Origin: a virus
Length of the DNA stretch: 59,810 nucleotides
Direction: 5' to 3' (one strand)
Virus record (IMG/VR): IMGVR_UViG_3300035182_000400
Span: 1 to 59,810 of that record
Shown: one piece after another, positions 1 to 59,810 of the stretch
How positions within the stretch are numbered: the stretch's first letter is position 1
Layout of the letters: every line of letters starts with the position of its first letter
Notes under the pieces: model-generated
Told to the model about the DNA's origin: nothing
The model's input: only the letters and a program-made list of their open reading frames with translations
Databases searched by the model: none
Program-made: the position numbers and the translations under genes

Positions 1-861
1 TCGCATATTCAAATCTCCACATTGGTTTTTGTGTTCTTCGATTAGATTCATACACTCTTCTTTAACATCCATTGAAACCATTGTCTTGATTTTTGGAAGT
101 ATGGCTCTCATTCTCTGAATCTTCGTTTCTGTATCCATTGATAAATCAATTGACATACTGCGACTTAGGATAGCTTGGTCAACCTTCCATTGAGGCAGGT
201 TGCTGATAAAGATAATCTGACCCTCAAACTCAAAACTAGATGGCAGGTCATCAGAAAACGAATTAGTTATCCAACTGATAATCCTCTCGTCATAACTATC
301 CAGAGCACCCTTTAAAATATTCTTGGCAACATCATTCTTCAAAACCTCATCGCAATCATCGAATACAATTAACTTATCCGAATTTTCAAACAATGTTCGG
401 TATAATCCCTTTGCAGTAGAGAATCCTTTGATGGTTATATAATCTGAATTCTCTTCTAATTGTCTTTTCTTGATTTCTTGCATCACCGTAAAAGTCTTGC
501 CAAGTCCTCCTTCACCAGTAATTACCATAGAAACAGCAGTTTTCTTAACAACCATACCTACCATATTTTCTAAGAACCTGAACTTGTCGTTGATATCGAA
601 TTGTTTTGGAGGCATCATATGATGAGGTGCATTCGTAACTTGAACAGGACTTGGATGCATATTATTAGAATGAAAATCTACATCCGCATTAATCAATACT
701 TTGATTTTCTCTAGTTTTCTGTCTATTGATTTACCATCTGCTGTTCTAACAGTATGGTATCCATTCTTACCTTCTTTCTCATATTTTCCGAATATGAGCT
801 CACCTGTTCTTAATCTGACCGATACAGATGTTCCTTTCTCTAATTTTTCCATTACTAACAT
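1..861 (-). CDS. AAA+ ATPase, C-terminus cut by window edge
   Basis: The frame is open from an ATG at 861 to the left edge (287 residues seen), so the C-terminus is missing. Walker A GEGGLGKT lies at residues 116-123, Walker B LIVFDD at 164-169, a sensor-1-like IIFISN at 216-221 and an arginine-finger-like SRS at 233-235. This is the order expected of a AAA+ ATPase. About 90 residues before the ATPase core form a small domain I do not recognise. A second in-frame ATG at 852 is possible. The substrate is unknown; phage AAA+ proteins act in DNA transactions or as chaperones, and nothing here decides between these. A terminator-like hairpin lies just upstream, so it may start a new transcript. 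Confidence 0.8.
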   Translation of the reverse strand, partial: MLVMEKLEKGTSVSVRLRTGELIFGKYEKEGKNGYHTVRTADGKSIDRKLEKIKVLINADVDFHSNNMHPSPVQVTNAPHHMMPPKQFDINDKFRFLENMVGMVVKKTAVSMVITGEGGLGKTFTVMQEIKKRQLEENSDYITIKGFSTAKGLYRTLFENSDKLIVFDDCDEVLKNDVAKNILKGALDSYDERIISWITNSFSDDLPSSFEFEGQIIFISNLPQWKVDQAILSRSMSIDLSMDTETKIQRMRAILPKIKTMVSMDVKEECMNLIEEHKNQCGDLNMR

Positions 862-871
862 TATACAAAAC

Positions 872-912
872 AAAAACTGAATGTTATCTATAACTTTGTA
901 AATAACATTCAG
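872..912 (-). terminator. Hairpin with T-rich tail
   Basis: An 11-bp perfect inverted repeat, CTGAATGTTAT at 877-887 and its complement at 902-912, encloses a 14-nt loop. On the minus strand it is followed by TTTTTGTTTTG. The stem is AT-rich, so it may be weak. The loop holds TAACTTTG on the plus strand, a word repeated at other gene junctions. It sits between the papain-fold gene and the AAA+ gene. Confidence 0.5.
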
Positions 913-939
913 TTCTATATGAAATATGATTTCTGATTA

Positions 940-1452
940 TCAGAAATTGCGCATTATTGTATCCCATTTATTTGCATCACAATATTCCTTAACCATCTTA
1001 GGTGTAAACTTATGAGCATCTTCGATTTCATGACACCAAGTCGCATATTCACTGCAAACATATTTATCATTCCTTTTGAATTTTGAATTCACATCAGATT
1101 GAAGCCCAACTTTATCTTTCAATATCTCTGACGGCTGTTCCAAGAACAATAATTGCAAGTCGTACTTACTTCCAGATTTAGACATTGCTCTCATTGAAAA
1201 ATATTTCTCTTCCGCAACAAAAGGATTTCTTTGAACCTCAAATTTGTAATCATATTCTGCCATCCAAGTTCCGAATGGTCTTGGCAAAACTCCTTGACGC
1301 TGCGCATCAATTATATATAATTGACCCCAAATTCTTATCGCTACAGCAGTATGAGTTATTTTTGATGCAGTAAAGAATGCGATAAGTTTTGATATTATCC
1401 CATTGCCTTGACAATGCAATAAATCTCCTGTTTTTATATTAGATAAGTCCAT
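940..1452 (-). CDS. Permuted papain-fold (YiiX/DUF830-like) protein
   Basis: The 170-residue protein starts with a GDLL motif (about residues 10-13). A histidine lies in the ITHTAV stretch near residue 34 and a cysteine in YVCSEYATW near 132-140. A His-before-Cys order with these contexts is typical of the permuted NlpC/P60 (YiiX/YaeF-like) papain-fold family, whose members cleave or bind amide or lipid-linked substrates. In a phage it could act on the cell envelope, but no signal peptide is present. The stop codon lies inside a 17-bp palindrome (930-946). The family call is by motif; the activity is inference. Confidence 0.6.
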   Translation of the reverse strand: MDLSNIKTGDLLHCQGNGIISKLIAFFTASKITHTAVAIRIWGQLYIIDAQRQGVLPRPFGTWMAEYDYKFEVQRNPFVAEEKYFSMRAMSKSGSKYDLQLLFLEQPSEILKDKVGLQSDVNSKFKRNDKYVCSEYATWCHEIEDAHKFTPKMVKEYCDANKWDTIMRNF

Positions 1453-1463
1453 ATTAAATTAGA

Positions 1464-1781
1464 TTAGTAGTTAGCAGCAATATATTGTGTAATCGTCAAA
1501 TAAATTCTATCCCATAGTTGTTGAGTAACATATCCAGCCACAGGAACTAGCTCACATTTTTCTTTTGCTGTGACCCACCATCCTAATTGAATCGAATTAA
1601 TCACACCTTCAAACGCTGTCTCAATACTTTTATTTACTTCTCTAGGATAATTATTCTGAACAGAATTCAACCTGAGTTCAGCCATTAGAAGATTTAAACT
1701 CTTCATGCCATCAAATTGTCTATTTTCGTAAAGAATGAATTCATCACTAATTACATTCTTATTTTCTAATTGATTTTCCAT
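1464..1781 (-). CDS. Hypothetical protein (105 aa)
   Basis: ATG at 1781, 7 nt after the collagen-like fibre gene stops. The first half is acidic and helical in composition; a WW pair lies mid-protein and the C-terminus ends in an aromatic-rich stretch. No signal peptide or known motif is visible. Its place among fibre and terminase-linked genes suggests a late gene, but no function can be given. Confidence 0.6.
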   Translation of the reverse strand: MENQLENKNVISDEFILYENRQFDGMKSLNLLMAELRLNSVQNNYPREVNKSIETAFEGVINSIQLGWWVTAKEKCELVPVAGYVTQQLWDRIYLTITQYIAANY

Positions 1782-1788
1782 CTTCGTT

Positions 1789-2655
1789 TTAATTATGTAG
1801 ACAATCCATTCTTGAAAATATCAATGACCTTGAACCAGTCACTGTATTCACTATTTGTGCTCCAAAACCTAATTTTGTTGAAGCTGGAACTGTAGCTGTT
1901 ATACTGACTTCAGCAGAACCATTAACAGAAAAATAGTATTTACTCGTATCGTAGTCAACACGTATTTTGAATTTATATATAGTTGAAATTGCTATGACTC
2001 CGAAAGGAATCGTGAATTGTTGAGTAGTTCCGTCATCTACGATTCCAACCCAAGAAACGTCCCCAGCTACACTAGAATATCTGAAAGATATATTTACCCC
2101 TGATTGGTTGTCAGAATTAGTTACTGTTGAACTTATTAGTCCAACCCAGATTCTTTGATTGGTTAGAATAGTTCCAGTCTTCAATACAATTTCAAAATCA
2201 GGATTAGAAGCAACAGGGAAATCAATGAATGAAGATGATTCAATTCCTGCAAATCCTCCTGCTGGACCAGAAGTGTTATACTGTGTCCAATTAGTTACAG
2301 AATCAGCAACATTACTTATCACTCCGAATCCATTAGTGTTGACACCTGATGATAACCTTGTACCACTAGCTGCTCTCACGAAGAAATAAGATTTATCATT
2401 TGCTCTGACTAAACCACCATTAGTCCCATTAGTTCCGTTAGTTCCGTTAGTCCCATTAGTTCCGTTAGTTCCGTTAGTTCCGTTAGTTCCGTTAGTTCCG
2501 TTAGTGCCGTTAGTTCCAGGCTCTCCTTGTTCTCCTTGTTCTCCTTGTTCTCCTTTTGGACCAGGCTCTCCTTGGTCACCCTTTGGACCAGGTGTTCCAG
2601 CACCTGTGTCTTTCTTTCTTAACTTACCTAATATAACGTCAAATGTAATAGCCAT
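1789..2655 (-). CDS. Collagen-like tail fibre or virion decoration protein
   Basis: A short N-terminal segment (about 15 residues) is followed by Gly-X-Y triplets: GTPGPKGDQGEPGPKGEQ-type repeats to about residue 47, then about ten GTN triplets. The last about 200 residues form a beta-rich domain of mixed Thr/Ser/Val composition that looks like a lectin-like or concanavalin-type fold. Phage collagen-like repeats normally form trimeric fibre shafts, so I read this as a receptor-binding or decoration fibre. Its ATG shares one base with the preceding stop (TAATG). It could instead be a head fibre. Confidence 0.7.
   Translation of the reverse strand: MAITFDVILGKLRKKDTGAGTPGPKGDQGEPGPKGEQGEQGEQGEPGTNGTNGTNGTNGTNGTNGTNGTNGTNGTNGTNGGLVRANDKSYFFVRAASGTRLSSGVNTNGFGVISNVADSVTNWTQYNTSGPAGGFAGIESSSFIDFPVASNPDFEIVLKTGTILTNQRIWVGLISSTVTNSDNQSGVNISFRYSSVAGDVSWVGIVDDGTTQQFTIPFGVIAISTIYKFKIRVDYDTSKYYFSVNGSAEVSITATVPASTKLGFGAQIVNTVTGSRSLIFSRMDCLHN
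2419..2517 (-). repeat. 9-bp tandem repeat encoding Gly-Thr-Asn triplets
   Basis: About ten copies of a 9-bp unit (plus strand attagttcc/gttagttcc variants) encode consecutive GTN triplets of the fibre shaft. Unit loss or gain keeps the frame, so shaft length could vary without destroying the protein. Confidence 0.85.
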
Positions 2656-2906
2656 TATCTTGCGTATGATAGTGATGCTCTGTCAGACCACTTGTTTTTA
2701 AACTCCGTAGAACCTGTTGCATATTCTGGAGTAGTCAAACCTCCTGCTTCAGTGATTCGAATAATCAACCATTCAGGCTTATCGAATCCGATGCCCAATC
2801 TTTTACAATATCCGATGTAAGTAACACTACCTACAACTTCTGTCATAGGTAGTGGAACACTTTGGTCGAAATTTAAAAAAGTCGGTGCTAATTTACTTCC
2901 AAACAT
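2655..2906 (-). CDS. Hypothetical protein (83 aa), fibre-linked
   Basis: ATG at 2906; its stop overlaps the fibre start as TAATG, which implies translational coupling. The middle of the protein is hydrophobic and beta-like (EWLIIRITEAGG), and the end is short and charged. No motif is recognised. Tight coupling to the collagen-like gene suggests a small structural partner or chaperone of the fibre, but this is inferred from position only. Confidence 0.6.
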   Translation of the reverse strand: MFGSKLAPTFLNFDQSVPLPMTEVVGSVTYIGYCKRLGIGFDKPEWLIIRITEAGGLTTPEYATGSTEFKNKWSDRASLSYAR

Positions 2907-2916
2907 ATCTTTATTT

Positions 2917-3762
2917 TTAGAATTTTAATGCTAACATTTGTCTTGCAGTCAATTCGTATTCTTTCTTATCATCAAGATGATTAGCATACAAATCAATCAT
3001 TTTCAATTCAGCACAAGAGTTAATCCACTTATCTACAAGTTCGTTGTATTTTCTGTTCTCTTCTGCTTCCTCAGGTGTATTGCAAGCACGACAACTTTCT
3101 TCAGACTCAGAAACGTCATGCATAGAATTACCAGTATTATAATAGGTTTGATTCCAATTAAATACTTTATAAGGAACAACTACAGATTCTCTGTTCCCCC
3201 ATAAGTTGGGTTTTTCAGTTGGAGACATAGTAAGATGCTCTAGTGCTTCTTCAATATCTTCTGCTAACTTAGAATTTTCTGATGTTTCTAACACCTTAGC
3301 CAGTGCGAACTGTGCTTTTATATCTTTACCAGATTTCTTAAAAACAATCTTGTCTGACCACTCAAAAGCATCCATATGTGATTTTTCAAGTGCTTCACCA
3401 TCCTCACCTTTTTGCAGTTCTTCAACTTGCTTAGATTTCTCCATAACAAAAACATAACGTTCCATTCCTGGACCATCATTGATGAATACTCTATCAAGTT
3501 TTTGCATGTCACTTTTAGCCTTTTCTAAAATGCTGTTTACTTCTGCAGTATCATTAAATCCTCCCTTGATAATTTCACCACCTGTCGCTTCAGCAACATT
3601 TTTGACGAAATTGTCGATTCCTGCTTTCTCAAGAATAACAAATTTATCTTCTGGGAACGCAGAATTGAACTCCTGAGTTGAGTATGACTTTTCAATATTA
3701 GTAAATCCGCTCATGTTTAATCTATGAGAGAATTTATTTGAATCTAAGAACAAGTTTTCCAT
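2917..3762 (-). CDS. Hypothetical protein (281 aa), possibly virion-associated
   Basis: ATG at 3762 after a 104-bp gap that holds a terminator for the upstream gene. The protein is acidic and helical, with a cysteine pair (SCRAC) near residue 226. A GFNDTAE segment near residue 68 recurs as GFNDTAEE in the 392-residue protein at 5208-6386, hinting at a shared short motif. There is no catalytic signature. Position between terminase and fibre genes suggests a late gene. Confidence 0.6.
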   Translation of the reverse strand: MENLFLDSNKFSHRLNMSGFTNIEKSYSTQEFNSAFPEDKFVILEKAGIDNFVKNVAEATGGEIIKGGFNDTAEVNSILEKAKSDMQKLDRVFINDGPGMERYVFVMEKSKQVEELQKGEDGEALEKSHMDAFEWSDKIVFKKSGKDIKAQFALAKVLETSENSKLAEDIEEALEHLTMSPTEKPNLWGNRESVVVPYKVFNWNQTYYNTGNSMHDVSESEESCRACNTPEEAEENRKYNELVDKWINSCAELKMIDLYANHLDDKKEYELTARQMLALKF

Positions 3763-3807
3763 TTTTTATCGTTTTAACCACTTAATATCTGTATGACCAG
3801 ATAACAT

Positions 3808-3838
3808 AAAAATTGACGATATACTTAAACATCGTCAA
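3808..3838 (-). terminator. Rho-independent terminator
   Basis: Stem TTGACGAT (minus strand) pairs perfectly over 8 bp (3813-3820 with 3831-3838) around a 10-nt loop, followed on the minus strand by TTTTT at 3812-3808. It lies downstream of the DUF2786 gene. Confidence 0.75.
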
Positions 3839-3866
3839 CTTCTAAGAATTAATCAACCTGTGAAAC

Positions 3867-4646
3867 TTAGCCTATCATCTTTCTTTGAATCGGCTTAGAA
3901 CTTTCAACACCTTTATTTATACCTACATTTTTTCCTGTTTCAACTCCTTGACTATATGCACCACCTGCATAACTACTTTTAGTCGAACTTGAACGACCTG
4001 ATTCACCGTATTTTTTTGATACAAATTGTGTCAATGCTATTTCGTTTCCTCTGACTATTGATAGTGCCGTACAACCCAATTCTGCAACTGCCTCCTCAGT
4101 ACTATTCTCTTTTACGAATTTTTCCATTTCTGCTCTTAATTTTTCGTAAAGTCCATCTGCACAACCTCTTATGAACGTCCTTAGATATGTATCTAATCCG
4201 ACAGGTGTAGTATAAACCATTACAGAAGGCAAATACTCTTCTTTGTATTTCTTCTTTCCTACTCTAAGGAATACTGGAGTAACAACAGAATGAATATATT
4301 TACACATTTCTATGTTTTGAGCAGTTCCAATAATAATCATCTTATTATTTTTACCTTTTCCGATTATGTAAGCCTTACACCAATTTGTTCTAGCAATCGC
4401 ACTATAAATCCAGAAATTTGTTCTACTCCCTACTGAAGGAATCTTCAGAGCAAATTCGGCATCCATAACTTCGTTGTCTTCTTTGTCGACCTGAATCTGA
4501 TTGACCGAAATATTGTATTTGTTCAACAGATTTTGAATCTTAGTCGCAAACGCTTCTGCTTCTGCTATCGAACCCATCTCCAAAGCAGAACTTTGGTGGG
4601 CCATCAATTTCTTGATTTTATCTAGTATGTCTTTATGATTTTCCAT
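3867..4646 (-). CDS. DUF2786-domain protein
   Basis: The first 50 residues (DKIKKLMAHQSSALEMGS... EAEAFATKIQNLL) match the DUF2786 pattern: a helix with KIKKLLA-like start, then a stretch of Ala/Glu-rich helix ending in LLNKYNIS. The centre (about 75-180) resembles the domain usually found after it in phage proteins. The C-terminus is Ser/Gly-rich. The function of the family is not known. ATG at 4646 is preceded by AGGAGG, one of the few Shine-Dalgarno-like sequences in this window. Confidence 0.7.
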   Translation of the reverse strand: MENHKDILDKIKKLMAHQSSALEMGSIAEAEAFATKIQNLLNKYNISVNQIQVDKEDNEVMDAEFALKIPSVGSRTNFWIYSAIARTNWCKAYIIGKGKNNKMIIIGTAQNIEMCKYIHSVVTPVFLRVGKKKYKEEYLPSVMVYTTPVGLDTYLRTFIRGCADGLYEKLRAEMEKFVKENSTEEAVAELGCTALSIVRGNEIALTQFVSKKYGESGRSSSTKSSYAGGAYSQGVETGKNVGINKGVESSKPIQRKMIG

Positions 4647-4648
4647 GA

Positions 4649-4774
4649 TTAACCTCCTATTAATGTTACTAAATAATACATTCCGAATATCATTGATAGC
4701 ATTGCTACTCCTCCGATAAATTGCAACGGCTCATTCACCGCAACCTTATATAATGTTTTTATCATTGTTTTCAT
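4649..4774 (-). CDS. Small single-pass membrane protein (41 aa)
   Basis: The reading frame starts MKTMIKTLYKVAV and has one hydrophobic segment (about residues 19-39, FIGGVAMLSMIFGMYYLVTL). The stop is 2 nt before the DUF2786 start, and the last codons carry the AGGAGG that could serve as ribosome binding site for that gene. Such one-helix proteins are common in phages (holin-like, superinfection exclusion, leader peptides); nothing selects one. Confidence 0.45.
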   Translation of the reverse strand: MKTMIKTLYKVAVNEPLQFIGGVAMLSMIFGMYYLVTLIGG

Positions 4775-4796
4775 AATATAAATAACTTTGTTAATA

Positions 4797-5054
4797 TTAA
4801 TCTTGTAAGAAATCTCCTATATACAACCCTCCATCCTCAAACTTAGGCTCGTATTCTTTATGGCTGTCAATCATGTCATCCAATTCAAAGAAGTCTGTAG
4901 AAGCAGCCAACTTTAATTCGTGACAAAGCACTATTACAGGATACTCATCACCTCTTAAAGGATGTTCAACAAATATGATTTCTTGACCGATACTGTTTGT
5001 CATTCTGCCATACTCAGTAGGGTTATTCGATACTAATTTTTCGTAATTTAACAT
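4797..5054 (-). CDS. Hypothetical protein (85 aa)
   Basis: ATG at 5054, 24 nt downstream of one copy of the three-copy repeated element. It is an acidic soluble protein with a basic-free C-terminus and no recognised motif. The element suggests it is transcribed from its own promoter rather than only by readthrough from the terminase genes. Confidence 0.6.
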   Translation of the reverse strand: MLNYEKLVSNNPTEYGRMTNSIGQEIIFVEHPLRGDEYPVIVLCHELKLAASTDFFELDDMIDSHKEYEPKFEDGGLYIGDFLQD

Positions 5055-5077
5055 GATATTAAGATTTTACAGTTTAC

Positions 5078-5153
5078 ATTAATTCTTAAACGAAGTTCTA
5101 TATAATTTTTTATATAGCAATGAAAGAATTCAATTATTTTGTAAAATATTTTT
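5078..5153 (-). promoter_or_regulatory. Dispersed repeat element, copy 1 (promoter candidate)
   Basis: The minus strand reads TATAGAACTTCG then TTTAAGAATTAAT (core 5078-5102). It is identical over 25 bp to 19608-19632 and 44458-44482. Copies 1 and 2 are also near-identical through a further 50 bp upstream, including the inverted repeat CTATATAA/TTATATAG. All copies lie 18-33 nt before a start codon. A phage-specific promoter is the simplest reading. Confidence 0.6.
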
Positions 5154-5163
5154 GGTTAAATTG

Positions 5164-5189
5164 AAAAAGCCTAACTTTCGCTAGGCTTT
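5164..5189 (-). terminator. Rho-independent terminator
   Basis: Stem AAAGCCTA (5166-5173) pairs with TAGGCTTT (5182-5189) around an 8-nt loop; the minus strand continues TTTTTC. It closes the transcript after the 392-residue gene. Confidence 0.8.
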
Positions 5190-5207
5190 GTATAAGAAAA
5201 TATTTTG

Positions 5208-6386
5208 TTATTTTATCTTGCCTATTCCTTCTGCTATCAAAGAGGCAGCATGTAGCCATTCATATGCTCTAAGTGATTGTTTGAAATCTAATTCTGGCTT
5301 CTCCTTTGACCATTGACTGTCATAATATCCATCCTTTGCTAATTTATGTTTGGATATTAAATCTTTTTGCATTGTTATAGATTTAGAATCTTCTTCTGCA
5401 GTATCATTAAATCCAGTACTGTTGTCTAAGTTAGCTATATTGCTCCCTTGACCTTTATCATTGTATTTTATGACTTCAAGTTCGCTGAATTTGTTGTCTC
5501 TTCTTCTTCCAGATGACATTTTTTCGCCTGTTTTTGCTTCTACTCTGTATTCCACACCATCTACAGAAAAATCTAACCTAGTGAAATTCGGTTGATTATA
5601 ACTACCCCAAGCACCTCCTTGACTAGAGTATTGTTTTAATGATACATCCGTTATCTTCTTATCCTTGAATTTTTCCTGCAAAACATTTGAAATATCTGAA
5701 GTCATAGTCTTTTCAAATTTATCTGTGTATCCATGTTCAGCATTCATACGAGAACCAGATAATTTCAAATCCTTTAAAGTCTTTTTATTTTCATCTGAAT
5801 AATCATCAACTTGTCCGACTTGACCATCTTCGTCAAATGGAATTGAGTAATGCTCCTCATATTTATCCTTATCAGCTTGTGTGAATTTGCCTAAATAATC
5901 TGATTCTTTTTGATATAAAACTTTCAACCTCTTTTCAGAAGCATCTTTCTTTATACCATTAAATGTCGTTCCTTGACTATATTTTTTCAATGTCTTTTCT
6001 TCTTCTTCAATTTTAGCGACATTCTTCAAATAGTTAGAAAATACAGATTTGCCTGAACTATCAATTTTATCAGTGGTTGTACTTGCTGAAGCAGGTGGGG
6101 TTGCGCTTGACGTGGAAGCAGAACCTTGTGTTTGAGCATCACTAGAACTCTTAGGTGTTGATTTTGCGCTTTGTCTACGCCAGTCAAACTTTCCGTTAGG
6201 TAATTGAGTCCAAACACGTGTTATTCCATCCTTACCAACTTTAGTTTCACCAGTATTTCTTGCTTTTTCTAAATCATCAGAAGATTCCTGTTGAGCAAAC
6301 TGTAAAGGGTGTGATGAAACAAAACCCTTCATGATATTATTTTTACGCTCTTCAATTTTATTTTGTATAGACTTTTCGATATCCAT
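5208..6386 (-). CDS. Virion-linked protein with shared N-terminal leader (392 aa)
   Basis: Residues 1-22 (KSIQNKIEERKNNIMKGF) nearly duplicate the start of the next-upstream gene, followed in both by a DLEK motif. A GITRVW...GKFDWRR segment near 54-70 is of the type found in phage polyvalent or virion proteins. Residues about 75-105 are a Ser/Thr/Ala/Pro-rich linker. Near residues 265-285, LDFSVDG...EYRVEAKTG could be a D...ExK nuclease-like core, but this is weak. The last third is helical. I infer a late, possibly packaged, protein of unknown activity. Confidence 0.6.
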   Translation of the reverse strand: MDIEKSIQNKIEERKNNIMKGFVSSHPLQFAQQESSDDLEKARNTGETKVGKDGITRVWTQLPNGKFDWRRQSAKSTPKSSSDAQTQGSASTSSATPPASASTTTDKIDSSGKSVFSNYLKNVAKIEEEEKTLKKYSQGTTFNGIKKDASEKRLKVLYQKESDYLGKFTQADKDKYEEHYSIPFDEDGQVGQVDDYSDENKKTLKDLKLSGSRMNAEHGYTDKFEKTMTSDISNVLQEKFKDKKITDVSLKQYSSQGGAWGSYNQPNFTRLDFSVDGVEYRVEAKTGEKMSSGRRRDNKFSELEVIKYNDKGQGSNIANLDNSTGFNDTAEEDSKSITMQKDLISKHKLAKDGYYDSQWSKEKPELDFKQSLRAYEWLHAASLIAEGIGKIK

Positions 6387-6398
6387 GATTGTTAATTG

Positions 6399-6995
6399 TT
6401 AATTGTTAAGATATTTATGTTTCTTCTTCATAGCGTCAATCTTATCGTCTAACTCGCCCAATTTACCACCGTATTCATTAGCATGAGCGTCAGTCCAAGC
6501 ATCACCTAGTTCTCCAGCTTCCTGATTCATATCAGAATCTAGCTGTCTTTTTTGCTCTAACAGGTCTTTGAACTCTTCTTGCTTTTCTTGTTTTTTGCTT
6601 TCTTTGGAGTTTGGATTCATATACCAAGGCTCTTTAGGTTTTGAAGTTCCTGGCGCTTTTCTAGGCTCTGGGTTGGTGAACTCAATCTTGTTTTCATAAA
6701 GAACTTTACTGTTAAACTTCTTAGTGTTTCCCTTAGAATCAGCAACAGTCATAATTGAGCCATCAATTTCACTTACAGTAAATTCACTTTTACCTACTTT
6801 GAACTTGCTTCCCTTTTTGGGTTTTTTAACTGGCTCCCATTTATCTTTATCTACCTTTTTGTAACTGCCTGATATTGTTCCTATTGGGGCTGATTTTCTT
6901 CCTTTCTCTAAATCATCATATCCTGCAAATCCTTTCATAATATTGTTCTTTCTTTCTTCAATATTATTTTGTATTGATTTTTTGATATCATCCAT
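6399..6995 (-). CDS. Virion-linked protein with shared N-terminal leader (198 aa)
   Basis: Starts MDDIKKSIQNNIEERKN and continues NIMKGF, then DDLEKGR, the same leader as the 392-residue neighbour. After it comes a basic, Lys-rich small beta domain (about 45-100) with KW and GSKF contexts, then a long charged helix. It lies 29 nt after terL stops and 12 nt before its partner, so the two are co-transcribed with terminase. No enzymatic motif is seen. Confidence 0.6.
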   Translation of the reverse strand: MDDIKKSIQNNIEERKNNIMKGFAGYDDLEKGRKSAPIGTISGSYKKVDKDKWEPVKKPKKGSKFKVGKSEFTVSEIDGSIMTVADSKGNTKKFNSKVLYENKIEFTNPEPRKAPGTSKPKEPWYMNPNSKESKKQEKQEEFKDLLEQKRQLDSDMNQEAGELGDAWTDAHANEYGGKLGELDDKIDAMKKKHKYLNN

Positions 6996-7024
6996 GTCTT
7001 CTATTTTTATTTTTATAATAGGTG

Positions 7025-8707
7025 TTACAAGAATCTAAAGTTGAATCCTTCCGTAAGTTTCTTAGCAGCTACAGATGTTAACCAAAGACTCATAGCTTGG
7101 TCATCATGCTCACCAACTCCTTCAAGTCCTTTATCTGTCCAAGTCACTGAAGAAAGTTCTAATGCTAAAGAATCTCCTATGTCCTTTGACTCTTGATTGC
7201 CTCTTGGACATCTTATTTTACCTCGTTCATAAAGTATTGCTAGTCCTGGTAAACCTGCCTTTAAATCGTATTTGTTCTTGCCTGTGGTATGACCCTGAAC
7301 TGGTAGTCCAGCTTTCTCAGATTCTTGAACAAATATTTGCTGAAATACGTTATCCTCCATAACCATTATATCAGGTTGAAAGGATTGATTTATACCCTTT
7401 AGAACTGCTAATTGTTCAGCGAATGTTTTGCCTTTAAATCTGGTAATATTCATAAGCCATATGTTATCATTCTCATCTATACCAGCCGTTATAATTACGG
7501 TATAATCGGCACCAACCGAACTAGATATTGAGAAATCGACACCTACAACTACTCTATCAAAAGTTCTCTTGAAGGCACTTCTGCTTCTAACAAAAGTGTA
7601 GTCTTCCATTCTAACATAAGATAGTTCAATTATGCTTTGAGGGAAAATAGTTGACTCATTGGTAACAGGTCTACATAAATTCTCTCTTGAGAAAATCATG
7701 TTTCCTTGAGTTTCTTTCTTGTCCATTAACCCTTCAAAACCCCAACGCTCACGCCATAAGATTCTACCATCAGGAAATATTGCAGGATACTCTCGGACAT
7801 GCCAATTTTGCTTTGTCTTCAAATCTCCATATAAATCGTTCGAGTGAAAAGGTGTTCCAACTACCCCAACCTGACCGTCAGGAACAATCATGTTCATAAT
7901 TACGGCATGGAAATAATCTATTGATTTCTTTCTTTGTACTGACGAATAAATTACGTTATCCTTCAATCCATCATCAATCATAATGTAACCTGGGTGAGCA
8001 CCACGAACTGACGACCCAAAACCTTTAGTTGTTACCCTAGCTCCATTCTTGGCTACGATGTCTGTTTTAGCCCAACCATCACCACGACCTGGAAATAATT
8101 TATCTCTCAGTTCATCATTTTCTTCGATAGTTGATTTTAGAATATCTAAAAGGTCAACTGCTTGTTGTTGAGAAAACGAAAACAAATAACCTCTCTTTGA
8201 TAACGCTAAATCTTTTCTTGGACGTCCGAAACCAACGACAGGCTGATAACGGTACATCTTCCAAGCAAAATAAGCATTAGCAAAGAAATATGATTTTCCG
8301 TGGTCACGTGCTGCAATTACATTAAACTTATTATGTCTTTGAGCAATGTCTCCCCATTCCAAGTGATGCCAATTTAAGTCGAAATTTGGCATCTTCGACA
8401 GTATGAAGTAAGTTAGATTTTCAATACATAAAGTTTCTTCTATTGTAGAAGTCAAGTGGTCCATGTAACCTAACTTAGCATCAATAGCATTTTTCTTCCC
8501 ATAAAGAACACCGTATGTTTCTTCGATTATGATTTTGTAAATTTCGTCTACATCACTTTCATAACCTCCCATGAGTTCCTTCAATCCTGTGTCATCAAGA
8601 TTTGTTATGACCTCATCGAGAATACGATATGCCTCATCCATCTTTTCAATAGACAAGGCATTGCCAAACTTCCCTAGAATCGAATAATCTTCATCTTCTA
8701 AGAACAT
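7025..8707 (-). CDS. terL: Terminase large subunit
   Basis: Two-domain packaging motor. The ATPase domain has a Walker-A-like AARDHGKS (residues 132-139), Walker B IMIDD (242-246) and the coupling motif VGTPF (283-287). The RNase H-like nuclease domain supplies the acidic triad VGVDFS (D391), VMEDN (E451-D452) and GEHDDQA (D535-D536). The length of 560 residues is normal. The protein cuts concatemeric DNA and pumps it into the prohead through the portal; the portal gene is not in this window. It starts 4 nt after the preceding gene, a candidate small subunit. Confidence 0.93.
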   Translation of the reverse strand: MFLEDEDYSILGKFGNALSIEKMDEAYRILDEVITNLDDTGLKELMGGYESDVDEIYKIIIEETYGVLYGKKNAIDAKLGYMDHLTSTIEETLCIENLTYFILSKMPNFDLNWHHLEWGDIAQRHNKFNVIAARDHGKSYFFANAYFAWKMYRYQPVVGFGRPRKDLALSKRGYLFSFSQQQAVDLLDILKSTIEENDELRDKLFPGRGDGWAKTDIVAKNGARVTTKGFGSSVRGAHPGYIMIDDGLKDNVIYSSVQRKKSIDYFHAVIMNMIVPDGQVGVVGTPFHSNDLYGDLKTKQNWHVREYPAIFPDGRILWRERWGFEGLMDKKETQGNMIFSRENLCRPVTNESTIFPQSIIELSYVRMEDYTFVRSRSAFKRTFDRVVVGVDFSISSSVGADYTVIITAGIDENDNIWLMNITRFKGKTFAEQLAVLKGINQSFQPDIMVMEDNVFQQIFVQESEKAGLPVQGHTTGKNKYDLKAGLPGLAILYERGKIRCPRGNQESKDIGDSLALELSSVTWTDKGLEGVGEHDDQAMSLWLTSVAAKKLTEGFNFRFL

Positions 8708-8711
8708 ATCA

Positions 8712-9329
8712 TCAGAATGTTACTTTCAAACTCTTTTTCAAGGCTTCTATTTTCTTTGAATCAATTGACCCTTTAGAACTAATCTGAAGTGAAATCAATT
8801 GACCTAAGGCAAAATCCAATGTTCTTTGAATCTCTACTTTTCTATTATCAATGATTTTTTGTTTATCAACGATAATTTTTAACGATTCTCTTTTGCCTTC
8901 ATTCCAAGATACAAAACCGAACATATCTAAAGTAGAAATAACTTCATTGAATTTCGTCCAAGATAGGCTTGTAGCTTTCTTCAAAGAAGATAATCTAACA
9001 AATCCTTTGTCAAAACCTTCTCCAAATCTACCCATAAACTCCATAGCTAAAGATTCAGCACGTTGTTTATGTCGGTCATCATCTAGGAATGATTCAACCT
9101 CCTCTTCTCTTTGTCGACCAACTCTACTTCCAACTATCAAATCCATCTCATCTTTCGATAATACAATTAATGTACAATCTTTTTGAGATTTCATATATTT
9201 AGTGATTCGGTCAACCTCTTCTGTTTGTCCTAAGAACAAGAACTTTTGCTTAACCTCTTTTACAATTGGAGTTTTGTCCTCCTGAATCGTTTCCATCGTT
9301 GTCGTTTCTTCGACAGTTGAATCTTCCAT
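8712..9329 (-). CDS. Candidate small terminase or DNA-binding protein
   Basis: 205 residues ending 4 nt before terL. An acidic, Thr/Glu-rich N-terminus (1-28) is followed by a central charged region and, near 112-155, a winged-helix-like pattern (LSSLKKATSLSWTKFNEVIS, then LDMFGFVSWNEGK). The C-terminus is helical and could oligomerise. Position and a DNA-binding-like fold fit a small terminase, but no family signature is recognised. The 382-residue HTH protein at 22131-23279 is a rival candidate. Confidence 0.45.
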   Translation of the reverse strand: MEDSTVEETTTMETIQEDKTPIVKEVKQKFLFLGQTEEVDRITKYMKSQKDCTLIVLSKDEMDLIVGSRVGRQREEEVESFLDDDRHKQRAESLAMEFMGRFGEGFDKGFVRLSSLKKATSLSWTKFNEVISTLDMFGFVSWNEGKRESLKIIVDKQKIIDNRKVEIQRTLDFALGQLISLQISSKGSIDSKKIEALKKSLKVTF

Positions 9330-9333
9330 ACAA

Positions 9334-9960
9334 TTAGAATTGAAATTTTAAACGTGATTTTTTACTTTCGATATTAACTTTGGAGGCACTTCCAGCACTT
9401 CTAAGTCTGTTTGTAAAATACCTGAACAGTTCCGTGGTAGCTAATACGTCATTCATAGCTTTATGTGCATCATTTAATTTGATTCCTGCTTCTTCACAAA
9501 CTTTACCTAGTTTCAAGCTGGGAGCATCTGGATACGCTTGTTTTGCTAAAGCCATTGTACAAATAGTCGTATCGCCAACTGAAGAAAACAAATCCTTCTT
9601 GCAAGACTCAAATAAGTAGAATAAGAATCTCATATCAAATTGAACATTATGTCCTATCATAACAGGTCTATTCTCAGGTCTGTTATTAGGCATAGATTTC
9701 TTTAGATACTTAGACAAAATATCCACAGCTTCTTTTTTGTCTACTCCCTTATTGATATCAGTCATTTTCAAGCCAGTTATATCTAATGCTTCTTTGGTTA
9801 TAACTAAATCGTCATAAGGCTTGATGAAAGTCTCAAATCGGTCTATCTCTTTCAAAGTTGTAGCATCGATAGTCAACAAGGCAATCTGAGTAATCGGATT
9901 TTCTTGTTCATTGAATCCTCCTGTTTCGACATCAAATATGATATAATTAGCTTTCTTCAT
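9334..9960 (-). CDS. dnaQ: DnaQ-like 3'-5' exonuclease
   Basis: DEDDh exonuclease: FDVETGG gives D10 and E12, HNVQFDM gives D109, and NDAHKAMND gives H166 and D171. All four catalytic positions are present in the right order over 208 residues. Such proteins proofread for DNA polymerase III or trim nucleic acids. Because the phage encodes a DnaE-type polymerase without an obvious built-in exonuclease, this is the natural proofreading candidate, although it lies 28 kb away. Starts within the previous gene by an ATGA overlap. Confidence 0.88.
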   Translation of the reverse strand: MKKANYIIFDVETGGFNEQENPITQIALLTIDATTLKEIDRFETFIKPYDDLVITKEALDITGLKMTDINKGVDKKEAVDILSKYLKKSMPNNRPENRPVMIGHNVQFDMRFLFYLFESCKKDLFSSVGDTTICTMALAKQAYPDAPSLKLGKVCEEAGIKLNDAHKAMNDVLATTELFRYFTNRLRSAGSASKVNIESKKSRLKFQF

Positions 9961-10199
9961 GCTCTGCCTTTATTCTTAATAAGTTTGATTAACTCAATCT
10001 TATCTTTTGCGGAATACTTCTTAAATGTCGAACGTGAAAATGAACTAATGTTTTTGCCTTCATTGTGATAGACTTTAACATATTTGGTTCCATCGTATTT
10101 TTCGTCTTGTATTTCCATTACGATTTCACCTACCACTAAAGGATTAGGCAGATGATTATTCGGTGTGTCTACGCTAGTTACTTCAAGAAATTTAGCCAT
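9957..10199 (-). CDS. Hypothetical protein (80 aa)
   Basis: Its stop overlaps the exonuclease start (ATGA). The first half looks beta-rich (VVGEIVMEI, KYVKVYH), the end is basic (KLIKNKGRA). It may be a small nucleic-acid-binding or adaptor protein, but there is no recognised motif. Confidence 0.6.
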   Translation of the reverse strand: MAKFLEVTSVDTPNNHLPNPLVVGEIVMEIQDEKYDGTKYVKVYHNEGKNISSFSRSTFKKYSAKDKIELIKLIKNKGRA

Positions 10200-10214
10200 T
10201 TTATTTTTAGTTAA

Positions 10215-10724
10215 CTATGCTAACTCCTGCTTTAGCATGATGATATACTTACCTTTGGTAGATATATTAGCTAAACTATCAACCGATTTTCTGTAAGACT
10301 TGTCATTCATCTTCAGAATACCTAACTCATAATGTTGCCATTTATTCTCGGAAATCATATGAACATAAGTATCTGCAAGTTTCTGAGTAGACATTACTTC
10401 ACTTACTACAAATCTCTTATGTACAGAATGACGATAATTAGGCAAATTATCAGGCTTTATTTCGTAGTAAGGATAACCAGAATTTGAGGATATTTCACCG
10501 TCACTCCATTTCTGTTCCATATAATAACGAACCCTTGAACCTATCAAAACTTCTCCATTCTGGTTCATCATATCTTGAGTGCTTCCTGAAAATAGAACCT
10601 GTCTTACTTTTGCCTTATTTATTAAAGTAAGCTGTTGTTGATATTTCTTCTTATCATCAAACAATAATACCGAATAAAGGAATCCATCCCTTTTGTTTGT
10701 CTCAATGTAGTTCAAATTGCTCAT
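10215..10724 (-). CDS. Hypothetical protein (169 aa)
   Basis: ATG at 10724, two bases after the stop of the upstream gene. Soluble, Tyr- and Lys-rich, mixed alpha/beta composition with no transmembrane segment or cysteine pattern. The gene that follows starts 15 nt after its TAG, behind an A-rich leader typical of this genome. Function unknown. Confidence 0.6.
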   Translation of the reverse strand: MSNLNYIETNKRDGFLYSVLLFDDKKKYQQQLTLINKAKVRQVLFSGSTQDMMNQNGEVLIGSRVRYYMEQKWSDGEISSNSGYPYYEIKPDNLPNYRHSVHKRFVVSEVMSTQKLADTYVHMISENKWQHYELGILKMNDKSYRKSVDSLANISTKGKYIIMLKQELA

Positions 10725-10725
10725 A

Positions 10726-10935
10726 CTAATCTATTTTTAAGATACAAGATGGATGTAGAACTAAACAAGTTCCATCCTCTTTTCTTATTAAATAGTTGTC
10801 ATTTGATACAACGTCACCATTATGAACTATGCTAACTAAAATTTTATCTACAACCTCTCCACTTGATTCCTTAGAATTTTCGACATTATCTGTGCCAACT
10901 TCTGTATATCTCACAAATACTTTTCTTCCTATCAT
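10726..10935 (-). CDS. Hypothetical protein (69 aa)
   Basis: Small beta-rich protein with a GRKVFVRY start and a SSGEVVDKI turn, of a size and pattern seen in SH3-like barrels. It precedes the 169-residue gene by one base. A terminator lies just upstream (10954-10982), so it begins a transcript or is reached by readthrough. Function unknown. Confidence 0.55.
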   Translation of the reverse strand: MIGRKVFVRYTEVGTDNVENSKESSGEVVDKILVSIVHNGDVVSNDNYLIRKEDGTCLVLHPSCILKID

Positions 10936-10953
10936 AACTCAATTATTTAAAAT

Positions 10954-10982
10954 AAAAAACCCTCTACTTTTTAGCAGAGGGT
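10954..10982 (-). terminator. Rho-independent terminator
   Basis: Minus-strand stem ACCCTCT (10982-10976) pairs with AGAGGGT (10965-10959) over an 10-nt loop, followed by TTTTTT at 10959-10954. It lies downstream of the 65-residue gene. Confidence 0.8.
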
Positions 10983-11004
10983 CATTCTTATGAAAGATTG
11001 AGAA

Positions 11005-11202
11005 TTAATCCCAACCAGTTCCTTTTTTGGCGTCTTTGTTCTTCAACGCTTCTTTTACTTTCACTTCTCCCATTACAGCAGACATTTTAGTTCCGTCAGA
11101 ACCCATTCCACTTGCGAAATAACGATTTCCATTCTTGTTGATAACGACATCTTTCATTACCTCTTTTACTTTCAACTTTACGTTGTAACCTTCGATAGCC
11201 AT
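11005..11202 (-). CDS. Hypothetical basic protein (65 aa)
   Basis: Lys-rich small protein with alternating Val/Lys stretches (VKLKVKEV, EVKVKEALK) that suggest a beta-hairpin. No motif. It is followed directly by a strong terminator. The upstream gap (11203-11256) holds a plus-strand AAACTTTG, a variant of the junction word seen elsewhere. Confidence 0.55.
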   Translation of the reverse strand: MAIEGYNVKLKVKEVMKDVVINKNGNRYFASGMGSDGTKMSAVMGEVKVKEALKNKDAKKGTGWD

Positions 11203-11256
11203 AACTATTTGTTTTTATTTGATTACTGATTAATAGACTTTAATAAACTTTGTAAA

Positions 11257-11703
11257 TTAATTTGGAGACATCATCTGTGTAGATGGGCTCTCTAATTCAA
11301 GATTAGAACTCAAGAAATCATACAAGATTGGAGAATTTTTCTTTAATTGAATCATCTCATCCTCAGCAGTTTTCATAGCTTCTTGACGCTTATTATTTAT
11401 CAACTCTTCTTGTTCCTTTTGCGTGTTGATAATTTGAGCCTGAGAAAGAAGTCCTTCTGCGATATCAAGTTTGTAACTCAACGTATTCAAAGTGTCGTGT
11501 TGATGAATATCAATCATTACACTCACTCTTTCATTTACAGATGGGTCAGTCATTCTTACTTGAGCAACTAGAGCATTTTCAATTTCTCCTCTTCCAAAGC
11601 CATAACTTCTTGTTCCTACTTTCTGAACGTTCAATCCGTTAACCTTCAGGTCAGTGATTCTCTTGAGAATACTTTCTTTTGTAATATTGTTTTTCTCTTC
11701 CAT
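11257..11703 (-). CDS. Hypothetical protein (148 aa), coiled-coil C-half
   Basis: The N-terminal half is compact with GFGRGEIENA and a VMIDIHQHD strand; from about residue 85 to 125 a Glu/Gln/Lys-rich helix is likely to be a coiled coil. The end is Ser/Pro-rich. No enzyme signature. It is co-transcribed after dUTPase with a 32-nt gap. Confidence 0.55.
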   Translation of the reverse strand: MEEKNNITKESILKRITDLKVNGLNVQKVGTRSYGFGRGEIENALVAQVRMTDPSVNERVSVMIDIHQHDTLNTLSYKLDIAEGLLSQAQIINTQKEQEELINNKRQEAMKTAEDEMIQLKKNSPILYDFLSSNLELESPSTQMMSPN

Positions 11704-11735
11704 TTTTAGAATTTTATAACGATAGTAACTATGTT

Positions 11736-12158
11736 CTATTTACCAGTAGAACCAAAACCACCTTCACCTCTGTCAGATTCATTTAGAACTTCTGATTCAA
11801 TGAAGTCTGGAAGAGCAATAGGCACTATAAGAAGTTGAGCGACTCTTTCACCTACAGAATAATGTTCTTCGTTTTCGTCACGAAACATAAATCTAGCTTT
11901 GATCTCACCACGGTACTCAGAATCAATTACACCTACAGAATTTTTCAACATCATCTGCTTATTCGTTACAGAACTTCTTGGGAATAACAGCCCAACATAT
12001 CCTTTCGGTATTTCAACTGCAATACCTGTTCCATACTCGATGAATAAATCACCTTCGATTCTTTTTGAAGTAGCTACAAGGTCAACCCCAGCATCTGTCT
12101 TGTTTGCTCTCTTAGGCATAACTGCTTCAGGCAGTAACCTTTTAACTATTATTTCCAT
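11736..12158 (-). CDS. dut: dUTPase
   Basis: All five trimeric dUTPase motifs are visible: DAGVDL (22-27), RSS (61-63), GVIDSEYRGEI (76-86), RVAQLL (105-110) and the P-loop-like RGEGGFGSTG (130-139). The length of 140 residues is typical. It hydrolyses dUTP to dUMP and pyrophosphate, keeping uracil out of phage DNA and supplying dUMP to the thymidylate-synthase-family protein encoded at 41131-42321. Confidence 0.95.
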   Translation of the reverse strand: MEIIVKRLLPEAVMPKRANKTDAGVDLVATSKRIEGDLFIEYGTGIAVEIPKGYVGLLFPRSSVTNKQMMLKNSVGVIDSEYRGEIKARFMFRDENEEHYSVGERVAQLLIVPIALPDFIESEVLNESDRGEGGFGSTGK

Positions 12159-12168
12159 ATTTATTTAT

Positions 12169-12420
12169 TTACAAAAGTGTAATATGTTCGATGTCTTCTA
12201 ATCTGATAAGAAGTTCTTCAAATCTATCATTCCGAAATTGTTCATCGAAATATGTAAATCTGTAAGTCTTCAAATATTGAAGGTCATCAAGATTCTTATT
12301 AAAGTAGATACGATATACTAATTTTTGTAAATCATCATCATACTCATCTAACTTCTCAATATCTCCGATTTTAAATACATCTATGATTTTTCCATCAAAC
12401 TCCAAAAGTGTCTTTGCCAT
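12169..12420 (-). CDS. Hypothetical acidic protein (83 aa)
   Basis: Asp/Glu- and Tyr-rich protein with no recognised motif. Its first 26 nt overlap the end of the preceding gene in another frame; both frames use ATG starts and ordinary junction spacing downstream, so I keep both. It ends 11 nt before dut begins. Confidence 0.5.
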   Translation of the reverse strand: MAKTLLEFDGKIIDVFKIGDIEKLDEYDDDLQKLVYRIYFNKNLDDLQYLKTYRFTYFDEQFRNDRFEELLIRLEDIEHITLL

Positions 12421-12667
12421 GATTTCCGTTATGTTTTATTTCTTCGTTTGTATGACCGAATTGATTATCATGATTCTTATTGAACTTGTCATTCTCTTTC
12501 TTCTTTTCCTGATTTTTAATAATCTTGCTTGCGGCTTTTTGTTTTGGCTCTGGTTTCATATTCTTGTTCTGAGTTATCAAATAATTGAATTCAAACTTAG
12601 CTAGTTTTCTTTGTTTAGGATTTAAATATTTCCCACTAATCAATAAATTTAAGTTTTCTACTCCCAT
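12395..12667 (-). CDS. Hypothetical basic protein (90 aa)
   Basis: Lys/Asn-rich with a probably disordered C-terminal half (NHDNQFGHTNEE-type composition). The start overlaps the previous gene by 10 nt and the end overlaps the next by 26 nt, a chain of staggered small genes. No known domain. Confidence 0.45.
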   Translation of the reverse strand: MGVENLNLLISGKYLNPKQRKLAKFEFNYLITQNKNMKPEPKQKAASKIIKNQEKKKENDKFNKNHDNQFGHTNEEIKHNGNHGKDTFGV

Positions 12668-13305
12668 GCTTTGGAAATTTTAATTATCGATGATTCTTTT
12701 GGTTGACTTTTACTCCACTCTATTTCATACTCAAACTTGTAGCCGCCAGAAGATTTCTTAGAACCGATTAGACATTGTAATATTTCTGTTTGAGAACAAT
12801 CTAAAACTGAAGAAGCAACTTCTAAACATGAAAATGAATATACAAAAAGAGCATCACTTCTCATATTAGGAATCATTGCAATTAATTCTCGGTGACGCTT
12901 TTCTTGTTCAGGTGTTTTCTCTTTGTTTAACGTTAGATTTGTAAGCTGAATTTCTAATCCTTCTAATTCAAAAGTATCTCTGTAAGCTATAATCTCTTCT
13001 TTCTTATTGTAGAAATTTTTGATTATGTTGAAAGTTTGTTTAATGTATTCAAATTCATACAGAACTCCTTGCTGCTTTTGAGATTTGATTTCTAGGAACT
13101 CCTCTGAAGAAATGAATCTAAGCAACTTGAACATATAGATTTCGATGTAACGCATATCAGGCATAGTTCCTTGATTTGTCGCTAGGTCAAGATTTTTAAT
13201 CTCAAGTTCTTGAATTCTATTTTCCAATTGAAAATTCTTATTCTCCAGAAAACCTTTCTCAATCTCTAGTTCTTCAATTTTGAGTTTGTATTTTCCAGCG
13301 AACAT
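12658..13305 (-). CDS. Hypothetical coiled-coil protein (215 aa)
   Basis: Residues about 7-40 are a heptad-like coiled coil (KIEELEIEKGFLENKNFQLE). The rest is helical with scattered aromatics and a short GGYKFEYEIEW strand region near the end. Starts on the last base of the preceding stop. May be an oligomeric adaptor; no function is recognised. Confidence 0.55.
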   Translation of the reverse strand: MFAGKYKLKIEELEIEKGFLENKNFQLENRIQELEIKNLDLATNQGTMPDMRYIEIYMFKLLRFISSEEFLEIKSQKQQGVLYEFEYIKQTFNIIKNFYNKKEEIIAYRDTFELEGLEIQLTNLTLNKEKTPEQEKRHRELIAMIPNMRSDALFVYSFSCLEVASSVLDCSQTEILQCLIGSKKSSGGYKFEYEIEWSKSQPKESSIIKISKAWE

Positions 13306-13514
13306 TATTCTACGATTAGATTGTATCTAGACATTTCACAAGCTATCTTTAAGTCTTGCAATGTGTCTTCTGATTTTACAGTGAAGCAAAAGAATTTTTC
13401 TCCAACCTTAGTTTTGGATGTTGATATATTCTTTAAATCAAACTTCTTTAGGAAATTCTTATGCTCTGCTGTTTGAGTGAATGAAGTTTCTAACTTCGCT
13501 CTAATCTTGCTCAT
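13305..13514 (-). CDS. Hypothetical protein (69 aa)
   Basis: Small Lys/Ser/Thr-rich protein overlapping the macro-domain gene by 14 nt and the following gene by one base. No motif is visible. Confidence 0.45.
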   Translation of the reverse strand: MSKIRAKLETSFTQTAEHKNFLKKFDLKNISTSKTKVGEKFFCFTVKSEDTLQDLKIACEMSRYNLIVE

Positions 13515-13962
13515 AAATTACTACGGTTATATATAAGTCGTTAAACTCTGTATTAATCATCTTCTCTACTTCTGACCAATCTCCACCTCCAATTCCGCAT
13601 CCTATTAACGGAATACCAATATGTAAATCTGGAAATTTTTCTCTTATTCTGAATAGAACCGATTCTAAATGTACAAGTTTGAAATCTGGTCCAGGCTTAT
13701 ACTGAGTGTAGGCATTCATAACTTTTAAGTTCGCACCCGACTTTGTCTTAACATCCACTACGGTGTAAGAACCTAATTTATGAACATCCCCTCTTTTTGT
13801 TAGAGCATCGATTTTCTTTGCCTCTGGCCATCTTCGACCAATAGGATAAGCTATTCCAGCAGCCATCGTTGCAAAGCAATTACAACCATGTACTATCATA
13901 TCGAACTCTCCATCGTCTGCTAACTTTATCAAGTCACCTTTTACGTAATCTATACTTTCCAT
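13501..13962 (-). CDS. Macro domain protein (ADP-ribose-binding/hydrolase)
   Basis: A single macro domain of 153 residues. The ADP-ribose-binding elements are clear: VKGDLI (7-12), VHGCNCFATMAAGIA (24-38) and the pyrophosphate loop PLIGCGIGGGDW (118-129). Family members bind or hydrolyse ADP-ribose derivatives such as ADP-ribose-1''-phosphate or ADP-ribosylated targets. In a phage this could reverse host ADP-ribosylation or remove NAD-derived signals. It lies immediately before the tRNA gene, which may be chance. Domain identity is confident, substrate is inference. Confidence 0.88.
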   Translation of the reverse strand: MESIDYVKGDLIKLADDGEFDMIVHGCNCFATMAAGIAYPIGRRWPEAKKIDALTKRGDVHKLGSYTVVDVKTKSGANLKVMNAYTQYKPGPDFKLVHLESVLFRIREKFPDLHIGIPLIGCGIGGGDWSEVEKMINTEFNDLYITVVIYEQD

Positions 13963-13976
13963 AATTCAAATTTTTG

Positions 13977-14050
13977 TACTGTCGACAGGACTCGAACCTG
14001 CGCACATGGATTAGTCTCCACAGCTCTAGCCAACTGAGCTTTACGACAGC
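13977..14050 (-). tRNA. tRNA gene with non-canonical anticodon arm
   Basis: The acceptor stem GCTGTCG (14050-14044) pairs with CGACAGT (one G-T wobble), leaving A as discriminator; CCA is not encoded. The D arm AGCTC...GAGCT with TTGG loop and the T arm GCAGG-TTCGAGT-CCTGT are standard. The anticodon arm is not: stem GTGG/CCAT closes an 8-nt loop, AGACTAAT, or, with one more pair, a 6-nt loop. U33 is absent. The identity is therefore unclear; central triplets are ACT or CTA (an amber-reading anticodon). The 5' junction also has an extra base. Confidence 0.75.
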
Positions 14051-14064
14051 GCCAATCGACCTTT

Positions 14065-14490
14065 CTAGTCGGTTATTCGTTTACCTAACACCATATCATT
14101 GACACAGCCTATGTAGGGAACATCTATTACAAGCGCAATCCAATATCGGTATATTTGTGGTTCGCCATCTCCTGCTAATCCGTATCCTGTTTCATTTAAA
14201 TCTACAACATGATAAGAAATATTATCGACAATTACTTGAGTTCCGATACTGAACGAAGTATTGGTAATACTTACACATTCTACATTACAACAGTTTCCAT
14301 CTCCTTGGTAGAATCCCTCTGTCCACGTAGTGTCTGTTCCTTGGATATCTACAATGATACCTTGTTCCTGAATGACCCAATCACCGTTTAACTCGGTTCC
14401 AGTTTTCTGCGTCTGTGAGACGACTTCTTTTTTACACGATGTTAAGAACAGCAGTCCTATAATCATCAACAATCCTAATACACTTTTCAT
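14065..14490 (-). CDS. Putative lipoprotein (141 aa)
   Basis: The N-terminus has a Lys, a hydrophobic core (LLMIIGLLFL) and the lipobox LTSC (cysteine at about residue 19), followed by KKE, a pattern very common in Bacteroidota lipoproteins. The mature part has several cysteines (GNCCNVEC, near residue 67-72) and a beta-rich composition. It would sit in the cell envelope and could block superinfection or alter the surface; both are guesses. Next to another exported protein. Confidence 0.75.
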   Translation of the reverse strand: MKSVLGLLMIIGLLFLTSCKKEVVSQTQKTGTELNGDWVIQEQGIIVDIQGTDTTWTEGFYQGDGNCCNVECVSITNTSFSIGTQVIVDNISYHVVDLNETGYGLAGDGEPQIYRYWIALVIDVPYIGCVNDMVLGKRITD

Positions 14491-14521
14491 CTTAATTTGT
14501 TTTTAAAGATTAACTTTGTAA

Positions 14522-14905
14522 TTAATTTACTCTACAGACTTCACCCTCGTAAGTCTTACTATCGACCTTATTAATAATTGTCATACAGCCATCGGTGTAA
14601 TCCCAATATATAACTCCTCTGCTTTTTCCTTTACACCAAACCGAACCGAAATACATACCTTCGCTCATATAGATACCGTAAACATCACATGTTACGTCTC
14701 CAACTATCAGTTGTCCTTGTGCTTCATTATTTGATTCTTTGTACCAGAAACTAATATTTTCTCCTTTGAAATTGTAGATATTAGCATTCATATCTTCTAC
14801 TTTGTATTCTGAAGCAGAGGCAATCATATCCTTTTCGTCTGAATCATATTGTGCAGATACACTTGAAGCTACAAACAAACACACTAAAAACATTAACTTT
14901 TTCAT
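14522..14905 (-). CDS. Putative secreted protein (127 aa)
   Basis: Typical signal peptide, MKKLMFLVCLFVASS then VSAQ, with likely cleavage before Gln19. The mature domain is beta-rich and acidic with cysteines in VTCDV, VWCKG and EVCRVN contexts that could form disulphides in the periplasm. No homologous family is recognised. It is paired with the neighbouring lipoprotein gene (31 nt apart). Confidence 0.75.
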   Translation of the reverse strand: MKKLMFLVCLFVASSVSAQYDSDEKDMIASASEYKVEDMNANIYNFKGENISFWYKESNNEAQGQLIVGDVTCDVYGIYMSEGMYFGSVWCKGKSRGVIYWDYTDGCMTIINKVDSKTYEGEVCRVN

Positions 14906-14964
14906 AATTTTACCATTTAAGTATGATACTAAGTAATAACTAATATTTTGAATAACAAAATTTG

Positions 14965-15300
14965 TTACAATTTATTTTGTGTTATCTCGAAAGGAACTAT
15001 CTTGATATACTTATATTCCAATAAACTTAGTATTGATTTATGAGTGTAATATTCCTCCATTTTACTGTAAGTAATGACTTGACCTTTGGCAAACCATAGA
15101 CAAGGTCTGAGAATCTCGATACTGTTCTGTTGAGTATATTCAATCTTAGGCTTATTTAAATAAATCTCCATCATAGAATCCAGAAACACTCTTCTAAGTC
15201 TTGGAAAGTCATTTCTGAACCTCGTCAAACTCCATTTAACCATATGTTGTTTAGCATGACGGTCTATAATTTCTTCAAATACTTCGATTTCTTTTTTCAT
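14965..15300 (-). CDS. Hypothetical protein (111 aa)
   Basis: I use ATG at 15300, which overlaps the preceding stop as ATGA; an upstream TTG at 15306 is less likely. The first 60 residues are basic and helical (RHAKQHMVKWSLTRFR), the rest mixed. It might contact DNA with its glycosylase neighbour, but there is no known motif. Confidence 0.55.
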   Translation of the reverse strand: MKKEIEVFEEIIDRHAKQHMVKWSLTRFRNDFPRLRRVFLDSMMEIYLNKPKIEYTQQNSIEILRPCLWFAKGQVITYSKMEEYYTHKSILSLLEYKYIKIVPFEITQNKL

Positions 15301-15755
15301 AACCAATGAGGTTTATTACGTTTTGTCCAATTAGATATAGGCATCTTTTCTCCTAAATAATATGCTCGATAAGATTCTACAGCTGAGTCTGATTTGTATT
15401 GTTCAGGCATAGCAAGCGCAAAATCCGTCATTTCTTTCTTATCAAAATTAGGCATATTCTTTAAACAATACTCGATAACTGCCTTGCTTTTGTGAACCTT
15501 GCCGTATCTGAAAGTGTATTCCTTGCATAAGAATAATCCTAACTTAACAAGCCAAATATAGTTATTTCTGCTTTCTCTTGTCCAAATTGCACTAGGATGA
15601 TTAATATGTGTACATTTATATGGCGCTTCTCCTCCGTTAACTATTACAGAAGTACATAATAATTGAGCAGTTTCAAGAATCATCTTTACAACATGCTTAT
15701 CGTTATGCATTTGTGCAGCAATCTTAGGACTATTATGTAAAACAAATATGTTCAT
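15297..15755 (-). CDS. Pyrimidine-dimer DNA glycosylase-like protein (Pyr_excise type)
   Basis: The start MNIFVLHNSPKIAAQMHNDK then HVVKMILETAQLL matches the phage family related to pyrimidine-dimer excision enzymes: an Asp-Lys-His motif at 19-21 and a conserved HP-SAIWTRES context near 52-61. Length of 152 residues fits. T4 endonuclease V (PF03013) nicks UV-damaged DNA at dimers. Here the catalytic role of the N-terminal residue is not verifiable, so the function is probable, not shown. Confidence 0.65.
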   Translation of the reverse strand: MNIFVLHNSPKIAAQMHNDKHVVKMILETAQLLCTSVIVNGGEAPYKCTHINHPSAIWTRESRNNYIWLVKLGLFLCKEYTFRYGKVHKSKAVIEYCLKNMPNFDKKEMTDFALAMPEQYKSDSAVESYRAYYLGEKMPISNWTKRNKPHWL

Positions 15756-15771
15756 ACGTTATATAACTTTG

Positions 15772-16032
15772 CTATTTAACTAAATGAGCATATCCCATAC
15801 GCTCGTAAATTTCCATATTAGTATCAAACGAACCCTTACAACGATTGTTAGCTTTTCTATTCTTACCTTCTGTTCCATGACAGATTTGATGAGATTTAAA
15901 CAAATTTCTTGATTGTACTTCTGATGCTAAAGTAGGATTTTGTTGACGTCCGTTCTCGTCAGGCTTGAAAGGACAAGTCTTACAATATCCCTTCATTACT
16001 GGTAACTCGTGAGCAGGAACTTTACTACTCAT
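15772..16032 (-). CDS. DUF6283-like cysteine-motif protein (86 aa)
   Basis: The start at 16032 (ATGAGTAG overlap with the J-domain stop) is preferred over an upstream TTG. Cysteines occur as CKTCPF (about 17-22), QICHG (about 50) and NRCKG (about 65), the arrangement of the DUF6283 family found in phages and actinobacteria, likely to bind a metal. Function of the family is unknown to me. Confidence 0.55.
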   Translation of the reverse strand: MSSKVPAHELPVMKGYCKTCPFKPDENGRQQNPTLASEVQSRNLFKSHQICHGTEGKNRKANNRCKGSFDTNMEIYERMGYAHLVK

Positions 16033-16714
16033 CCTCTTTGAGTTGTTTAGCATCGTCTTCAGATATTTCTTGTCCTGGCATGTTGGAAGAATATTTATCC
16101 CCAAATAAAGATTCTAAATCAATAGCAATCCATCCTTTTTGTTTTGATTTTTCAGGAACTTCTGTAAAATCGTAATCATAATCATCAAGTGCTAAAAGAC
16201 ATTTTTCAATGAACGCTTTCTCTTCTTTTACTTGCTCAATTACATTCTTAATGTTATGTAATTTTGATTCAAGAATCTTAGACATGATATTTTCACCTCC
16301 GTTCTTTTTCTTACATCTTACAATCGCAGCTTCTATATGTTTAGATTTCTTTCCTAAGTCTATTATATTGTCTGTTCCAACACGAATTAAATCAGACACG
16401 TGCTTCTTAGCTTTCTTCATTAAGTCAAAGTCAAGATTATCTGCTCTTTCGATTATCGGAACAATCTGACTAGCTACAAATCCAAAGAACTGTTCTTCAA
16501 ATCCTTTATCCTTTTCGATTCTACCAGTTGAGTCATACTTTGCTCTCCTTTTTCCATCCGATAGGACGTCATAAGCAGTCTGTATTCTGTTGAACTCCTT
16601 TTCGCTACCACCTTTATCTGGATGATGAATCTTAGCCAGATTTCGATAAGCAGTTTTGATTTCTTCTGGGGTAGCATCTTTCGATACTCCTAATATGTCG
16701 TACAAATTATTCAT
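16025..16714 (-). CDS. J-domain (DnaJ-like) protein
   Basis: Residues 1-63 form a J domain, NLYDILGVSKDATPEEI..., with the HPD tripeptide at 31-33, the part that stimulates DnaK ATPase. No Gly/Phe region or zinc-binding repeats follow; instead about 165 residues of helical, charged sequence. It probably recruits host DnaK to a phage client. Its start overlaps the small membrane protein's stop (ATGA), so the two are translationally coupled. Confidence 0.85.
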   Translation of the reverse strand: MNNLYDILGVSKDATPEEIKTAYRNLAKIHHPDKGGSEKEFNRIQTAYDVLSDGKRRAKYDSTGRIEKDKGFEEQFFGFVASQIVPIIERADNLDFDLMKKAKKHVSDLIRVGTDNIIDLGKKSKHIEAAIVRCKKKNGGENIMSKILESKLHNIKNVIEQVKEEKAFIEKCLLALDDYDYDFTEVPEKSKQKGWIAIDLESLFGDKYSSNMPGQEISEDDAKQLKEDE

Positions 16715-16824
16715 TTTCTTTTCTTTATTGCGTCACCTACTTCATCAATAATGATTATCAACATTACAAATACAAAGAATGTAGTCCACGGATAATCATT
16801 TATGGCTTGAAAAACTTCTCTCAT
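16711..16824 (-). CDS. Small single-pass membrane protein (37 aa)
   Basis: A 38-codon frame with ATGA overlaps at both ends: its start shares bases with the stop of the 139-residue gene, its stop with the start of the J-domain gene. That layout is strong evidence of translation. One hydrophobic helix (about residues 14-27, TTFFVFVMLIIIID) is flanked by a charged tail (KKRK), giving Nin/Cout or the reverse. May anchor the J-domain protein; inferred from coupling only. Confidence 0.6.
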   Translation of the reverse strand: MREVFQAINDYPWTTFFVFVMLIIIIDEVGDAIKKRK

Positions 16825-17240
16825 GACTCTTCTTGTAAAGTTGTTAAATCATTCAACAGACCTTCTGCTGTCTCGACCATTTCTTTCATATCATCAAGCT
16901 GTGGCGAATCTGAAAAATATTCCTCCATATTACCTATTGCTTCGTTTCTTTCAAATATGAACTCCTGCAGTTCATCCTCTAACTCTGAATCGTATTCTTC
17001 ATTCTCAATTGCATCATTTACTCTCTCTTCCAATTGAGTAAAAACCTTATGTAATGCATATGGATACTTATCGACATTCGTTGGGTAGTTTTTACTTACT
17101 ACTTTCAATCCATATCGGAACTTATACCAATAGTATGGTTCACCTTTCTTGATTAGAATCTCATCAGATTGTCCATCTTGACCTTTCATCCAGATGTCCT
17201 TTCTTGCTCTTTTTACGTGATGTATTTTCGTGTAAGTCAT
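16821..17240 (-). CDS. Hypothetical protein (139 aa)
   Basis: The N-terminal third is basic with YYWYKFRYGLKV (about 36-47), the last two thirds very acidic and helical (NEEYDSELEDELQEF), likely a coiled coil. Coupled by ATGA to the membrane microprotein that follows. No known family. Confidence 0.6.
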   Translation of the reverse strand: MTYTKIHHVKRARKDIWMKGQDGQSDEILIKKGEPYYWYKFRYGLKVVSKNYPTNVDKYPYALHKVFTQLEERVNDAIENEEYDSELEDELQEFIFERNEAIGNMEEYFSDSPQLDDMKEMVETAEGLLNDLTTLQEES

Positions 17241-17243
17241 AAC

Positions 17244-17414
17244 TCAATTTATTATTCGAACAGCTGGCAACCAAGGCTTAAACATAAGTTCCTTTGTTAC
17301 TGTCTGTATCTTATTCTTTTCTAACTTATTTACAAGTTCTCTTCCGTACGTAATTTTCCTGCCTTGTTTGAAAGCCACTTGTACTTGTTTGAAATTCTTA
17401 GGTATAATTTCCAT
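17244..17414 (-). CDS. Hypothetical small basic protein (56 aa)
   Basis: ATG at 17414, one base after the AP2-gene stop; stop TGA at 17246-17244, 3 nt before the next start. Basic (pI high by eye) with a TYGRELVNKLEKNKIQT segment like a short recognition helix. Fills what would otherwise be a 175-bp gap in a gap-free operon. Confidence 0.5.
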   Translation of the reverse strand: MEIIPKNFKQVQVAFKQGRKITYGRELVNKLEKNKIQTVTKELMFKPWLPAVRIIN

Positions 17415-17415
17415 G

Positions 17416-17808
17416 CTAAATGTATTGCTTTAAAACTTCTAATGCATCATCTGGAGTATCAAACTGTCCTAGATACATTCTTTTGCCTAACCTTGTAATC
17501 TGAACTCGGAACAATAAACGGTCTTTATCAAAATACACACCCTTCAATCCCTTTGTTATTTGAGAACATTTATCGACATATTGAGGCAAATTTCTATGTC
17601 TCAAATGTTTTATTTTTTGATACGTGCTTTTACGCTCGAACAATCTTTGATAACGCAATGCTGCTTGTAACTTATCAGCATAATACTTTGCTTTCGCTTC
17701 GTAAACTTTATCGCCAGTATCTTTGAAAACTTTTTCGCATAAGTGTTTATCACTCTGAAGAGAATGGATTGTCTCTTCGATGCTTTCTGTAATGATTAGG
17801 AACGCCAT
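17416..17808 (-). CDS. AP2-like DNA-binding domain protein
   Basis: The C-terminal part (about residues 86-125) reads LKGVYFDKDRLLFRVQITRLG then KRMYLGQFDTPDDA, the classic bacterial and phage AP2 pattern: three strands with Arg and an ALG/YLG turn, then a helix. Elsewhere this domain accompanies HNH homing endonucleases, but no HNH motif (HH...N...H) is visible here. The N-terminal 85 residues are helical and basic. Probably a DNA-binding regulator. Confidence 0.6.
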   Translation of the reverse strand: MAFLIITESIEETIHSLQSDKHLCEKVFKDTGDKVYEAKAKYYADKLQAALRYQRLFERKSTYQKIKHLRHRNLPQYVDKCSQITKGLKGVYFDKDRLLFRVQITRLGKRMYLGQFDTPDDALEVLKQYI

Positions 17809-17810
17809 AA

Positions 17811-17969
17811 CTACTGATTTAAGAAGTCCTTAATTTGTTTTACAGACAGCCCATTGACTTTCTCTTCTAAGGATTCTCTTGAGCCTTTAGATTCCATGTT
17901 GTAGAATTGCAGAATTTCTTCTACTTTCTTTCGGCTTCCTAAATGAGCCTTGATTAGGTTTTGTTTCAT
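17811..17969 (-). CDS. Small protein with SAP-like end (52 aa)
   Basis: Frame of 53 codons with ATG at 17969 and TAG two bases before the AP2 gene. The last 25 residues (LEEKVNGLSVKQIKDFLNQ) resemble a SAP-type helix-extension-helix DNA-binding motif (LxxxVxxLxVxxLKxxL pattern). Pairing with an AP2-domain gene supports a DNA role, but this is tentative. Confidence 0.45.
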   Translation of the reverse strand: MKQNLIKAHLGSRKKVEEILQFYNMESKGSRESLEEKVNGLSVKQIKDFLNQ

Positions 17970-17989
17970 GCTATTATTTGTTTATGGTT

Positions 17990-18274
17990 TTACATATTTT
18001 TAAAATGACTTCCGCAAGGCTCACATTCAGGAAAATCATCGCAACGCTTTATGCATATTCCTTTCTCTACCACTTTAAAGGTCTGTAACGCTTCGTACAG
18101 TTCTCCTTCTAAGGTTTTCTGAACCCATTTAGTCGAACCAGCACTAGAATCTTGGTCTAGCCAGTGCTGAACGAATAAGTCAATCCGTTTCTGTTCTAGT
18201 GCTATTTTGGCTGCCTTAGTCCAAACTCCAAACTTACCTTTCGATATTGCCTTAGTGAATTGTTTCTTAGTCAT
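17990..18274 (-). CDS. Hypothetical protein (94 aa) with C-terminal cysteines
   Basis: ATG at 18274 (MTKKQF) is 11 nt after the upstream stop, and the longer form starts at TTG inside the upstream gene. The protein ends in ICIKRCDDFPECEPCGSHF, four cysteines plus His, which could bind a metal ion. The rest is helical. No family recognised. Confidence 0.55.
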   Translation of the reverse strand: MTKKQFTKAISKGKFGVWTKAAKIALEQKRIDLFVQHWLDQDSSAGSTKWVQKTLEGELYEALQTFKVVEKGICIKRCDDFPECEPCGSHFKNM

Positions 18275-18284
18275 CTTGTTAGAT

Positions 18285-19178
18285 TTAACTTTGTAATGAT
18301 AAAGAACCTCTCTTAAAGAATCCAAATGTAGGGTCAGTTGGAGACTTGGTGACAGTACCAGTAAATGATACTCTCATATCTTTAGTGAAATCTTCAAAGA
18401 ATTTTTCTCCTACAGGCATGCTTCCCCAAACTTTTTGTCCATTATCGAACTGTAGCAACAGCTTTGCTCTTAACTCGTTTGAGGTAAAATTATCATTCTT
18501 AATCCATCTGTCGATTTTCAATATTTCAGCATCTAAACCCTTCTTTCTGCCGTCAACGATATGCTCGATGTTTTGTATTCTTATCTGCTTTAACTCTTCA
18601 AACTTTCTAGTAGTTTCTTGAAGCTTGAAAACTAGCTTAACCTGCGCATCAGACAAGCTATGATACTTAACGAAATTTTCTCGAATACTCCTAACAATAT
18701 CGTGGTCTGTTTTCAAAGCATCTTCTAAACCTTCATGCTGAATTAAGAATTGATTTCTTATGTAAAGGTTTGCTGATTTTTTTCTAGCCATCATATTCTT
18801 ATCCTTGGCATTTTTTACAAACGATTCTATTTGGTCTGTTTTCAAACTCAATCCTCTTCCACAGTCAGAACCGAATGAATGCAAAGTCTCATTTACATTA
18901 TCGATGGCAAATACTACATAACTTATATGTCTGTTACAATGATTGCAATTACATTTGCCTCCCAACACTCTGCCCTTTAACTCATCAAAAGCGACAGAGT
19001 ATTTTCCTTTTGAATTGTAATCAAACAACTCTTCATCTCTGATAAAGTCGATTTGCAACTCAAAATCCTTTTCATAACCATCCCCACATTCTTCCAAGTA
19101 AAGCAAACCACATACTGTAAAATCGTCTGGATTAATCTCCGAACCGATGAACTGAATATTTTCGTACTTCTTAATCAT
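18285..19178 (-). CDS. Zinc-finger-containing hypothetical protein (297 aa)
   Basis: A motif near residues 75-106, CNCNHCNRHISYVVF ... GSDCGRGL, is the Cys-rich module seen in many phage proteins of unknown function (CxHC...G.DC pattern). A long helical centre follows (about 110-225) and a beta-type end with VSFTGTV and FGFFKRG. The layout suggests a nucleic-acid-binding protein, perhaps acting on single-stranded DNA, but the activity is not known. Confidence 0.6.
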   Translation of the reverse strand: MIKKYENIQFIGSEINPDDFTVCGLLYLEECGDGYEKDFELQIDFIRDEELFDYNSKGKYSVAFDELKGRVLGGKCNCNHCNRHISYVVFAIDNVNETLHSFGSDCGRGLSLKTDQIESFVKNAKDKNMMARKKSANLYIRNQFLIQHEGLEDALKTDHDIVRSIRENFVKYHSLSDAQVKLVFKLQETTRKFEELKQIRIQNIEHIVDGRKKGLDAEILKIDRWIKNDNFTSNELRAKLLLQFDNGQKVWGSMPVGEKFFEDFTKDMRVSFTGTVTKSPTDPTFGFFKRGSLSLQS

Positions 19179-19183
19179 AACTC

Positions 19184-19336
19184 TTAGTTTTCTTCGTTGA
19201 TAACTCGTTTAACTCCTGTCTTCTCAATCACCTCTTTTATGTCGCTAAAAAGACTGATTCCTTGGTCGAAAGTTAGTACTGAAATATCATACCCTAACTT
19301 GTCTAATGCTTCGAAAATTATTATTAAATCTTTCAT
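19184..19336 (-). CDS. Hypothetical protein (50 aa)
   Basis: ATG at 19336 (MKDLIIIFEALDKLGYD) is preferred to a TTG 39 nt upstream that falls inside the previous gene. An LxxxLDxLGYDISVL start gives a short alpha/beta pattern. No motif. Confidence 0.5.
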   Translation of the reverse strand: MKDLIIIFEALDKLGYDISVLTFDQGISLFSDIKEVIEKTGVKRVINEEN

Positions 19337-19347
19337 CTTTGTTGAAT

Positions 19348-19590
19348 TTATAGTGAATAATATGTATCTGAACAACCATTAGCAGCAGAGTTTGTCTTAG
19401 CATTATTAAGATTGCTAATCAAAGACTTTATGCTCTTAGGATTTCGATTGATTTTCTTATTACCCTTTTCGTGTTGCCAAGATTCACCGACCTCTAGTGT
19501 ATAGGAAAAATATTTAACTAACTCTTCGATAGTTCCTGAAGTTTCGCTCACTCGTCCTCTTCTTTCTGATTTAACTGTAAAAGTACCCAT
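19348..19590 (-). CDS. Hypothetical basic protein (80 aa)
   Basis: ATG at 19590, 18 nt downstream of the core of repeat-element copy 2, so it is probably the first gene of a transcript. The protein has a GTIEELVKYFSYTLEVGESWQ section, a pattern often found in phage proteins of this size (TIxELxxxFxxTLxxGxS), and a Lys/Asn-rich end. Function unknown. Confidence 0.6.
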   Translation of the reverse strand: MGTFTVKSERRGRVSETSGTIEELVKYFSYTLEVGESWQHEKGNKKINRNPKSIKSLISNLNNAKTNSAANGCSDTYYSL

Positions 19591-19607
19591 TATATTTCGT
19601 TTTTAAG

Positions 19608-19683
19608 ATTAATTCTTAAACGAAGTTCTATATAATTTTTTATATAGCAATGAAGAAGTTCAATTATTTTACAAAGTATTTTG
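19608..19683 (-). promoter_or_regulatory. Dispersed repeat element, copy 2 (promoter candidate)
   Basis: The core at 19608-19632 is identical to copies 1 and 3, and the flank to 19683 is nearly identical to copy 1 apart from a few changes. On the minus strand it reads TTG, then the CTATATAA/TTATATAG inverted repeat, then TATAGAACTTCG. It is the only sequence of note between the 87-residue gene and the 80-residue gene. Confidence 0.6.
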
Positions 19684-19710
19684 TATATTGTAGTGTCTAT
19701 AGGAAACGAA

Positions 19711-19736
19711 GAATGGAGACTTTTACATCTCCATTC
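19711..19736 (-). terminator. Perfect 9-bp hairpin, terminator-like
   Basis: GAATGGAGA (19711-19719) pairs with TCTCCATTC (19728-19736) over an 8-nt loop. The minus strand continues TTCGTTTCC, so the U-tract is imperfect. It lies between the exported 87-residue gene and repeat-element copy 2, where one transcript should end and another start. Confidence 0.5.
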
Positions 19737-19794
19737 GTATATAACAAATACTATCGTATTTCGGTCAGCTTTTCTTATCAGCTTATTCCTTATG

Positions 19795-20058
19795 CTATTC
19801 ACGTTTATATACTTGTCCACGCCTTGGGCTGACCTTCCCATACAGACAGTCGACTTTGGTTCCAACTGGTCGATTGCTGTCATACGCTTCACAGTCATGG
19901 GAGGACTTATGAACATAGTTATCAGCTGGGTTAAAAATATGCTCTTTAGGAATAATGAAATCGTCAATTACATATGTATAATGCTTCATCGAACAAGGTA
20001 TAACTACATACTCTGAACTCTCTAGACAAATCAAATACAATACAATTAATAATTTCAT
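19795..20058 (-). CDS. Hypothetical protein with hydrophobic N-terminus (87 aa)
   Basis: Starts MKLLIVLYLICLESSEYVVIPC, a short hydrophobic run after one Lys that could be a signal sequence or lipoprotein-like anchor, though the usual small residue before the Cys is absent. The rest is Tyr/His/Asp-rich and ends basic. Two cysteines (HDCEAY, VDCLYG) may pair if exported. Followed by a hairpin terminator. Confidence 0.5.
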   Translation of the reverse strand: MKLLIVLYLICLESSEYVVIPCSMKHYTYVIDDFIIPKEHIFNPADNYVHKSSHDCEAYDSNRPVGTKVDCLYGKVSPRRGQVYKRE

Positions 20059-20071
20059 TCCTGTTTATTTC

Positions 20072-20725
20072 TTATTCTACAATTACCCAATCCTCAGCTA
20101 AAATGTCTGTCTGAGATGCTAGCCAAGGAACGAATTTATTGTCTGCTGTTTTCATTCCTATCCAAGGCAATAATGTTGAGCCTTCAGATACACGGTCTGC
20201 TTGTTCGTCATGGATAAGCATATCATTGTAGGGTTCAACATGACGGAGCCACATCCCTTTCTCATTCCATCCTCCTCGTGCAACTTTACGTCCTTTCTTC
20301 ATAGCTTCTACTGCTAATCCAAATGTTAATGCATTAGAAGGTCTATTTGTCTCCTCGAATGATTCTTTGTCTTGCCACCACTCTGCTCCGTTATTAGCTA
20401 AACATTTGTAGCCTTCTTTTCCATCCTTCATTTCTGAATGAGCCAATAAGGACTTTGTTCCAATGTAATTTTGATACGGTGAATTGTTCATATTATTTGT
20501 ATTATTTGGTTTAAATTCTATTTTGAATATATTATAACTAAATGGAAGAACAAAACACATTGTTTCATGTATTGGATAAATCAGTCTTTTGAAAAATTGC
20601 CTGCCTGTGACATGAGAAATGAAATTATAACCTCTCTCTGTTACTTTCTCAAAATGATAAGATTTTCCTTGTATCTGATAAACCTCTCCAATTTCCAGAT
20701 TAAATCTTTTTAATCTAACTGTCAT
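20072..20725 (-). CDS. tad2: Tad2-like (DUF2829) anti-Thoeris protein with extra domains
   Basis: Residues 133-217 are a DUF2829 domain: LTFGLAVEAMKKGRKVARGGWNEKGMW..., then LPWIGMKTADNKFVPW and ASQTDILAEDWVIVE. Family members (Tad2) sequester the gcADPR signal of the Thoeris defence system. Residues 84-130 carry the YIGTK...GYKCLANNG..WW module that often precedes it. The first 75 residues are an additional domain I do not recognise. ATG M79 (20491) could start a shorter form. The identity of the domain is good; the anti-Thoeris role is by family. Confidence 0.75.
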   Translation of the reverse strand: MTVRLKRFNLEIGEVYQIQGKSYHFEKVTERGYNFISHVTGRQFFKRLIYPIHETMCFVLPFSYNIFKIEFKPNNTNNMNNSPYQNYIGTKSLLAHSEMKDGKEGYKCLANNGAEWWQDKESFEETNRPSNALTFGLAVEAMKKGRKVARGGWNEKGMWLRHVEPYNDMLIHDEQADRVSEGSTLLPWIGMKTADNKFVPWLASQTDILAEDWVIVE

Positions 20726-20726
20726 G

Positions 20727-21137
20727 CTATTTAGATTTTTTAGTTTCTTTGCGTAACTCTGACAATATGTTAGTCAGCATTAGTTTCTCTTCAAACGACA
20801 TCTTATCATATTCCTTCCTAGAATTGATTGCCGTCTCATATACCAAGTTTATATCAATATTTGCGTTTCTATGAGCTTGTCTTATTTCTTTTAATTCTTC
20901 AGAAGACTTACCATCTTTGATAGCCTTCATTATGTCCTTTAATCCTACGCCATAAATCTGACCTAGTGATTTCTCTAACTCAGCTATTAAATCTTTCGTT
21001 AATCTTTTTAGGTATTGCTTAAACAAACCTTCTTGCTCTAAATCTTCTAAATCATCGAACAAGGCTTGAGCATTTATCATCACGTTACATAACGTTGTGA
21101 CTTGGTCTTTGTAAATGAATTTCTTTTTATCTATCAT
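20727..21137 (-). CDS. Hypothetical helical protein (136 aa)
   Basis: The start at 21137 (MIDKKKFIYK) overlaps the upstream stop by 11 nt; an ATG 48 nt further up would overlap by 59 nt. Lys/Glu/Leu-rich helices throughout, with no domain recognised. Confidence 0.55.
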   Translation of the reverse strand: MIDKKKFIYKDQVTTLCNVMINAQALFDDLEDLEQEGLFKQYLKRLTKDLIAELEKSLGQIYGVGLKDIMKAIKDGKSSEELKEIRQAHRNANIDINLVYETAINSRKEYDKMSFEEKLMLTNILSELRKETKKSK

Positions 21138-21396
21138 GTAACTCAATAATTTCTTGTAACTCTTTAATTTCTTGCTCGACAGCATTCATAATTTTTGCCT
21201 TCAAACCTCTCATAGCATAACGATGTTCCATTTTTAATGTAGCAAATCCTTTATTGTCTTCAAAACGTTTATGCTGAAAATTTAAGGACAGTTTTACAAG
21301 TTCACGATGACAGTTTGATTCTAGGTATGCTAGAAATTGCTTTAACTCAGCAATCTCTTCTTTCTTGTAAAGAACTATTTGACTTTCTTCAGACAT
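21127..21396 (-). CDS. Hypothetical helical protein (89 aa)
   Basis: ATG at 21396 (MSEESQIV) overlaps the previous stop by 8 nt; the longer form needs a TTG. Long charged helix with heptad-like Leu/Ile spacing at the end (IMNAVEQEIKELQEIIEL), a likely coiled coil. Confidence 0.55.
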   Translation of the reverse strand: MSEESQIVLYKKEEIAELKQFLAYLESNCHRELVKLSLNFQHKRFEDNKGFATLKMEHRYAMRGLKAKIMNAVEQEIKELQEIIELHDR

Positions 21397-21637
21397 TGCA
21401 ATCAGTTTTAACAATTTTTTCAACAGTTAATATCAACTCAAGTCTTCCATGTACTTCGATCATACTTCCCTCACCTGAATATTCCATTGTGTCTGCTCTT
21501 ATTGTAACGCTTGGTTTCTTGTTAAATGTTAAAAGCCAAGCCCACTTATCCTTGAACCAATGTTTAATTTTAACCCAACGAGATGTTGTTTTTGTAAAAA
21601 GCCAAAATAAGTCGTTATCTTCGTTTGTTTTGTTCAT
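21389..21637 (-). CDS. Hypothetical protein (82 aa)
   Basis: Trp/Phe/Lys-rich first half (WVKIKHWFKDKWAWLLTF), then a beta-type end with EVHGRLELILTVEK. Amphipathic basic aromatic segment might touch membranes, but there is no clear transmembrane helix. Starts 1 nt after the membrane protein at 21639 ends. Confidence 0.5.
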   Translation of the reverse strand: MNKTNEDNDLFWLFTKTTSRWVKIKHWFKDKWAWLLTFNKKPSVTIRADTMEYSGEGSMIEVHGRLELILTVEKIVKTDCNV

Positions 21638-21638
21638 A

Positions 21639-21869
21639 CTACTTCTCTAAAAACATGAACCACAATATAATCCTAGCTGCTCCGATTGATGCAAGAAATG
21701 CAATTAAAATAAAATACCAAAGCGCAATGAATCCACCTTCTCTTATGTTAGCTTCCCATCTTGTCTCGTCATGATACTGTCTGCTCGGCTTGAGCTTGTA
21801 CATCAAGAATATCCAAATTAAGAAAGTCAACACCGTAAATAATATGAATGTTATCGTCCAAGTCGTCAT
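21639..21869 (-). CDS. Two-helix membrane protein (76 aa)
   Basis: Two hydrophobic segments, about residues 4-24 and 48-72, with a basic/charged loop between (KLKPSRQYHDETRWE). Size and topology fit a small phage membrane protein such as a holin or a superinfection exclusion factor; no endolysin lies beside it, so I do not assign it. Confidence 0.6.
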   Translation of the reverse strand: MTTWTITFILFTVLTFLIWIFLMYKLKPSRQYHDETRWEANIREGGFIALWYFILIAFLASIGAARIILWFMFLEK

Positions 21870-21871
21870 AC

Positions 21872-22129
21872 TTATTGTATTAAGTGAATAATTGATTCTG
21901 CTACCTGAATTACTGTCATCTTACCCCATTCTTCTGTATGGTCATCATTGATTGCAATATCGTAATGTTTCTCAATCTCCATACATAATTCTAATCGGTC
22001 AAGACTATCCAAACCTAAGTCATCTTGAAGTTTCAGTTTCGTATCTTCTGAAATCTGCTCTGTATCTACAAGAAATTTGTCAACAATTATCGTGTTGATA
22101 TCCTTTACTAATTGTTCTTTTACGTCCAT
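21872..22129 (-). CDS. acpP: Acyl carrier protein
   Basis: The 85-residue acidic helical protein has the phosphopantetheine-attachment motif GLDSLDRLEL with Ser42, preceded by the usual DLGL context. Length and charge agree with bacterial ACP. It would be charged by host AcpS to carry acyl groups. In a phage it may redirect host fatty-acid or lipid synthesis or serve a modification enzyme; no acyltransferase is recognised nearby. It lies between an HTH protein and a membrane protein gene. Confidence 0.88.
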   Translation of the reverse strand: MDVKEQLVKDINTIIVDKFLVDTEQISEDTKLKLQDDLGLDSLDRLELCMEIEKHYDIAINDDHTEEWGKMTVIQVAESIIHLIQ

Positions 22130-22130
22130 A

Positions 22131-23279
22131 CTACTTCTTTTTGGGGTTGTTTTTACTTATATCCTTAACTTTGTCCTTTTCTTCTACTGCTGTTTTATTG
22201 TTTATATTGGCTTTCATCCCCATAGACTTTTCTTTCTTTCTGGCTATCTTGTCCAACATCTCCTGCTTGATTCTTTCGGCTCTCGACATATCTTTGTCGT
22301 CATTATTCTCTTCAAGAACAATAGCATCTTCAATTTCGTCATCTCGTTTCTGAGCCTCACGCTTGATTCTTTCAAAGTCGTAATTCATCTGACTTGGGTA
22401 AACTAAGTCCGTTGCTAATGCCTCTTCCTCATTAAAAGTTCCTAATACATTGGAAAACTTATTGTAAAATGAGTTATTTAATGAGTAGATAAGTTTTATT
22501 GGACTAATACCCATTCTGGCTGCTACACGACCTAAAATTATTTCTTTTAGATTTAAAGATTTGTAAACCTCTTCACGCAAATGCATATGTACATTCGCTT
22601 CGTAACTTACATCTACTTTGCCGTTGATTGTTAATCTGTCTCCTTCTGCTTCTTTTCTGATGTGGTCAAGCGTTGATAATAATAGCTTGTAATCCTCACG
22701 TGCGTTCGTGTCGATATATTTGTCTTTTTGTCGACTGTAAAGATAAACCAACTCCTCAAGCCTACTGCGTTTTACTCCTAATCGGATATCAGCATATGAA
22801 GCCTTGAAGATGTCGATTCTTTTCTCAATCTCTTCTCTGTTCTCTGTCCTGAATCTCTTTACGGTATCTTTAGAAACAGGTATGCCCCACTCTTTGTTGA
22901 CAACCTTTAATGTCTCTTCTATCGAGAACATGCGTCCGAATAATTCTACAAGTTCCGTACGTCTGTCTGATAACAGTCCACTACTCCCTTTTACGTTCGC
23001 ACCTCCTTGTGGCTTACCAAATGCCTTCCTTTTTACCGCAGTTAGTTTATTCTGAAGCTTGTAATAAATCGACTTTTTTGTCAAAATACTGTTCTGTTCT
23101 TCGACAGGCAGATGCTCGACTAACTTAGTTATTATATGCGGAAATACAGCTAAATTAACTTCTGTTCCATCCGTACAAATTACAATCTTTTTATTATTTA
23201 AAATAGGATTGACAGACAATTTTAGAAACTCTTGATAGGCTTCTTTATCTACTACACCTTCTGGGATATTATTTTCCAT
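22131..23279 (-). CDS. HTH/coiled-coil DNA-binding protein, alternative small terminase candidate
   Basis: 382 residues. The centre has an HTH-like segment (about 115-140, RMFSIEETLKVVNKEWGIPVSKDTVKRF) and then LEELVYLYSRQKDKYIDTNA...DYKLLLSTLDHIRKEAEGDR, a pattern found in several phage small-terminase-like proteins. The C-terminus is Lys/Glu-rich and disordered. It begins a long operon, 13 nt after a TAnnTTTG motif. Whether it is terminase or a regulator is open, since it lies 13 kb from terL. Confidence 0.5.
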   Translation of the reverse strand: MENNIPEGVVDKEAYQEFLKLSVNPILNNKKIVICTDGTEVNLAVFPHIITKLVEHLPVEEQNSILTKKSIYYKLQNKLTAVKRKAFGKPQGGANVKGSSGLLSDRRTELVELFGRMFSIEETLKVVNKEWGIPVSKDTVKRFRTENREEIEKRIDIFKASYADIRLGVKRSRLEELVYLYSRQKDKYIDTNAREDYKLLLSTLDHIRKEAEGDRLTINGKVDVSYEANVHMHLREEVYKSLNLKEIILGRVAARMGISPIKLIYSLNNSFYNKFSNVLGTFNEEEALATDLVYPSQMNYDFERIKREAQKRDDEIEDAIVLEENNDDKDMSRAERIKQEMLDKIARKKEKSMGMKANINNKTAVEEKDKVKDISKNNPKKK

Positions 23280-23294
23280 AAATTAATTACTTCA

Positions 23295-23362
23295 CAAACA
23301 TAATGAGACTTGTTGTTAATAATACTTGTTCCTTATGAACTCTTCATAGGCATACTTATGAA
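23295..23362 (-). promoter_or_regulatory. Promoter-like -7 box with three inverted TATGAA/TTCATA half-sites
   Basis: TATGTTTG (minus strand, 23302-23295) fits the Bacteroidota TAnnTTTG box, 16 nt upstream of the HTH-protein start, but a TTG at the expected upstream spacing is missing. Further up, half-sites TATGAA (23334-23339), TTCATA (23343-23348) and TATGAA (23357-23362) form two overlapping hairpins that cannot form together. This could be an operator or an RNA switch. Confidence 0.35.
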
Positions 23363-23432
23363 ATCATTGCTATGTTGCTGCGAGTTTATTCGATAATCTC
23401 GTCATTTTATCTTTTATTAGTAACGTTGTATT

Positions 23433-23464
23433 AAAAAGAAACACCCCTACCAGAGGAGTGTTTC
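23433..23464 (-). terminator. Rho-independent terminator
   Basis: Minus-strand GAAACACTCCT (23464-23454) pairs with AGGGGTGTTTC (23448-23438) over a 5-nt loop, with one G-T pair, followed by TTTTT (23437-23433). It ends the transcript after the 72-residue gene. Confidence 0.85.
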
Positions 23465-23501
23465 AACCACAAACATTAAAGTAATAGAAATAACATATAA
23501 A

Positions 23502-23720
23502 TTAACTTTGTCGAATAAAAAGTTGCTTTTCAAATAACTTCTCTTCTGTTACAGAATCTGTTTTTGCATCACTAAAAGGACTTCCACCGCATTTAGTTAC
23601 CTTAAACTTTTTTCTGTTCGTTATCCTATTTCTTTTGCCCTGAAGAAGATATGAACAGTATCCGTAATTGAATACTAAAATATCCGTGTAAGGTGTCCAA
23701 TTGTTTCTAAATAGCCCCAT
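23502..23720 (-). CDS. Hypothetical protein (72 aa)
   Basis: ATG at 23720, overlapping the end of the previous gene by 14 nt in another frame. Tyr/Cys-containing and Lys-rich (RKKFKVTKCGG), no motif. Followed by a strong terminator. Confidence 0.45.
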   Translation of the reverse strand: MGLFRNNWTPYTDILVFNYGYCSYLLQGKRNRITNRKKFKVTKCGGSPFSDAKTDSVTEEKLFEKQLFIRQS

Positions 23721-23877
23721 ATTGTTTTGTTTTTATGTATCCTAATTTTCTTGCCTTCTTTTTAGCTTTCTTCAAAGTCCTTGCCCAAACGTAACCTTTA
23801 CCGAATCCGAATGGTTTGAATCCTTGTTCTAATTTTAAACGAATTAGCTCACGAGCCTCAGTTTCACTCCATTCCAT
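23707..23877 (-). CDS. Small basic protein (56 aa)
   Basis: A 57-codon frame from ATG 23877 to TAG 23709-23707. After an acidic start it becomes strongly basic, GKGYVWARTLKKAKKKARK then LGY, a likely nucleic-acid-binding tail. It fills the 163-bp gap between two longer genes and has close junctions at both sides. Confidence 0.5.
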   Translation of the reverse strand: MEWSETEARELIRLKLEQGFKPFGFGKGYVWARTLKKAKKKARKLGYIKTKQYGAI

Positions 23878-23883
23878 AGCACT

Positions 23884-24747
23884 TTACTTAATTACTTTAA
23901 TAATCTGGTCTAATCTCCTATCGAACAAAGAACCATTCTCTTCTATTGTTACTGTCTTTACAGTACAATACTCTCCTTTGTAAGAGTTACGACCTGGAAT
24001 ATTCATAGCCACAATTACACCTTGAGCTTGTGAACCTAATACATTCCTGAACTTAACTTCGTCACCTACTGTAATTGTAAGTCTTCTGTTTGAATCATTG
24101 GCTTCTACTCGGTAAACAAGAGTACTGTTTGTTTTTGCCCCAGAACGTTTAAGATGCAATTCATTTTTCTTAGGCTCTTTTTTGTCCTTGTTCTCTTTAA
24201 TAGGCTCAGGTGTTTCTAATTCCTTTAATCCATATACAAATCTGCCTCTATCATTTAAGGTCTTAAAGTTATTTGGCGACTTTGTTATATGTCTAAGAAT
24301 GTTATTTATTCGAACAGAAAGATTTGAGTCAGTTCCCTCAAAATTAATTGCTTCTCTAATCTCTTTTGATGATAACGCTTTTCCTGCTTCCTTAATAGCT
24401 TCTATGACTTTCTCTTTAAAGGTCTTTCCTTTAGGTTTGTTTTTCAATTCCTCAAACATCCCTTTAGTTACTTCAACTTCCTTAGATTCTTTGCTATCAC
24501 TTACAAACAATATTTCTTTTGTTTCAGAATCATAAACAGTTACAGAAGTCGAATCAGAACCCTTTGCTTCATCCATGCCTCCGATTAATTCTAATGTCTC
24601 AGGTGCGTTTTCAACCTCAAGAATCATTTTAACTAATTGTGATGTAACTTCTGCCCTTCTGAAATCCACTTCTTTATCAGAATTTTGTACGATTGTTTGC
24701 TGATTTAACAGCTTGTTTATTAAATCGTATTTTACTTGTCTTTTCAT
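23884..24747 (-). CDS. Hypothetical protein with winged-helix-like domain (287 aa)
   Basis: Residues about 108-165 read TFKEKVIEAIKEAGKALSSK then EIREAINFEGTDSN, the layout of the HARE-HTH-type winged helix (helix, GKALSSKEI turn, helix, then GRFVYGL wing). A Lys-rich linker (about 176-200) leads to a beta-rich end. ATGA overlap with the preceding gene. A DNA-binding role is plausible; no more is supported. Confidence 0.55.
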   Translation of the reverse strand: MKRQVKYDLINKLLNQQTIVQNSDKEVDFRRAEVTSQLVKMILEVENAPETLELIGGMDEAKGSDSTSVTVYDSETKEILFVSDSKESKEVEVTKGMFEELKNKPKGKTFKEKVIEAIKEAGKALSSKEIREAINFEGTDSNLSVRINNILRHITKSPNNFKTLNDRGRFVYGLKELETPEPIKENKDKKEPKKNELHLKRSGAKTNSTLVYRVEANDSNRRLTITVGDEVKFRNVLGSQAQGVIVAMNIPGRNSYKGEYCTVKTVTIEENGSLFDRRLDQIIKVIK

Positions 24748-24971
24748 GCTTGAGTGGTAGGTTTGATAATTTCGATTACAGGATATATTTTAAATCGGCA
24801 CTTGTTTATTATAAATGTTGTGTCTAGATTTTCATCCTTTTCCATATCAGCAAATGTCGTTATTAATCGGTATTGTTCTTCGCTGATTATCATAGCCATT
24901 TTAGGCTTCAGAGTGTTTGATTGTAAATCTAACTGTTCTCCTATTTCTAATCTATAAACTTGTGTACTCAT
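24744..24971 (-). CDS. Hypothetical protein (75 aa)
   Basis: Beta-rich short protein (QVYRLEIGEQLDLQ, RFKIYPVIEI) with ATGA coupling to the winged-helix gene. No motif. Its start overlaps the zinc-type microprotein's stop. Confidence 0.5.
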   Translation of the reverse strand: MSTQVYRLEIGEQLDLQSNTLKPKMAMIISEEQYRLITTFADMEKDENLDTTFIINKCRFKIYPVIEIIKPTTQA

Positions 24972-25126
24972 CTGTTTGATTTTTCGATACTAACTTTGCT
25001 CTTAGATGTCAACCCGCAATTAAAACATTTCTTGATTATTATTCCAGCTTCTATTCTGATTCCTGATTTTGCAAAATCATGATACTTAGAACCTTTACAA
25101 GGATTTTCATTAGATTTCTCCTTCAT
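24968..25126 (-). CDS. Zinc-ribbon-like microprotein (52 aa)
   Basis: 53-codon frame, ATG at 25126 to TGA at 24970-24968 (ATGA overlap with the next gene). Contains NPCKG, H16 and CFNCG, i.e. three cysteines and a His in a CxnHxnCxxC-like order that could bind zinc. The overlap at both ends supports that it is translated. Confidence 0.55.
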   Translation of the reverse strand: MKEKSNENPCKGSKYHDFAKSGIRIEAGIIIKKCFNCGLTSKSKVSIEKSNR

Positions 25127-25412
25127 AATCTTCGTATTTGTAAGTTATGATACATTCACATTCGTCTGAAACTCTAACTTCCAATACAATCTTCTTTTCC
25201 TTTTTGTCTATAAATTGAATCAGCTTCTCAGGATGATTTTGGTGCTCTAGCTTATGAACTCTACAAATAGTTAATCCAAATGTAGACATTTGTTCTTTTA
25301 ACATGTTGTAAGTTCTACATCTGACGTCATTAAAGAAATCAACCTCAGAATCCTCAATAGAAATTTTTACACTTCTTGGGAAATTCAAATGTTTAAATAG
25401 CTTATCATTCAT
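25110..25412 (-). CDS. Hypothetical protein (100 aa)
   Basis: Mixed alpha/beta protein with one CRTYNMLKEQ helix, a THHH-free centre and a beta-type end (VLEVRVSDECECIITYKYED). No known motif. Overlaps the zinc-type microprotein by 17 nt. Confidence 0.5.
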   Translation of the reverse strand: MNDKLFKHLNFPRSVKISIEDSEVDFFNDVRCRTYNMLKEQMSTFGLTICRVHKLEHQNHPEKLIQFIDKKEKKIVLEVRVSDECECIITYKYEDYEGEI

Positions 25413-25413
25413 T

Positions 25414-25485
25414 CTATAAATCTATTGTAATTGATTCAACTTCATCTCCAGGGTCACTTACGATGATAATAATTTTACTGTTCAT
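25414..25485 (-). CDS. Possible microprotein (23 aa)
   Basis: ATG at 25485 overlaps the rfbC stop (ATGAACAGTAA), encoding MNSKIIIIVSDPGDEVESIT then IDL. Too short for certainty; the only support is the overlap style usual in this region and the hydrophobic strand that suggests a beta element. Confidence 0.25.
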   Translation of the reverse strand: MNSKIIIIVSDPGDEVESITIDL

Positions 25486-26014
25486 TATTGTTGTATTTGT
25501 AATTATTAAAACTTTCACCCAATATATCTCTCAGACTCATATTTACATTGGTTGCTTTCTCACCCCAATCTATATTCAAATCTCTATCATAAGCAAATAT
25601 ACAAAATTGATGTTCTGGTTCATATTGACAATCTACTGCATAATTAACAACAGTATTATCTTCCAAACATAAAAATCCGTGAGCAAAGCCTTTAGGTATA
25701 AGTAATGTTCTTCTTTCAACATCATCTAATTTCACCTTAAAATGATGTCCGAATGTCTCTGAATCTGGTCTCATATCTAAAACTACATCTAATATTGAAC
25801 CCTTTGAACACCAAACTATTTTAGCTTGTTCGAATGGTTTCTCTTGGAAGTGCAAACCTCTTAAAACACCCTTATGAGACACAGATTGATTCAACTGAAC
25901 CATGTCGAAATTAAATTCCTTTTTGTAAAAAATTACGCTAAATAATCCTCTGTCATCCTTAAACAAATCAGGCTTCAAAACAAATAATCCTTCTGCTAAT
26001 TCTATTGATTCCAT
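25475..26014 (-). CDS. rfbC: dTDP-4-dehydrorhamnose 3,5-epimerase-like protein
   Basis: Cupin-type epimerase of 179 residues. Expected features: RG at 22-23, the catalytic base in RGLHFQ (H55), the sugar-handling KIVWCSKGSILDVVLDMR (65-82), FAHGF (110-114) and the CQYEPEHQ tyrosine (about 131). The enzyme inverts C3 and C5 of a dTDP-keto sugar in rhamnose synthesis. No RfbA, RfbB or RfbD is encoded nearby, so it must use host intermediates, perhaps to modify the surface or the phage. Confidence 0.85.
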   Translation of the reverse strand: MESIELAEGLFVLKPDLFKDDRGLFSVIFYKKEFNFDMVQLNQSVSHKGVLRGLHFQEKPFEQAKIVWCSKGSILDVVLDMRPDSETFGHHFKVKLDDVERRTLLIPKGFAHGFLCLEDNTVVNYAVDCQYEPEHQFCIFAYDRDLNIDWGEKATNVNMSLRDILGESFNNYKYNNNEQ

Positions 26015-26016
26015 AA

Positions 26017-26232
26017 TTAATGTTTAAATTTTTTAAAAGCGCAAAACCATCTCACTTTAGGATATTTCTTATTTGCAATCATCTTCCACTTTTTAAATTC
26101 CTTACTCCTGTAAAACTCGTAATCATTTACTAATATTAAATACATGCCATTGTTAATAGTTGTTTCTTCTAAGTCCCAATCATATTGTGGAAACTTATCG
26201 GCAAATGTAAATACTATTTTTTCAATTGACAT
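26017..26232 (-). CDS. Hypothetical protein (71 aa)
   Basis: Aromatic-rich small protein (WFCAFKKFKH end; NDYEFYRSKEFKKW), overlapping the RNase H stop by 19 nt in another frame. No motif. Position between RNase H and rfbC gives no clue. Confidence 0.5.
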   Translation of the reverse strand: MSIEKIVFTFADKFPQYDWDLEETTINNGMYLILVNDYEFYRSKEFKKWKMIANKKYPKVRWFCAFKKFKH

Positions 26233-26672
26233 ATCAAATATTTTCTTGCCTCTCCAGCGAGGAAATCTACTCTTTCATTACTTTCAATTCCAGCGTGACC
26301 CTTTACTTTGACGAATTTAATTTTAAGTAACTTTGTATAGTGAAGCATCTCTTCCCATTTATCTCTATTCTTGATATCATACCAATCCATCTCAATCCAT
26401 CTTATGTACCACTTTTCAAGAAAGCAATTCACAACATAAGCACTGTCTGAGTGTAGGTCTATCTTATCTGTCAAATGATTCTGGTATGCATATTTTAAGG
26501 ATTGAATTACAGCTTCCATCTCCATCCTTGTAGATGTTGTTTCTTCTGTATAACCTAAATCTTCAAAGATAGTTTCTCCATCTTTTATTACTAAGAACGC
26601 CCACCCACCTATTCCTGAATTTTCGTGCTTCTTATTGTTATTACAAGAACCATCTGTCCAAATATGTATCAT
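26214..26672 (-). CDS. rnhA: Ribonuclease HI
   Basis: All four catalytic positions are present: D7 (TDGSC), E51 (TRMEMEAV), D76 (HSDSAYV) and D136 (ERVDFLAG). KVKGHAGIESNE supplies the usual HxGxxxNE motif. 152 residues is the typical length. It removes RNA from RNA:DNA hybrids, such as Okazaki primers made by the DnaG-like primase encoded at 44942-45922, or origin R-loops. Confidence 0.94.
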   Translation of the reverse strand: MIHIWTDGSCNNNKKHENSGIGGWAFLVIKDGETIFEDLGYTEETTSTRMEMEAVIQSLKYAYQNHLTDKIDLHSDSAYVVNCFLEKWYIRWIEMDWYDIKNRDKWEEMLHYTKLLKIKFVKVKGHAGIESNERVDFLAGEARKYLICQLKK

Positions 26673-26935
26673 TTACCCAATACTTCAACAGATTCATTTT
26701 CTTTTCGATATATTCCTGGACCACCAAACTCTGGGTCTTGAATCACCCTGAGACCTTTGTATTTTTTTAATACAAATCCTGAGTTAGTAACCCAAACTTG
26801 CATTTCTTGACAACTTAATTTTAACGTAGTGTATGACAAATCACCCATCACCAAAACCATAGGTTCAATTCCTTTGCTTCTCAGAGAAAGCAATTGTGTC
26901 TCTATTTCTAAATCAATCTGTTCGAAATTTTTCAT
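26669..26935 (-). CDS. Hypothetical protein (88 aa)
   Basis: Coupled to RNase H (4-nt overlap) and to the helicase upstream (ATGA). Beta-type core (MVLVMGDLSYTTLKLS, VWVTNSG). Between a helicase and RNase H it may belong to DNA metabolism, but no motif is recognised. Confidence 0.55.
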   Translation of the reverse strand: MKNFEQIDLEIETQLLSLRSKGIEPMVLVMGDLSYTTLKLSCQEMQVWVTNSGFVLKKYKGLRVIQDPEFGGPGIYRKENESVEVLGK

Positions 26936-28419
26936 AATTCTTTTCTATTTTGCAACATCTTCTTTTGGTTCTCAATAATTTCTTCGTAGTCTGACAGGAA
27001 TATCAATTTCTTTTTTGCTCTAGTAATTGCTACGTATAGCAAATTATCTTCCTGTTTTAATTGCCAGTCTTGAACTGCGAATCTATTAGGAATTAACTCT
27101 GGACAGAGAATAAATACATTGTCGTTTTCTAATCCTTTAGATTTATGTATTGTAGATAGACATATACCCTCCCCTTGTTCTTTAAATATTTGCTTTATGT
27201 TTTCCTTTAAATTCTTTGTGTAAGACAAGCCTTCTGATAAAACCGATAGTATATCAAACTTTTGATTCATGCCATCTATCTTCTCAGAATTGTCTGGATT
27301 TCTCATTCCTAATTTAATCAACTTCATACGCTCTTTTTGTATGGTCTGCTTATATTTAACTAACATACTTTTAGTTGTTTCGCATCCTATTTTATTTACA
27401 AGTGATATCAGACCGACACCGATGTCTTTACCTTTGACAAAAGATTTTACGCCAATGGATAAAAAATACAAATTAGCAAGTATTAACGGCTTCAAATTCC
27501 TACACAGAACCCAATCTCCACTTCGTATTTCGTCTATGAATCCATCTCTAACAATCCCACTCTTATTTTCTTTGAAAGGCTCAATTTGAGGATTTATTTT
27601 CCTTGCCCTTTCAACTATTCTAGTCCCACATCTGTAATTGACTGACAGAGGCAATTCTATCGTATTATCGAATAAAGTTTTAAGACGTGTGTAACTATCT
27701 ATGTCTGCTCCAGCAAATCCATATATAGCTTGACTTGGGTCTCCAACAGCAATTAGCCTTCCATCTTTCTTTAAAATCTTAGTTATTATGTTTTGTTGGC
27801 ATCTGGAAAGGTCTTGACTCTCATCAACAAAAACGTAATCAAATTTAGCAACCCTTAAATCTTCTGAAACAACACGGTAAATCATGTCGGTGAAATCGAA
27901 TACTTTATCATCCTTATCCATCAACTTGAGAACTTCAACAGCCATATCTGCCTCTTCTTCAGAAATATTTATATCGTGATGAAATGCGAGTTGTATAACC
28001 TCTTCTTTGTCAAATGTAAGGGTCATCCTCATTAAATCTACTATATTAGACAATATATATTGATAATATGCTGTTCTCTTTATATCAACCTTGTTTTTTA
28101 TTAACACTTTCTTTATATGGTCTAAAGATTTGTTGGGCTTCAATTCAGACTTATATCCTTTGCTTTTCATTACAGACCGCCAACAGAATGAATGCATAGT
28201 TGTTACCACTACATCTCTTCTCTTTATCCTAGATTTCAACTCCTCAACGATAGCATTGTTGAAAGCTAAAAATGCAATATCTTTGCCTTTAGGAACTAGA
28301 TTCAGACATCCTATCAGAGTTGTTGTTTTCCCTGACCCAGCGACAGCACCGATGATAATATTTGTATTAGAATCTACAATCTCCTTATAAATCCTTTTTT
28401 GATATTTAGAATCTTCCAT
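26932..28419 (-). CDS. UvrD/Rep-type superfamily 1 helicase
   Basis: Walker A GAVAGSGKTT (24-33), motif II VFVDESQD (196-203), GDPSQAIYGFAGA, the STIHKSKGLE motif V and YVAITRAKKKL motif VI are all visible in order across 495 residues. This is a UvrD/Rep/PcrA-like 3'-5' helicase, shorter than the usual 650-700 residues, so insert subdomains are reduced. It may displace proteins at forks or help recombination, as T4 Dda or UvrD do. Confidence 0.9.
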   Translation of the reverse strand: MEDSKYQKRIYKEIVDSNTNIIIGAVAGSGKTTTLIGCLNLVPKGKDIAFLAFNNAIVEELKSRIKRRDVVVTTMHSFCWRSVMKSKGYKSELKPNKSLDHIKKVLIKNKVDIKRTAYYQYILSNIVDLMRMTLTFDKEEVIQLAFHHDINISEEEADMAVEVLKLMDKDDKVFDFTDMIYRVVSEDLRVAKFDYVFVDESQDLSRCQQNIITKILKKDGRLIAVGDPSQAIYGFAGADIDSYTRLKTLFDNTIELPLSVNYRCGTRIVERARKINPQIEPFKENKSGIVRDGFIDEIRSGDWVLCRNLKPLILANLYFLSIGVKSFVKGKDIGVGLISLVNKIGCETTKSMLVKYKQTIQKERMKLIKLGMRNPDNSEKIDGMNQKFDILSVLSEGLSYTKNLKENIKQIFKEQGEGICLSTIHKSKGLENDNVFILCPELIPNRFAVQDWQLKQEDNLLYVAITRAKKKLIFLSDYEEIIENQKKMLQNRKEL

Positions 28420-28421
28420 GT

Positions 28422-28748
28422 TTAATTAGTATAGAATCTCCAAAGATGTCTCTCACTAAATTTGAATTTCGTCTTAGGCTTTGATGCAAATTTGCCATTA
28501 AAAACAGAATTAAATCCTGCAATATTGCCTTGATTGAAAATAGAACTACAAAGGAAATCATTTATAAGAACTCCCTCAAATTGCAAATAAGGTGCTGTAT
28601 GGACAGTTCCTCCAACAGGTGGCTCGAATGAAGTAACAAGAAAGAAATCGACATTATCTCCTATCTGAACCTCCAGTAAATCGTGTCCTGCATCTGTTAG
28701 TGCAGTAACCTCATTCACAAGTTCTGCATACATTTTATTATTCTTCAT
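28422..28748 (-). CDS. Hypothetical protein (108 aa)
   Basis: Mixed protein with VQIGDNVDFFLVTSFEPPVGG and KTKFKFSERHLWRFY stretches; Asn-rich turns. No domain is recognised. It overlaps the sigma-like gene's stop by 11 nt and sits 2 nt before the helicase. Confidence 0.5.
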   Translation of the reverse strand: MKNNKMYAELVNEVTALTDAGHDLLEVQIGDNVDFFLVTSFEPPVGGTVHTAPYLQFEGVLINDFLCSSIFNQGNIAGFNSVFNGKFASKPKTKFKFSERHLWRFYTN

Positions 28749-29355
28749 CTTCGCTGAATATTACAATTTGTTTCTTAATTTTCTTAATAGAATTTTGGTA
28801 TTGTGAAGAAGTCACTCTGCTCTTTCTATTTAAGAATTCATCCTTCTTTTCGTTTAATAACTTTGACTTCAATACTAAGGTATCTACTTTATCTAAATCA
28901 AGAAATGTTATAAGGAAATCAATGTCATATTGGCTAGAGTTTTGAATAGCTGGTCTATGAATCTCATGCTTGTGAAAGTCCTGAAATTTCTCACTAGTTC
29001 TAACCTCTTTCTGAAACATCCTGAACAGGCTTCTAGTTAAAGATTTATTGTAGTAAAAGTAAAAGCAACTCTTAGCATGAACTTTGTAATTTGAAACACA
29101 TTTGTCTAAAACTATATAGCATTCAGTTTCTATCTCATCCTTTTCAAGACACTCGTGATTTACACTAGAATTTCTAAAGAGCATCTGATAGTTAGTTACG
29201 TTCTTAATGACTATTTTCTTCATCATTTTAAACAACTCAAACTTTAAATCTGAGACTAATCTTTCATTACCACTCTTTTGTATTTTAAGGATGTAGCCAT
29301 TAACCCTTTTCCTGTTAAATTCTGGCTCTGCTATTTTGAATAATGTAAAATGCAT
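28738..29355 (-). CDS. Sigma-70-like transcription factor candidate A
   Basis: 205 residues. Residues about 35-115 look like region 2: a KIVIKNV-type start, an acidic ETECYIVLDKCVSNYK stretch in the DxxQE position, then FYFYYNKSLTRSLFRMF, the LxxxIRNxLLRxxR-type helix. The C-terminus (about 145-200) has a region-4-like helix-turn-helix with SRVTSSQYQNSIKKIKKQ. Similar phage factors (T4 gp55 type) direct host polymerase to late promoters. No strong motif makes this certain. Confidence 0.5.
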   Translation of the reverse strand: MHFTLFKIAEPEFNRKRVNGYILKIQKSGNERLVSDLKFELFKMMKKIVIKNVTNYQMLFRNSSVNHECLEKDEIETECYIVLDKCVSNYKVHAKSCFYFYYNKSLTRSLFRMFQKEVRTSEKFQDFHKHEIHRPAIQNSSQYDIDFLITFLDLDKVDTLVLKSKLLNEKKDEFLNRKSRVTSSQYQNSIKKIKKQIVIFSEDEE

Positions 29356-29666
29356 CAGCCTTTGAATTTTTTGATTAACTCTTTGTTCTTAACGTATTTT
29401 TGCTCCTTGATATCTTTCTTGTAATGCTCTCTGGAACGCTTCGTTAAAACAGCTTGTTTCTGGTCTGGGGTCATAGAGTTAAACTTATTAATGCCCCAAG
29501 AAGGAGTATAGCCTAAACACTTCAAAATCCTAGATTCATCATTTGGACATTTAACATCGTTTTCCTCCTTTTCTTCTTCAGTCATTTCTATAACGAAGTT
29601 ATTCTTGTTATTACCGCAAGAGCAGTCTAAACAACAGAAATTATATTTTTTCATTGTGCTATCCAT
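29355..29666 (-). CDS. Zinc-ribbon-like protein (103 aa)
   Basis: An N-terminal CCLDCSCG cluster and KCPND at about 42 form a likely Cys4-type zinc site; the remainder is a Lys-rich helix. Overlaps the resolvase stop by 8 nt and the sigma-like gene by one base. Could be a DNA or RNA-polymerase partner; not recognised. Confidence 0.55.
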   Translation of the reverse strand: MDSTMKKYNFCCLDCSCGNNKNNFVIEMTEEEKEENDVKCPNDESRILKCLGYTPSWGINKFNSMTPDQKQAVLTKRSREHYKKDIKEQKYVKNKELIKKFKG

Positions 29667-30201
29667 TAATCTTAGATTTTAGTAAGTGTAAAATATGAAT
29701 AGCATCTGCTTCATTATCATCAGAACCTTTATAGCCCCATAATCTTTCAGCAAATTCAATCATTAAAGGTTTGCCAGCATTACCACTTGATGTGGCGAAT
29801 TTTTTAATCTCTGCTGCAGAGAACTCAATGTATTCAACTCCTAGTTCGGTACTCAATTTTTCTATTATACAAATCAATTTACTTGAGTGTATAATAGGAT
29901 TTATGTTCCTACCTGACGGCAATTCATAAGCTACTACATTTATGCCGTTCTTAATAATAAATTCTTTCAATCTGGACTCGAATCTAATCCATTTCATGCC
30001 TTGACTTTCCTTGCTCTTTATAGACAAATCCCACATATCGCATCGGTAATTCTCGCCAACTAATTCCCAAGCTATTCCGCATTTTGTAGCTTGGTCGATA
30101 GCCATAATATTTATATTCGTAGGTTTGCTAGCTGTTTTTATCTTTCTTGCCCTACCGACTTTATCATCGATTAATTTCTGTTTTGATTTTGTCTTAGCCA
30201 T
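29659..30201 (-). CDS. ruvC: RuvC-like Holliday junction resolvase
   Basis: RNase H-like fold with AIDQATKCG (D36), AYELPSG (E93) and DDNEADAIHI (D162/D166) in the RuvC order. 180 residues. It would cut four-way junctions made during recombination-dependent replication, leaving packageable DNA. It follows SbcC directly (1-nt gap). A basic N-terminus of about 25 residues precedes the fold. Confidence 0.8.
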   Translation of the reverse strand: MAKTKSKQKLIDDKVGRARKIKTASKPTNINIMAIDQATKCGIAWELVGENYRCDMWDLSIKSKESQGMKWIRFESRLKEFIIKNGINVVAYELPSGRNINPIIHSSKLICIIEKLSTELGVEYIEFSAAEIKKFATSSGNAGKPLMIEFAERLWGYKGSDDNEADAIHILHLLKSKING

Positions 30202-30202
30202 A

Positions 30203-32068
30203 TCAATTTAAAATTCGACTGACTCCGTCAATCTTTTTTATGTATAATTCGTTCTCTGCTCCCACAGGGTCATTTCTATGCGAAACAACCATCGTAGTAA
30301 CCCCAATATGTTCTAAGATATTCACAACATCTCTTTGTCCAGTCGCATCTAATCCATCAAATACTTCATCTAATATCAACAAATTAAGTCCACCTGTTGG
30401 AGCAGACATATTCATTAACTTCTGAAGTCCCACGATATTAGCAAGATTTATACGACCTTTCTCACCTCCAGAATATCTCTTGAAACTGCCTAAATTACTA
30501 CCATTCCTCAAAATAGAAACGTTAATCTTCTCAGACAGTTCACCGTTTTTTAACTCTGTAAATCCATCAATCTGAACTTGCAAATCTGAATTGAACTTCT
30601 TTAAATAACTGTTCGTCATACCTTCGATTATCTTCACACTCTTATTACTTAAATAAGTGCTGAATCCTTTCTTACCAAAGTGGTGAATCCAAAAGTCTAT
30701 ATCAGAAATTTCTCCTTTGAGTAAATCTAGTTCTTCATTCTTAAAACGCTTCTGTTTCTCAGTTTCTGCTAATTTTAGTCTAACTTCCTTAATCTTGCTC
30801 TTATTATCAGAAATCTTAGATAATTTTTCTATTGAGTCTTTTAATTTTTCTCTGTTCCTATTATTTGTATCAATCTCGTCATTTATACCTTTTATCTTAT
30901 TTTCAAGCCTATTAATCTTCAAAACTAATTCTTGCTTTTTTGTAGATTGTTCTTTTATAGTATTAATTTCTTGTTCTTTTAAGACTATTTTCTTTTGTAT
31001 TTTCTTCACGTTTGACTTGGCAATCTGCAACTCTTCTTCAGAGTATTCTATCAATTCATCAATCTCTGAAACATCAATCTCGGATGAAGGATTGAACTCA
31101 TGGTCGCAAGCTGGACAAGATATTGCACCTTCTTTTATAGTTCCTAAATGTTCTATTGTGGATTCTATATTTCTTGTTTTGATTTTAGCTTTCTTTAACT
31201 TGTCTTCTATTAAATCTAAAGACAGCCTTGCCTCTTTTAAAGTGCTCTCGTCAACATTAATAAGGTTGTTCTTGTTCTTCAATTCTTTAACTAGGATTCC
31301 TTGTTCACCTTTAGCCACTATCAACATATCAGTTTCTGATTGTAAGGCAACTATATCCTCTTTGAGATGTCTTATCTCTGTATCATTAGAATCAACTTTA
31401 GAATTTCTCAATTCATCAATGTCTTGTTCGTAAACCTCAATTTTAGAATCTAAGGAATTTATTGAATCTTCTATTTTTCTTAGTTTTGAAGACTCTAATT
31501 CTTTCTTCTGTATTTTCAGATTATCTACAATAGTACTAATTTTATCAGTATTCGATAACCTAGATATTATGTTTTTCTTTTCTGTATCGTTCACAGTCAA
31601 GAATGAAAAATTGGTATCTTGCCCTATAATAAAAAAATGTAATAAATCTTCTCTAGACAAACCAATCAATTCATATATCCTTTGATTAGCTTCATTGACT
31701 GATGTTATCTCCTTGTTGAGTTCATTATTTTCCCAGATTTCAACCCTAGCAGATTTCTTTCTATGAAACCATCTTCTGATTGACAATTCATTTACATCAC
31801 TTAATTGATTATCAAGATTAAATTCGACATAAGTACAATCTTCTCCATCTTGTATAAAATCTTCTTTGTTAACATCTCTACAAGTCAAACCAGTCGTTGC
31901 TAAGGATATTGCTTCAATCAACGTGGATTTACCAGAACCATTACTGTCTGCTCCAGGGTCAGTATCATTAACCCCGAATACCATCGTACATCTATTTCTT
32001 GAGAACTCGTACTCTGTTTCTGAGTGCGTCATCAAGGCTGTCATCTTTATTGACTTTGCTTGCCACAT
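30203..32068 (-). CDS. sbcC: SbcC/Rad50-like recombination ATPase (T4 gp46 type)
   Basis: 621 residues from ATG 32068; a longer frame begins at TTG inside the upstream gene. ABC-ATPase halves flank a long coiled coil: Walker A FGVND...GSGKST (about 31-49), the zinc-hook SCPACDHEF near residue 318, the signature YSGGEKGR near 530 and Walker B LLILDEVFDGLD near 560. With SbcD it forms the nuclease that processes DNA ends for strand invasion. The coils are shorter than in E. coli SbcC, as in T4 gp46. Confidence 0.92.
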   Translation of the reverse strand: MWQAKSIKMTALMTHSETEYEFSRNRCTMVFGVNDTDPGADSNGSGKSTLIEAISLATTGLTCRDVNKEDFIQDGEDCTYVEFNLDNQLSDVNELSIRRWFHRKKSARVEIWENNELNKEITSVNEANQRIYELIGLSREDLLHFFIIGQDTNFSFLTVNDTEKKNIISRLSNTDKISTIVDNLKIQKKELESSKLRKIEDSINSLDSKIEVYEQDIDELRNSKVDSNDTEIRHLKEDIVALQSETDMLIVAKGEQGILVKELKNKNNLINVDESTLKEARLSLDLIEDKLKKAKIKTRNIESTIEHLGTIKEGAISCPACDHEFNPSSEIDVSEIDELIEYSEEELQIAKSNVKKIQKKIVLKEQEINTIKEQSTKKQELVLKINRLENKIKGINDEIDTNNRNREKLKDSIEKLSKISDNKSKIKEVRLKLAETEKQKRFKNEELDLLKGEISDIDFWIHHFGKKGFSTYLSNKSVKIIEGMTNSYLKKFNSDLQVQIDGFTELKNGELSEKINVSILRNGSNLGSFKRYSGGEKGRINLANIVGLQKLMNMSAPTGGLNLLILDEVFDGLDATGQRDVVNILEHIGVTTMVVSHRNDPVGAENELYIKKIDGVSRILN

Positions 32069-32426
32069 ACTTAACTTTATTAGGATTTTGTACAAATTTA
32101 AAATTAGGAGGCAAATAAATTTCCCCAACTCTCTTATGTATTGCTTTGACTATATCTAACTTTGATTTAGATTTCAATATATCATTAGCAGATTTTAAGG
32201 TCTTTGATAATTTAGTGTAATACGGTGTCAATCTTGTGCCTGTTACTGCTTCTGTAACCATCCAAAGAACTAATTTACCCTTTATTTTTTTACTTATGAA
32301 AAAATCAAAATTATCAAATTCTTCAAATTTTATCGGTTTGCCATCTACTTTCTTAAAGCTGTTGCCACATCTGATATAACAACTTTCAGAACACCTCTTA
32401 TATTTTCTTGCTATGACTCTTTTCAT
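31992..32426 (-). CDS. Hypothetical basic protein (144 aa)
   Basis: The start overlaps the SbcD stop (ATGA) and the end overlaps the SbcC start by 77 nt, a long overlap that links all three. CSESCYIRCG near residue 13-22 may bind metal. Basic C-terminus. Position between the SbcD and SbcC genes suggests a role in end processing or a small partner, but no family is recognised. Confidence 0.55.
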   Translation of the reverse strand: MKRVIARKYKRCSESCYIRCGNSFKKVDGKPIKFEEFDNFDFFISKKIKGKLVLWMVTEAVTGTRLTPYYTKLSKTLKSANDILKSKSKLDIVKAIHKRVGEIYLPPNFKFVQNPNKVKYVASKVNKDDSLDDALRNRVRVLKK

Positions 32427-33454
32427 AACTTCAAATACTTTAATCCTTGTTTTCGATTATCTGTCGAAATATTCTGAATTCTGCAATAGTCAATAAAATG
32501 CTTAGTTATCTTCTTAGAATCCATTTGTGTGAATTCACCTTCTTCAACTTTCAGAATCTCACCATTTATTTCTTCTGACTCGAATTTACAATCTATTCCT
32601 TCATCTGTAAATTTTGAAAGGTTTATTTTGTCAATATCAGTCTTACTTCCTTGAAATATGAACCTTACATTGTCTTCTGTTTCTCTGTGAAATTCTAATT
32701 CATTTTCTATTGAAGATACATCTGAAGCGTCAAGTTTTACCTTTATATATCTTTTAAATTTAGATTGTACAAATTCAAGACTGCCATCTGATTTTATCAA
32801 TGTGAATCCTTTATCAGAAATATTCTCTCCATAATTAGCTTGATATGCAGAACCTATGTAATGTATAAAATTTCCTATTAAAGAAGCATCATGGTAGTGA
32901 CCAACTAAAACCTTATCCCATTTTTTCATACGCTTAACTGAGATACCATCTTCAACAATACTCCCGTCATTATTGCGAACTCCGTTGAATGATTTATGAG
33001 TTATTAGTATGTTTATCGCTTTGTTTTTTGACTTAGAAACTTTTTCTAAATCTTCTAATCTTTTTGAATAAGAACCAGTAAAATAAGGCAGAAAACCTAT
33101 AAATACATTTCCAATTATTATGTGACCACTATCTCTTATTAAAGTGAAAGATTTGTAGCCATCAAATACATCTAAATAGCTTGATTCACTATCTTGGTCT
33201 GTCTTGTCATGATTGCCCCCAATACCTATAATTTCTAGGCCATATGAATCAACTATATTAAAGATTTTCTTCATCCTTAGTAATGTCTGAAGATTTTGTC
33301 CGATTCTATTGGTGAACCAATCTCCAGCGTGACTTATAGTATTACAACCTTCTGATTTACACAACTCGCAAGCTTGGATGAAAATATCCTCAACTAAGTC
33401 AAGATTGTCTTTTTTCAAATGTGTATCTGTTAATAGTACTGATATAGTCTTCAT
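32423..33454 (-). CDS. sbcD: SbcD/Mre11-like nuclease (T4 gp47 type)
   Basis: Metallophosphoesterase with all metal-binding motifs: LTDTHLK (D10, H12), HAGDW (D45), GGNHDK (N81-H82-D83), ITHKS and GHYHD. 343 residues. Partner of the SbcC-like ATPase encoded downstream, acting as exonuclease that exposes single strands for UvsX. The long C-terminal part provides the usual capping domain. Confidence 0.92.
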   Translation of the reverse strand: MKTISVLLTDTHLKKDNLDLVEDIFIQACELCKSEGCNTISHAGDWFTNRIGQNLQTLLRMKKIFNIVDSYGLEIIGIGGNHDKTDQDSESSYLDVFDGYKSFTLIRDSGHIIIGNVFIGFLPYFTGSYSKRLEDLEKVSKSKNKAINILITHKSFNGVRNNDGSIVEDGISVKRMKKWDKVLVGHYHDASLIGNFIHYIGSAYQANYGENISDKGFTLIKSDGSLEFVQSKFKRYIKVKLDASDVSSIENELEFHRETEDNVRFIFQGSKTDIDKINLSKFTDEGIDCKFESEEINGEILKVEEGEFTQMDSKKITKHFIDYCRIQNISTDNRKQGLKYLKL

Positions 33455-33484
33455 CCTTATTCGGTATTTTTATAATAAACTATG

Positions 33485-34573
33485 CTAGTGAGATGGATAC
33501 CGTTCTTCAGTCACATCATCGTGTCTAACATCGGTTATTTTCTTAGTCAATATGTCTAACAATTTATTTCTTTCATAATAAAGCTCAAAGAAAGTCCTCT
33601 TGCTCTTCCATTGCATTTTACCCATGAAATCATAAACTGTAGCAGATTTCTTTTTGATTATATTTTTGTCTACAGCATATTGTATATCTTCATCTGAAAG
33701 AATTATACCATATCCTAACAATATTGTTACTTTCGTTTTCTTTCTGCTCCCAAAGTCATTCTTAACAACTTTCATCTCGGTGTATTGTGCAACTTCTATC
33801 TCATCAATTTTCTCATGTCCAACTAAAGTTGTTCTTAATCTAATGGTAGGAAAAAATTGTATCCATTCTCCACCTCCTGATTTCTTCTCCTTTGACATAC
33901 CACCTATTTGGTCGTGTACGTGATTCAAAATTATAAAATGCACAATAGAGTTATACATCTCTCCAGTTAGAAATTTAGCAAACATTTTAGCAGATTTAGC
34001 AAAAGACGCCATTTGAGCATGTTTCAATTCTGATATGTCCTGACCTTTAGCTAGTTTGGATTCCATAGTCTTGGTATTCTCTTCTAAAGTGTCTAATTCA
34101 GCCTTAGACAACGTTGCACCTAAAGAATCCCACATGAAATAAAACTTTGGATTTTCATCCATACCCTCTTCTTTGAAGATTTTTTTAACATCTTCTATTA
34201 ATTTTTTGACCTTCATAAACATCTCCTCAACATACCTTATCTTTATGATAACTACTTTGGAGGGGTCAATACCTATTTTGATAGCATAATCCTTGTTATC
34301 TCTATTCTCTGAAGAAAGTATGACAGCAATCCCATCCTTTTGTTTCTTTAAGAAATGCTTCATTCCTTGTAATGCTAAAGTTGTCTTGCCAGACCTAGAA
34401 AGTCCAGCAATCTCTATCATTCCTGTGGGGAAACCTAGCACTCCTAAGTTGTAATCCAATTCAGGACTTCCTGTTGGAACCCAACTTTTGTTGTCTCTGA
34501 AGTTATCCTTGTCAGAAAATTTAACAACATCTTCACTATTGAATCTCTTAACTAATTTATCAACAACGCTCAT
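33485..34573 (-). CDS. uvsX: UvsX/RecA-like recombinase
   Basis: RecA-fold ATPase of 362 residues: Walker A GLSRSGKTT (57-65), a FYFMWDSLG Walker-B-like strand (about 147-155), and NHVHDQIGGM with GGGEWIQFFPTIRL further on, as in phage UvsX/RecA proteins. It forms filaments on single-stranded DNA to invade homologous duplexes for recombination-dependent replication. The UvsY-like, SSB-like, SbcC and SbcD genes around it make a complete set. Confidence 0.85.
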   Translation of the reverse strand: MSVVDKLVKRFNSEDVVKFSDKDNFRDNKSWVPTGSPELDYNLGVLGFPTGMIEIAGLSRSGKTTLALQGMKHFLKKQKDGIAVILSSENRDNKDYAIKIGIDPSKVVIIKIRYVEEMFMKVKKLIEDVKKIFKEEGMDENPKFYFMWDSLGATLSKAELDTLEENTKTMESKLAKGQDISELKHAQMASFAKSAKMFAKFLTGEMYNSIVHFIILNHVHDQIGGMSKEKKSGGGEWIQFFPTIRLRTTLVGHEKIDEIEVAQYTEMKVVKNDFGSRKKTKVTILLGYGIILSDEDIQYAVDKNIIKKKSATVYDFMGKMQWKSKRTFFELYYERNKLLDILTKKITDVRHDDVTEERYPSH

Positions 34574-34586
34574 AATTTTAATGTTT

Positions 34587-34614
34587 AAAAAAGGGGAGCA
34601 ATTAACTCCCCTTT
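34587..34614 (-). terminator. Rho-independent terminator
   Basis: Minus-strand AAAGGGGAG (34614-34606) pairs with CTCCCCTTT (34598-34590), 9 bp, followed by TTTTTT to 34587. It separates the ssDNA-binding gene from the recombinase gene, so uvsX probably has its own promoter or is read through. Confidence 0.85.
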
Positions 34615-34633
34615 CATATTATAAATTCAAAGA

Positions 34634-35794
34634 TTACTTTTTACCTTTTTTCAGTCTTGCACGAATATCATCCATACTCATCTTTCCTTTGGTCTTAGGC
34701 TTTTCGTCTTCATCCTCATCGTCTTCATCATCATCGTCTTCATCCTCATCGTCTTCATCCTCTTCAACAACTACTTTTTTGACAGGCTTTTTCTTTGGAG
34801 TTGGTTTTTCATCCTCATCTTCATCCTCATCGTCTTCATCTTCATCCTCATCCTCATCCTCATCCTCATCTTCATCGTCTTCAACAACTACTTTCTTAGA
34901 AGTTTTCTTAGGCTCAGGCTTCTTAGAAGTTTTCTTCTTAGGTTTTTCATCTTCGTCATCGTCATCGTCATCAGAATCTCCGTATTGAGACTTAACCTTC
35001 TCAACAATCTCTAACCAATCTTCATCATCAAAGAAATCAATCTCATGCTCAGAATCAAAGAATCTTAAACCTTCTAAAGCAAGTTCAAAATCTTTAGTGC
35101 TATACACGTTCAAATAAAGTTCTTGTAATGACTTAGCCTTATCGAACTTCTCAAGATTTTCATCTGAAATCGGTGTTGCTTTCTTTCCTACAGACACCTC
35201 GTAGTAATCTTCACCTTTTTTCTTATTAGGCTTAGAATTATATTTAATCAACAAAGGCAGACCTTCGTCAATATCAGTGAATGGGTCAACTTCAATCGGT
35301 TCATCATCATCCTCTACAAAAGTGGCTTTATTGATAGCATCACGAACAGTTTTCTTAAAAGAAATCAATCCAAATTCTCTTTGTTCTTTTGAGATTTTTT
35401 CTGAATAAGCAATCCAAGAATGCTCTGCTCCAAGACCACCTTTCCAGTCAGTTACTTTAGAAAGTTTATCCTTATCATCAAGGTGTTTTTTGCAGTAATC
35501 AACATACTCATCAATTACATCTAATTTTGTTCCTCCATGTTGTCTAGAGTTCAATACAGTTCTCTTGACTGGGTCTCCATTCTCACCTTCGATAGTAAGC
35601 CAATGTCTCTTTCTTAATATAAAGAAATCCACACCGTCATGAGCTGGGAATAATCGGAACTTGTTTGTTTTTCCTTCTTCAATTTCCAAGAACTCATTTT
35701 TTGAAAATGCTCCTATGAGCTCATTTTCTTTGTCTACCTTTTGTTTAAGTAAATCAACCTTCGCAGGCTTGTACTTGCTTCTTAAATTTGCCAT
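34634..35794 (-). CDS. Single-stranded DNA-binding protein-like (T4 gp32 type)
   Basis: 386 residues. The first 250 form a compact domain with EIEEGKTNKFRLFPAHDG near 37-54, the KxRxxPx beginning typical of gp32-like phage SSBs. It is followed by alternating acidic blocks and Lys modules: PKKKTSKKPEPKK, KPTPKKKPVKKVVV, with long ED runs, then a C-terminal basic tip. Acidic tails of SSBs recruit replication proteins. Placed next to uvsX, UvsY-like and polymerase genes. Confidence 0.7.
   Translation of the reverse strand: MANLRSKYKPAKVDLLKQKVDKENELIGAFSKNEFLEIEEGKTNKFRLFPAHDGVDFFILRKRHWLTIEGENGDPVKRTVLNSRQHGGTKLDVIDEYVDYCKKHLDDKDKLSKVTDWKGGLGAEHSWIAYSEKISKEQREFGLISFKKTVRDAINKATFVEDDDEPIEVDPFTDIDEGLPLLIKYNSKPNKKKGEDYYEVSVGKKATPISDENLEKFDKAKSLQELYLNVYSTKDFELALEGLRFFDSEHEIDFFDDEDWLEIVEKVKSQYGDSDDDDDDEDEKPKKKTSKKPEPKKTSKKVVVEDDEDEDEDEDEDEDEDDEDEDEDEKPTPKKKPVKKVVVEEDEDDEDEDDDDEDDEDEDEKPKTKGKMSMDDIRARLKKGKK
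34700..34976 (-). repeat. Low-complexity Asp/Glu-coding repeats
   Basis: Three tracts of GAGGAT/GAAGAC-type triplets on the minus strand (34703-34765, 34810-34882 and 34949-34972) encode the acidic runs of the ssDNA-binding protein. The plus-strand serine-rich frame over this region is an artefact. Confidence 0.85.
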
Positions 35795-35823
35795 TGATTT
35801 ATTTTTATTTTTAATTAACCTTG

Positions 35824-36357
35824 TTACTTGATTTTTCCGTCCTTTATCTTAAAGTAGACATTATTCATCTGTCTTTGAATTATATCTAAATCTACATCTC
35901 CAGGTCTCAGAGTCATACTCAATTTATCCAGCTTAGTTGACTTATCCCTAGCAGCTTGATAAATAGAATACATATACTCTTTTTCTTTCTGTATTCGGTG
36001 CATTTTGACTCTCTTCACCTTCCAAATCTTATCACAAAGTAAAGCACTTTCCACCTCATCCACAGTCGCTCTTTTGACTTTGCCCTTTTCATCTGAAGTC
36101 TCCATTTCATCTCTCAACTGATTTTTTCGCTTCGCTTCGTAAATCGACAAATCCAATTTGGCTTGTTGAAATTCATTATCCATATCCGCAGCAAGTAAAC
36201 CGAATTTATTCACAACAACAGGGAATGTGATTAATTCCGCCATCAGATTTGAATAATCAATTTTCAAAATCATATCTATGTCAATATCATTGAAATCCCC
36301 AACTTCAAATTTGACTACCTTTTCGCCAATATTGAATATTAATTCTTTACTTCTCAT
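35824..36357 (-). CDS. UvsY-like recombination mediator candidate
   Basis: 177 residues. The segment around 58-150, ADMDNEFQQAKLDLSIYEAK... then VESALLCDKIWKVKRVKMHRI and IYQAARDKSTKLD, resembles UvsY-type proteins: E/Q-rich helix, DEVESAL with basic stretch, then ARDKS. UvsY loads UvsX on SSB-coated DNA. Position directly upstream of the SSB-like gene (29-nt gap) supports this, but the family is hard to confirm by eye. Confidence 0.45.
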   Translation of the reverse strand: MRSKELIFNIGEKVVKFEVGDFNDIDIDMILKIDYSNLMAELITFPVVVNKFGLLAADMDNEFQQAKLDLSIYEAKRKNQLRDEMETSDEKGKVKRATVDEVESALLCDKIWKVKRVKMHRIQKEKEYMYSIYQAARDKSTKLDKLSMTLRPGDVDLDIIQRQMNNVYFKIKDGKIK

Positions 36358-36358
36358 A

Positions 36359-36625
36359 TTACTCTAATATTTCGTGTTTAATACTGTTTGTGTTTTGATG
36401 CACCTCAATCATCCTTTCAAGATAATCTTTGGCTTTCAATAAGTCTGTTAAATTCCTAGCCTTTGAACTTCCAGGTCTTGTGAACCTATCCAAATAACGC
36501 TTTACATTCTCTGAAGTCCAAACATCTCCATATTCAATTCCTTTTCTGTAATTCAAAGAAATCTGGTCAAACTCTTTGTCACCATATTTGGCCCTGTTTG
36601 ATTTTTCTAATTCAGTTAAATCCAT
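36359..36625 (-). CDS. DUF3310-like small protein (88 aa)
   Basis: The C-terminal part GDVWTSENVKRYLDRFTR... LTDLLKAKDYLERMI resembles the phage DUF3310 pattern (GNVIKYLxRxxxK, then DLxKAxxYLExxI). Function of that family is not known. Overlaps the HD gene's stop by 10 nt. Confidence 0.4.
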   Translation of the reverse strand: MDLTELEKSNRAKYGDKEFDQISLNYRKGIEYGDVWTSENVKRYLDRFTRPGSSKARNLTDLLKAKDYLERMIEVHQNTNSIKHEILE

Positions 36626-37215
36626 TTTTGTTTGTCTATTATTTCTATTAAAATAGTCGTATTATAGTTTTTAAGATAAGGCATAGCATCAATACAAGAT
36701 TCCTTAACTCTTTGAACACAATATATTTGCTGCTCAACAAGAGCAGTATTGCCAAGGCTTAATTCCTTTTTTAGATAAAATAACATGGACAACCAATCCG
36801 CAACCTTTACTAACTTCTTTATGTGATATGGTATTTCTAAAGACATAATATCAGACATAAGTTTTTCAGAATTTCTGGACGTGTCAAACTTTTCTGCTAC
36901 TTTTTCTTTAACTATCAACTCCAGCAAATACCTTAGTTCTTCACCATGTTTAGTTCCATACTTTACACCGTGAACAATGTCTCCTGTGAACATCTCATCG
37001 AAATCATGGAACATCCCATAAGTAGTTGCAAATAGCTTATTTTGACAATCATTTTTGTCAAAAATTTCTTCAGACAACAACCTAGTAACCATAGCTACAA
37101 AGAATGAATGATGAGCTACTGTTTCATCTTTAATTCTATTTAATCCATTCCAACGAACCATATTGTTTAATTGGTCGAAATCAGGGTCATGGAAGATTTT
37201 ATCAATTATATTCAT
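36616..37215 (-). CDS. HD-domain nucleotide phosphohydrolase (YfbR-like)
   Basis: Metal-binding pattern H34/H35 (VAHHS), HDFDE (H70-D71) and a final Asp in VKVADWLSM (about 138) are those of HD hydrolases such as the dNMP 5'-nucleotidase YfbR. 199 residues. In a phage it may adjust deoxynucleotide pools. It lies between small genes and polymerase, consistent with DNA synthesis. Substrate not known from sequence. Confidence 0.75.
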   Translation of the reverse strand: MNIIDKIFHDPDFDQLNNMVRWNGLNRIKDETVAHHSFFVAMVTRLLSEEIFDKNDCQNKLFATTYGMFHDFDEMFTGDIVHGVKYGTKHGEELRYLLELIVKEKVAEKFDTSRNSEKLMSDIMSLEIPYHIKKLVKVADWLSMLFYLKKELSLGNTALVEQQIYCVQRVKESCIDAMPYLKNYNTTILIEIIDKQKWI

Positions 37216-37531
37216 TTGCTAATATTTCTTGTTCGATAATACTTAACTCTGCTTCATTCGTTTCTTCTATTTGTGCAGATGTTCTTTTTTCAAATCTCCA
37301 AGTAGCAAATGCAGGCTCTTGCATTCTGTTAATCAATTTTATAAATATTGCAGGATTTGAAATCTCTTCTAATAAAATTCCTACCACTATATCATCATTG
37401 AAATAAATCTCTTTGACAGTATATGGTTTTCCTTTCTTGACCCAATTCACATACATATTGATTATCGGAAAAATCATTTCTGACTTTATAGAATCATTAA
37501 TACACAATACTTTATCTCCAACTTCAAACAT
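37202..37531 (-). CDS. Hypothetical protein (109 aa)
   Basis: Beta-type first half (VGDKVLCIND, YTVKEIYFNDDIVVGILLEE), like a small SH3-type barrel, and a Glu-rich end. Overlaps the HD gene by 14 nt and lies 6 nt after the polymerase. No known motif. Confidence 0.5.
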   Translation of the reverse strand: MFEVGDKVLCINDSIKSEMIFPIINMYVNWVKKGKPYTVKEIYFNDDIVVGILLEEISNPAIFIKLINRMQEPAFATWRFEKRTSAQIEETNEAELSIIEQEILANEYN

Positions 37532-37537
37532 ATTATC

Positions 37538-40500
37538 TTAATTTATTACTAGGAACTCTGTTCTGCGTTCTGTTGAACCTCTCCTTTCGCTTACAGTATT
37601 TATAGATTTACCATATTGCTCTTGATAAGTAATCTTACAATTTATTGCAACCAAAGACTTATTTTTTTCTAATCTGTCTAATTTTTCTATAACTCTCTCA
37701 TAACAATCGTTCCATACAGTCACAATCATAACAACATTGTTAGATTCTACAGAAACTCTAGCATATGGCAATTTTGATTGTTTGTATTTCAGATGTTTAA
37801 TATACATTATCCTTCCTACTATTGTAGCATCTTTAGGAAATTTCAAATCCTTATAAGACTTTTTATCGTACTCTTCAGCAGATACAAAATTCTTAACAAG
37901 ATGCTTCACTTTATTTTTCTTCTCGTATCTTTGAAGAAGAGACAAGAAGTTTATGTCTCCGAATCCTGTTAGTGCTTTCTGTTCTGTAACCCAGTACCAA
38001 TTAGAATTAGAATTAGCGTCAAGTGTCTCAGGATATGGGTCTGATTTTGTTAATTTGGAATGATTTTCTAATAACGTCTTTCTGCTTTTTTCGTCTTCCA
38101 ATGGCAATCCATATTGACCTCCTATATTATCGAATGCTCCTGAAATTATCAAAGCCTTAACAACTCTTTTGTTCACCTTGGCTTTTGGAACTCTATTCAT
38201 AAAATCTTCTAAGTCGCTGAAGTCTCCATTCTCATTGCGTTCATTCAGCATTACATTGGCTGCAACTAATCCCACATTCTTAATCTTAGTTAAAGACCAA
38301 TATATGCTATTATCGTCAGGGAAACCAACGAAAAATAAGTCAGACTTATTGACACATGGTGGCTTTATTTTTATCTCAGAACCTATTTTACGTATCTCTG
38401 AAATCCTATTCGGAACTTCTTCATCATAAGACGCAAAATTTAATGAGGCAGTCCAAAACTCTAAAGGATATTTTACTTTCAAATATTGACACCAATATCC
38501 CATTAAAGCATATGCCGCTGAGTGCGACCTATTGAAACCATAACTAGAGAATGCCATTAGCTTGTCCCAAACGGCTTCTGCGCCATCACAATCTCCGTCA
38601 ATCATTTTAGAATAATTCTCTACAAATCTCGCTCTAAACTTTCCAAGATTTTCTTTATCGAATTTCTTTATATAAGTTCTGCATTCGTCAGCTTCCACAA
38701 GAGACAATCCTCCGACAACCATGGCTTGCATTATCTGTTCTTGATACACATAAAGTCCGTGCGTATTTTCAGTTACTATCTCCATGAATGGGTCAAATAT
38801 AGCTTTCTTCTTTCCGTGTTTTATATCGGCAAAATCTTTATGAGCATTTGAATCCATTGGTCCAGGTCTGAACAAGGCGTTCATAGAAATCAAATCTTCG
38901 ATACCATCTGGTCTAACATTTTTAGAATAAGTCTTCAAACCTGATGTCCCAAATTGAAATACATCTTCGCTCCACCCATATTTAAAAAATTCCATCACAC
39001 TAGGCAAATCTATTTTTATCTTATTTAGATTGACCTTTTTTCCTCTATTTTTCTTTATTAAATCAAGTATATTTCTAAATTTGTCTAACTGAGAAATACC
39101 TAAAATATCAGCCTTCAAAAATCCTGCAGCATCAATAAATTTCCCTTCCCATTCAGATACTAATTGTCCGTCAATCTTTTTTACAGGCATCCAATCATAT
39201 ATAGTCATGGGATTTCCATTCTTATCTTCTTTCGGAACTATAAGAACAGCAGATGCGTGTATTGAAGATGTTTTAGGTTGGTTGATAGATATTCTAACTA
39301 AGTCGCAAACTTCTGTATTATTCTGAACGAATTTCTTCAGTACAGGTTTTTCACAAGCATTTTTGAATATATCACCCCAAAAACTTTTACCAATTACATC
39401 AGGTATCTCCTTTGTTGCAAAATTAGCATCTTGGAATGAAATGCCCGACACTCTGGAGAAATCTTTCAAAGCAGATTTGTTCTTCATTCTGGCATAAGTA
39501 CCTATCGAACAAACGTTATTCTGTGTGTACTTCTCTTCGATATATTTTTTAACATCTTGTCTTCTTATTCCTTCAAAATCTATGTCTATATCAGGCAGAC
39601 TATCAGCAGACTTTGCTCTCTCTCCAGATACACGTGTCTTATTCAAAAAACGCTCAAATAACAAGTTATATTGAATAGGGTCAATTTCTATAATGCCTAA
39701 TAAATAAGCAACCAAAGAACCTCCAGCAGAACCCCTACCAGGTCCAACAAGTATGTTTTGTGTTTTACACCATTCCACAACATCCCAAAGCATTAGAAAA
39801 TAATCAACAAATCCTGCTCCTACAATTACACTATTTTCTTCTTCAAGTCTTTTGTAGTAACTGATTATTTTATCTTCGTCATCATGGAATTTATCTATTA
39901 CTTTCTTTTGAAATCCTTTGTCTAATAATTCGTGATATAATGATTCCGAATCAGGATGTTCAAATTTAGGCAACTTGTGATTTCCAGTATCAATAGAATA
40001 GTCACATGATTCAGCTATGACTACGGTATTTGAAACTGACTCTAATATAACATCGAATTTTTCAGGATTTTTTGAAAAAAGAGGCAAAATTTTATCTAAT
40101 GCCTGGTCTACAGTTTTATAATATTGGTCTTTAGAAGATAGCCTTGTTTTTCTATCGACTTGGTTCAAAATTGATTTTATTTTGTAATCTGTTTTCTCTA
40201 TATAATAAGAATCATTTATCATAACAGGCTTCAAAACGTCACTGAAGTTGTCTATGTAGAATCTCATATTACTCAAATGTTGCATATCTACAGAATCATC
40301 CTCGAACTCTACAGAATCAATTTGATAATACAAATCTTTCTTGAAATACTTTTTGTATTTTTTTAAAATCTTATTGGCTGACTCAGATGTTATGTTATGA
40401 TTAAAATAACTATCTAAAGGAATCACACAAATTATTCCGTCAACAAACTCAAACAACTCGTCTTCTGGAATGAACTTGTCATATTCTACATTTATTGCTT

Positions 40501-41131
40501 TCCCTATTCTTAGAAGATTCCTCCAACCTTGTTCATTTTTTACAAATAACTTCAAATCAAACAACGAATGATGTTCGTCTGAAGAATCGAAATCATATGC
40601 AACCGATACTGTTTGTCCTAGAACTGATTTGATGCCTTTCTTCTTACAAGCTAATTGGAATGGTAGTGTGGCAGCTAATGTATTCTTATCAGACAAACCA
40701 ATGCATTTCTGATTTAAGAAAGATGCCTTAGAAATCCAATATTCTGGTTCTGCTGAGCCGTTTAATAACTCATAACCAGTATGAACTCCTAAATGAACAA
40801 AGTCTATATCCAATTCTGAAACATACACTCCGATGTTTATAAAATCTTTAAATTCAGGAACAAAGATGTCTTCATTATATTCGTCTTTCCTAATCTTCTT
40901 TTCAGAATAGTAAAACTTATCACCCCATTTAAATAGGATATATTTTATATCATCCTCAGATATTCTGTAAAATTCATCTTCAGTTAGGATGAAGGAAAAG
41001 TCACTTGATATCACTTTTCCTTCTTTTTCTTCTATGAAGACTAATTTACCAAAATCTTGTACATCTAACACGTTTTTTTCAATCGTGCACTTAATAGACT
41101 TTTGTTCAATCCAATCCTTCAATTCCTTCAT
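37538..41131 (-). CDS. dnaE: DNA polymerase III alpha subunit (DnaE type)
   Basis: 1197 residues, the full length of a DnaE. N-terminal PHP-like HLGVHTGYELLNG near 110-125; palm motifs GPGRGSAGGS near 460 and PDIDIDFE near 512 with the catalytic Asp pair; FNRSHSAAYALMGYWCQYLK near 860; then a helix-hairpin region. The C-terminal OB part follows. It would be the phage replicative polymerase. Phages usually use PolA or PolB types, so a DnaE together with T4-like accessory genes is unusual. Starts on the last base of thyA. Confidence 0.93.
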   Translation of the reverse strand: MKELKDWIEQKSIKCTIEKNVLDVQDFGKLVFIEEKEGKVISSDFSFILTEDEFYRISEDDIKYILFKWGDKFYYSEKKIRKDEYNEDIFVPEFKDFINIGVYVSELDIDFVHLGVHTGYELLNGSAEPEYWISKASFLNQKCIGLSDKNTLAATLPFQLACKKKGIKSVLGQTVSVAYDFDSSDEHHSLFDLKLFVKNEQGWRNLLRIGKAINVEYDKFIPEDELFEFVDGIICVIPLDSYFNHNITSESANKILKKYKKYFKKDLYYQIDSVEFEDDSVDMQHLSNMRFYIDNFSDVLKPVMINDSYYIEKTDYKIKSILNQVDRKTRLSSKDQYYKTVDQALDKILPLFSKNPEKFDVILESVSNTVVIAESCDYSIDTGNHKLPKFEHPDSESLYHELLDKGFQKKVIDKFHDDEDKIISYYKRLEEENSVIVGAGFVDYFLMLWDVVEWCKTQNILVGPGRGSAGGSLVAYLLGIIEIDPIQYNLLFERFLNKTRVSGERAKSADSLPDIDIDFEGIRRQDVKKYIEEKYTQNNVCSIGTYARMKNKSALKDFSRVSGISFQDANFATKEIPDVIGKSFWGDIFKNACEKPVLKKFVQNNTEVCDLVRISINQPKTSSIHASAVLIVPKEDKNGNPMTIYDWMPVKKIDGQLVSEWEGKFIDAAGFLKADILGISQLDKFRNILDLIKKNRGKKVNLNKIKIDLPSVMEFFKYGWSEDVFQFGTSGLKTYSKNVRPDGIEDLISMNALFRPGPMDSNAHKDFADIKHGKKKAIFDPFMEIVTENTHGLYVYQEQIMQAMVVGGLSLVEADECRTYIKKFDKENLGKFRARFVENYSKMIDGDCDGAEAVWDKLMAFSSYGFNRSHSAAYALMGYWCQYLKVKYPLEFWTASLNFASYDEEVPNRISEIRKIGSEIKIKPPCVNKSDLFFVGFPDDNSIYWSLTKIKNVGLVAANVMLNERNENGDFSDLEDFMNRVPKAKVNKRVVKALIISGAFDNIGGQYGLPLEDEKSRKTLLENHSKLTKSDPYPETLDANSNSNWYWVTEQKALTGFGDINFLSLLQRYEKKNKVKHLVKNFVSAEEYDKKSYKDLKFPKDATIVGRIMYIKHLKYKQSKLPYARVSVESNNVVMIVTVWNDCYERVIEKLDRLEKNKSLVAINCKITYQEQYGKSINTVSERRGSTERRTEFLVIN

Positions 41132-42321
41132 TACATTTTTCCTATTGGAGAAGTAAGGTTAACAGAAACTATTTCTTTGTCTTTTACTTTAGTCGCAAAG
41201 AAATTAACAGATAATGCTATTATATCTAACGATGGATAAAAGTTGGATAAAATAGTCAATTTGTCTATCGTCTTCCATTTGTCAGTGTCTTTTCGCTCAG
41301 TTCCTTTATAATCAACATATAACATCAATAAGTCGTAAACAAGGTGTAAATATTTAGAAAATTTACATAAAGTTTGTTCTTCTGTTTCGGTTATTCTCTT
41401 ATTGTTCTTTATTGAATCAATAATCATGCTTAGAAAATAATCTACTTCTGAAAGTCTGCCTTCAATTGATTCTGCATCGAAACACATATCCATTTTACCA
41501 GGTACGAATACGCTGTACAAATCCTCAAAATTACCATTAGTTAATTGAATCTCATCGTACATCTTCCAAGCAATCTCATTGTCGTTATAAATATGTAGAC
41601 TTTGAGAATTATGAGTTTGTGTTCCTAACTCTAATCCTAATATGTTAGACATAATCTCAGTTAAGAAACTAAACTGAAAAACGTTGGTTGGAAGTCCCCA
41701 ATGTAAATCATTACTTCTATTAGAAATAGTAGTTCTCAATTTTCCATTTCGGATTTTTATGAATACCATATCATTACAAGGTAAATCTTTTGAAGAAGTT
41801 CCTAAATCCAAGTCTGCATTCCAAATTTGCATTACTGCTCTTCGTGTTTCAGAATCTTTGTGTAAATCTTTTAACGTTTGAAGAATCTGGTCGACTCCAT
41901 TATTAGATTGCTCTACGGCATGGCCATTATTTTCTGGTGAAGTAGGTAAAGTCCTATCAAAAGAAGAAACACCATGATGTCTGAGTCTAAAACCATATGG
42001 AGCATGGAATGTCTTACCATCGTCAGAATAATTCTTCATATTAGAATTAAATATATCTAAAAATTCCACATCCTTTTCTCCTCTGAAAATCCAGATAGCT
42101 TCTGCTAATAAGAAAAATATGTTTATATCTCTGGAATTGTTCCCGACACATCTTTTGTATGGATTAGTAAGCGTAGTTTTGAAATCGATGATTTCTCTTG
42201 TGTCGCCATTTCTACTTTCTACAGAATCTCCGTTCTCTATAACATACTTGTTTATGAACGGATATGTTTCAGAGAAGCAAGATGTTACTACAGAGTCATT
42301 AATAATATTCTTCAAAGTCAT
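41131..42321 (-). CDS. thyA: Thymidylate synthase family protein
   Basis: Key motifs: YTNPYKRC-type start, RRAVMQIWN, the catalytic LPCNDM (Cys near 183), RSNDLHWGLPTNVFQF (substrate-binding Asn) and SLHIYNDN near 245. It is 396 residues, longer than the usual 264, with about 120 extra residues at the C-terminus. The His that normally follows the catalytic Cys is Asn here. It may make dTMP from dUMP or a modified pyrimidine; neighbours dnaE and the dUTPase agree with pyrimidine supply. Confidence 0.8.
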   Translation of the reverse strand: MTLKNIINDSVVTSCFSETYPFINKYVIENGDSVESRNGDTREIIDFKTTLTNPYKRCVGNNSRDINIFFLLAEAIWIFRGEKDVEFLDIFNSNMKNYSDDGKTFHAPYGFRLRHHGVSSFDRTLPTSPENNGHAVEQSNNGVDQILQTLKDLHKDSETRRAVMQIWNADLDLGTSSKDLPCNDMVFIKIRNGKLRTTISNRSNDLHWGLPTNVFQFSFLTEIMSNILGLELGTQTHNSQSLHIYNDNEIAWKMYDEIQLTNGNFEDLYSVFVPGKMDMCFDAESIEGRLSEVDYFLSMIIDSIKNNKRITETEEQTLCKFSKYLHLVYDLLMLYVDYKGTERKDTDKWKTIDKLTILSNFYPSLDIIALSVNFFATKVKDKEIVSVNLTSPIGKM

Positions 42322-42353
42322 AATAAAGATTTTTTATTTTTAGTAACTATGCT

Positions 42354-42382
42354 AAAAAAGGCACCCTTTCGAGTGCCTTTTT
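42354..42382 (-). terminator. Bidirectional-looking terminator
   Basis: AAAAAGGCACCC (42355-42366) pairs with GAGTGCCTTTTT (42371-42382) over a TTTC loop. Both strands end in a run of T (TTTTTT on the minus strand), so it may work in both directions. It closes the transcript after the acidic 346-residue gene. Confidence 0.85.
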
Positions 42383-42404
42383 ATTACATATCAATTAGAT
42401 TTAA

Positions 42405-43445
42405 TTATTTCTTAGATTTTTTCTTGATAGGAGCAACAGGTGCCTCTTCTTTCTTAGATTTAATATTCTCTACTTTTTTCTTGTTTGAAGATTTCAAATC
42501 ATTTTCCATCTTCTCACGATTTTTACCTAACTTCTCATCTTTCTTAGAAAGATTTGAAACAACAGTATCAAATGCATCTTTATTTTCTTCGATACACTCA
42601 ACCAATTCGTCTAGTGAGATACCCATCACAAGCATATTACCTGACCAAGACTTCTTGATTTCAAAATCTTCTCCAAATAATTCACGAAGAACATTTTCAT
42701 CACGAACAGAAGACATATAAACTCGTCCGATAATTTCACCATCTTTAGTAACTTTAGGTGAATCAAATGACATGAATACTTTCTTGTTATTTTTTCCTAA
42801 GAATTTTACAGAAACACCTCCATTTGCAATAAAGTTGTATTCAAAGTCTTTTCCTAATGCTTTCTTTAAAGCATTGAATTTCTTCGCATCATCTTCTGAC
42901 ACCAAAGGATTCAAACGTTTAGAAACTTTCGATTCAGCTGTTTTCTTAACTTTATCTACAGTTTCCTTTTTAGCTTTCTTATCCACTGTCTTCTGAATCT
43001 TGTCATTCTTTTTCTCTACTTCGACAGACTTCTTAGCAGACTTTTTCTTTGGGGCAGGTGCCTCTTCTTCGTCTTCATCTTCATCCTCGTCTTCATCCTC
43101 GTCCTCGTCCTCGTCCTCGTCTTCATCTTCATCCTCATCCTCATCTTCCTCGACAACTTTCTTTGAAGATTTTTTCTTTGGAGCAGGCTTTTCGTCTTCA
43201 TCCTCTTCATCCTCTTCAACTTCGTCAGCTAAATCCTCTTTAGCTTGGTCGCTATCTTCGTACATAGCATCAACCATTTCGTACAAATCTTCGTAAGAGT
43301 CGTCCTCAACATCTTCGATATCATTCTCATTCAAGAATTCAATCATTTTTTCTCTTGCTTCTTCAACAGTCTTTACTCCTGTGATACCTACGTTAGAAAG
43401 TCCTTTCAATTGGTCTTTATCTAACTTTACATCTTTTTTTGCCAT
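42405..43445 (-). CDS. Acidic/Lys-module protein, possible replication partner (346 aa)
   Basis: The N-terminal 75 residues form a small helical domain. Residues about 77-170 alternate Asp/Glu runs with KPAPKKKSSKKVVEEDE and APAPKKKSAKKSVE modules, close to those in the SSB-like protein. Residues about 178-305 are a compact domain (SVKFLGKNNKKVFMSF...GEIIGRVYMS) I cannot place. The end is a Lys-rich tail. Shared modules suggest the two act together. A promoter-like sequence lies 79 nt upstream. Confidence 0.6.
   Translation of the reverse strand: MAKKDVKLDKDQLKGLSNVGITGVKTVEEAREKMIEFLNENDIEDVEDDSYEDLYEMVDAMYEDSDQAKEDLADEVEEDEEDEDEKPAPKKKSSKKVVEEDEDEDEDEDEDEDEDEDEDEDEDEDEEEAPAPKKKSAKKSVEVEKKNDKIQKTVDKKAKKETVDKVKKTAESKVSKRLNPLVSEDDAKKFNALKKALGKDFEYNFIANGGVSVKFLGKNNKKVFMSFDSPKVTKDGEIIGRVYMSSVRDENVLRELFGEDFEIKKSWSGNMLVMGISLDELVECIEENKDAFDTVVSNLSKKDEKLGKNREKMENDLKSSNKKKVENIKSKKEEAPVAPIKKKSKK
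43061..43153 (-). repeat. Low-complexity Asp/Glu-coding repeats
   Basis: About 15 hexanucleotide-like units (GAAGAC/GAGGAC/GATGAG on the minus strand) encode the acidic run of the 346-residue protein. The plus-strand serine-rich frame is an artefact. Confidence 0.85.
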
Positions 43446-43523
43446 AGCATTTACAATTTACAATTAAAATTAAACTTATTCTTTGTTTTGTTCTATTTAA
43501 CTTTGTTAAGAACAATCTTACAG

Positions 43524-43555
43524 CTAAATTAGAAACTATTTTTTATTCTACAAAA
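43524..43555 (-). promoter_or_regulatory. Bacteroidota-type promoter candidate
   Basis: TTTTG (43555-43551) is followed, after a 19-nt spacer, by TAATTTAG (43531-43524), one mismatch from TAnnTTTG. The arrangement fits the Bacteroidota housekeeping promoter. It would give a leader of about 70 nt for the 346-residue gene, in the 138-bp gap after the sigma-like gene. Confidence 0.4.
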
Positions 43556-43583
43556 CTTTTTTACAATTATTTTTGAAATATTT

Positions 43584-44168
43584 TCAATCATCGTAATGAC
43601 TTGTCACAAACTCTCTAACTTCTGTATTGTTTCTCGCCAAATAATCCTTTAGGACTTTCAAATTTATTTTATTAGTTGATATTGGGTCTAGTTTACTATT
43701 CTTGAAAATCTTTTCAATCTTTTCTTTATCTATTCCTTTAAGATGAAATTTCATCATCTTCTTTTCCTCACCTTTAAATAAGTCAAGAATATCGAACCCG
43801 TCAATTACAAATTCTCCTTTGCTCGCATCTAAAGATTCTTTTTGGTCCATTCCGTAATCGAAATTTATTGACGACATAGGAATAAATTCAACTCTATTTA
43901 TATGTCTCATAAAATCCTTAGATTTTTGTAGAAGAGTGCTTTTCAAATAAAATTCTATCGGAACTGGTTTGTATCCTTTCCCTTTTCTAAAATCGTTACA
44001 CTTGATTGCATACGCTTTAATAGAAGTAATTAATTTTACCCTAAACTCTTGTGCAAGGTCTTCTTTGTCCATCCCTATATTGCCACTTTTCCAAATTTTA
44101 TCAGCATAGTATTTAGCTAGATGTTCGTACTTGAAAAAATATCTGTCTGTTAAAGTCATCTTATTCAT
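43584..44168 (-). CDS. Sigma-70-like transcription factor candidate B
   Basis: 194 residues. Residues about 15-95 read YFFKYEHLAKYYADKIWKSG... MDKEDLAQEFRVKLITSIKAY then FYLKSTLLQKSKDFMRHI: the region 2 pattern with a DxxQE-like DLAQEF core and the following helix. The last 60 residues have NLKVLKDYLARNNTEV, a possible region 4 remnant. ATGA coupling with the 86-residue gene, which has repeat-element copy 3 upstream. Confidence 0.6.
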   Translation of the reverse strand: MNKMTLTDRYFFKYEHLAKYYADKIWKSGNIGMDKEDLAQEFRVKLITSIKAYAIKCNDFRKGKGYKPVPIEFYLKSTLLQKSKDFMRHINRVEFIPMSSINFDYGMDQKESLDASKGEFVIDGFDILDLFKGEEKKMMKFHLKGIDKEKIEKIFKNSKLDPISTNKINLKVLKDYLARNNTEVREFVTSHYDD

Positions 44169-44425
44169 ACTTCAAATGTTTTAGCATTATCAAATAACTC
44201 AGTCAATAATTCTCTCAAATCATCAATCAACATCCAACCCACTAAATCATTATTAACATAAATATCGCCTGATACAGGACTTGTAGATTCATCACCCCAT
44301 CTATAGAAGTTAACCTTTATTTCATCACCCTCCTTAATTTGAATCGCATTACCATCGATAATGGTTTGGGTGTTTCTTTCTGACCTTCTAGTTCTGACGA
44401 ACTCAGTCGTTCCAACTTTTGACAT
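44165..44425 (-). CDS. Hypothetical protein (86 aa)
   Basis: ATG at 44425 lies 33 nt downstream of repeat-element copy 3; the gene couples by ATGA to sigma-like factor B. Beta-rich with a FYRWGDE turn and an acidic helix at the end (DDLRELLTELFD). The tie to a sigma-like gene and the element suggests a regulatory operon. Confidence 0.55.
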   Translation of the reverse strand: MSKVGTTEFVRTRRSERNTQTIIDGNAIQIKEGDEIKVNFYRWGDESTSPVSGDIYVNNDLVGWMLIDDLRELLTELFDNAKTFEV

Positions 44426-44457
44426 AATTTACAGTTTTAAAAATTTCACAATTACTA

Positions 44458-44482
44458 ATTAATTCTTAAACGAAGTTCTATA
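44458..44482 (-). promoter_or_regulatory. Dispersed repeat element, copy 3 (promoter candidate)
   Basis: Identical to the 25-bp core of copies 1 and 2; its upstream flank differs, so the core alone is conserved. In all copies TTG lies 15 nt before TATAGAAC: here TTTTG-N15-TATAGAAC. That fits a phage-specific promoter. Confidence 0.55.
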
Positions 44483-44519
44483 ATTAATTTTAATCGGCAA
44501 AATTTTTTCCAAAATATTT

Positions 44520-44945
44520 TTAAAAAATTCTTCTTATCTGTATTAAATCTACAGTAAATTTTTCTGAATTCTTTTCTATAATAGCTGTACTATCATTAAA
44601 ATCATAACTGATTAGCTTACAACCTTGTCTGTTATAAGAGAAATCTGAACCGACAAAATAATAGAAATATTTATCACGCTTATTGAAATCAGACGGCATA
44701 TTTTCGTTTCCAAATAATGCATCTACCATTTCTCTTTTCATGATTTCATCATCGAAAATAGAAACCAACGTGTTCTTTTTAGATATATCGTCAATCTTGT
44801 CTTTTTTGAATTGTAAGACTCTTTTGAATTTTACCTTATCTTCTGCAGCAGGGTAAATCTTTGAACGCAATTCATACAATAGGAACTCCAATTGTAATCT
44901 ATTGAAATATTCAAGAATAGAAATATGTCTATCTTTTGGCTTCAT
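44520..44945 (-). CDS. Hypothetical protein (141 aa)
   Basis: Overlaps the primase stop by ATGA. Basic N-terminal half (FKRVLQFKKDKIDDISKKN), Asp/Tyr-rich centre (RDKYFYYFVGSDF), end rich in charged strand-like sequence (FTVDLIQIRRIF). Close tie to primase suggests a replication accessory protein; not recognised. Confidence 0.5.
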   Translation of the reverse strand: MKPKDRHISILEYFNRLQLEFLLYELRSKIYPAAEDKVKFKRVLQFKKDKIDDISKKNTLVSIFDDEIMKREMVDALFGNENMPSDFNKRDKYFYYFVGSDFSYNRQGCKLISYDFNDSTAIIEKNSEKFTVDLIQIRRIF

Positions 44946-45922
44946 AACTTAATCTTTACAGCACTTCTGTTAAATTTTTCCACGGACATTAACCTATTGA
45001 ACATATCAATAACATCATCTTCATCAGAATCATTTATATCCTTGCCTATTGTATATGTCATTTCCACTAGAAAGAAATTTGACAATAAACTACCGTACTT
45101 TTTCATTTCAGGTATTGCGTCATCATCGAAAATCAAAATGACCTTCTTTAAATTCTTACTCAACAATTTTAATATCTGAAATTGACTAATCTTTTTGCCG
45201 AATGTAGCGCAGCATTTAATTTCGTCTTGCTCATCAAGACAAAGTATATTATCTAATGTAATCTTATCAATCAAGCCTTCTACTAATATGACTGTACTAG
45301 TGTTTTCATTGATTTCATCATAACCAAAAAGTAGGTTTGAAAATTTTGCACCCTTATCATTTCTGTATCTAGGTTTTTTTATTCCTGTTTCATTCTCGTA
45401 TCTTTTTATTTTTTCCTTGCTCCAATTTAATCTAGCAACGTAACCTCTAGTCAGATTATCTTCTTTTATTAGGAATATCACATAATCTTTTAAGGATGGT
45501 GTCAAATTAGAGTATCCAATATCAAACTTTTGGAAATTCGATTGTGTTAACTTCCTTTTTTCAAGATATGAGTCTTTAGAAACTCTTTTGAACCCAACAG
45601 GCTTTTTTCGTTCAGATACTGCTGTATCCAAATCTTCATCGAATTGTTTTAAATATTCATTCAGAAGAGTTATTTTTTCTCTGTCGATTGATTTGTATTC
45701 ACCTAAAAGAAATAATTTATTTACAGCAATTAATAGAGAAATTATATTGCCACTTTCTCCACATTTCTTACAATCCCACAATTGGGTGTTTCTTTTTATA
45801 TAGAAGTGTCCTGTTTTTCCGCAAATCGGACAATCTGATATATAATGGTTTTGAGAACCAAGTTTGACTTTCCCTAATACGGATTTTAAATCTTCGTCTG
45901 ATATCTTAGAGTTATTCTCCAT
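44942..45922 (-). CDS. dnaG: DnaG-like primase
   Basis: 326 residues from ATG 45922 (MENNSKISD); a TTG 18 nt upstream would extend it. N-terminal zinc finger CPICGKTGHF (C31, C34) and CKKCGES (C51, C54), then an RNA-polymerase-like core, then TOPRIM motifs VILVEGLIDK (near 211) and IFDDDAIPEMK (near 264). It is shorter than bacterial DnaG but like phage primases. It works with the DnaB-like helicase, whose gene it overlaps by 11 nt. Confidence 0.88.
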   Translation of the reverse strand: MENNSKISDEDLKSVLGKVKLGSQNHYISDCPICGKTGHFYIKRNTQLWDCKKCGESGNIISLLIAVNKLFLLGEYKSIDREKITLLNEYLKQFDEDLDTAVSERKKPVGFKRVSKDSYLEKRKLTQSNFQKFDIGYSNLTPSLKDYVIFLIKEDNLTRGYVARLNWSKEKIKRYENETGIKKPRYRNDKGAKFSNLLFGYDEINENTSTVILVEGLIDKITLDNILCLDEQDEIKCCATFGKKISQFQILKLLSKNLKKVILIFDDDAIPEMKKYGSLLSNFFLVEMTYTIGKDINDSDEDDVIDMFNRLMSVEKFNRSAVKIKL

Positions 45923-47279
45923 CTTCGTCTTCAAAATCAATTATGTATTCAATAGTTTTCTTTCTATCATAGAATCTCGACCTTGAATAATTTGTAATCA
46001 ATTTTATTGTTTGACCTGAAGCGTATTCTCTCATCTTGTCTATAAATATTCTAACTCTAGGACAGCTATCACCTTTCCTATCTAAAAATTTCATTTCGTC
46101 ATAAGATTGATTCAAAGTAAAGAAGAAATCAAATGGTCTAATTTTACCTTTGTCTTCTGATAAGAACTCTCTGGTCATTACAAAATTTATATCCTTTTTT
46201 AGTTCTGAAGGTAGATTTGAGGCTTGAGTAACGGTAGCAACAACTACATCGAACTCCATAGCTATTTCCTTTAAATATCTTCCTATCTTCTGTTGTCGGT
46301 GTCGTTCATTTGTTGGGCCATAAATAACTCCATCACCAAGCTCAATTAATTCTAAATAGTCAATACAAACCAAATCTAACTCATCACCATGAATCTTCTT
46401 TAGGTCTTTTACAGACCTTCGTATATCATTGATTGTTGCTCCACCGAATTTTTCATATGCTTCCACAAAAATCTCACCACGCATTTTTTTCAATACACTC
46501 TTAATCTTTTTATATCTTTCATCTTCAATTTCACCTTTCTTAATATCATGATAAAGAGCACCTGTCCAAGAGGCATCTAGCCTATTCATGACTTGAGCTT
46601 TTGTACCCTCTATTTGGAATAAGGCAACCTTAGAACCTCTTCTTGATGTTTGAACAGCATAATGAACAAGGAATTGAGATTTACCCATACCAGACTCTGC
46701 CATCAACAGAACTGATTCACCTGTTTCTGGGCCACCCCTAGAAGCATCATCTAATTGTTCTATACAGAATGGGACTTTTCTTCTTGGAGAATCATCCAAC
46801 ATTCTTTCTATTTGACGACTTTCAAAATCTTCAAAAACTTTGTCAAACAAACGTTCCTTTATACTGAACTTGGCCAAATCTTCTGCTCCTTTAATAAAAG
46901 CAGAATATGCTTTTGATTGTTCGCCACGATTATATAATTCTCCAGAAGATTGAAACAATTCTACAAACTTGCTTTCTTTAATAAAATCTTGAAAGGCTTC
47001 AATTGTAGCATTTTGGTCGACTTCATCTAAAGACTTAACCTCATATATTAAATCTTTTACTTTCTCGTCTTTTCGGAACTCAATTTGTAAAACTCCTATT
47101 GAAGGAATCTTACCATTCAGCGTATAAAGTTGCAGTGCTTTCTTCCATAATTTCTTTTCGTGCTCATGAGTGAGATACGAATATTTAAGATGCTCTGTTA
47201 GAACCTCAAAGAAGTTATTATTTTTAAATGCACAGTTGAATAGCTCAATTACATATTCATCAGTCAGATTATTCTCCAT
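45912..47279 (-). CDS. dnaB: DnaB-like replicative helicase
   Basis: 455 residues. The RecA-like C-terminal domain has LLMAESGMGKS (Walker A, 194-201) with the DnaB-type context GPETGES just before, LDLVCIDYLELI (Walker B, about 300) and an ATVTQASNLP motif. The first 150 residues are helical as in DnaB or T4 gp41. It unwinds DNA at the fork for the DnaE polymerase and recruits the primase. Overlaps its helicase-loader candidate by 11 nt. Confidence 0.85.
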   Translation of the reverse strand: MENNLTDEYVIELFNCAFKNNNFFEVLTEHLKYSYLTHEHEKKLWKKALQLYTLNGKIPSIGVLQIEFRKDEKVKDLIYEVKSLDEVDQNATIEAFQDFIKESKFVELFQSSGELYNRGEQSKAYSAFIKGAEDLAKFSIKERLFDKVFEDFESRQIERMLDDSPRRKVPFCIEQLDDASRGGPETGESVLLMAESGMGKSQFLVHYAVQTSRRGSKVALFQIEGTKAQVMNRLDASWTGALYHDIKKGEIEDERYKKIKSVLKKMRGEIFVEAYEKFGGATINDIRRSVKDLKKIHGDELDLVCIDYLELIELGDGVIYGPTNERHRQQKIGRYLKEIAMEFDVVVATVTQASNLPSELKKDINFVMTREFLSEDKGKIRPFDFFFTLNQSYDEMKFLDRKGDSCPRVRIFIDKMREYASGQTIKLITNYSRSRFYDRKKTIEYIIDFEDEDGE

Positions 47280-47613
47280 GTATTATCTTCTTAATCTCCG
47301 TATAACCTAACGGTGTTACCGTAACTTTTTGAATCAGACCTCTGAAACCTGCCTTATCTAGCATTATGCCTCTCTGTATAAACCATTGCAAGGATTTATA
47401 CTTTTGAAATGGCAAATATCTCCCATCACTAGACATTCCCAAAATTTGTTTTGAAACCAAAATAGATAAAAATTTCTTATAAGAAATTCCACAATACTTT
47501 GCAGTTTGTTGCATAGTGATTTCCTTCAGAACCTTATTATTTATAGGTGTTACGTCTGGAAATGGTAACTCAGGACTTTTCTCCTTATCAAAATCAAATC
47601 TCATTTGTGTCAT
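47269..47613 (-). CDS. HTH protein, possible helicase loader (114 aa)
   Basis: Residues about 32-80, EITMQQTAKYCGISYKKFLS... DGRYLPFQKYKSLQWF, match the KilAC/antirepressor C-terminal DNA-binding pattern (AxxxGxSxxKxxxxL...LPxQxY). It sits between the helicase and UvsW genes, where T4-like phages carry loader genes. DNA-binding is likely; loader function is a guess. Confidence 0.5.
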   Translation of the reverse strand: MTQMRFDFDKEKSPELPFPDVTPINNKVLKEITMQQTAKYCGISYKKFLSILVSKQILGMSSDGRYLPFQKYKSLQWFIQRGIMLDKAGFRGLIQKVTVTPLGYTEIKKIIHGE

Positions 47614-47616
47614 ATT

Positions 47617-48228
47617 CTAATTTTTATGATATCCTCTAACTTTATAAACCTTATTGAAATTCTCTTCTAAATATTTCTTACATTCAGAAGATTTATTACA
47701 TAAACTACAATACTTGGACTTGTGATTATATAACGATGTACTAATTAAGCAATAGCTGAACCCCTTAGAAGTGTTATAAAACCTAGCCTTTTCATTCTCT
47801 TCTGAATCTCTAACTTTCAGTAAAATTCTTTTATAATCATCTGACGCTGTTTTGTCTACTTCACTAAACTTAACATCTTTCTTTAAATTTTTTCTTATTA
47901 TGAAATCCGTCTTTTTCTTCTGCTTATCTGTTCTTGATTTCCAACGTTCAATAGCCTTAGAACCAATTATCCACTCAATCTGTATAGAAGTTCCCTTCCC
48001 ATATTTAGCGTCATGCTTATACCAATAATTAAACTGATATTCCATAAACTTTCTTAAATTGTCTTCTGCTACGAAATCTGAATTAGTCATACTTTTAAAT
48101 AACTCTATAAAATTCAAAATCATTTGATTTCTAGTTGGAGTCATTTTGAATTTATATGAAGCATTCTTTGTAATTTGTATTATGTGATATTTATATAAAT
48201 CCACTACAAGTCTCAAATCTTTATTCAT
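47617..48228 (-). CDS. Hypothetical protein (203 aa) with C-terminal cysteines
   Basis: ATG at 48228 overlaps the UvsW stop by 8 nt. Basic, helical protein (KFKMTPTRNQ, RWKSRTDKQKKKTDF), ending in YCSLCNKSSECKKYLEEN, a likely three- to four-cysteine site. Linked to helicase genes, so a DNA-replication role is likely but not identified. Confidence 0.55.
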   Translation of the reverse strand: MNKDLRLVVDLYKYHIIQITKNASYKFKMTPTRNQMILNFIELFKSMTNSDFVAEDNLRKFMEYQFNYWYKHDAKYGKGTSIQIEWIIGSKAIERWKSRTDKQKKKTDFIIRKNLKKDVKFSEVDKTASDDYKRILLKVRDSEENEKARFYNTSKGFSYCLISTSLYNHKSKYCSLCNKSSECKKYLEENFNKVYKVRGYHKN

Positions 48229-49702
48229 CAAACCATTCTTTAATTGATTGCTCTACATCTAGTAAGTCTGTTTCGTCATATACCTCAACTCGGTCAGAAC
48301 CCACACTTTCAGAATATACATCTAATCTATTTAAACTGTGACCTGAAAAATAGTTGTCTTCAATATCCATTATATCTATGGTTACTGCTCTGCTCTTATT
48401 CTCTACAGCACCCAAAACTCTACCTTTCTTTTGCATTATGGAACTCCCTTCTAATCCTCCATCTGCTATTACAAGAATTTCTACTTCTGGCAAGGTAATG
48501 CCTTTCTTATAAATATTACTAGCTAACAATACTTTTCCACGACCTCTTAGAAATTTTTCTTTTTCTTCGTGTCTTTTGTCGGTTTTGTCATCTCCACAAA
48601 TAAACATGCATTCAGATAAATCGCTAATAAGATAACCATGTTGTTTTGAATTGAATATCACAAGAGTCTTCCACTTATTTTTCTTGCACAGTTGAATAAG
48701 CTGAAGCAATATCATATTCCTATCTTTATTCTCATGTATCAACTTCTTTAGATATAATTGATATTTTGAATTTTTGTCTTCTTCAGGAACACGAATCTTC
48801 TTTGTGTGCTGATGAGAAATCAAAACAACTTTATCTGTAGACAACCAACCCTCTTCTTGAAGTCTTTCGATAGGAACTTCATAAACAATTCCTCCAAAAA
48901 ATTCTTTGATTTGTAAATTCCCAACTAGATTTCCTTGTTTAAATGGTGTGGCTGAAAGTCCTAGTAAAAAATTGACATTCTTACATTTCTTCATCAACTT
49001 CATTCTATTTTCAGACATGAATTCTTGAATTTCATCAACAATCAAACAATTCAACTGTTTAAAATATCTATCAAGTATTTTTGCTTCAGGCTTTTTTCTG
49101 CTATATATAGAAGTCACTGTTTGAATCATAGCAACTGTGACTTGTTTTATATTTACTCCGAAAGAATCTATTGTTCCAATAGTTTTTTCTTGAACATTTA
49201 AAAATTTTGCAAGTTCCTCTACTGTCTGATTGAATAGGTCAGTAGTATCCACATAGAAAAGAAAATCAGACTTACTGTTATTTATTTGAATTTGTCTTAT
49301 AATTTCACCTGATACAAATGTCTTTCCACCTCTTGTAGGAATCTTTATAATCCCCATATTTGTAAGAAAAAATGCTGTCACGGATTCATTCTGATGCGGT
49401 CTCAAAGAATCCTTCAAAACAAAATTATCAACAATTTCTTTTCTGAAATCTTGTTCATCAATCTTATAAGCAACTTTTTTCAAATCCAAGTCTGAAGTTA
49501 ACTCATCGAGCAATCCGACTTCAAATTCAAGTTTGGGTGAAAAAAACTTTTTATATCCATCCCACTTTTTATCCTTATACGCTTGTGAATATTGGCAGCC
49601 ATCTATCCATAAACTTAATGCCTTCTTACAAATTGCTAACTCTCTTGGTATGTTGGAATCAAAAGAATATTTCCTAAAATCAACTCTGGTTATTGTTACC
49701 AT
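48221..49702 (-). CDS. uvsW: UvsW-like superfamily 2 helicase
   Basis: 493 residues with LRPHQNESV (Q-motif-like), PTRGGKT (122-128), DEIQE (223-227), LGLSATPFK motif III, and IVFNSKQHG and ILVIADGGLEGSSIMQKKGRVLG near motifs V-VI, as in T4 UvsW. The N-terminal 95 residues form the domain that precedes the ATPase in UvsW. It reverses forks, dissolves R-loops and resolves branched DNA in late replication. First gene after the boundary region. Confidence 0.85.
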   Translation of the reverse strand: MVTITRVDFRKYSFDSNIPRELAICKKALSLWIDGCQYSQAYKDKKWDGYKKFFSPKLEFEVGLLDELTSDLDLKKVAYKIDEQDFRKEIVDNFVLKDSLRPHQNESVTAFFLTNMGIIKIPTRGGKTFVSGEIIRQIQINNSKSDFLFYVDTTDLFNQTVEELAKFLNVQEKTIGTIDSFGVNIKQVTVAMIQTVTSIYSRKKPEAKILDRYFKQLNCLIVDEIQEFMSENRMKLMKKCKNVNFLLGLSATPFKQGNLVGNLQIKEFFGGIVYEVPIERLQEEGWLSTDKVVLISHQHTKKIRVPEEDKNSKYQLYLKKLIHENKDRNMILLQLIQLCKKNKWKTLVIFNSKQHGYLISDLSECMFICGDDKTDKRHEEKEKFLRGRGKVLLASNIYKKGITLPEVEILVIADGGLEGSSIMQKKGRVLGAVENKSRAVTIDIMDIEDNYFSGHSLNRLDVYSESVGSDRVEVYDETDLLDVEQSIKEWFDE

Positions 49703-49997
49703 GTCTTTCCATTATATAAATTTCTACTCAGAGTAAAAGGTCTCAAAGACAAAACCCCTTACCCCTTTATGAAAATATTACTACTCATCATAATTAGGTT
49801 GACGCAACTGACAAACCCCAAAAAACAATATGCGTCATTTAACTCGATACCAAATAACTCTGGCGTATCGACTTTAATAAATGAAAACTTTAACTTAGAA
49901 AATATTGGTTTTAAGCCACTTTTAATCTCGGTCACAACCGTAGTCCATATTACGATTCTCCAATTTGGTTTCACCAACTAAAATTCTGTTTCCAACT
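49703..49997. other. Structured non-coding boundary region
   Basis: Between the tail block and UvsW there is no convincing gene. On the plus strand six inverted repeats occur in order: TACTC-A-GAGTA (49725-49735), GTCT-CAA-AGAC (49740-49750), TGACGCA/TGCGTCA (49800-49806, 49831-49837), TCGATAC/GTATCGA (49844-49850, 49865-49871), CGGT-CACA-ACCG (49929-49940) and TTGGT-TTC-ACCAA (49965-49977). CCAACTAAAA is directly repeated at 49974 and 49992. It could be a leader RNA, an operator array or an origin. Confidence 0.5.
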
Positions 49998-50050
49998 AAA
50001 AATGCCCTCGATTGAAGGCATTTAAAACTGGAGGCTGCTATGGCAAGCCT
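49998..50050 (-). terminator. Double hairpin terminating the tail operon
   Basis: The minus strand has first AGGCT...AGCCT (50050-50032) with inner GC pairs and a bulged base, starting at the stop of the 268-residue gene. Then AAATGCC/GGCATTT (50023-50017, 50006-50000) ends in TTTTT, a proper intrinsic terminator. Confidence 0.7.
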
Positions 50051-50856
50051 TAATCGTAAGAAAACGTAACCTCCAATATTTCTTTTGTATTATGCACACA
50101 AGATAAGTCTTTACAACCTTCAACCTCACAAGAATCATTTTTCTTAACAACTCTCTTTATCCAAAATGCAATTGCCTTCTTAGATTCCAACTCTTCTATT
50201 ATTAGAGTTGTTCCATCTTCAAAGCCTGACAAATTATTCTCAAATAGTTCTGCCGTTCCTGGGGTTATAAGTTCTACAGCCTCATTAGTATCTTGATTAT
50301 CTTTTCTTTCTATATAGAACGAATTTTCTGACAATTTCTCACATAAAAAATTATCATTGTTTTTGAAATTTTCTATTATATCATCAACTACGCTTTCTAT
50401 CGTAACTCCTGTGAGTTCAAATTCTACATCGAATAGACTAACAGCGTCACCTACCAACCCTGCAAATTTAACTTTACAAGTAGAATTTTCTCTGATGGTA
50501 GATGGTTGAAACCATTCTACATTGAAAGGCTCTTCTTTTCTGCTATTGATTTTTTCTATTTGTATACTTTCTCCACTGCTTGGAGTTACAGCACCCCAAT
50601 AGAAATCACATTCCGAATCGTGAGGCATAAATTGCTCTAATTTGACATTATTCATGCTTTCATTAGAATCATTATACAAAAATATAGCCATACATTCGGT
50701 TGACCCTGTCATCTTGCCATATATAGAAACATCTCCGAATAGGATGTTTATCCTAGAATTAGGAACTGGCGTAGATGACATAAATCCTCCTGTGCTGCTA
50801 ATTGGAGAACGTTGTTCTGACATGAAGAATTTAGCACCTGATAATAATAATTTCAT
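50050..50856 (-). CDS. Tail-block protein (268 aa), beta-rich
   Basis: Begins MKLLLSGAKFFMSEQ and continues with beta-rich sequence (INILFGDVSIYGKMTGS, TCKVKFAGLVGD); no signal peptide fits (the hydrophobic run is too short). Three cysteines near the end (VEGCKDLSCVHN). It lies last in the tail transcript, beside a 160-residue partner with a similar beta style. Probably a tail or fibre-associated structural protein. Confidence 0.55.
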   Translation of the reverse strand: MKLLLSGAKFFMSEQRSPISSTGGFMSSTPVPNSRINILFGDVSIYGKMTGSTECMAIFLYNDSNESMNNVKLEQFMPHDSECDFYWGAVTPSSGESIQIEKINSRKEEPFNVEWFQPSTIRENSTCKVKFAGLVGDAVSLFDVEFELTGVTIESVVDDIIENFKNNDNFLCEKLSENSFYIERKDNQDTNEAVELITPGTAELFENNLSGFEDGTTLIIEELESKKAIAFWIKRVVKKNDSCEVEGCKDLSCVHNTKEILEVTFSYD

Positions 50857-50858
50857 AT

Positions 50859-51341
50859 TTAGTCGTTTACAGCAATGATTATTACTAATGTAGCCTTTGA
50901 TTCATCAGGAACTGTTATATTTGATATTCTTATATCAGTCGCTAGTTGCTTCACATTAGCAAGAGAAAATTCAGACATCTTACCTAAAGACATTTCAACA
51001 TCTTCTAAATAAACCTCAAATCTTATTGGCGTTCTGAAAGAATTCACGGAATTTGATTCGTAACAGAAAACATGCAAACTAGCTATGTTATCTATTGAAT
51101 CACATCTTATCACATCTTGTTGTAATAAGACATCGAAAGTATTGCCAGGCTTTAATTCATAAACAAACTTATTAGCATTTGTCAACTTGAAATCGTTGGT
51201 CGCTATGCCTTCATCTGAATTATCTTGCACTTCCTCAGAATCTCCAACACAAGTCCAATCAAATGAGCCTATGTTGCCATCTGCTCTCATCCCTGAAGCT
51301 GAGTCCTTGAACTCTATTTTATTTGTTACTTTGATTATCAT
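50859..51341 (-). CDS. Tail-block protein (160 aa), beta-rich
   Basis: ATG at 51341 (MIIKVTNKIEFKD) follows the fibre stop by one base; a longer form would overlap it by 59 nt. Beta-type throughout, with KATLVIIIAVND at the end resembling a carbohydrate-binding or virion beta-sandwich strand. No known domain. Co-transcribed with the fibre. Confidence 0.55.
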   Translation of the reverse strand: MIIKVTNKIEFKDSASGMRADGNIGSFDWTCVGDSEEVQDNSDEGIATNDFKLTNANKFVYELKPGNTFDVLLQQDVIRCDSIDNIASLHVFCYESNSVNSFRTPIRFEVYLEDVEMSLGKMSEFSLANVKQLATDIRISNITVPDESKATLVIIIAVND

Positions 51342-51342
51342 C

Positions 51343-53823
51343 TTAAACCATTTTTTGTATGTATAATATTCCTTTATAGCTTGGTCTGTTGTCGATTGCA
51401 TTAGGTGTTGCTACACCACCAGCATTTGAAGTAGTTCCAGAGAAAGTGTGCGTGTGATTGCCGACTGCAGATATGTTTGAGTAAACATACCCTAAACTTG
51501 CATTATTACTTATACCTACTTTTGATCCAGAAGTATCAGTAGTAGAACCTCTTGCTACTTCTGCTGTGTGAGAGTGTGCCCCTCCACCTCCAGAAGTTCC
51601 TGAAAATGTATGATTGTGTTCTGGTATATTAGAAGCAGACAATAAATATGAATTCTGACCTCCTGAAGAACCAGAAGCTGACGGAACAGATACACCCATT
51701 GGAAACGAATTAATCATATCTAAAGAACCGTTCTGTCCATTACAAATTTGCCATCCCCAAACACCTTGCTTTATCCCAGAACCTAATCCATCGAAATATG
51801 AGTTAGCCATTCCGTGTATCATTCTTATTGTTCCTTTAGGTGCTACCTCAGATTCAAATTGTACAATCCAATGATTTAATTCATTAAATGTACATCTTAT
51901 CATTAAACCTCTCTTTTGTGATTGAGTTGCATCATCAATGGTTTGATTTCTTACATACGATGTCTCATTTGAAGTAAGTTCAGATAATAAAGTGAAACTC
52001 GTTGGATTGACATAATCTTCCACAATTCTCAAACGAAATGTATCTAAACCAACCCATTGTTCAAGATGCAATAAGAAATAATTGCCTTCTCTAAAGTAAT
52101 CTCCATTTACATCTGTTCTCTTTAAATGTATGAACAAATCAGCAGAAAGAACCAGAGAACCCTTATAATGTTGATATTGTTTACTAACACCAACTTCTAA
52201 ATCAACAACAGGAATTGAGTTGTCTAGTGCAGTAGTGTTCACTCCAATTAAGTCTCCTGTCTGAACTTGCTCTTGGAAGTTTTGAAAAGAATCAGGTGCT
52301 TCACAAATTTTTATAAAACCAAAGTCAGCATGTCCAGAATATGGAAATTGAACTCGGTCAATCGGATTGGAATTTATATTTCCATATTTGTCAAATGAAG
52401 TTTCATCGAAATAACCTACTGAGTCACTTGGGAACACCAGCCAATCTGTATATCCTGAAAAGGTCTTATACCTAAATACTACATTATATTTATAACATCC
52501 ATCTAATGTTTGTATATTGCATTTAGCGACTTGAGTATTTATATTGAATTCAAATTTCTTTTCTAATATAGGATAAGGGAAAACTTCACTGAAATTGGCA
52601 TTTCCGTCCACGTCAGTCAAATCAATTAACGCTCCATCTCTTTTGAATCTAAGTTCTATCTCTTCAAATGGTGGTGCTATAAATAAATCGTCTGCTAATC
52701 CGTACTCATCCAGATTTAATACATCTAATGTAACTACAATTTGAGTTCCAGATTGTTGTGAATCAATTATGTTTTGAAAATTACCATTCTTAGAATACAA
52801 TCTCCAACCTGTAAAATCTCCAGAACTGAAAAACGAAGTATCTTTATAAACTCCTCCTTGACCTATTAATATAGATATTTTCTTAGAAGATGTGTCAATA
52901 GTGTAACTAGCAAATCTAAATCCCCAAGCAATATTAACTTCATTAGATTCTCTAGTTGAATTAGGGTGAGTGTATTTAACTGATTCTACTCCAATTAAAG
53001 GATTTACATGAGTGCTTCTATCTAAATATGTAACTAAATTTTCTGCTTGTGTTCTCCACCAATCTTCTCGTTTGTCCTCTAATTGAATAGTGATACCAGT
53101 ATTCCTAACTCTTGCTATATAAAACTCCTCGTCAGCTACGGCAAAAGGTCTTGTATTTAAAGTTGTTTCTAAAACAAGTGTTACATCCACAGAGTCATAT
53201 TCAAATATCAATTGGTCTGCAGGTGGGGTTACATAACCTGGTGTAAAAGTTCCTACAATAGAATATTTTAAGTTAGACTCACTTATAAAATCCCCTTGTA
53301 TAATTGCTTGTGTCTGACCTAACACTCGTACAACTTCATAGTCGTTACCATTTCCAGAAGTAGAATTCAAAAATCTAATTTTACTAGGAAAATTAGGCTG
53401 TCCTCTGAGTATATTCTCAAATTCTGTACCTACTCCATTTAGATTCCCAAAAGTATCTATCGAAACAGTTCCTGTTTCTTCATTAGAAAACTCATGTTTA
53501 ATTTTAACCCAATACCAATTTCCGTCATTAGGAATTTGTAAATTTTGAAAGTCTTTATTGATTATGAAATTAGCGTTCAAATCTATTGCTAGTCCTGGAT
53601 AGACTTTAACTTCATCTGTAGGTGTTCCAGCCTTTTCTACATAAAAACAGTCTTCCTTATTTATAACACCTAAGTCTGGAAATGTGCAATCTTTCACTAA
53701 TCCAAATTCTCTGGTATTAGCCAATCTTTGTCTCTTATATCCCCAATCGCCAAGAGTTTGCTTTAGTCTGTTTAACTCAGCAACTTCTAAGAACAAATTT
53801 GAATTTACCTTTACATTACTCAT
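51343..53823 (-). CDS. Tail fibre or collar protein with Tail_Collar-like C-terminus
   Basis: 826 residues. The C-terminal 165 residues (from about 660) have the phage tail-collar (microcystin-dependent protein type) signature: PKGTIRMIHG, GWQICNGQNGS, then SASNIPEHNHTFSGT and HSHTAEV and HTHTFSGT with paired His, ending in a Pro-rich strand YKGILYIQKMV. The earlier 650 residues look like fibre or baseplate adhesin domains. Likely the receptor-binding fibre. Confidence 0.7.
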   Translation of the reverse strand: MSNVKVNSNLFLEVAELNRLKQTLGDWGYKRQRLANTREFGLVKDCTFPDLGVINKEDCFYVEKAGTPTDEVKVYPGLAIDLNANFIINKDFQNLQIPNDGNWYWVKIKHEFSNEETGTVSIDTFGNLNGVGTEFENILRGQPNFPSKIRFLNSTSGNGNDYEVVRVLGQTQAIIQGDFISESNLKYSIVGTFTPGYVTPPADQLIFEYDSVDVTLVLETTLNTRPFAVADEEFYIARVRNTGITIQLEDKREDWWRTQAENLVTYLDRSTHVNPLIGVESVKYTHPNSTRESNEVNIAWGFRFASYTIDTSSKKISILIGQGGVYKDTSFFSSGDFTGWRLYSKNGNFQNIIDSQQSGTQIVVTLDVLNLDEYGLADDLFIAPPFEEIELRFKRDGALIDLTDVDGNANFSEVFPYPILEKKFEFNINTQVAKCNIQTLDGCYKYNVVFRYKTFSGYTDWLVFPSDSVGYFDETSFDKYGNINSNPIDRVQFPYSGHADFGFIKICEAPDSFQNFQEQVQTGDLIGVNTTALDNSIPVVDLEVGVSKQYQHYKGSLVLSADLFIHLKRTDVNGDYFREGNYFLLHLEQWVGLDTFRLRIVEDYVNPTSFTLLSELTSNETSYVRNQTIDDATQSQKRGLMIRCTFNELNHWIVQFESEVAPKGTIRMIHGMANSYFDGLGSGIKQGVWGWQICNGQNGSLDMINSFPMGVSVPSASGSSGGQNSYLLSASNIPEHNHTFSGTSGGGGAHSHTAEVARGSTTDTSGSKVGISNNASLGYVYSNISAVGNHTHTFSGTTSNAGGVATPNAIDNRPSYKGILYIQKMV

Positions 53824-53834
53824 GATTATTAATC

Positions 53835-55562
53835 TTAATTTATATCTAGTAATACCTGCCTATCATTAATTTTAGGTGTCAAACTGTACTGTGTCAACCT
53901 GTCTTGATATGGTAAAAGGAAATCTTCTATGAAATTTTGAATCTCCCAATCAGCCATTCCATTAGAGTTATTTCTGAACCAATTCAAAACAAAACCACTT
54001 CCTTGTAAAAATTGAGGATTCCTTATACTAGGCTCTAATCCAGTAGTCAAAGGTCTTGAGTTTTTGCCTCTAACTAAAGGTCTCATCTTAAAATCGTGAA
54101 TCTTGTAGACGTCATTGTCATTCACAGAGTCAAGATAAAGAGAAATCTTTATTTTTTCTACATCTTCGTTAGCATTGAATCTCAAGTTTACTCCTTGATT
54201 AACGTTTAACTTGCTTTGCTGACCTATTATACTCTGGCTATGAGCGGCATAAATTATTCCTCTAACAAAATACCATTCATTTTCTAATTTAGTTATAGAT
54301 TGAGTTGAATCTAATAAGAACGTATTTTCAACCAAGAAATTATCTATTCTTTGAAATGATAACGGCTTATAAATATTATTTCGGTTGTATCCTGTAACTC
54401 CAAATCTTATTGTTCCTGATGTTCCTATATTGCGCTTAATAAGGAATGTTATTTCATAATCTACTTCTTTATCAACAATTATAAGCTGTTCTGGCAATGT
54501 AATAGTTTCTGGATTATCCAAATCGAATCCAAATCCTTGTAGTCCTGCTCCTCCAATCATTCCTGCAACAAATTTAGTTCCCTCATTGGTTATGAACACA
54601 TTGTCAGAATTTATCAAATCGTACTTAGATAGGTCTTGAAAATCTTCTGTATTCTCTTCTGTTTTATTTATCTGCTTAGAAAAGTATGTCCCATTATATA
54701 TTGGAGAAGATTGACCAATACACCACCCGTGTTTGTGTTTCTCAACTACATCAACTAGGAATTCATCATAATGGTTTTTGCATATTAGTCTAAGCCATTC
54801 ACCCCTGATAGGATTAACAGAGCCATCTAAAAATTTGGAATTCTTTTCTTTGTAGATTAATTGAGTTCCACGCTTTCTAATTTCGTCATAGAAATTATTG
54901 GAAAGAAATTGCAAATCCATAAAAGGAATTTGTTGTTCACAAAACGCAATATTTCTTTGTTTCAAGTATTCTATCAGATACTCTCTCTTATATAATATAG
55001 TGTCAAATTCATGCATGAATGCAGAAATGTAAGCCAAAAAGAAACATACAGCATTCCATAAGGAAACAAAATCAGTATCATCTACTCCCTCACCCCTTTC
55101 CATGAATTCAGGCAGGATACCTGATTTATATATTTTCTTCAATAGGTTATTTGCAGTCTGAGAAGTCAGAGCGTCATTGCAGATTAAATCATCGAATATG
55201 CTTTCAAGACTTACTGTGCTGCTGCATATTTGTATTATGATATTGCCTATAAGTTGTATTCCTTGAAATTCCAGAATGCCTGTGCCATCAGTCCCAAGTC
55301 TTTGATACTTAAATTCAAAGAATATCAAACCAGGAATATTTCCAGTAACATTGGCTAGGTTGGTATTATCAAGAACCATCCAAGGACTATAATTCACACC
55401 ATCTGTGGAATACTTAAAACTCTTTTGAAAATATCTATTAGGTGTTTCTCCCAAAACAATATCTGTAAAACTAGTCAGAGTTACATCACCTGCTACTGCG
55501 CCTTGAGAATATATGTATAAAACATCTCCTATTTCTGATACTGTATTTCCTACAACTGCCAT
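53835..55562 (-). CDS. Tail or baseplate protein (575 aa)
   Basis: Beta-rich first 110 residues (GDVLYIYSQGAV, VNYSPWMVLDNTN), then an aromatic helical centre with YKREYLIEYLKQRN and LSNNFYDEIRKRGTQL (about 200-245), and a second beta-rich half. Located between the baseplate J-like genes and the fibre gene, so probably a baseplate or tail connector. Not recognised as a named family. Confidence 0.5.
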   Translation of the reverse strand: MAVVGNTVSEIGDVLYIYSQGAVAGDVTLTSFTDIVLGETPNRYFQKSFKYSTDGVNYSPWMVLDNTNLANVTGNIPGLIFFEFKYQRLGTDGTGILEFQGIQLIGNIIIQICSSTVSLESIFDDLICNDALTSQTANNLLKKIYKSGILPEFMERGEGVDDTDFVSLWNAVCFFLAYISAFMHEFDTILYKREYLIEYLKQRNIAFCEQQIPFMDLQFLSNNFYDEIRKRGTQLIYKEKNSKFLDGSVNPIRGEWLRLICKNHYDEFLVDVVEKHKHGWCIGQSSPIYNGTYFSKQINKTEENTEDFQDLSKYDLINSDNVFITNEGTKFVAGMIGGAGLQGFGFDLDNPETITLPEQLIIVDKEVDYEITFLIKRNIGTSGTIRFGVTGYNRNNIYKPLSFQRIDNFLVENTFLLDSTQSITKLENEWYFVRGIIYAAHSQSIIGQQSKLNVNQGVNLRFNANEDVEKIKISLYLDSVNDNDVYKIHDFKMRPLVRGKNSRPLTTGLEPSIRNPQFLQGSGFVLNWFRNNSNGMADWEIQNFIEDFLLPYQDRLTQYSLTPKINDRQVLLDIN

Positions 55563-55906
55563 TACTCGTAATTAAAATTTAATTGAGCAATATCATCTAT
55601 GAAAAACTTTTCTGCTTCTTCATCGCTTATAATAAGTTCTCCTGTGACATCGACTTCTAATATTATTCCTAAATCTTGATTTACAAGAAGTTCATTCTCG
55701 ATACCTTCAGTGCCGTTCTTCAGTTTCCTTCTTTCCAATAGTTCAATTTCTTGAGCTGGTGAGTCAGGGAATGTGACTAATTCAGATTCAACATTAACAA
55801 CCTTGTCATCAAAGTTTACGGACATATTGAAGGAACCAGTATTGCTTGATAAACTGGTAAGATTATCAACTTGACTTTTACTTCTTGTATTTATCGTCTT
55901 TTCCAT
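55562..55906 (-). CDS. Hypothetical tail-block protein (114 aa)
   Basis: Small acidic beta-type protein, starting 1 nt after the baseplate J-like gene and one base before the 575-residue gene. May be a baseplate cofactor; no family recognised. Confidence 0.5.
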   Translation of the reverse strand: MEKTINTRSKSQVDNLTSLSSNTGSFNMSVNFDDKVVNVESELVTFPDSPAQEIELLERRKLKNGTEGIENELLVNQDLGIILEVDVTGELIISDEEAEKFFIDDIAQLNFNYE

Positions 55907-55907
55907 A

Positions 55908-57104
55908 TTACAATGACTTTAAAACTGTAATCTGGAATGCGAAGTCAGACTCAGCTGGATAATATACTGGATTCATAGTACCAGAGACGTTTTCCAATAT
56001 ATTCCCATTGATGTTCATCATTAAGAAACCTCTAAATCTAGGCAAATAACCTCTCGGTATTGTGAAATTTGTATTAGGATAAAAGTAATTATCTAAAACT
56101 AAGTTCACACCTGGAACTGACTTAACTGCATTAATTAAATCAATCCATTCAATCACTTCATCCTGCTTCCAGAATCTCCAATCCACTACCTTACTTAATG
56201 CTATCTGACATTGTTTTCTGACTTCATCGATAGAATAAGAATTATCAATATCTACTCTACAACTTATATCAATAGCAAAATAAGGCGTGTTTTTTAATTT
56301 TATACCATAGTTTTGTAATCCATCTGGCTTTAATTCGCAAAGGCTCAAATACTGTTCTGCTTTAACTAATATGTTAGCTAATTCTGAAACAGTGAAATCT
56401 ACTCCATTTACAGATGCTATACCAATACATAAATCTCCAACATTATCTAGTCCTTGATTAAAAACTCTAAGCACATTGCTATTGTATTTTCTAAAGACTT
56501 GTTCAAGATAAGATATTGTTGTTCTTGCTAGAACATTAATCTCATCTTTTATCCTCATTCTGAATAAATCATCATCCTCGAAATTTCGACCGCCAGTCAT
56601 AGAAAATTCATTTATGACATATTCATGACCTGAAGGAACAGGAGTCACAGAATTTACGGTTAAAGCATCCACATTAGTGCTTATCCCAGTATTTTGACTA
56701 GAAACCTTAACATATGTATAACCTTCTGATGGTATCGTAGTTGATTCTACAACATCGAATTTTTGTCCACTTCCTGAAAAGTAGTGAGTTCCAGGCAAAT
56801 AAACTGTTCCTATTGCTCCTACAACTCTTACAAAGCCACTGCTTTTTAGTGCACCTTGTCTTGGAGCAACACCTTTCAATTCTGCTAAGGTGTCCAGATA
56901 TTGACCTACTGCACTATCAGGAAACAAATGTGCTTCTATTACTGCTACATCCTTTAGAGTTTTTTGTGCTAGTTTAGCAACGCCATATGCGATTCCATTA
57001 ACAACCGAACCTGGCGACACCTTAGTTATCTTGTCGGTTTGGTTGAGCAAAGTTTCCGAAAAAATTTGCTTCAATTCTTCTACTGTCGTTATTTTAGTTA
57101 TCAT
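55908..57104 (-). CDS. Baseplate J/gp47-like protein
   Basis: 398 residues in the style of baseplate J (PF04865): near 28-75 TKVSPGSVVNGIAYGVAKLAQ with DSAVGQYLDTLAELKGVAPR, then a beta-rich LPGTHYFSG...VSSQNTGISTNVDALTVNSV, and in the second half ITTISYLEQVFRK with NVLRVFNQG. This wedge-type protein joins tail tube and fibres in contractile-tailed phages, the main hint of a myovirus here. Confidence 0.7.
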   Translation of the reverse strand: MITKITTVEELKQIFSETLLNQTDKITKVSPGSVVNGIAYGVAKLAQKTLKDVAVIEAHLFPDSAVGQYLDTLAELKGVAPRQGALKSSGFVRVVGAIGTVYLPGTHYFSGSGQKFDVVESTTIPSEGYTYVKVSSQNTGISTNVDALTVNSVTPVPSGHEYVINEFSMTGGRNFEDDDLFRMRIKDEINVLARTTISYLEQVFRKYNSNVLRVFNQGLDNVGDLCIGIASVNGVDFTVSELANILVKAEQYLSLCELKPDGLQNYGIKLKNTPYFAIDISCRVDIDNSYSIDEVRKQCQIALSKVVDWRFWKQDEVIEWIDLINAVKSVPGVNLVLDNYFYPNTNFTIPRGYLPRFRGFLMMNINGNILENVSGTMNPVYYPAESDFAFQITVLKSL

Positions 57105-58033
57105 ATAACTGCTGTTTTTATAATCAATAAGTTGAATTTAGTATTGACTTCAAAATCTACAAATAAATCTCCATTATCATTAGATAAACCTCTCACCCTA
57201 AAATCCTTAAATAAATCGTCTGAGCTGAATGATTTTGTAATTTCTCTTACAATTGAAGGATAATTCAATTGAGAATAATTTGAACCTTTGTATATTGAGC
57301 CATTTAATCCTAGACTAGGAAATTCTGGAATATCACCCTTTTCTAATTGCGATAATATGTCTACAGATTGATAAACAGTATCTTTGTAATCTAAAACAAC
57401 TAAATCTTCTTCAACTGAATCAAAAGTTAATAATTTATTCAAATCTTTGCCGTAAATTTTTTCACCGATTGTGTTATCAATCATAGATGTTACCAAGTTA
57501 TTCTGAAATGAGTCATTCCTAAGTTCTAAGTCAGTTCCGCCATCTATATCCCAATCCACCTCTCTTAAATCGTTGTCTAATGCTATCTGTTGAGATGAAT
57601 TTTGATAATTCACATCTCTCATAACATTTCTTGCTACATCCTCTAATGTCTCATTAGCAGACATTTGATATTGAAATACAAAACCTCTACTTGTTTTTCC
57701 TTTGACTATACTTGACCTCAAATATTTAGAAAGTTTTTGTGTTCTTTGTAATGACGTCTTTAACACTTCAGCCATATCAAGTAAGTCCCAAAAATCTGCT
57801 GTAACCATCAAATGTTTTTTCTCCTTAAAAATAGAAGTCAATCTGATTGATTCACGTTCTAAATTATCTAATCCAACAAAATATTTCTTATCAATGAATT
57901 TTAAATCTCCATTATAAAATTTTTCTATTTTAGGATAACCTACTTCAAAGAATCTCTTTGTAGCGTAAAAAAAGTTAGTTATATCATAACCACTTAATTT
58001 ATTGAATTTTTCTATTGTTTTTACATCAGCCAT
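57101..58033 (-). CDS. Baseplate or tail protein with LysM-like segment (310 aa)
   Basis: ATGA overlap with the baseplate gene. Residues about 120-140 (YQMSANETLEDVARNVMRDV) resemble a LysM-like pattern (v..gETLxdVAxxV), found in tail proteins that bind peptidoglycan. The C-terminal 80 residues (PSIVREITKSF...LFKDFRVRGL) resemble the T4 gp25 style in part. I call it a baseplate component, low precision. Confidence 0.45.
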   Translation of the reverse strand: MADVKTIEKFNKLSGYDITNFFYATKRFFEVGYPKIEKFYNGDLKFIDKKYFVGLDNLERESIRLTSIFKEKKHLMVTADFWDLLDMAEVLKTSLQRTQKLSKYLRSSIVKGKTSRGFVFQYQMSANETLEDVARNVMRDVNYQNSSQQIALDNDLREVDWDIDGGTDLELRNDSFQNNLVTSMIDNTIGEKIYGKDLNKLLTFDSVEEDLVVLDYKDTVYQSVDILSQLEKGDIPEFPSLGLNGSIYKGSNYSQLNYPSIVREITKSFSSDDLFKDFRVRGLSNDNGDLFVDFEVNTKFNLLIIKTAVI

Positions 58034-58774
58034 TTAGAAAGATATTAAATCATTAACTAATTGTGCTTTAGTCTTAAAGACGCCACCAGCTGTTAGATTA
58101 TTGAATACGGTATTTGCTTGCTTGTTCAGCTTAGCATTAGTGAGAATGTTCTTCAAAGCCTTATCACTATCAAATCCTATTAATTGTCTAACATCACCAA
58201 GAGCACGAATATCAAGATTGTAATTCCACATAGTGTTATTCTCCATGCTCTGAGTGAACTGAAAATTCATAACTTCTATAATGAACTGTTGATTGAAGGT
58301 TAGATTATATAAAATCAAGAATTTATGATTAGTAGAACCTTTAACGTTTGATTCCGCAGTTTCTTGACTTTGTAATATCATATCTTCCAACAACTTTGTC
58401 ACTCCATACCCAGTCTTTACATTTAAATCATAATCTTTCAGTTTTTTATCATCTTCATCCTTATTTATCAATAATCTGAATTTTCTACCAAAAGTTCCTT
58501 GAATTGACATTCCATATGCTTGAAATGCATCTGTATACTGAGTAAAGTATGCATGCCCTGTTTTCTTAATATTCAACGGTGACTGTCTATTTATAGATAT
58601 TGCAGTAGGCATAACTGGAAAATGCATTATCTTCAACGTATTGAATTGGCTATCTACTAATTCTAAAGAAAGAGCATAATATTCAAAATCATTAGGATTT
58701 TTTGCATGTAGTGCTACCCTTCCCTCAGTTACGGCAAGTTCAGTTACTTTCCTTCTTACAGATTCTACAGACAT
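58034..58774 (-). CDS. Tail protein (246 aa), possibly a baseplate hub or tube-like protein
   Basis: Residues about 50-115 (FPVMPTAISINRQSPLNIKKTG, then YGMSIQGTFGRKFRL) follow the phage tail pattern of I-x-R-x(5)-N-x-K-K-T, then G.FG. A helical centre and a beta-type VEVMNFQFTQSM follow, and DIRALGDVRQL at the end. Ends one base before the 310-residue gene starts. Function by position. Confidence 0.45.
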   Translation of the reverse strand: MSVESVRRKVTELAVTEGRVALHAKNPNDFEYYALSLELVDSQFNTLKIMHFPVMPTAISINRQSPLNIKKTGHAYFTQYTDAFQAYGMSIQGTFGRKFRLLINKDEDDKKLKDYDLNVKTGYGVTKLLEDMILQSQETAESNVKGSTNHKFLILYNLTFNQQFIIEVMNFQFTQSMENNTMWNYNLDIRALGDVRQLIGFDSDKALKNILTNAKLNKQANTVFNNLTAGGVFKTKAQLVNDLISF

Positions 58775-58775
58775 T

Positions 58776-59234
58776 TTAGTTCCAATTAGTTACTACACCA
58801 GACGAATTATTAATAGCTGTACCTGTCCTGAACCATACATCTATTATATCTGATAATTTACTAGCTACATCCTCACTAGAACCACCACTTAATCCTATCA
58901 TGAAGGCTGGAGTTAGGACTATTGGAATTGGAGGAACAACTCCTGTAAAAGTCGGATTCATTCCTGTTGCAATAACAGACGCATAAGATATTAAGCCATT
59001 TACAAAACCTTGTTCGCCCAAGGCTGGAACTGTATTTAAATGTGCTTGTAAAGATGTTTTGGCTGCTGAAGATGTAGTAGATAATGGTATTAAAGAAGAA
59101 GCATATTGGTTTATAGCGTCAGCCCATCTAAGTGATGCCTCAGAAGAGTTTTCTGGAAACCCTTCATGTATAGGACTGCTAGAATCTATAATCTTCGTTA
59201 TTTGTAATTTTAAATTCTCTTTTATTAATGGCAT
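58776..59234 (-). CDS. Hypothetical tail-block protein (152 aa)
   Basis: Ala/Ser/Thr/Gly-rich, low in Lys, with a helical first half (WADAINQYASSLIPL) and a hydrophobic Pro-rich middle (PPIPIVLTPAFMIGLSGG). Typical of small phage structural or tail-assembly proteins. No motif. Confidence 0.5.
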   Translation of the reverse strand: MPLIKENLKLQITKIIDSSSPIHEGFPENSSEASLRWADAINQYASSLIPLSTTSSAAKTSLQAHLNTVPALGEQGFVNGLISYASVIATGMNPTFTGVVPPIPIVLTPAFMIGLSGGSSEDVASKLSDIIDVWFRTGTAINNSSGVVTNWN

Positions 59235-59235
59235 T

Positions 59236-59810
59236 TTAATCCGTATTTGTTAATTTTGACAAAAAGTCATCGAACTTTCCTCTCACAGCTTCGAATTCAG
59301 CTATATTTATAGGAGTTCCACTTGGACCAAAAGCAGTAGGTACAGTTAATTTACCTAAGGCATCTATTATGGAATCAAGATGACCTTTCAATGTTGAACC
59401 CTTAACTAAAGGCTCTTTGCCTTCTCCAAATTTAATAACGCTAGAATCATCTGCTTTGACTTGTATGAATTCTTTGTTTATTATTACCTTATTATTAAAT
59501 TGGTCTTCGTAAAGTAATCTGTCTATTGTTTCATCACTACTTCCATTCATCACTACTCTGGCAGTTACAGTACCGTCAGTTTTACAAACAGCAGTTTCGA
59601 TTGTTTTATCAGATATTTGAACTATGCGTCCAGTAGCATTAATAAGAATTTCTCCATTTACTTTCAGTTTGAATTTAGAATCATTATTCCTTGAATTCAA
59701 TATGATTTCTATCTCGCCATTTTTATCTACTTCTAGTGCATTTACAGAAATTGTTATTTTGCCTTTCTTGCCATCTAAATCTAAATCAACAACATTTCCG
59801 TTTACTCCTC
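59236..59810 (-). CDS. Virion protein, start beyond right edge (partial, 190+ aa)
   Basis: The frame is open from the right edge (59808) to the stop at 59236. The longest internal start (59700) is only a TTG, so the true start lies outside the window. The visible part starts with a DLDLDGKKGKITISVN beta pattern, continues KLKVNGEILINATGR, and ends with a helical segment. Probably a tail or baseplate protein; family not recognised. Confidence 0.6.
   Translation of the reverse strand, partial: GVNGNVVDLDLDGKKGKITISVNALEVDKNGEIEIILNSRNNDSKFKLKVNGEILINATGRIVQISDKTIETAVCKTDGTVTARVVMNGSSDETIDRLLYEDQFNNKVIINKEFIQVKADDSSVIKFGEGKEPLVKGSTLKGHLDSIIDALGKLTVPTAFGPSGTPINIAEFEAVRGKFDDFLSKLTNTD

Follow-up and report, generated by a model that had tools for sequence, protein, structure and literature searches.

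A phage tad2 gene with an ORFan N-terminal extension and a nested native start

The window analyzed here, a complete IMG/VR record of 59,810 bases, carries on its minus strand at 20072-20725 a clear member of the Tad2 family that has an ORFan extension at its front and the family's native start nested inside the gene; the family is a known one, and the extension itself is without relatives in the databases scanned. The 217-codon ORF was confirmed (ATG at 20725, stop at 20072) and divides into three parts, namely an ORFan extension (residues 1-78), a YIGTK module (residues 79-130), and a Tad2 domain (residues 134-216). Our preferred reading, which we hold to be slightly better than an even bet, is that a tad2 gene whose own start remains intact has been fused in frame behind a small ORFan on a replacement cassette of about 0.8 kb, that both a 139-aa and a 217-aa form are to be expected, and that the product is a sponge for ADP-ribose-type signals. 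The features are as follows.

19948-20743, no strand assigned: replacement cassette carrying the gene; its flanks are 72% and 75% identical to those in the close relative L037, whose DNA in between is unrelated.
20072-20725, minus strand: long ORF of 217 aa, with its ATG at 20725, a start context of 7.5 bits, and, one base ahead of the ATG, the stop of the preceding gene.
20492-20725, minus strand: ORFan N-terminal extension, residues 1-78, predicted to be beta-rich at low confidence (pLDDT 54), with an open frame and no relatives in the databases scanned.
20526-20554, minus strand: Bacteroidota-like promoter match TTTG-N19-TATATT, 35 bases before ATG 20491, weak and post hoc.
20492-20516, minus strand: A-rich leader of ATG 20491 with a weak 55-nt fold, read in the long form as the Asn-rich linker FKPNNTNN.
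20072-20491, minus strand: short form of 139 aa (YIGTK module plus Tad2), with a start context of 8.3 bits; relatives start 1-4 residues before the module.
20336-20491, minus strand: YIGTK module with its N-terminal leader, residues 79-130, from alignment with relatives.
20078-20326, minus strand: Tad2 (PF11195) domain, residues 134-216, from the Pfam profile and from PDB sequence and fold matches.

The C-terminal domain had been called Tad2-type (DUF2829) in the first-pass annotation, and the profile searches bear this out. Pfam family PF11195 (Tad2-like, DUF2829) matches residues 134-216 over profile positions 2-73 of 73 with 84.2 bits (E 9.1e-24; curated cut-off 25 bits), a match to PHROG 872 spans residues 101-217, and all the invariant columns of 24 aligned members are present (GWN, MKTAD, WL.SQ.D.L..DW). 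The best solved sequence relatives are ModTad2 (9eib, 8v3e; from a Myroides prophage), HgmTad2/AcrIIA7-type proteins, and SPO1 Tad2. For most of the Tad2 part, a full-length, single-chain AlphaFold2 model has a pLDDT above 75, and Foldseek retrieves 9eib, 8smg, and 8wjd (E about 1e-6). The N-terminal part of this first model of the whole protein was disregarded, because some of the relatives' modules had been misaligned onto residues 1-30.

The YIGTK module stands directly before Tad2, as in the phrog_872 architecture, and here too the first-pass annotation was right: residues 84-217 match module-bearing phage proteins, and the module, which is a common N-terminal one among many phage Tad2 proteins, aligns with 10 relatives. 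YIGTK itself occupies residues 87-91, eight residues after an internal ATG (residue 79, position 20491). A second, alignment-based scan yielded 72 distinct relatives, 26 of them module-bearing; 24 of these 26 have an ATG 1-4 residues ahead of the module, and the other two (L069 and L095) have a valine three residues ahead of it, which likely represents a GTG start. Similarly, the coding sequence in Klebsiella phage JZBo1 begins 6 codons before the residue equivalent to residue 84 of the window protein. As the relatives start 1-4 residues before the module, ATG 20491 sits at the natural start of the family. None of the 26 carries the 78-residue extension. The window thus has a strong-context start at the module, and yet the frame runs on for 78 codons upstream to another strong start.

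Genes of this phage have A-rich leaders and mostly lack Shine-Dalgarno motifs. In Bacteroidota (Flavobacterium), A at -3, -6, -12, and -13 promotes initiation (PMC6847099), and A at -3, -6, and -12 precedes both ATG 20725 and ATG 20491. With a position-specific model built from 46 trusted starts, ATG 20725 scores 7.5 bits and ATG 20491 8.3 bits, so that both outscore 45 of the 46; among 900 internal ATGs in any frame, AT-matched ones included, none reaches the score of either. The suggestion that the internal ATG might serve as a second start has therefore gained weight, since no other internal ATG in the genes of the window has so strong a context. Its leader is almost unfolded (-0.4 kcal/mol over 55 nt vs a trusted-start mean of -4.3). 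ATG 20725, for its part, lies one base after the stop of the upstream gene.

These observations bear on the possibility that the internal ATG is silent and the gene a genuine three-part fusion yielding the long form alone. Such a fusion would agree with the single continuous frame and would do away with what is otherwise a 235-base intergenic gap in a tightly packed operon, but the internal ATG beats all 900 others and coincides with the family start, and we regard this explanation as improbable.

The opposite explanation, in which the short form is the sole product and the stretch for residues 1-78 is either an untranslated leader or what is left of a small gene whose frame runs by chance into tad2, is a more serious contender, albeit still an unlikely one. 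It draws on the relatives, which do without the extension, on ATG 20491, whose strong and unstructured context matches the family start, on the promoter-like match 35 bases before that ATG, and on the non-coding-like composition of residues 42-78. The promoter match, however, was chosen after it had been seen, and the strand holds 14 matches of the TTTG-N19-TATATT type. Moreover, the context of ATG 20725, right behind the upstream stop, is just as strong, and the 77 extension codons are stop-free in this frame, which is improbable by chance (only 0.24%, or 0.0024, of dinucleotide shuffles are as open); the other two frames contain several stops each across the extension.

Codon statistics give a mixed picture. 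By a combined codon score, residues 2-41 look coding-like and residues 32-78 do not, whereas synonymous codon choice is ordinary along the whole extension. In amino-acid composition, residues 42-78 depart from what is typical of this phage (0.2% of coding windows are as low), and the first half of a conserved small gene of the same phage (21639-21869) is equally unusual in its amino-acid make-up. A non-coding verdict on residues 42-78 by codon score was consequently softened, as the deficit lies in amino-acid composition only and synonymous use is normal. The extension is probably, though not certainly, translated: open frame and codon use support it and the stretch does not look obviously dead, whereas the absence of sequence relatives in the databases scanned and the odd composition of residues 42-78 count against it.

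Had an assembly or sequencing error joined two separate genes through an indel, the frameshift would predict another coding-like frame around residues 42-78, and none is seen. The fusion comes from a single metagenomic viral contig and IMG/VR scans did not find a second copy of the cassette, both of which would suit an artefact, but we consider one very improbable.

The first-pass annotation had also foreseen that the extension might prove unused, with translation starting at 20491 and relatives lacking it. Half of this holds, in that the relatives do lack it (0 of 26) and 20491 looks like a true start. Disuse, on the other hand, does not follow, given that ATG 20725 is just as good a start and that the frame is more open than chance would predict. 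We thus return to the preferred reading, under which the gene likely makes both the family-typical 139-aa product and the unusual 217-aa product.

The N-terminal part was described at first as unrecognized, with a search of it alone for homologs proposed, and both the description and the search come out the same way: residues 1-78 have no match in any database scanned. This covers Pfam, PHROGs, and NCBIfam, the PDB, 50,697 phage records (searched with the whole extension and with its core), IMG/VR viral contigs (8-mer peptide patterns), genome contigs (GTDB), and 399 genomes of one phylum, the latter in a search run without a positive control. The degenerate pattern GYNF...KR.IY gave 7 chance matches in viral contigs with no corresponding ORF. 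The extension is not a duplicate of the YIGTK module either (hhalign probability 0.1%). A single-sequence model suggests beta strands (pLDDT 54); a named fold was set aside as too weak at this pLDDT and a best BFVD E of 0.05.

In the closest relative found, L037, the flanks are syntenic but the DNA between window positions 20743 and 19948 is unrelated, and Tad2 is absent from its 98.7-kb record. L037 likewise has a small gene whose start abuts the end of the upstream gene, which marks the site as an accessory gene slot. L038, which is more distantly related, encodes a Tad2 in this region whose N-terminal part is different. The simplest history is that a tad2 with its own leader was joined in frame to a preceding small gene, and we read the Asn-rich linker FKPNNTNN as the old tad2 leader, now translated. 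The terminase resembles those of Bacteroides phages at 35%. We take tad2 to be an accessory gene of a Bacteroidota-type tailed phage.

The cassette is bordered by a further element (19593-19947, minus strand), which is 75% identical to L037 13951-14304 over 362 bases, with long identical blocks in its core (about 19745-19947). The ORFs of window and L037 are homologous here only in HIFNPADN, no Rfam match was obtained, fold z-scores are -1.1 and -0.2, and a 23-base core is present in only one other IMG/VR record; this is a conserved, seemingly non-coding element at the cassette edge. Elsewhere on the minus strand, the window encodes a phage acyl carrier protein in the operon upstream of tad2 (21872-22129; PF00550, phrog_5934), a DnaJ-domain protein of 229 aa (16025-16714; PF00226, E 4e-22), and two proteins with very long acidic Asp/Glu/Lys-rich tracts (34634-35794 and 42405-43445).

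As to function, Tad2 tetramers capture TIR-derived signals and leave them undegraded (PMC12043709), and the Thoeris signals are gcADPR in type I and His-ADPR in type II (PMC12948488). Going by its family, the Tad2 domain would most likely assemble as a tetramer and sequester an ADP-ribose-derived signal from TIR (Thoeris) enzymes, so that the host suicide effector would stay off. A gcADPR sponge had been proposed originally; membership of the Tad2 family makes a sponge likely, but naming gcADPR goes too far, given that ModTad2, the solved relative nearest to the window protein, binds His-ADPR of type II Thoeris (PMC13299392), with the title of PDB 9eib also giving ModTad2 with hisADPR. In the fold search, ModTad2-hisADPR and SPO1 Tad2-gcADPR score nearly equally, both near 40% identity. 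An ADP-ribose-type TIR signal is the probable ligand, and between gcADPR and His-ADPR the sequence alone does not choose. A macro-domain protein of the same phage (13501-13962, minus strand), whose conservation extends to L037-L039, matches the phrog_335 phosphatase at E 3e-53 and a DarG antitoxin model at E 2e-14; it is a second candidate for handling ADP-ribose-based defense.

In the proposed scheme, a small ORFan coding sequence would have come to lie in frame ahead of tad2, which kept its own leader and start codon. Initiation at ATG 20491 would give the family-typical 139-aa form and initiation at ATG 20725 the 217-aa form, in which a small, putatively beta-rich domain on the Asn-rich linker precedes the 139-aa part; mixed long/short tetramers and an added function from the extension may follow. 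That the extension is a working domain through which the long form acquires a new partner, location, or ligand, with the nested start providing mixed tetramers and a dual-form sponge, is speculation that we think improbable; the new specificity or localization suggested in the first-pass annotation is likewise speculative. If the long form is made and acts differently, it would offer a tractable instance of a single gene yielding two sponges. In any event, the locus neatly illustrates how sponge genes travel on small cassettes, gain in-frame partners, and retain their own start, and it calls for caution, as long annotated anti-defense ORFs may hide the family's real start internally.

Among the known systems, SPO1 Tad2 (8sme-8smg) is a homotetramer that sequesters gcADPR (PMC12043709); this single-domain protein of 89-90 aa shares the fold of the window protein at about 40% identity over 85 residues. 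ModTad2, from a prophage of the Bacteroidota member Myroides odoratus, is the best PDB sequence match (9eib, 8v3e; E 2e-15) and also a fold match (38-40% identity, E 2e-6), but its 88-89 aa comprise the Tad2 domain only, without YIGTK module or ORFan extension. AcrIIA7/HgmTad2-type proteins (9kzr, 8kbi) have the DUF2829 domain and the WLASQTD...DW motif in common with the window protein, yet contain a longer insertion in the domain, on which cyclic-dinucleotide binding by Tad2 proteins of this kind depends (PMC12043709). The YIGTK-Tad2 phage proteins of the phrog_872 type (Klebsiella phage JZBo1 gp64, Escherichia phage Huey) show the same order of module and Tad2, with 42-58% identity to the short form, but they start at the module, without the 78-residue extension. 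Finally, gp49/66-Tad2, RKKPVVIEA-type module-Tad2, and tandem Tad2 proteins also have Tad2 at the C-terminus, with N-terminal parts that differ from that of the window protein; Tad2 is thus found behind unrelated small phage domains, and its fusion is a recurrent event.
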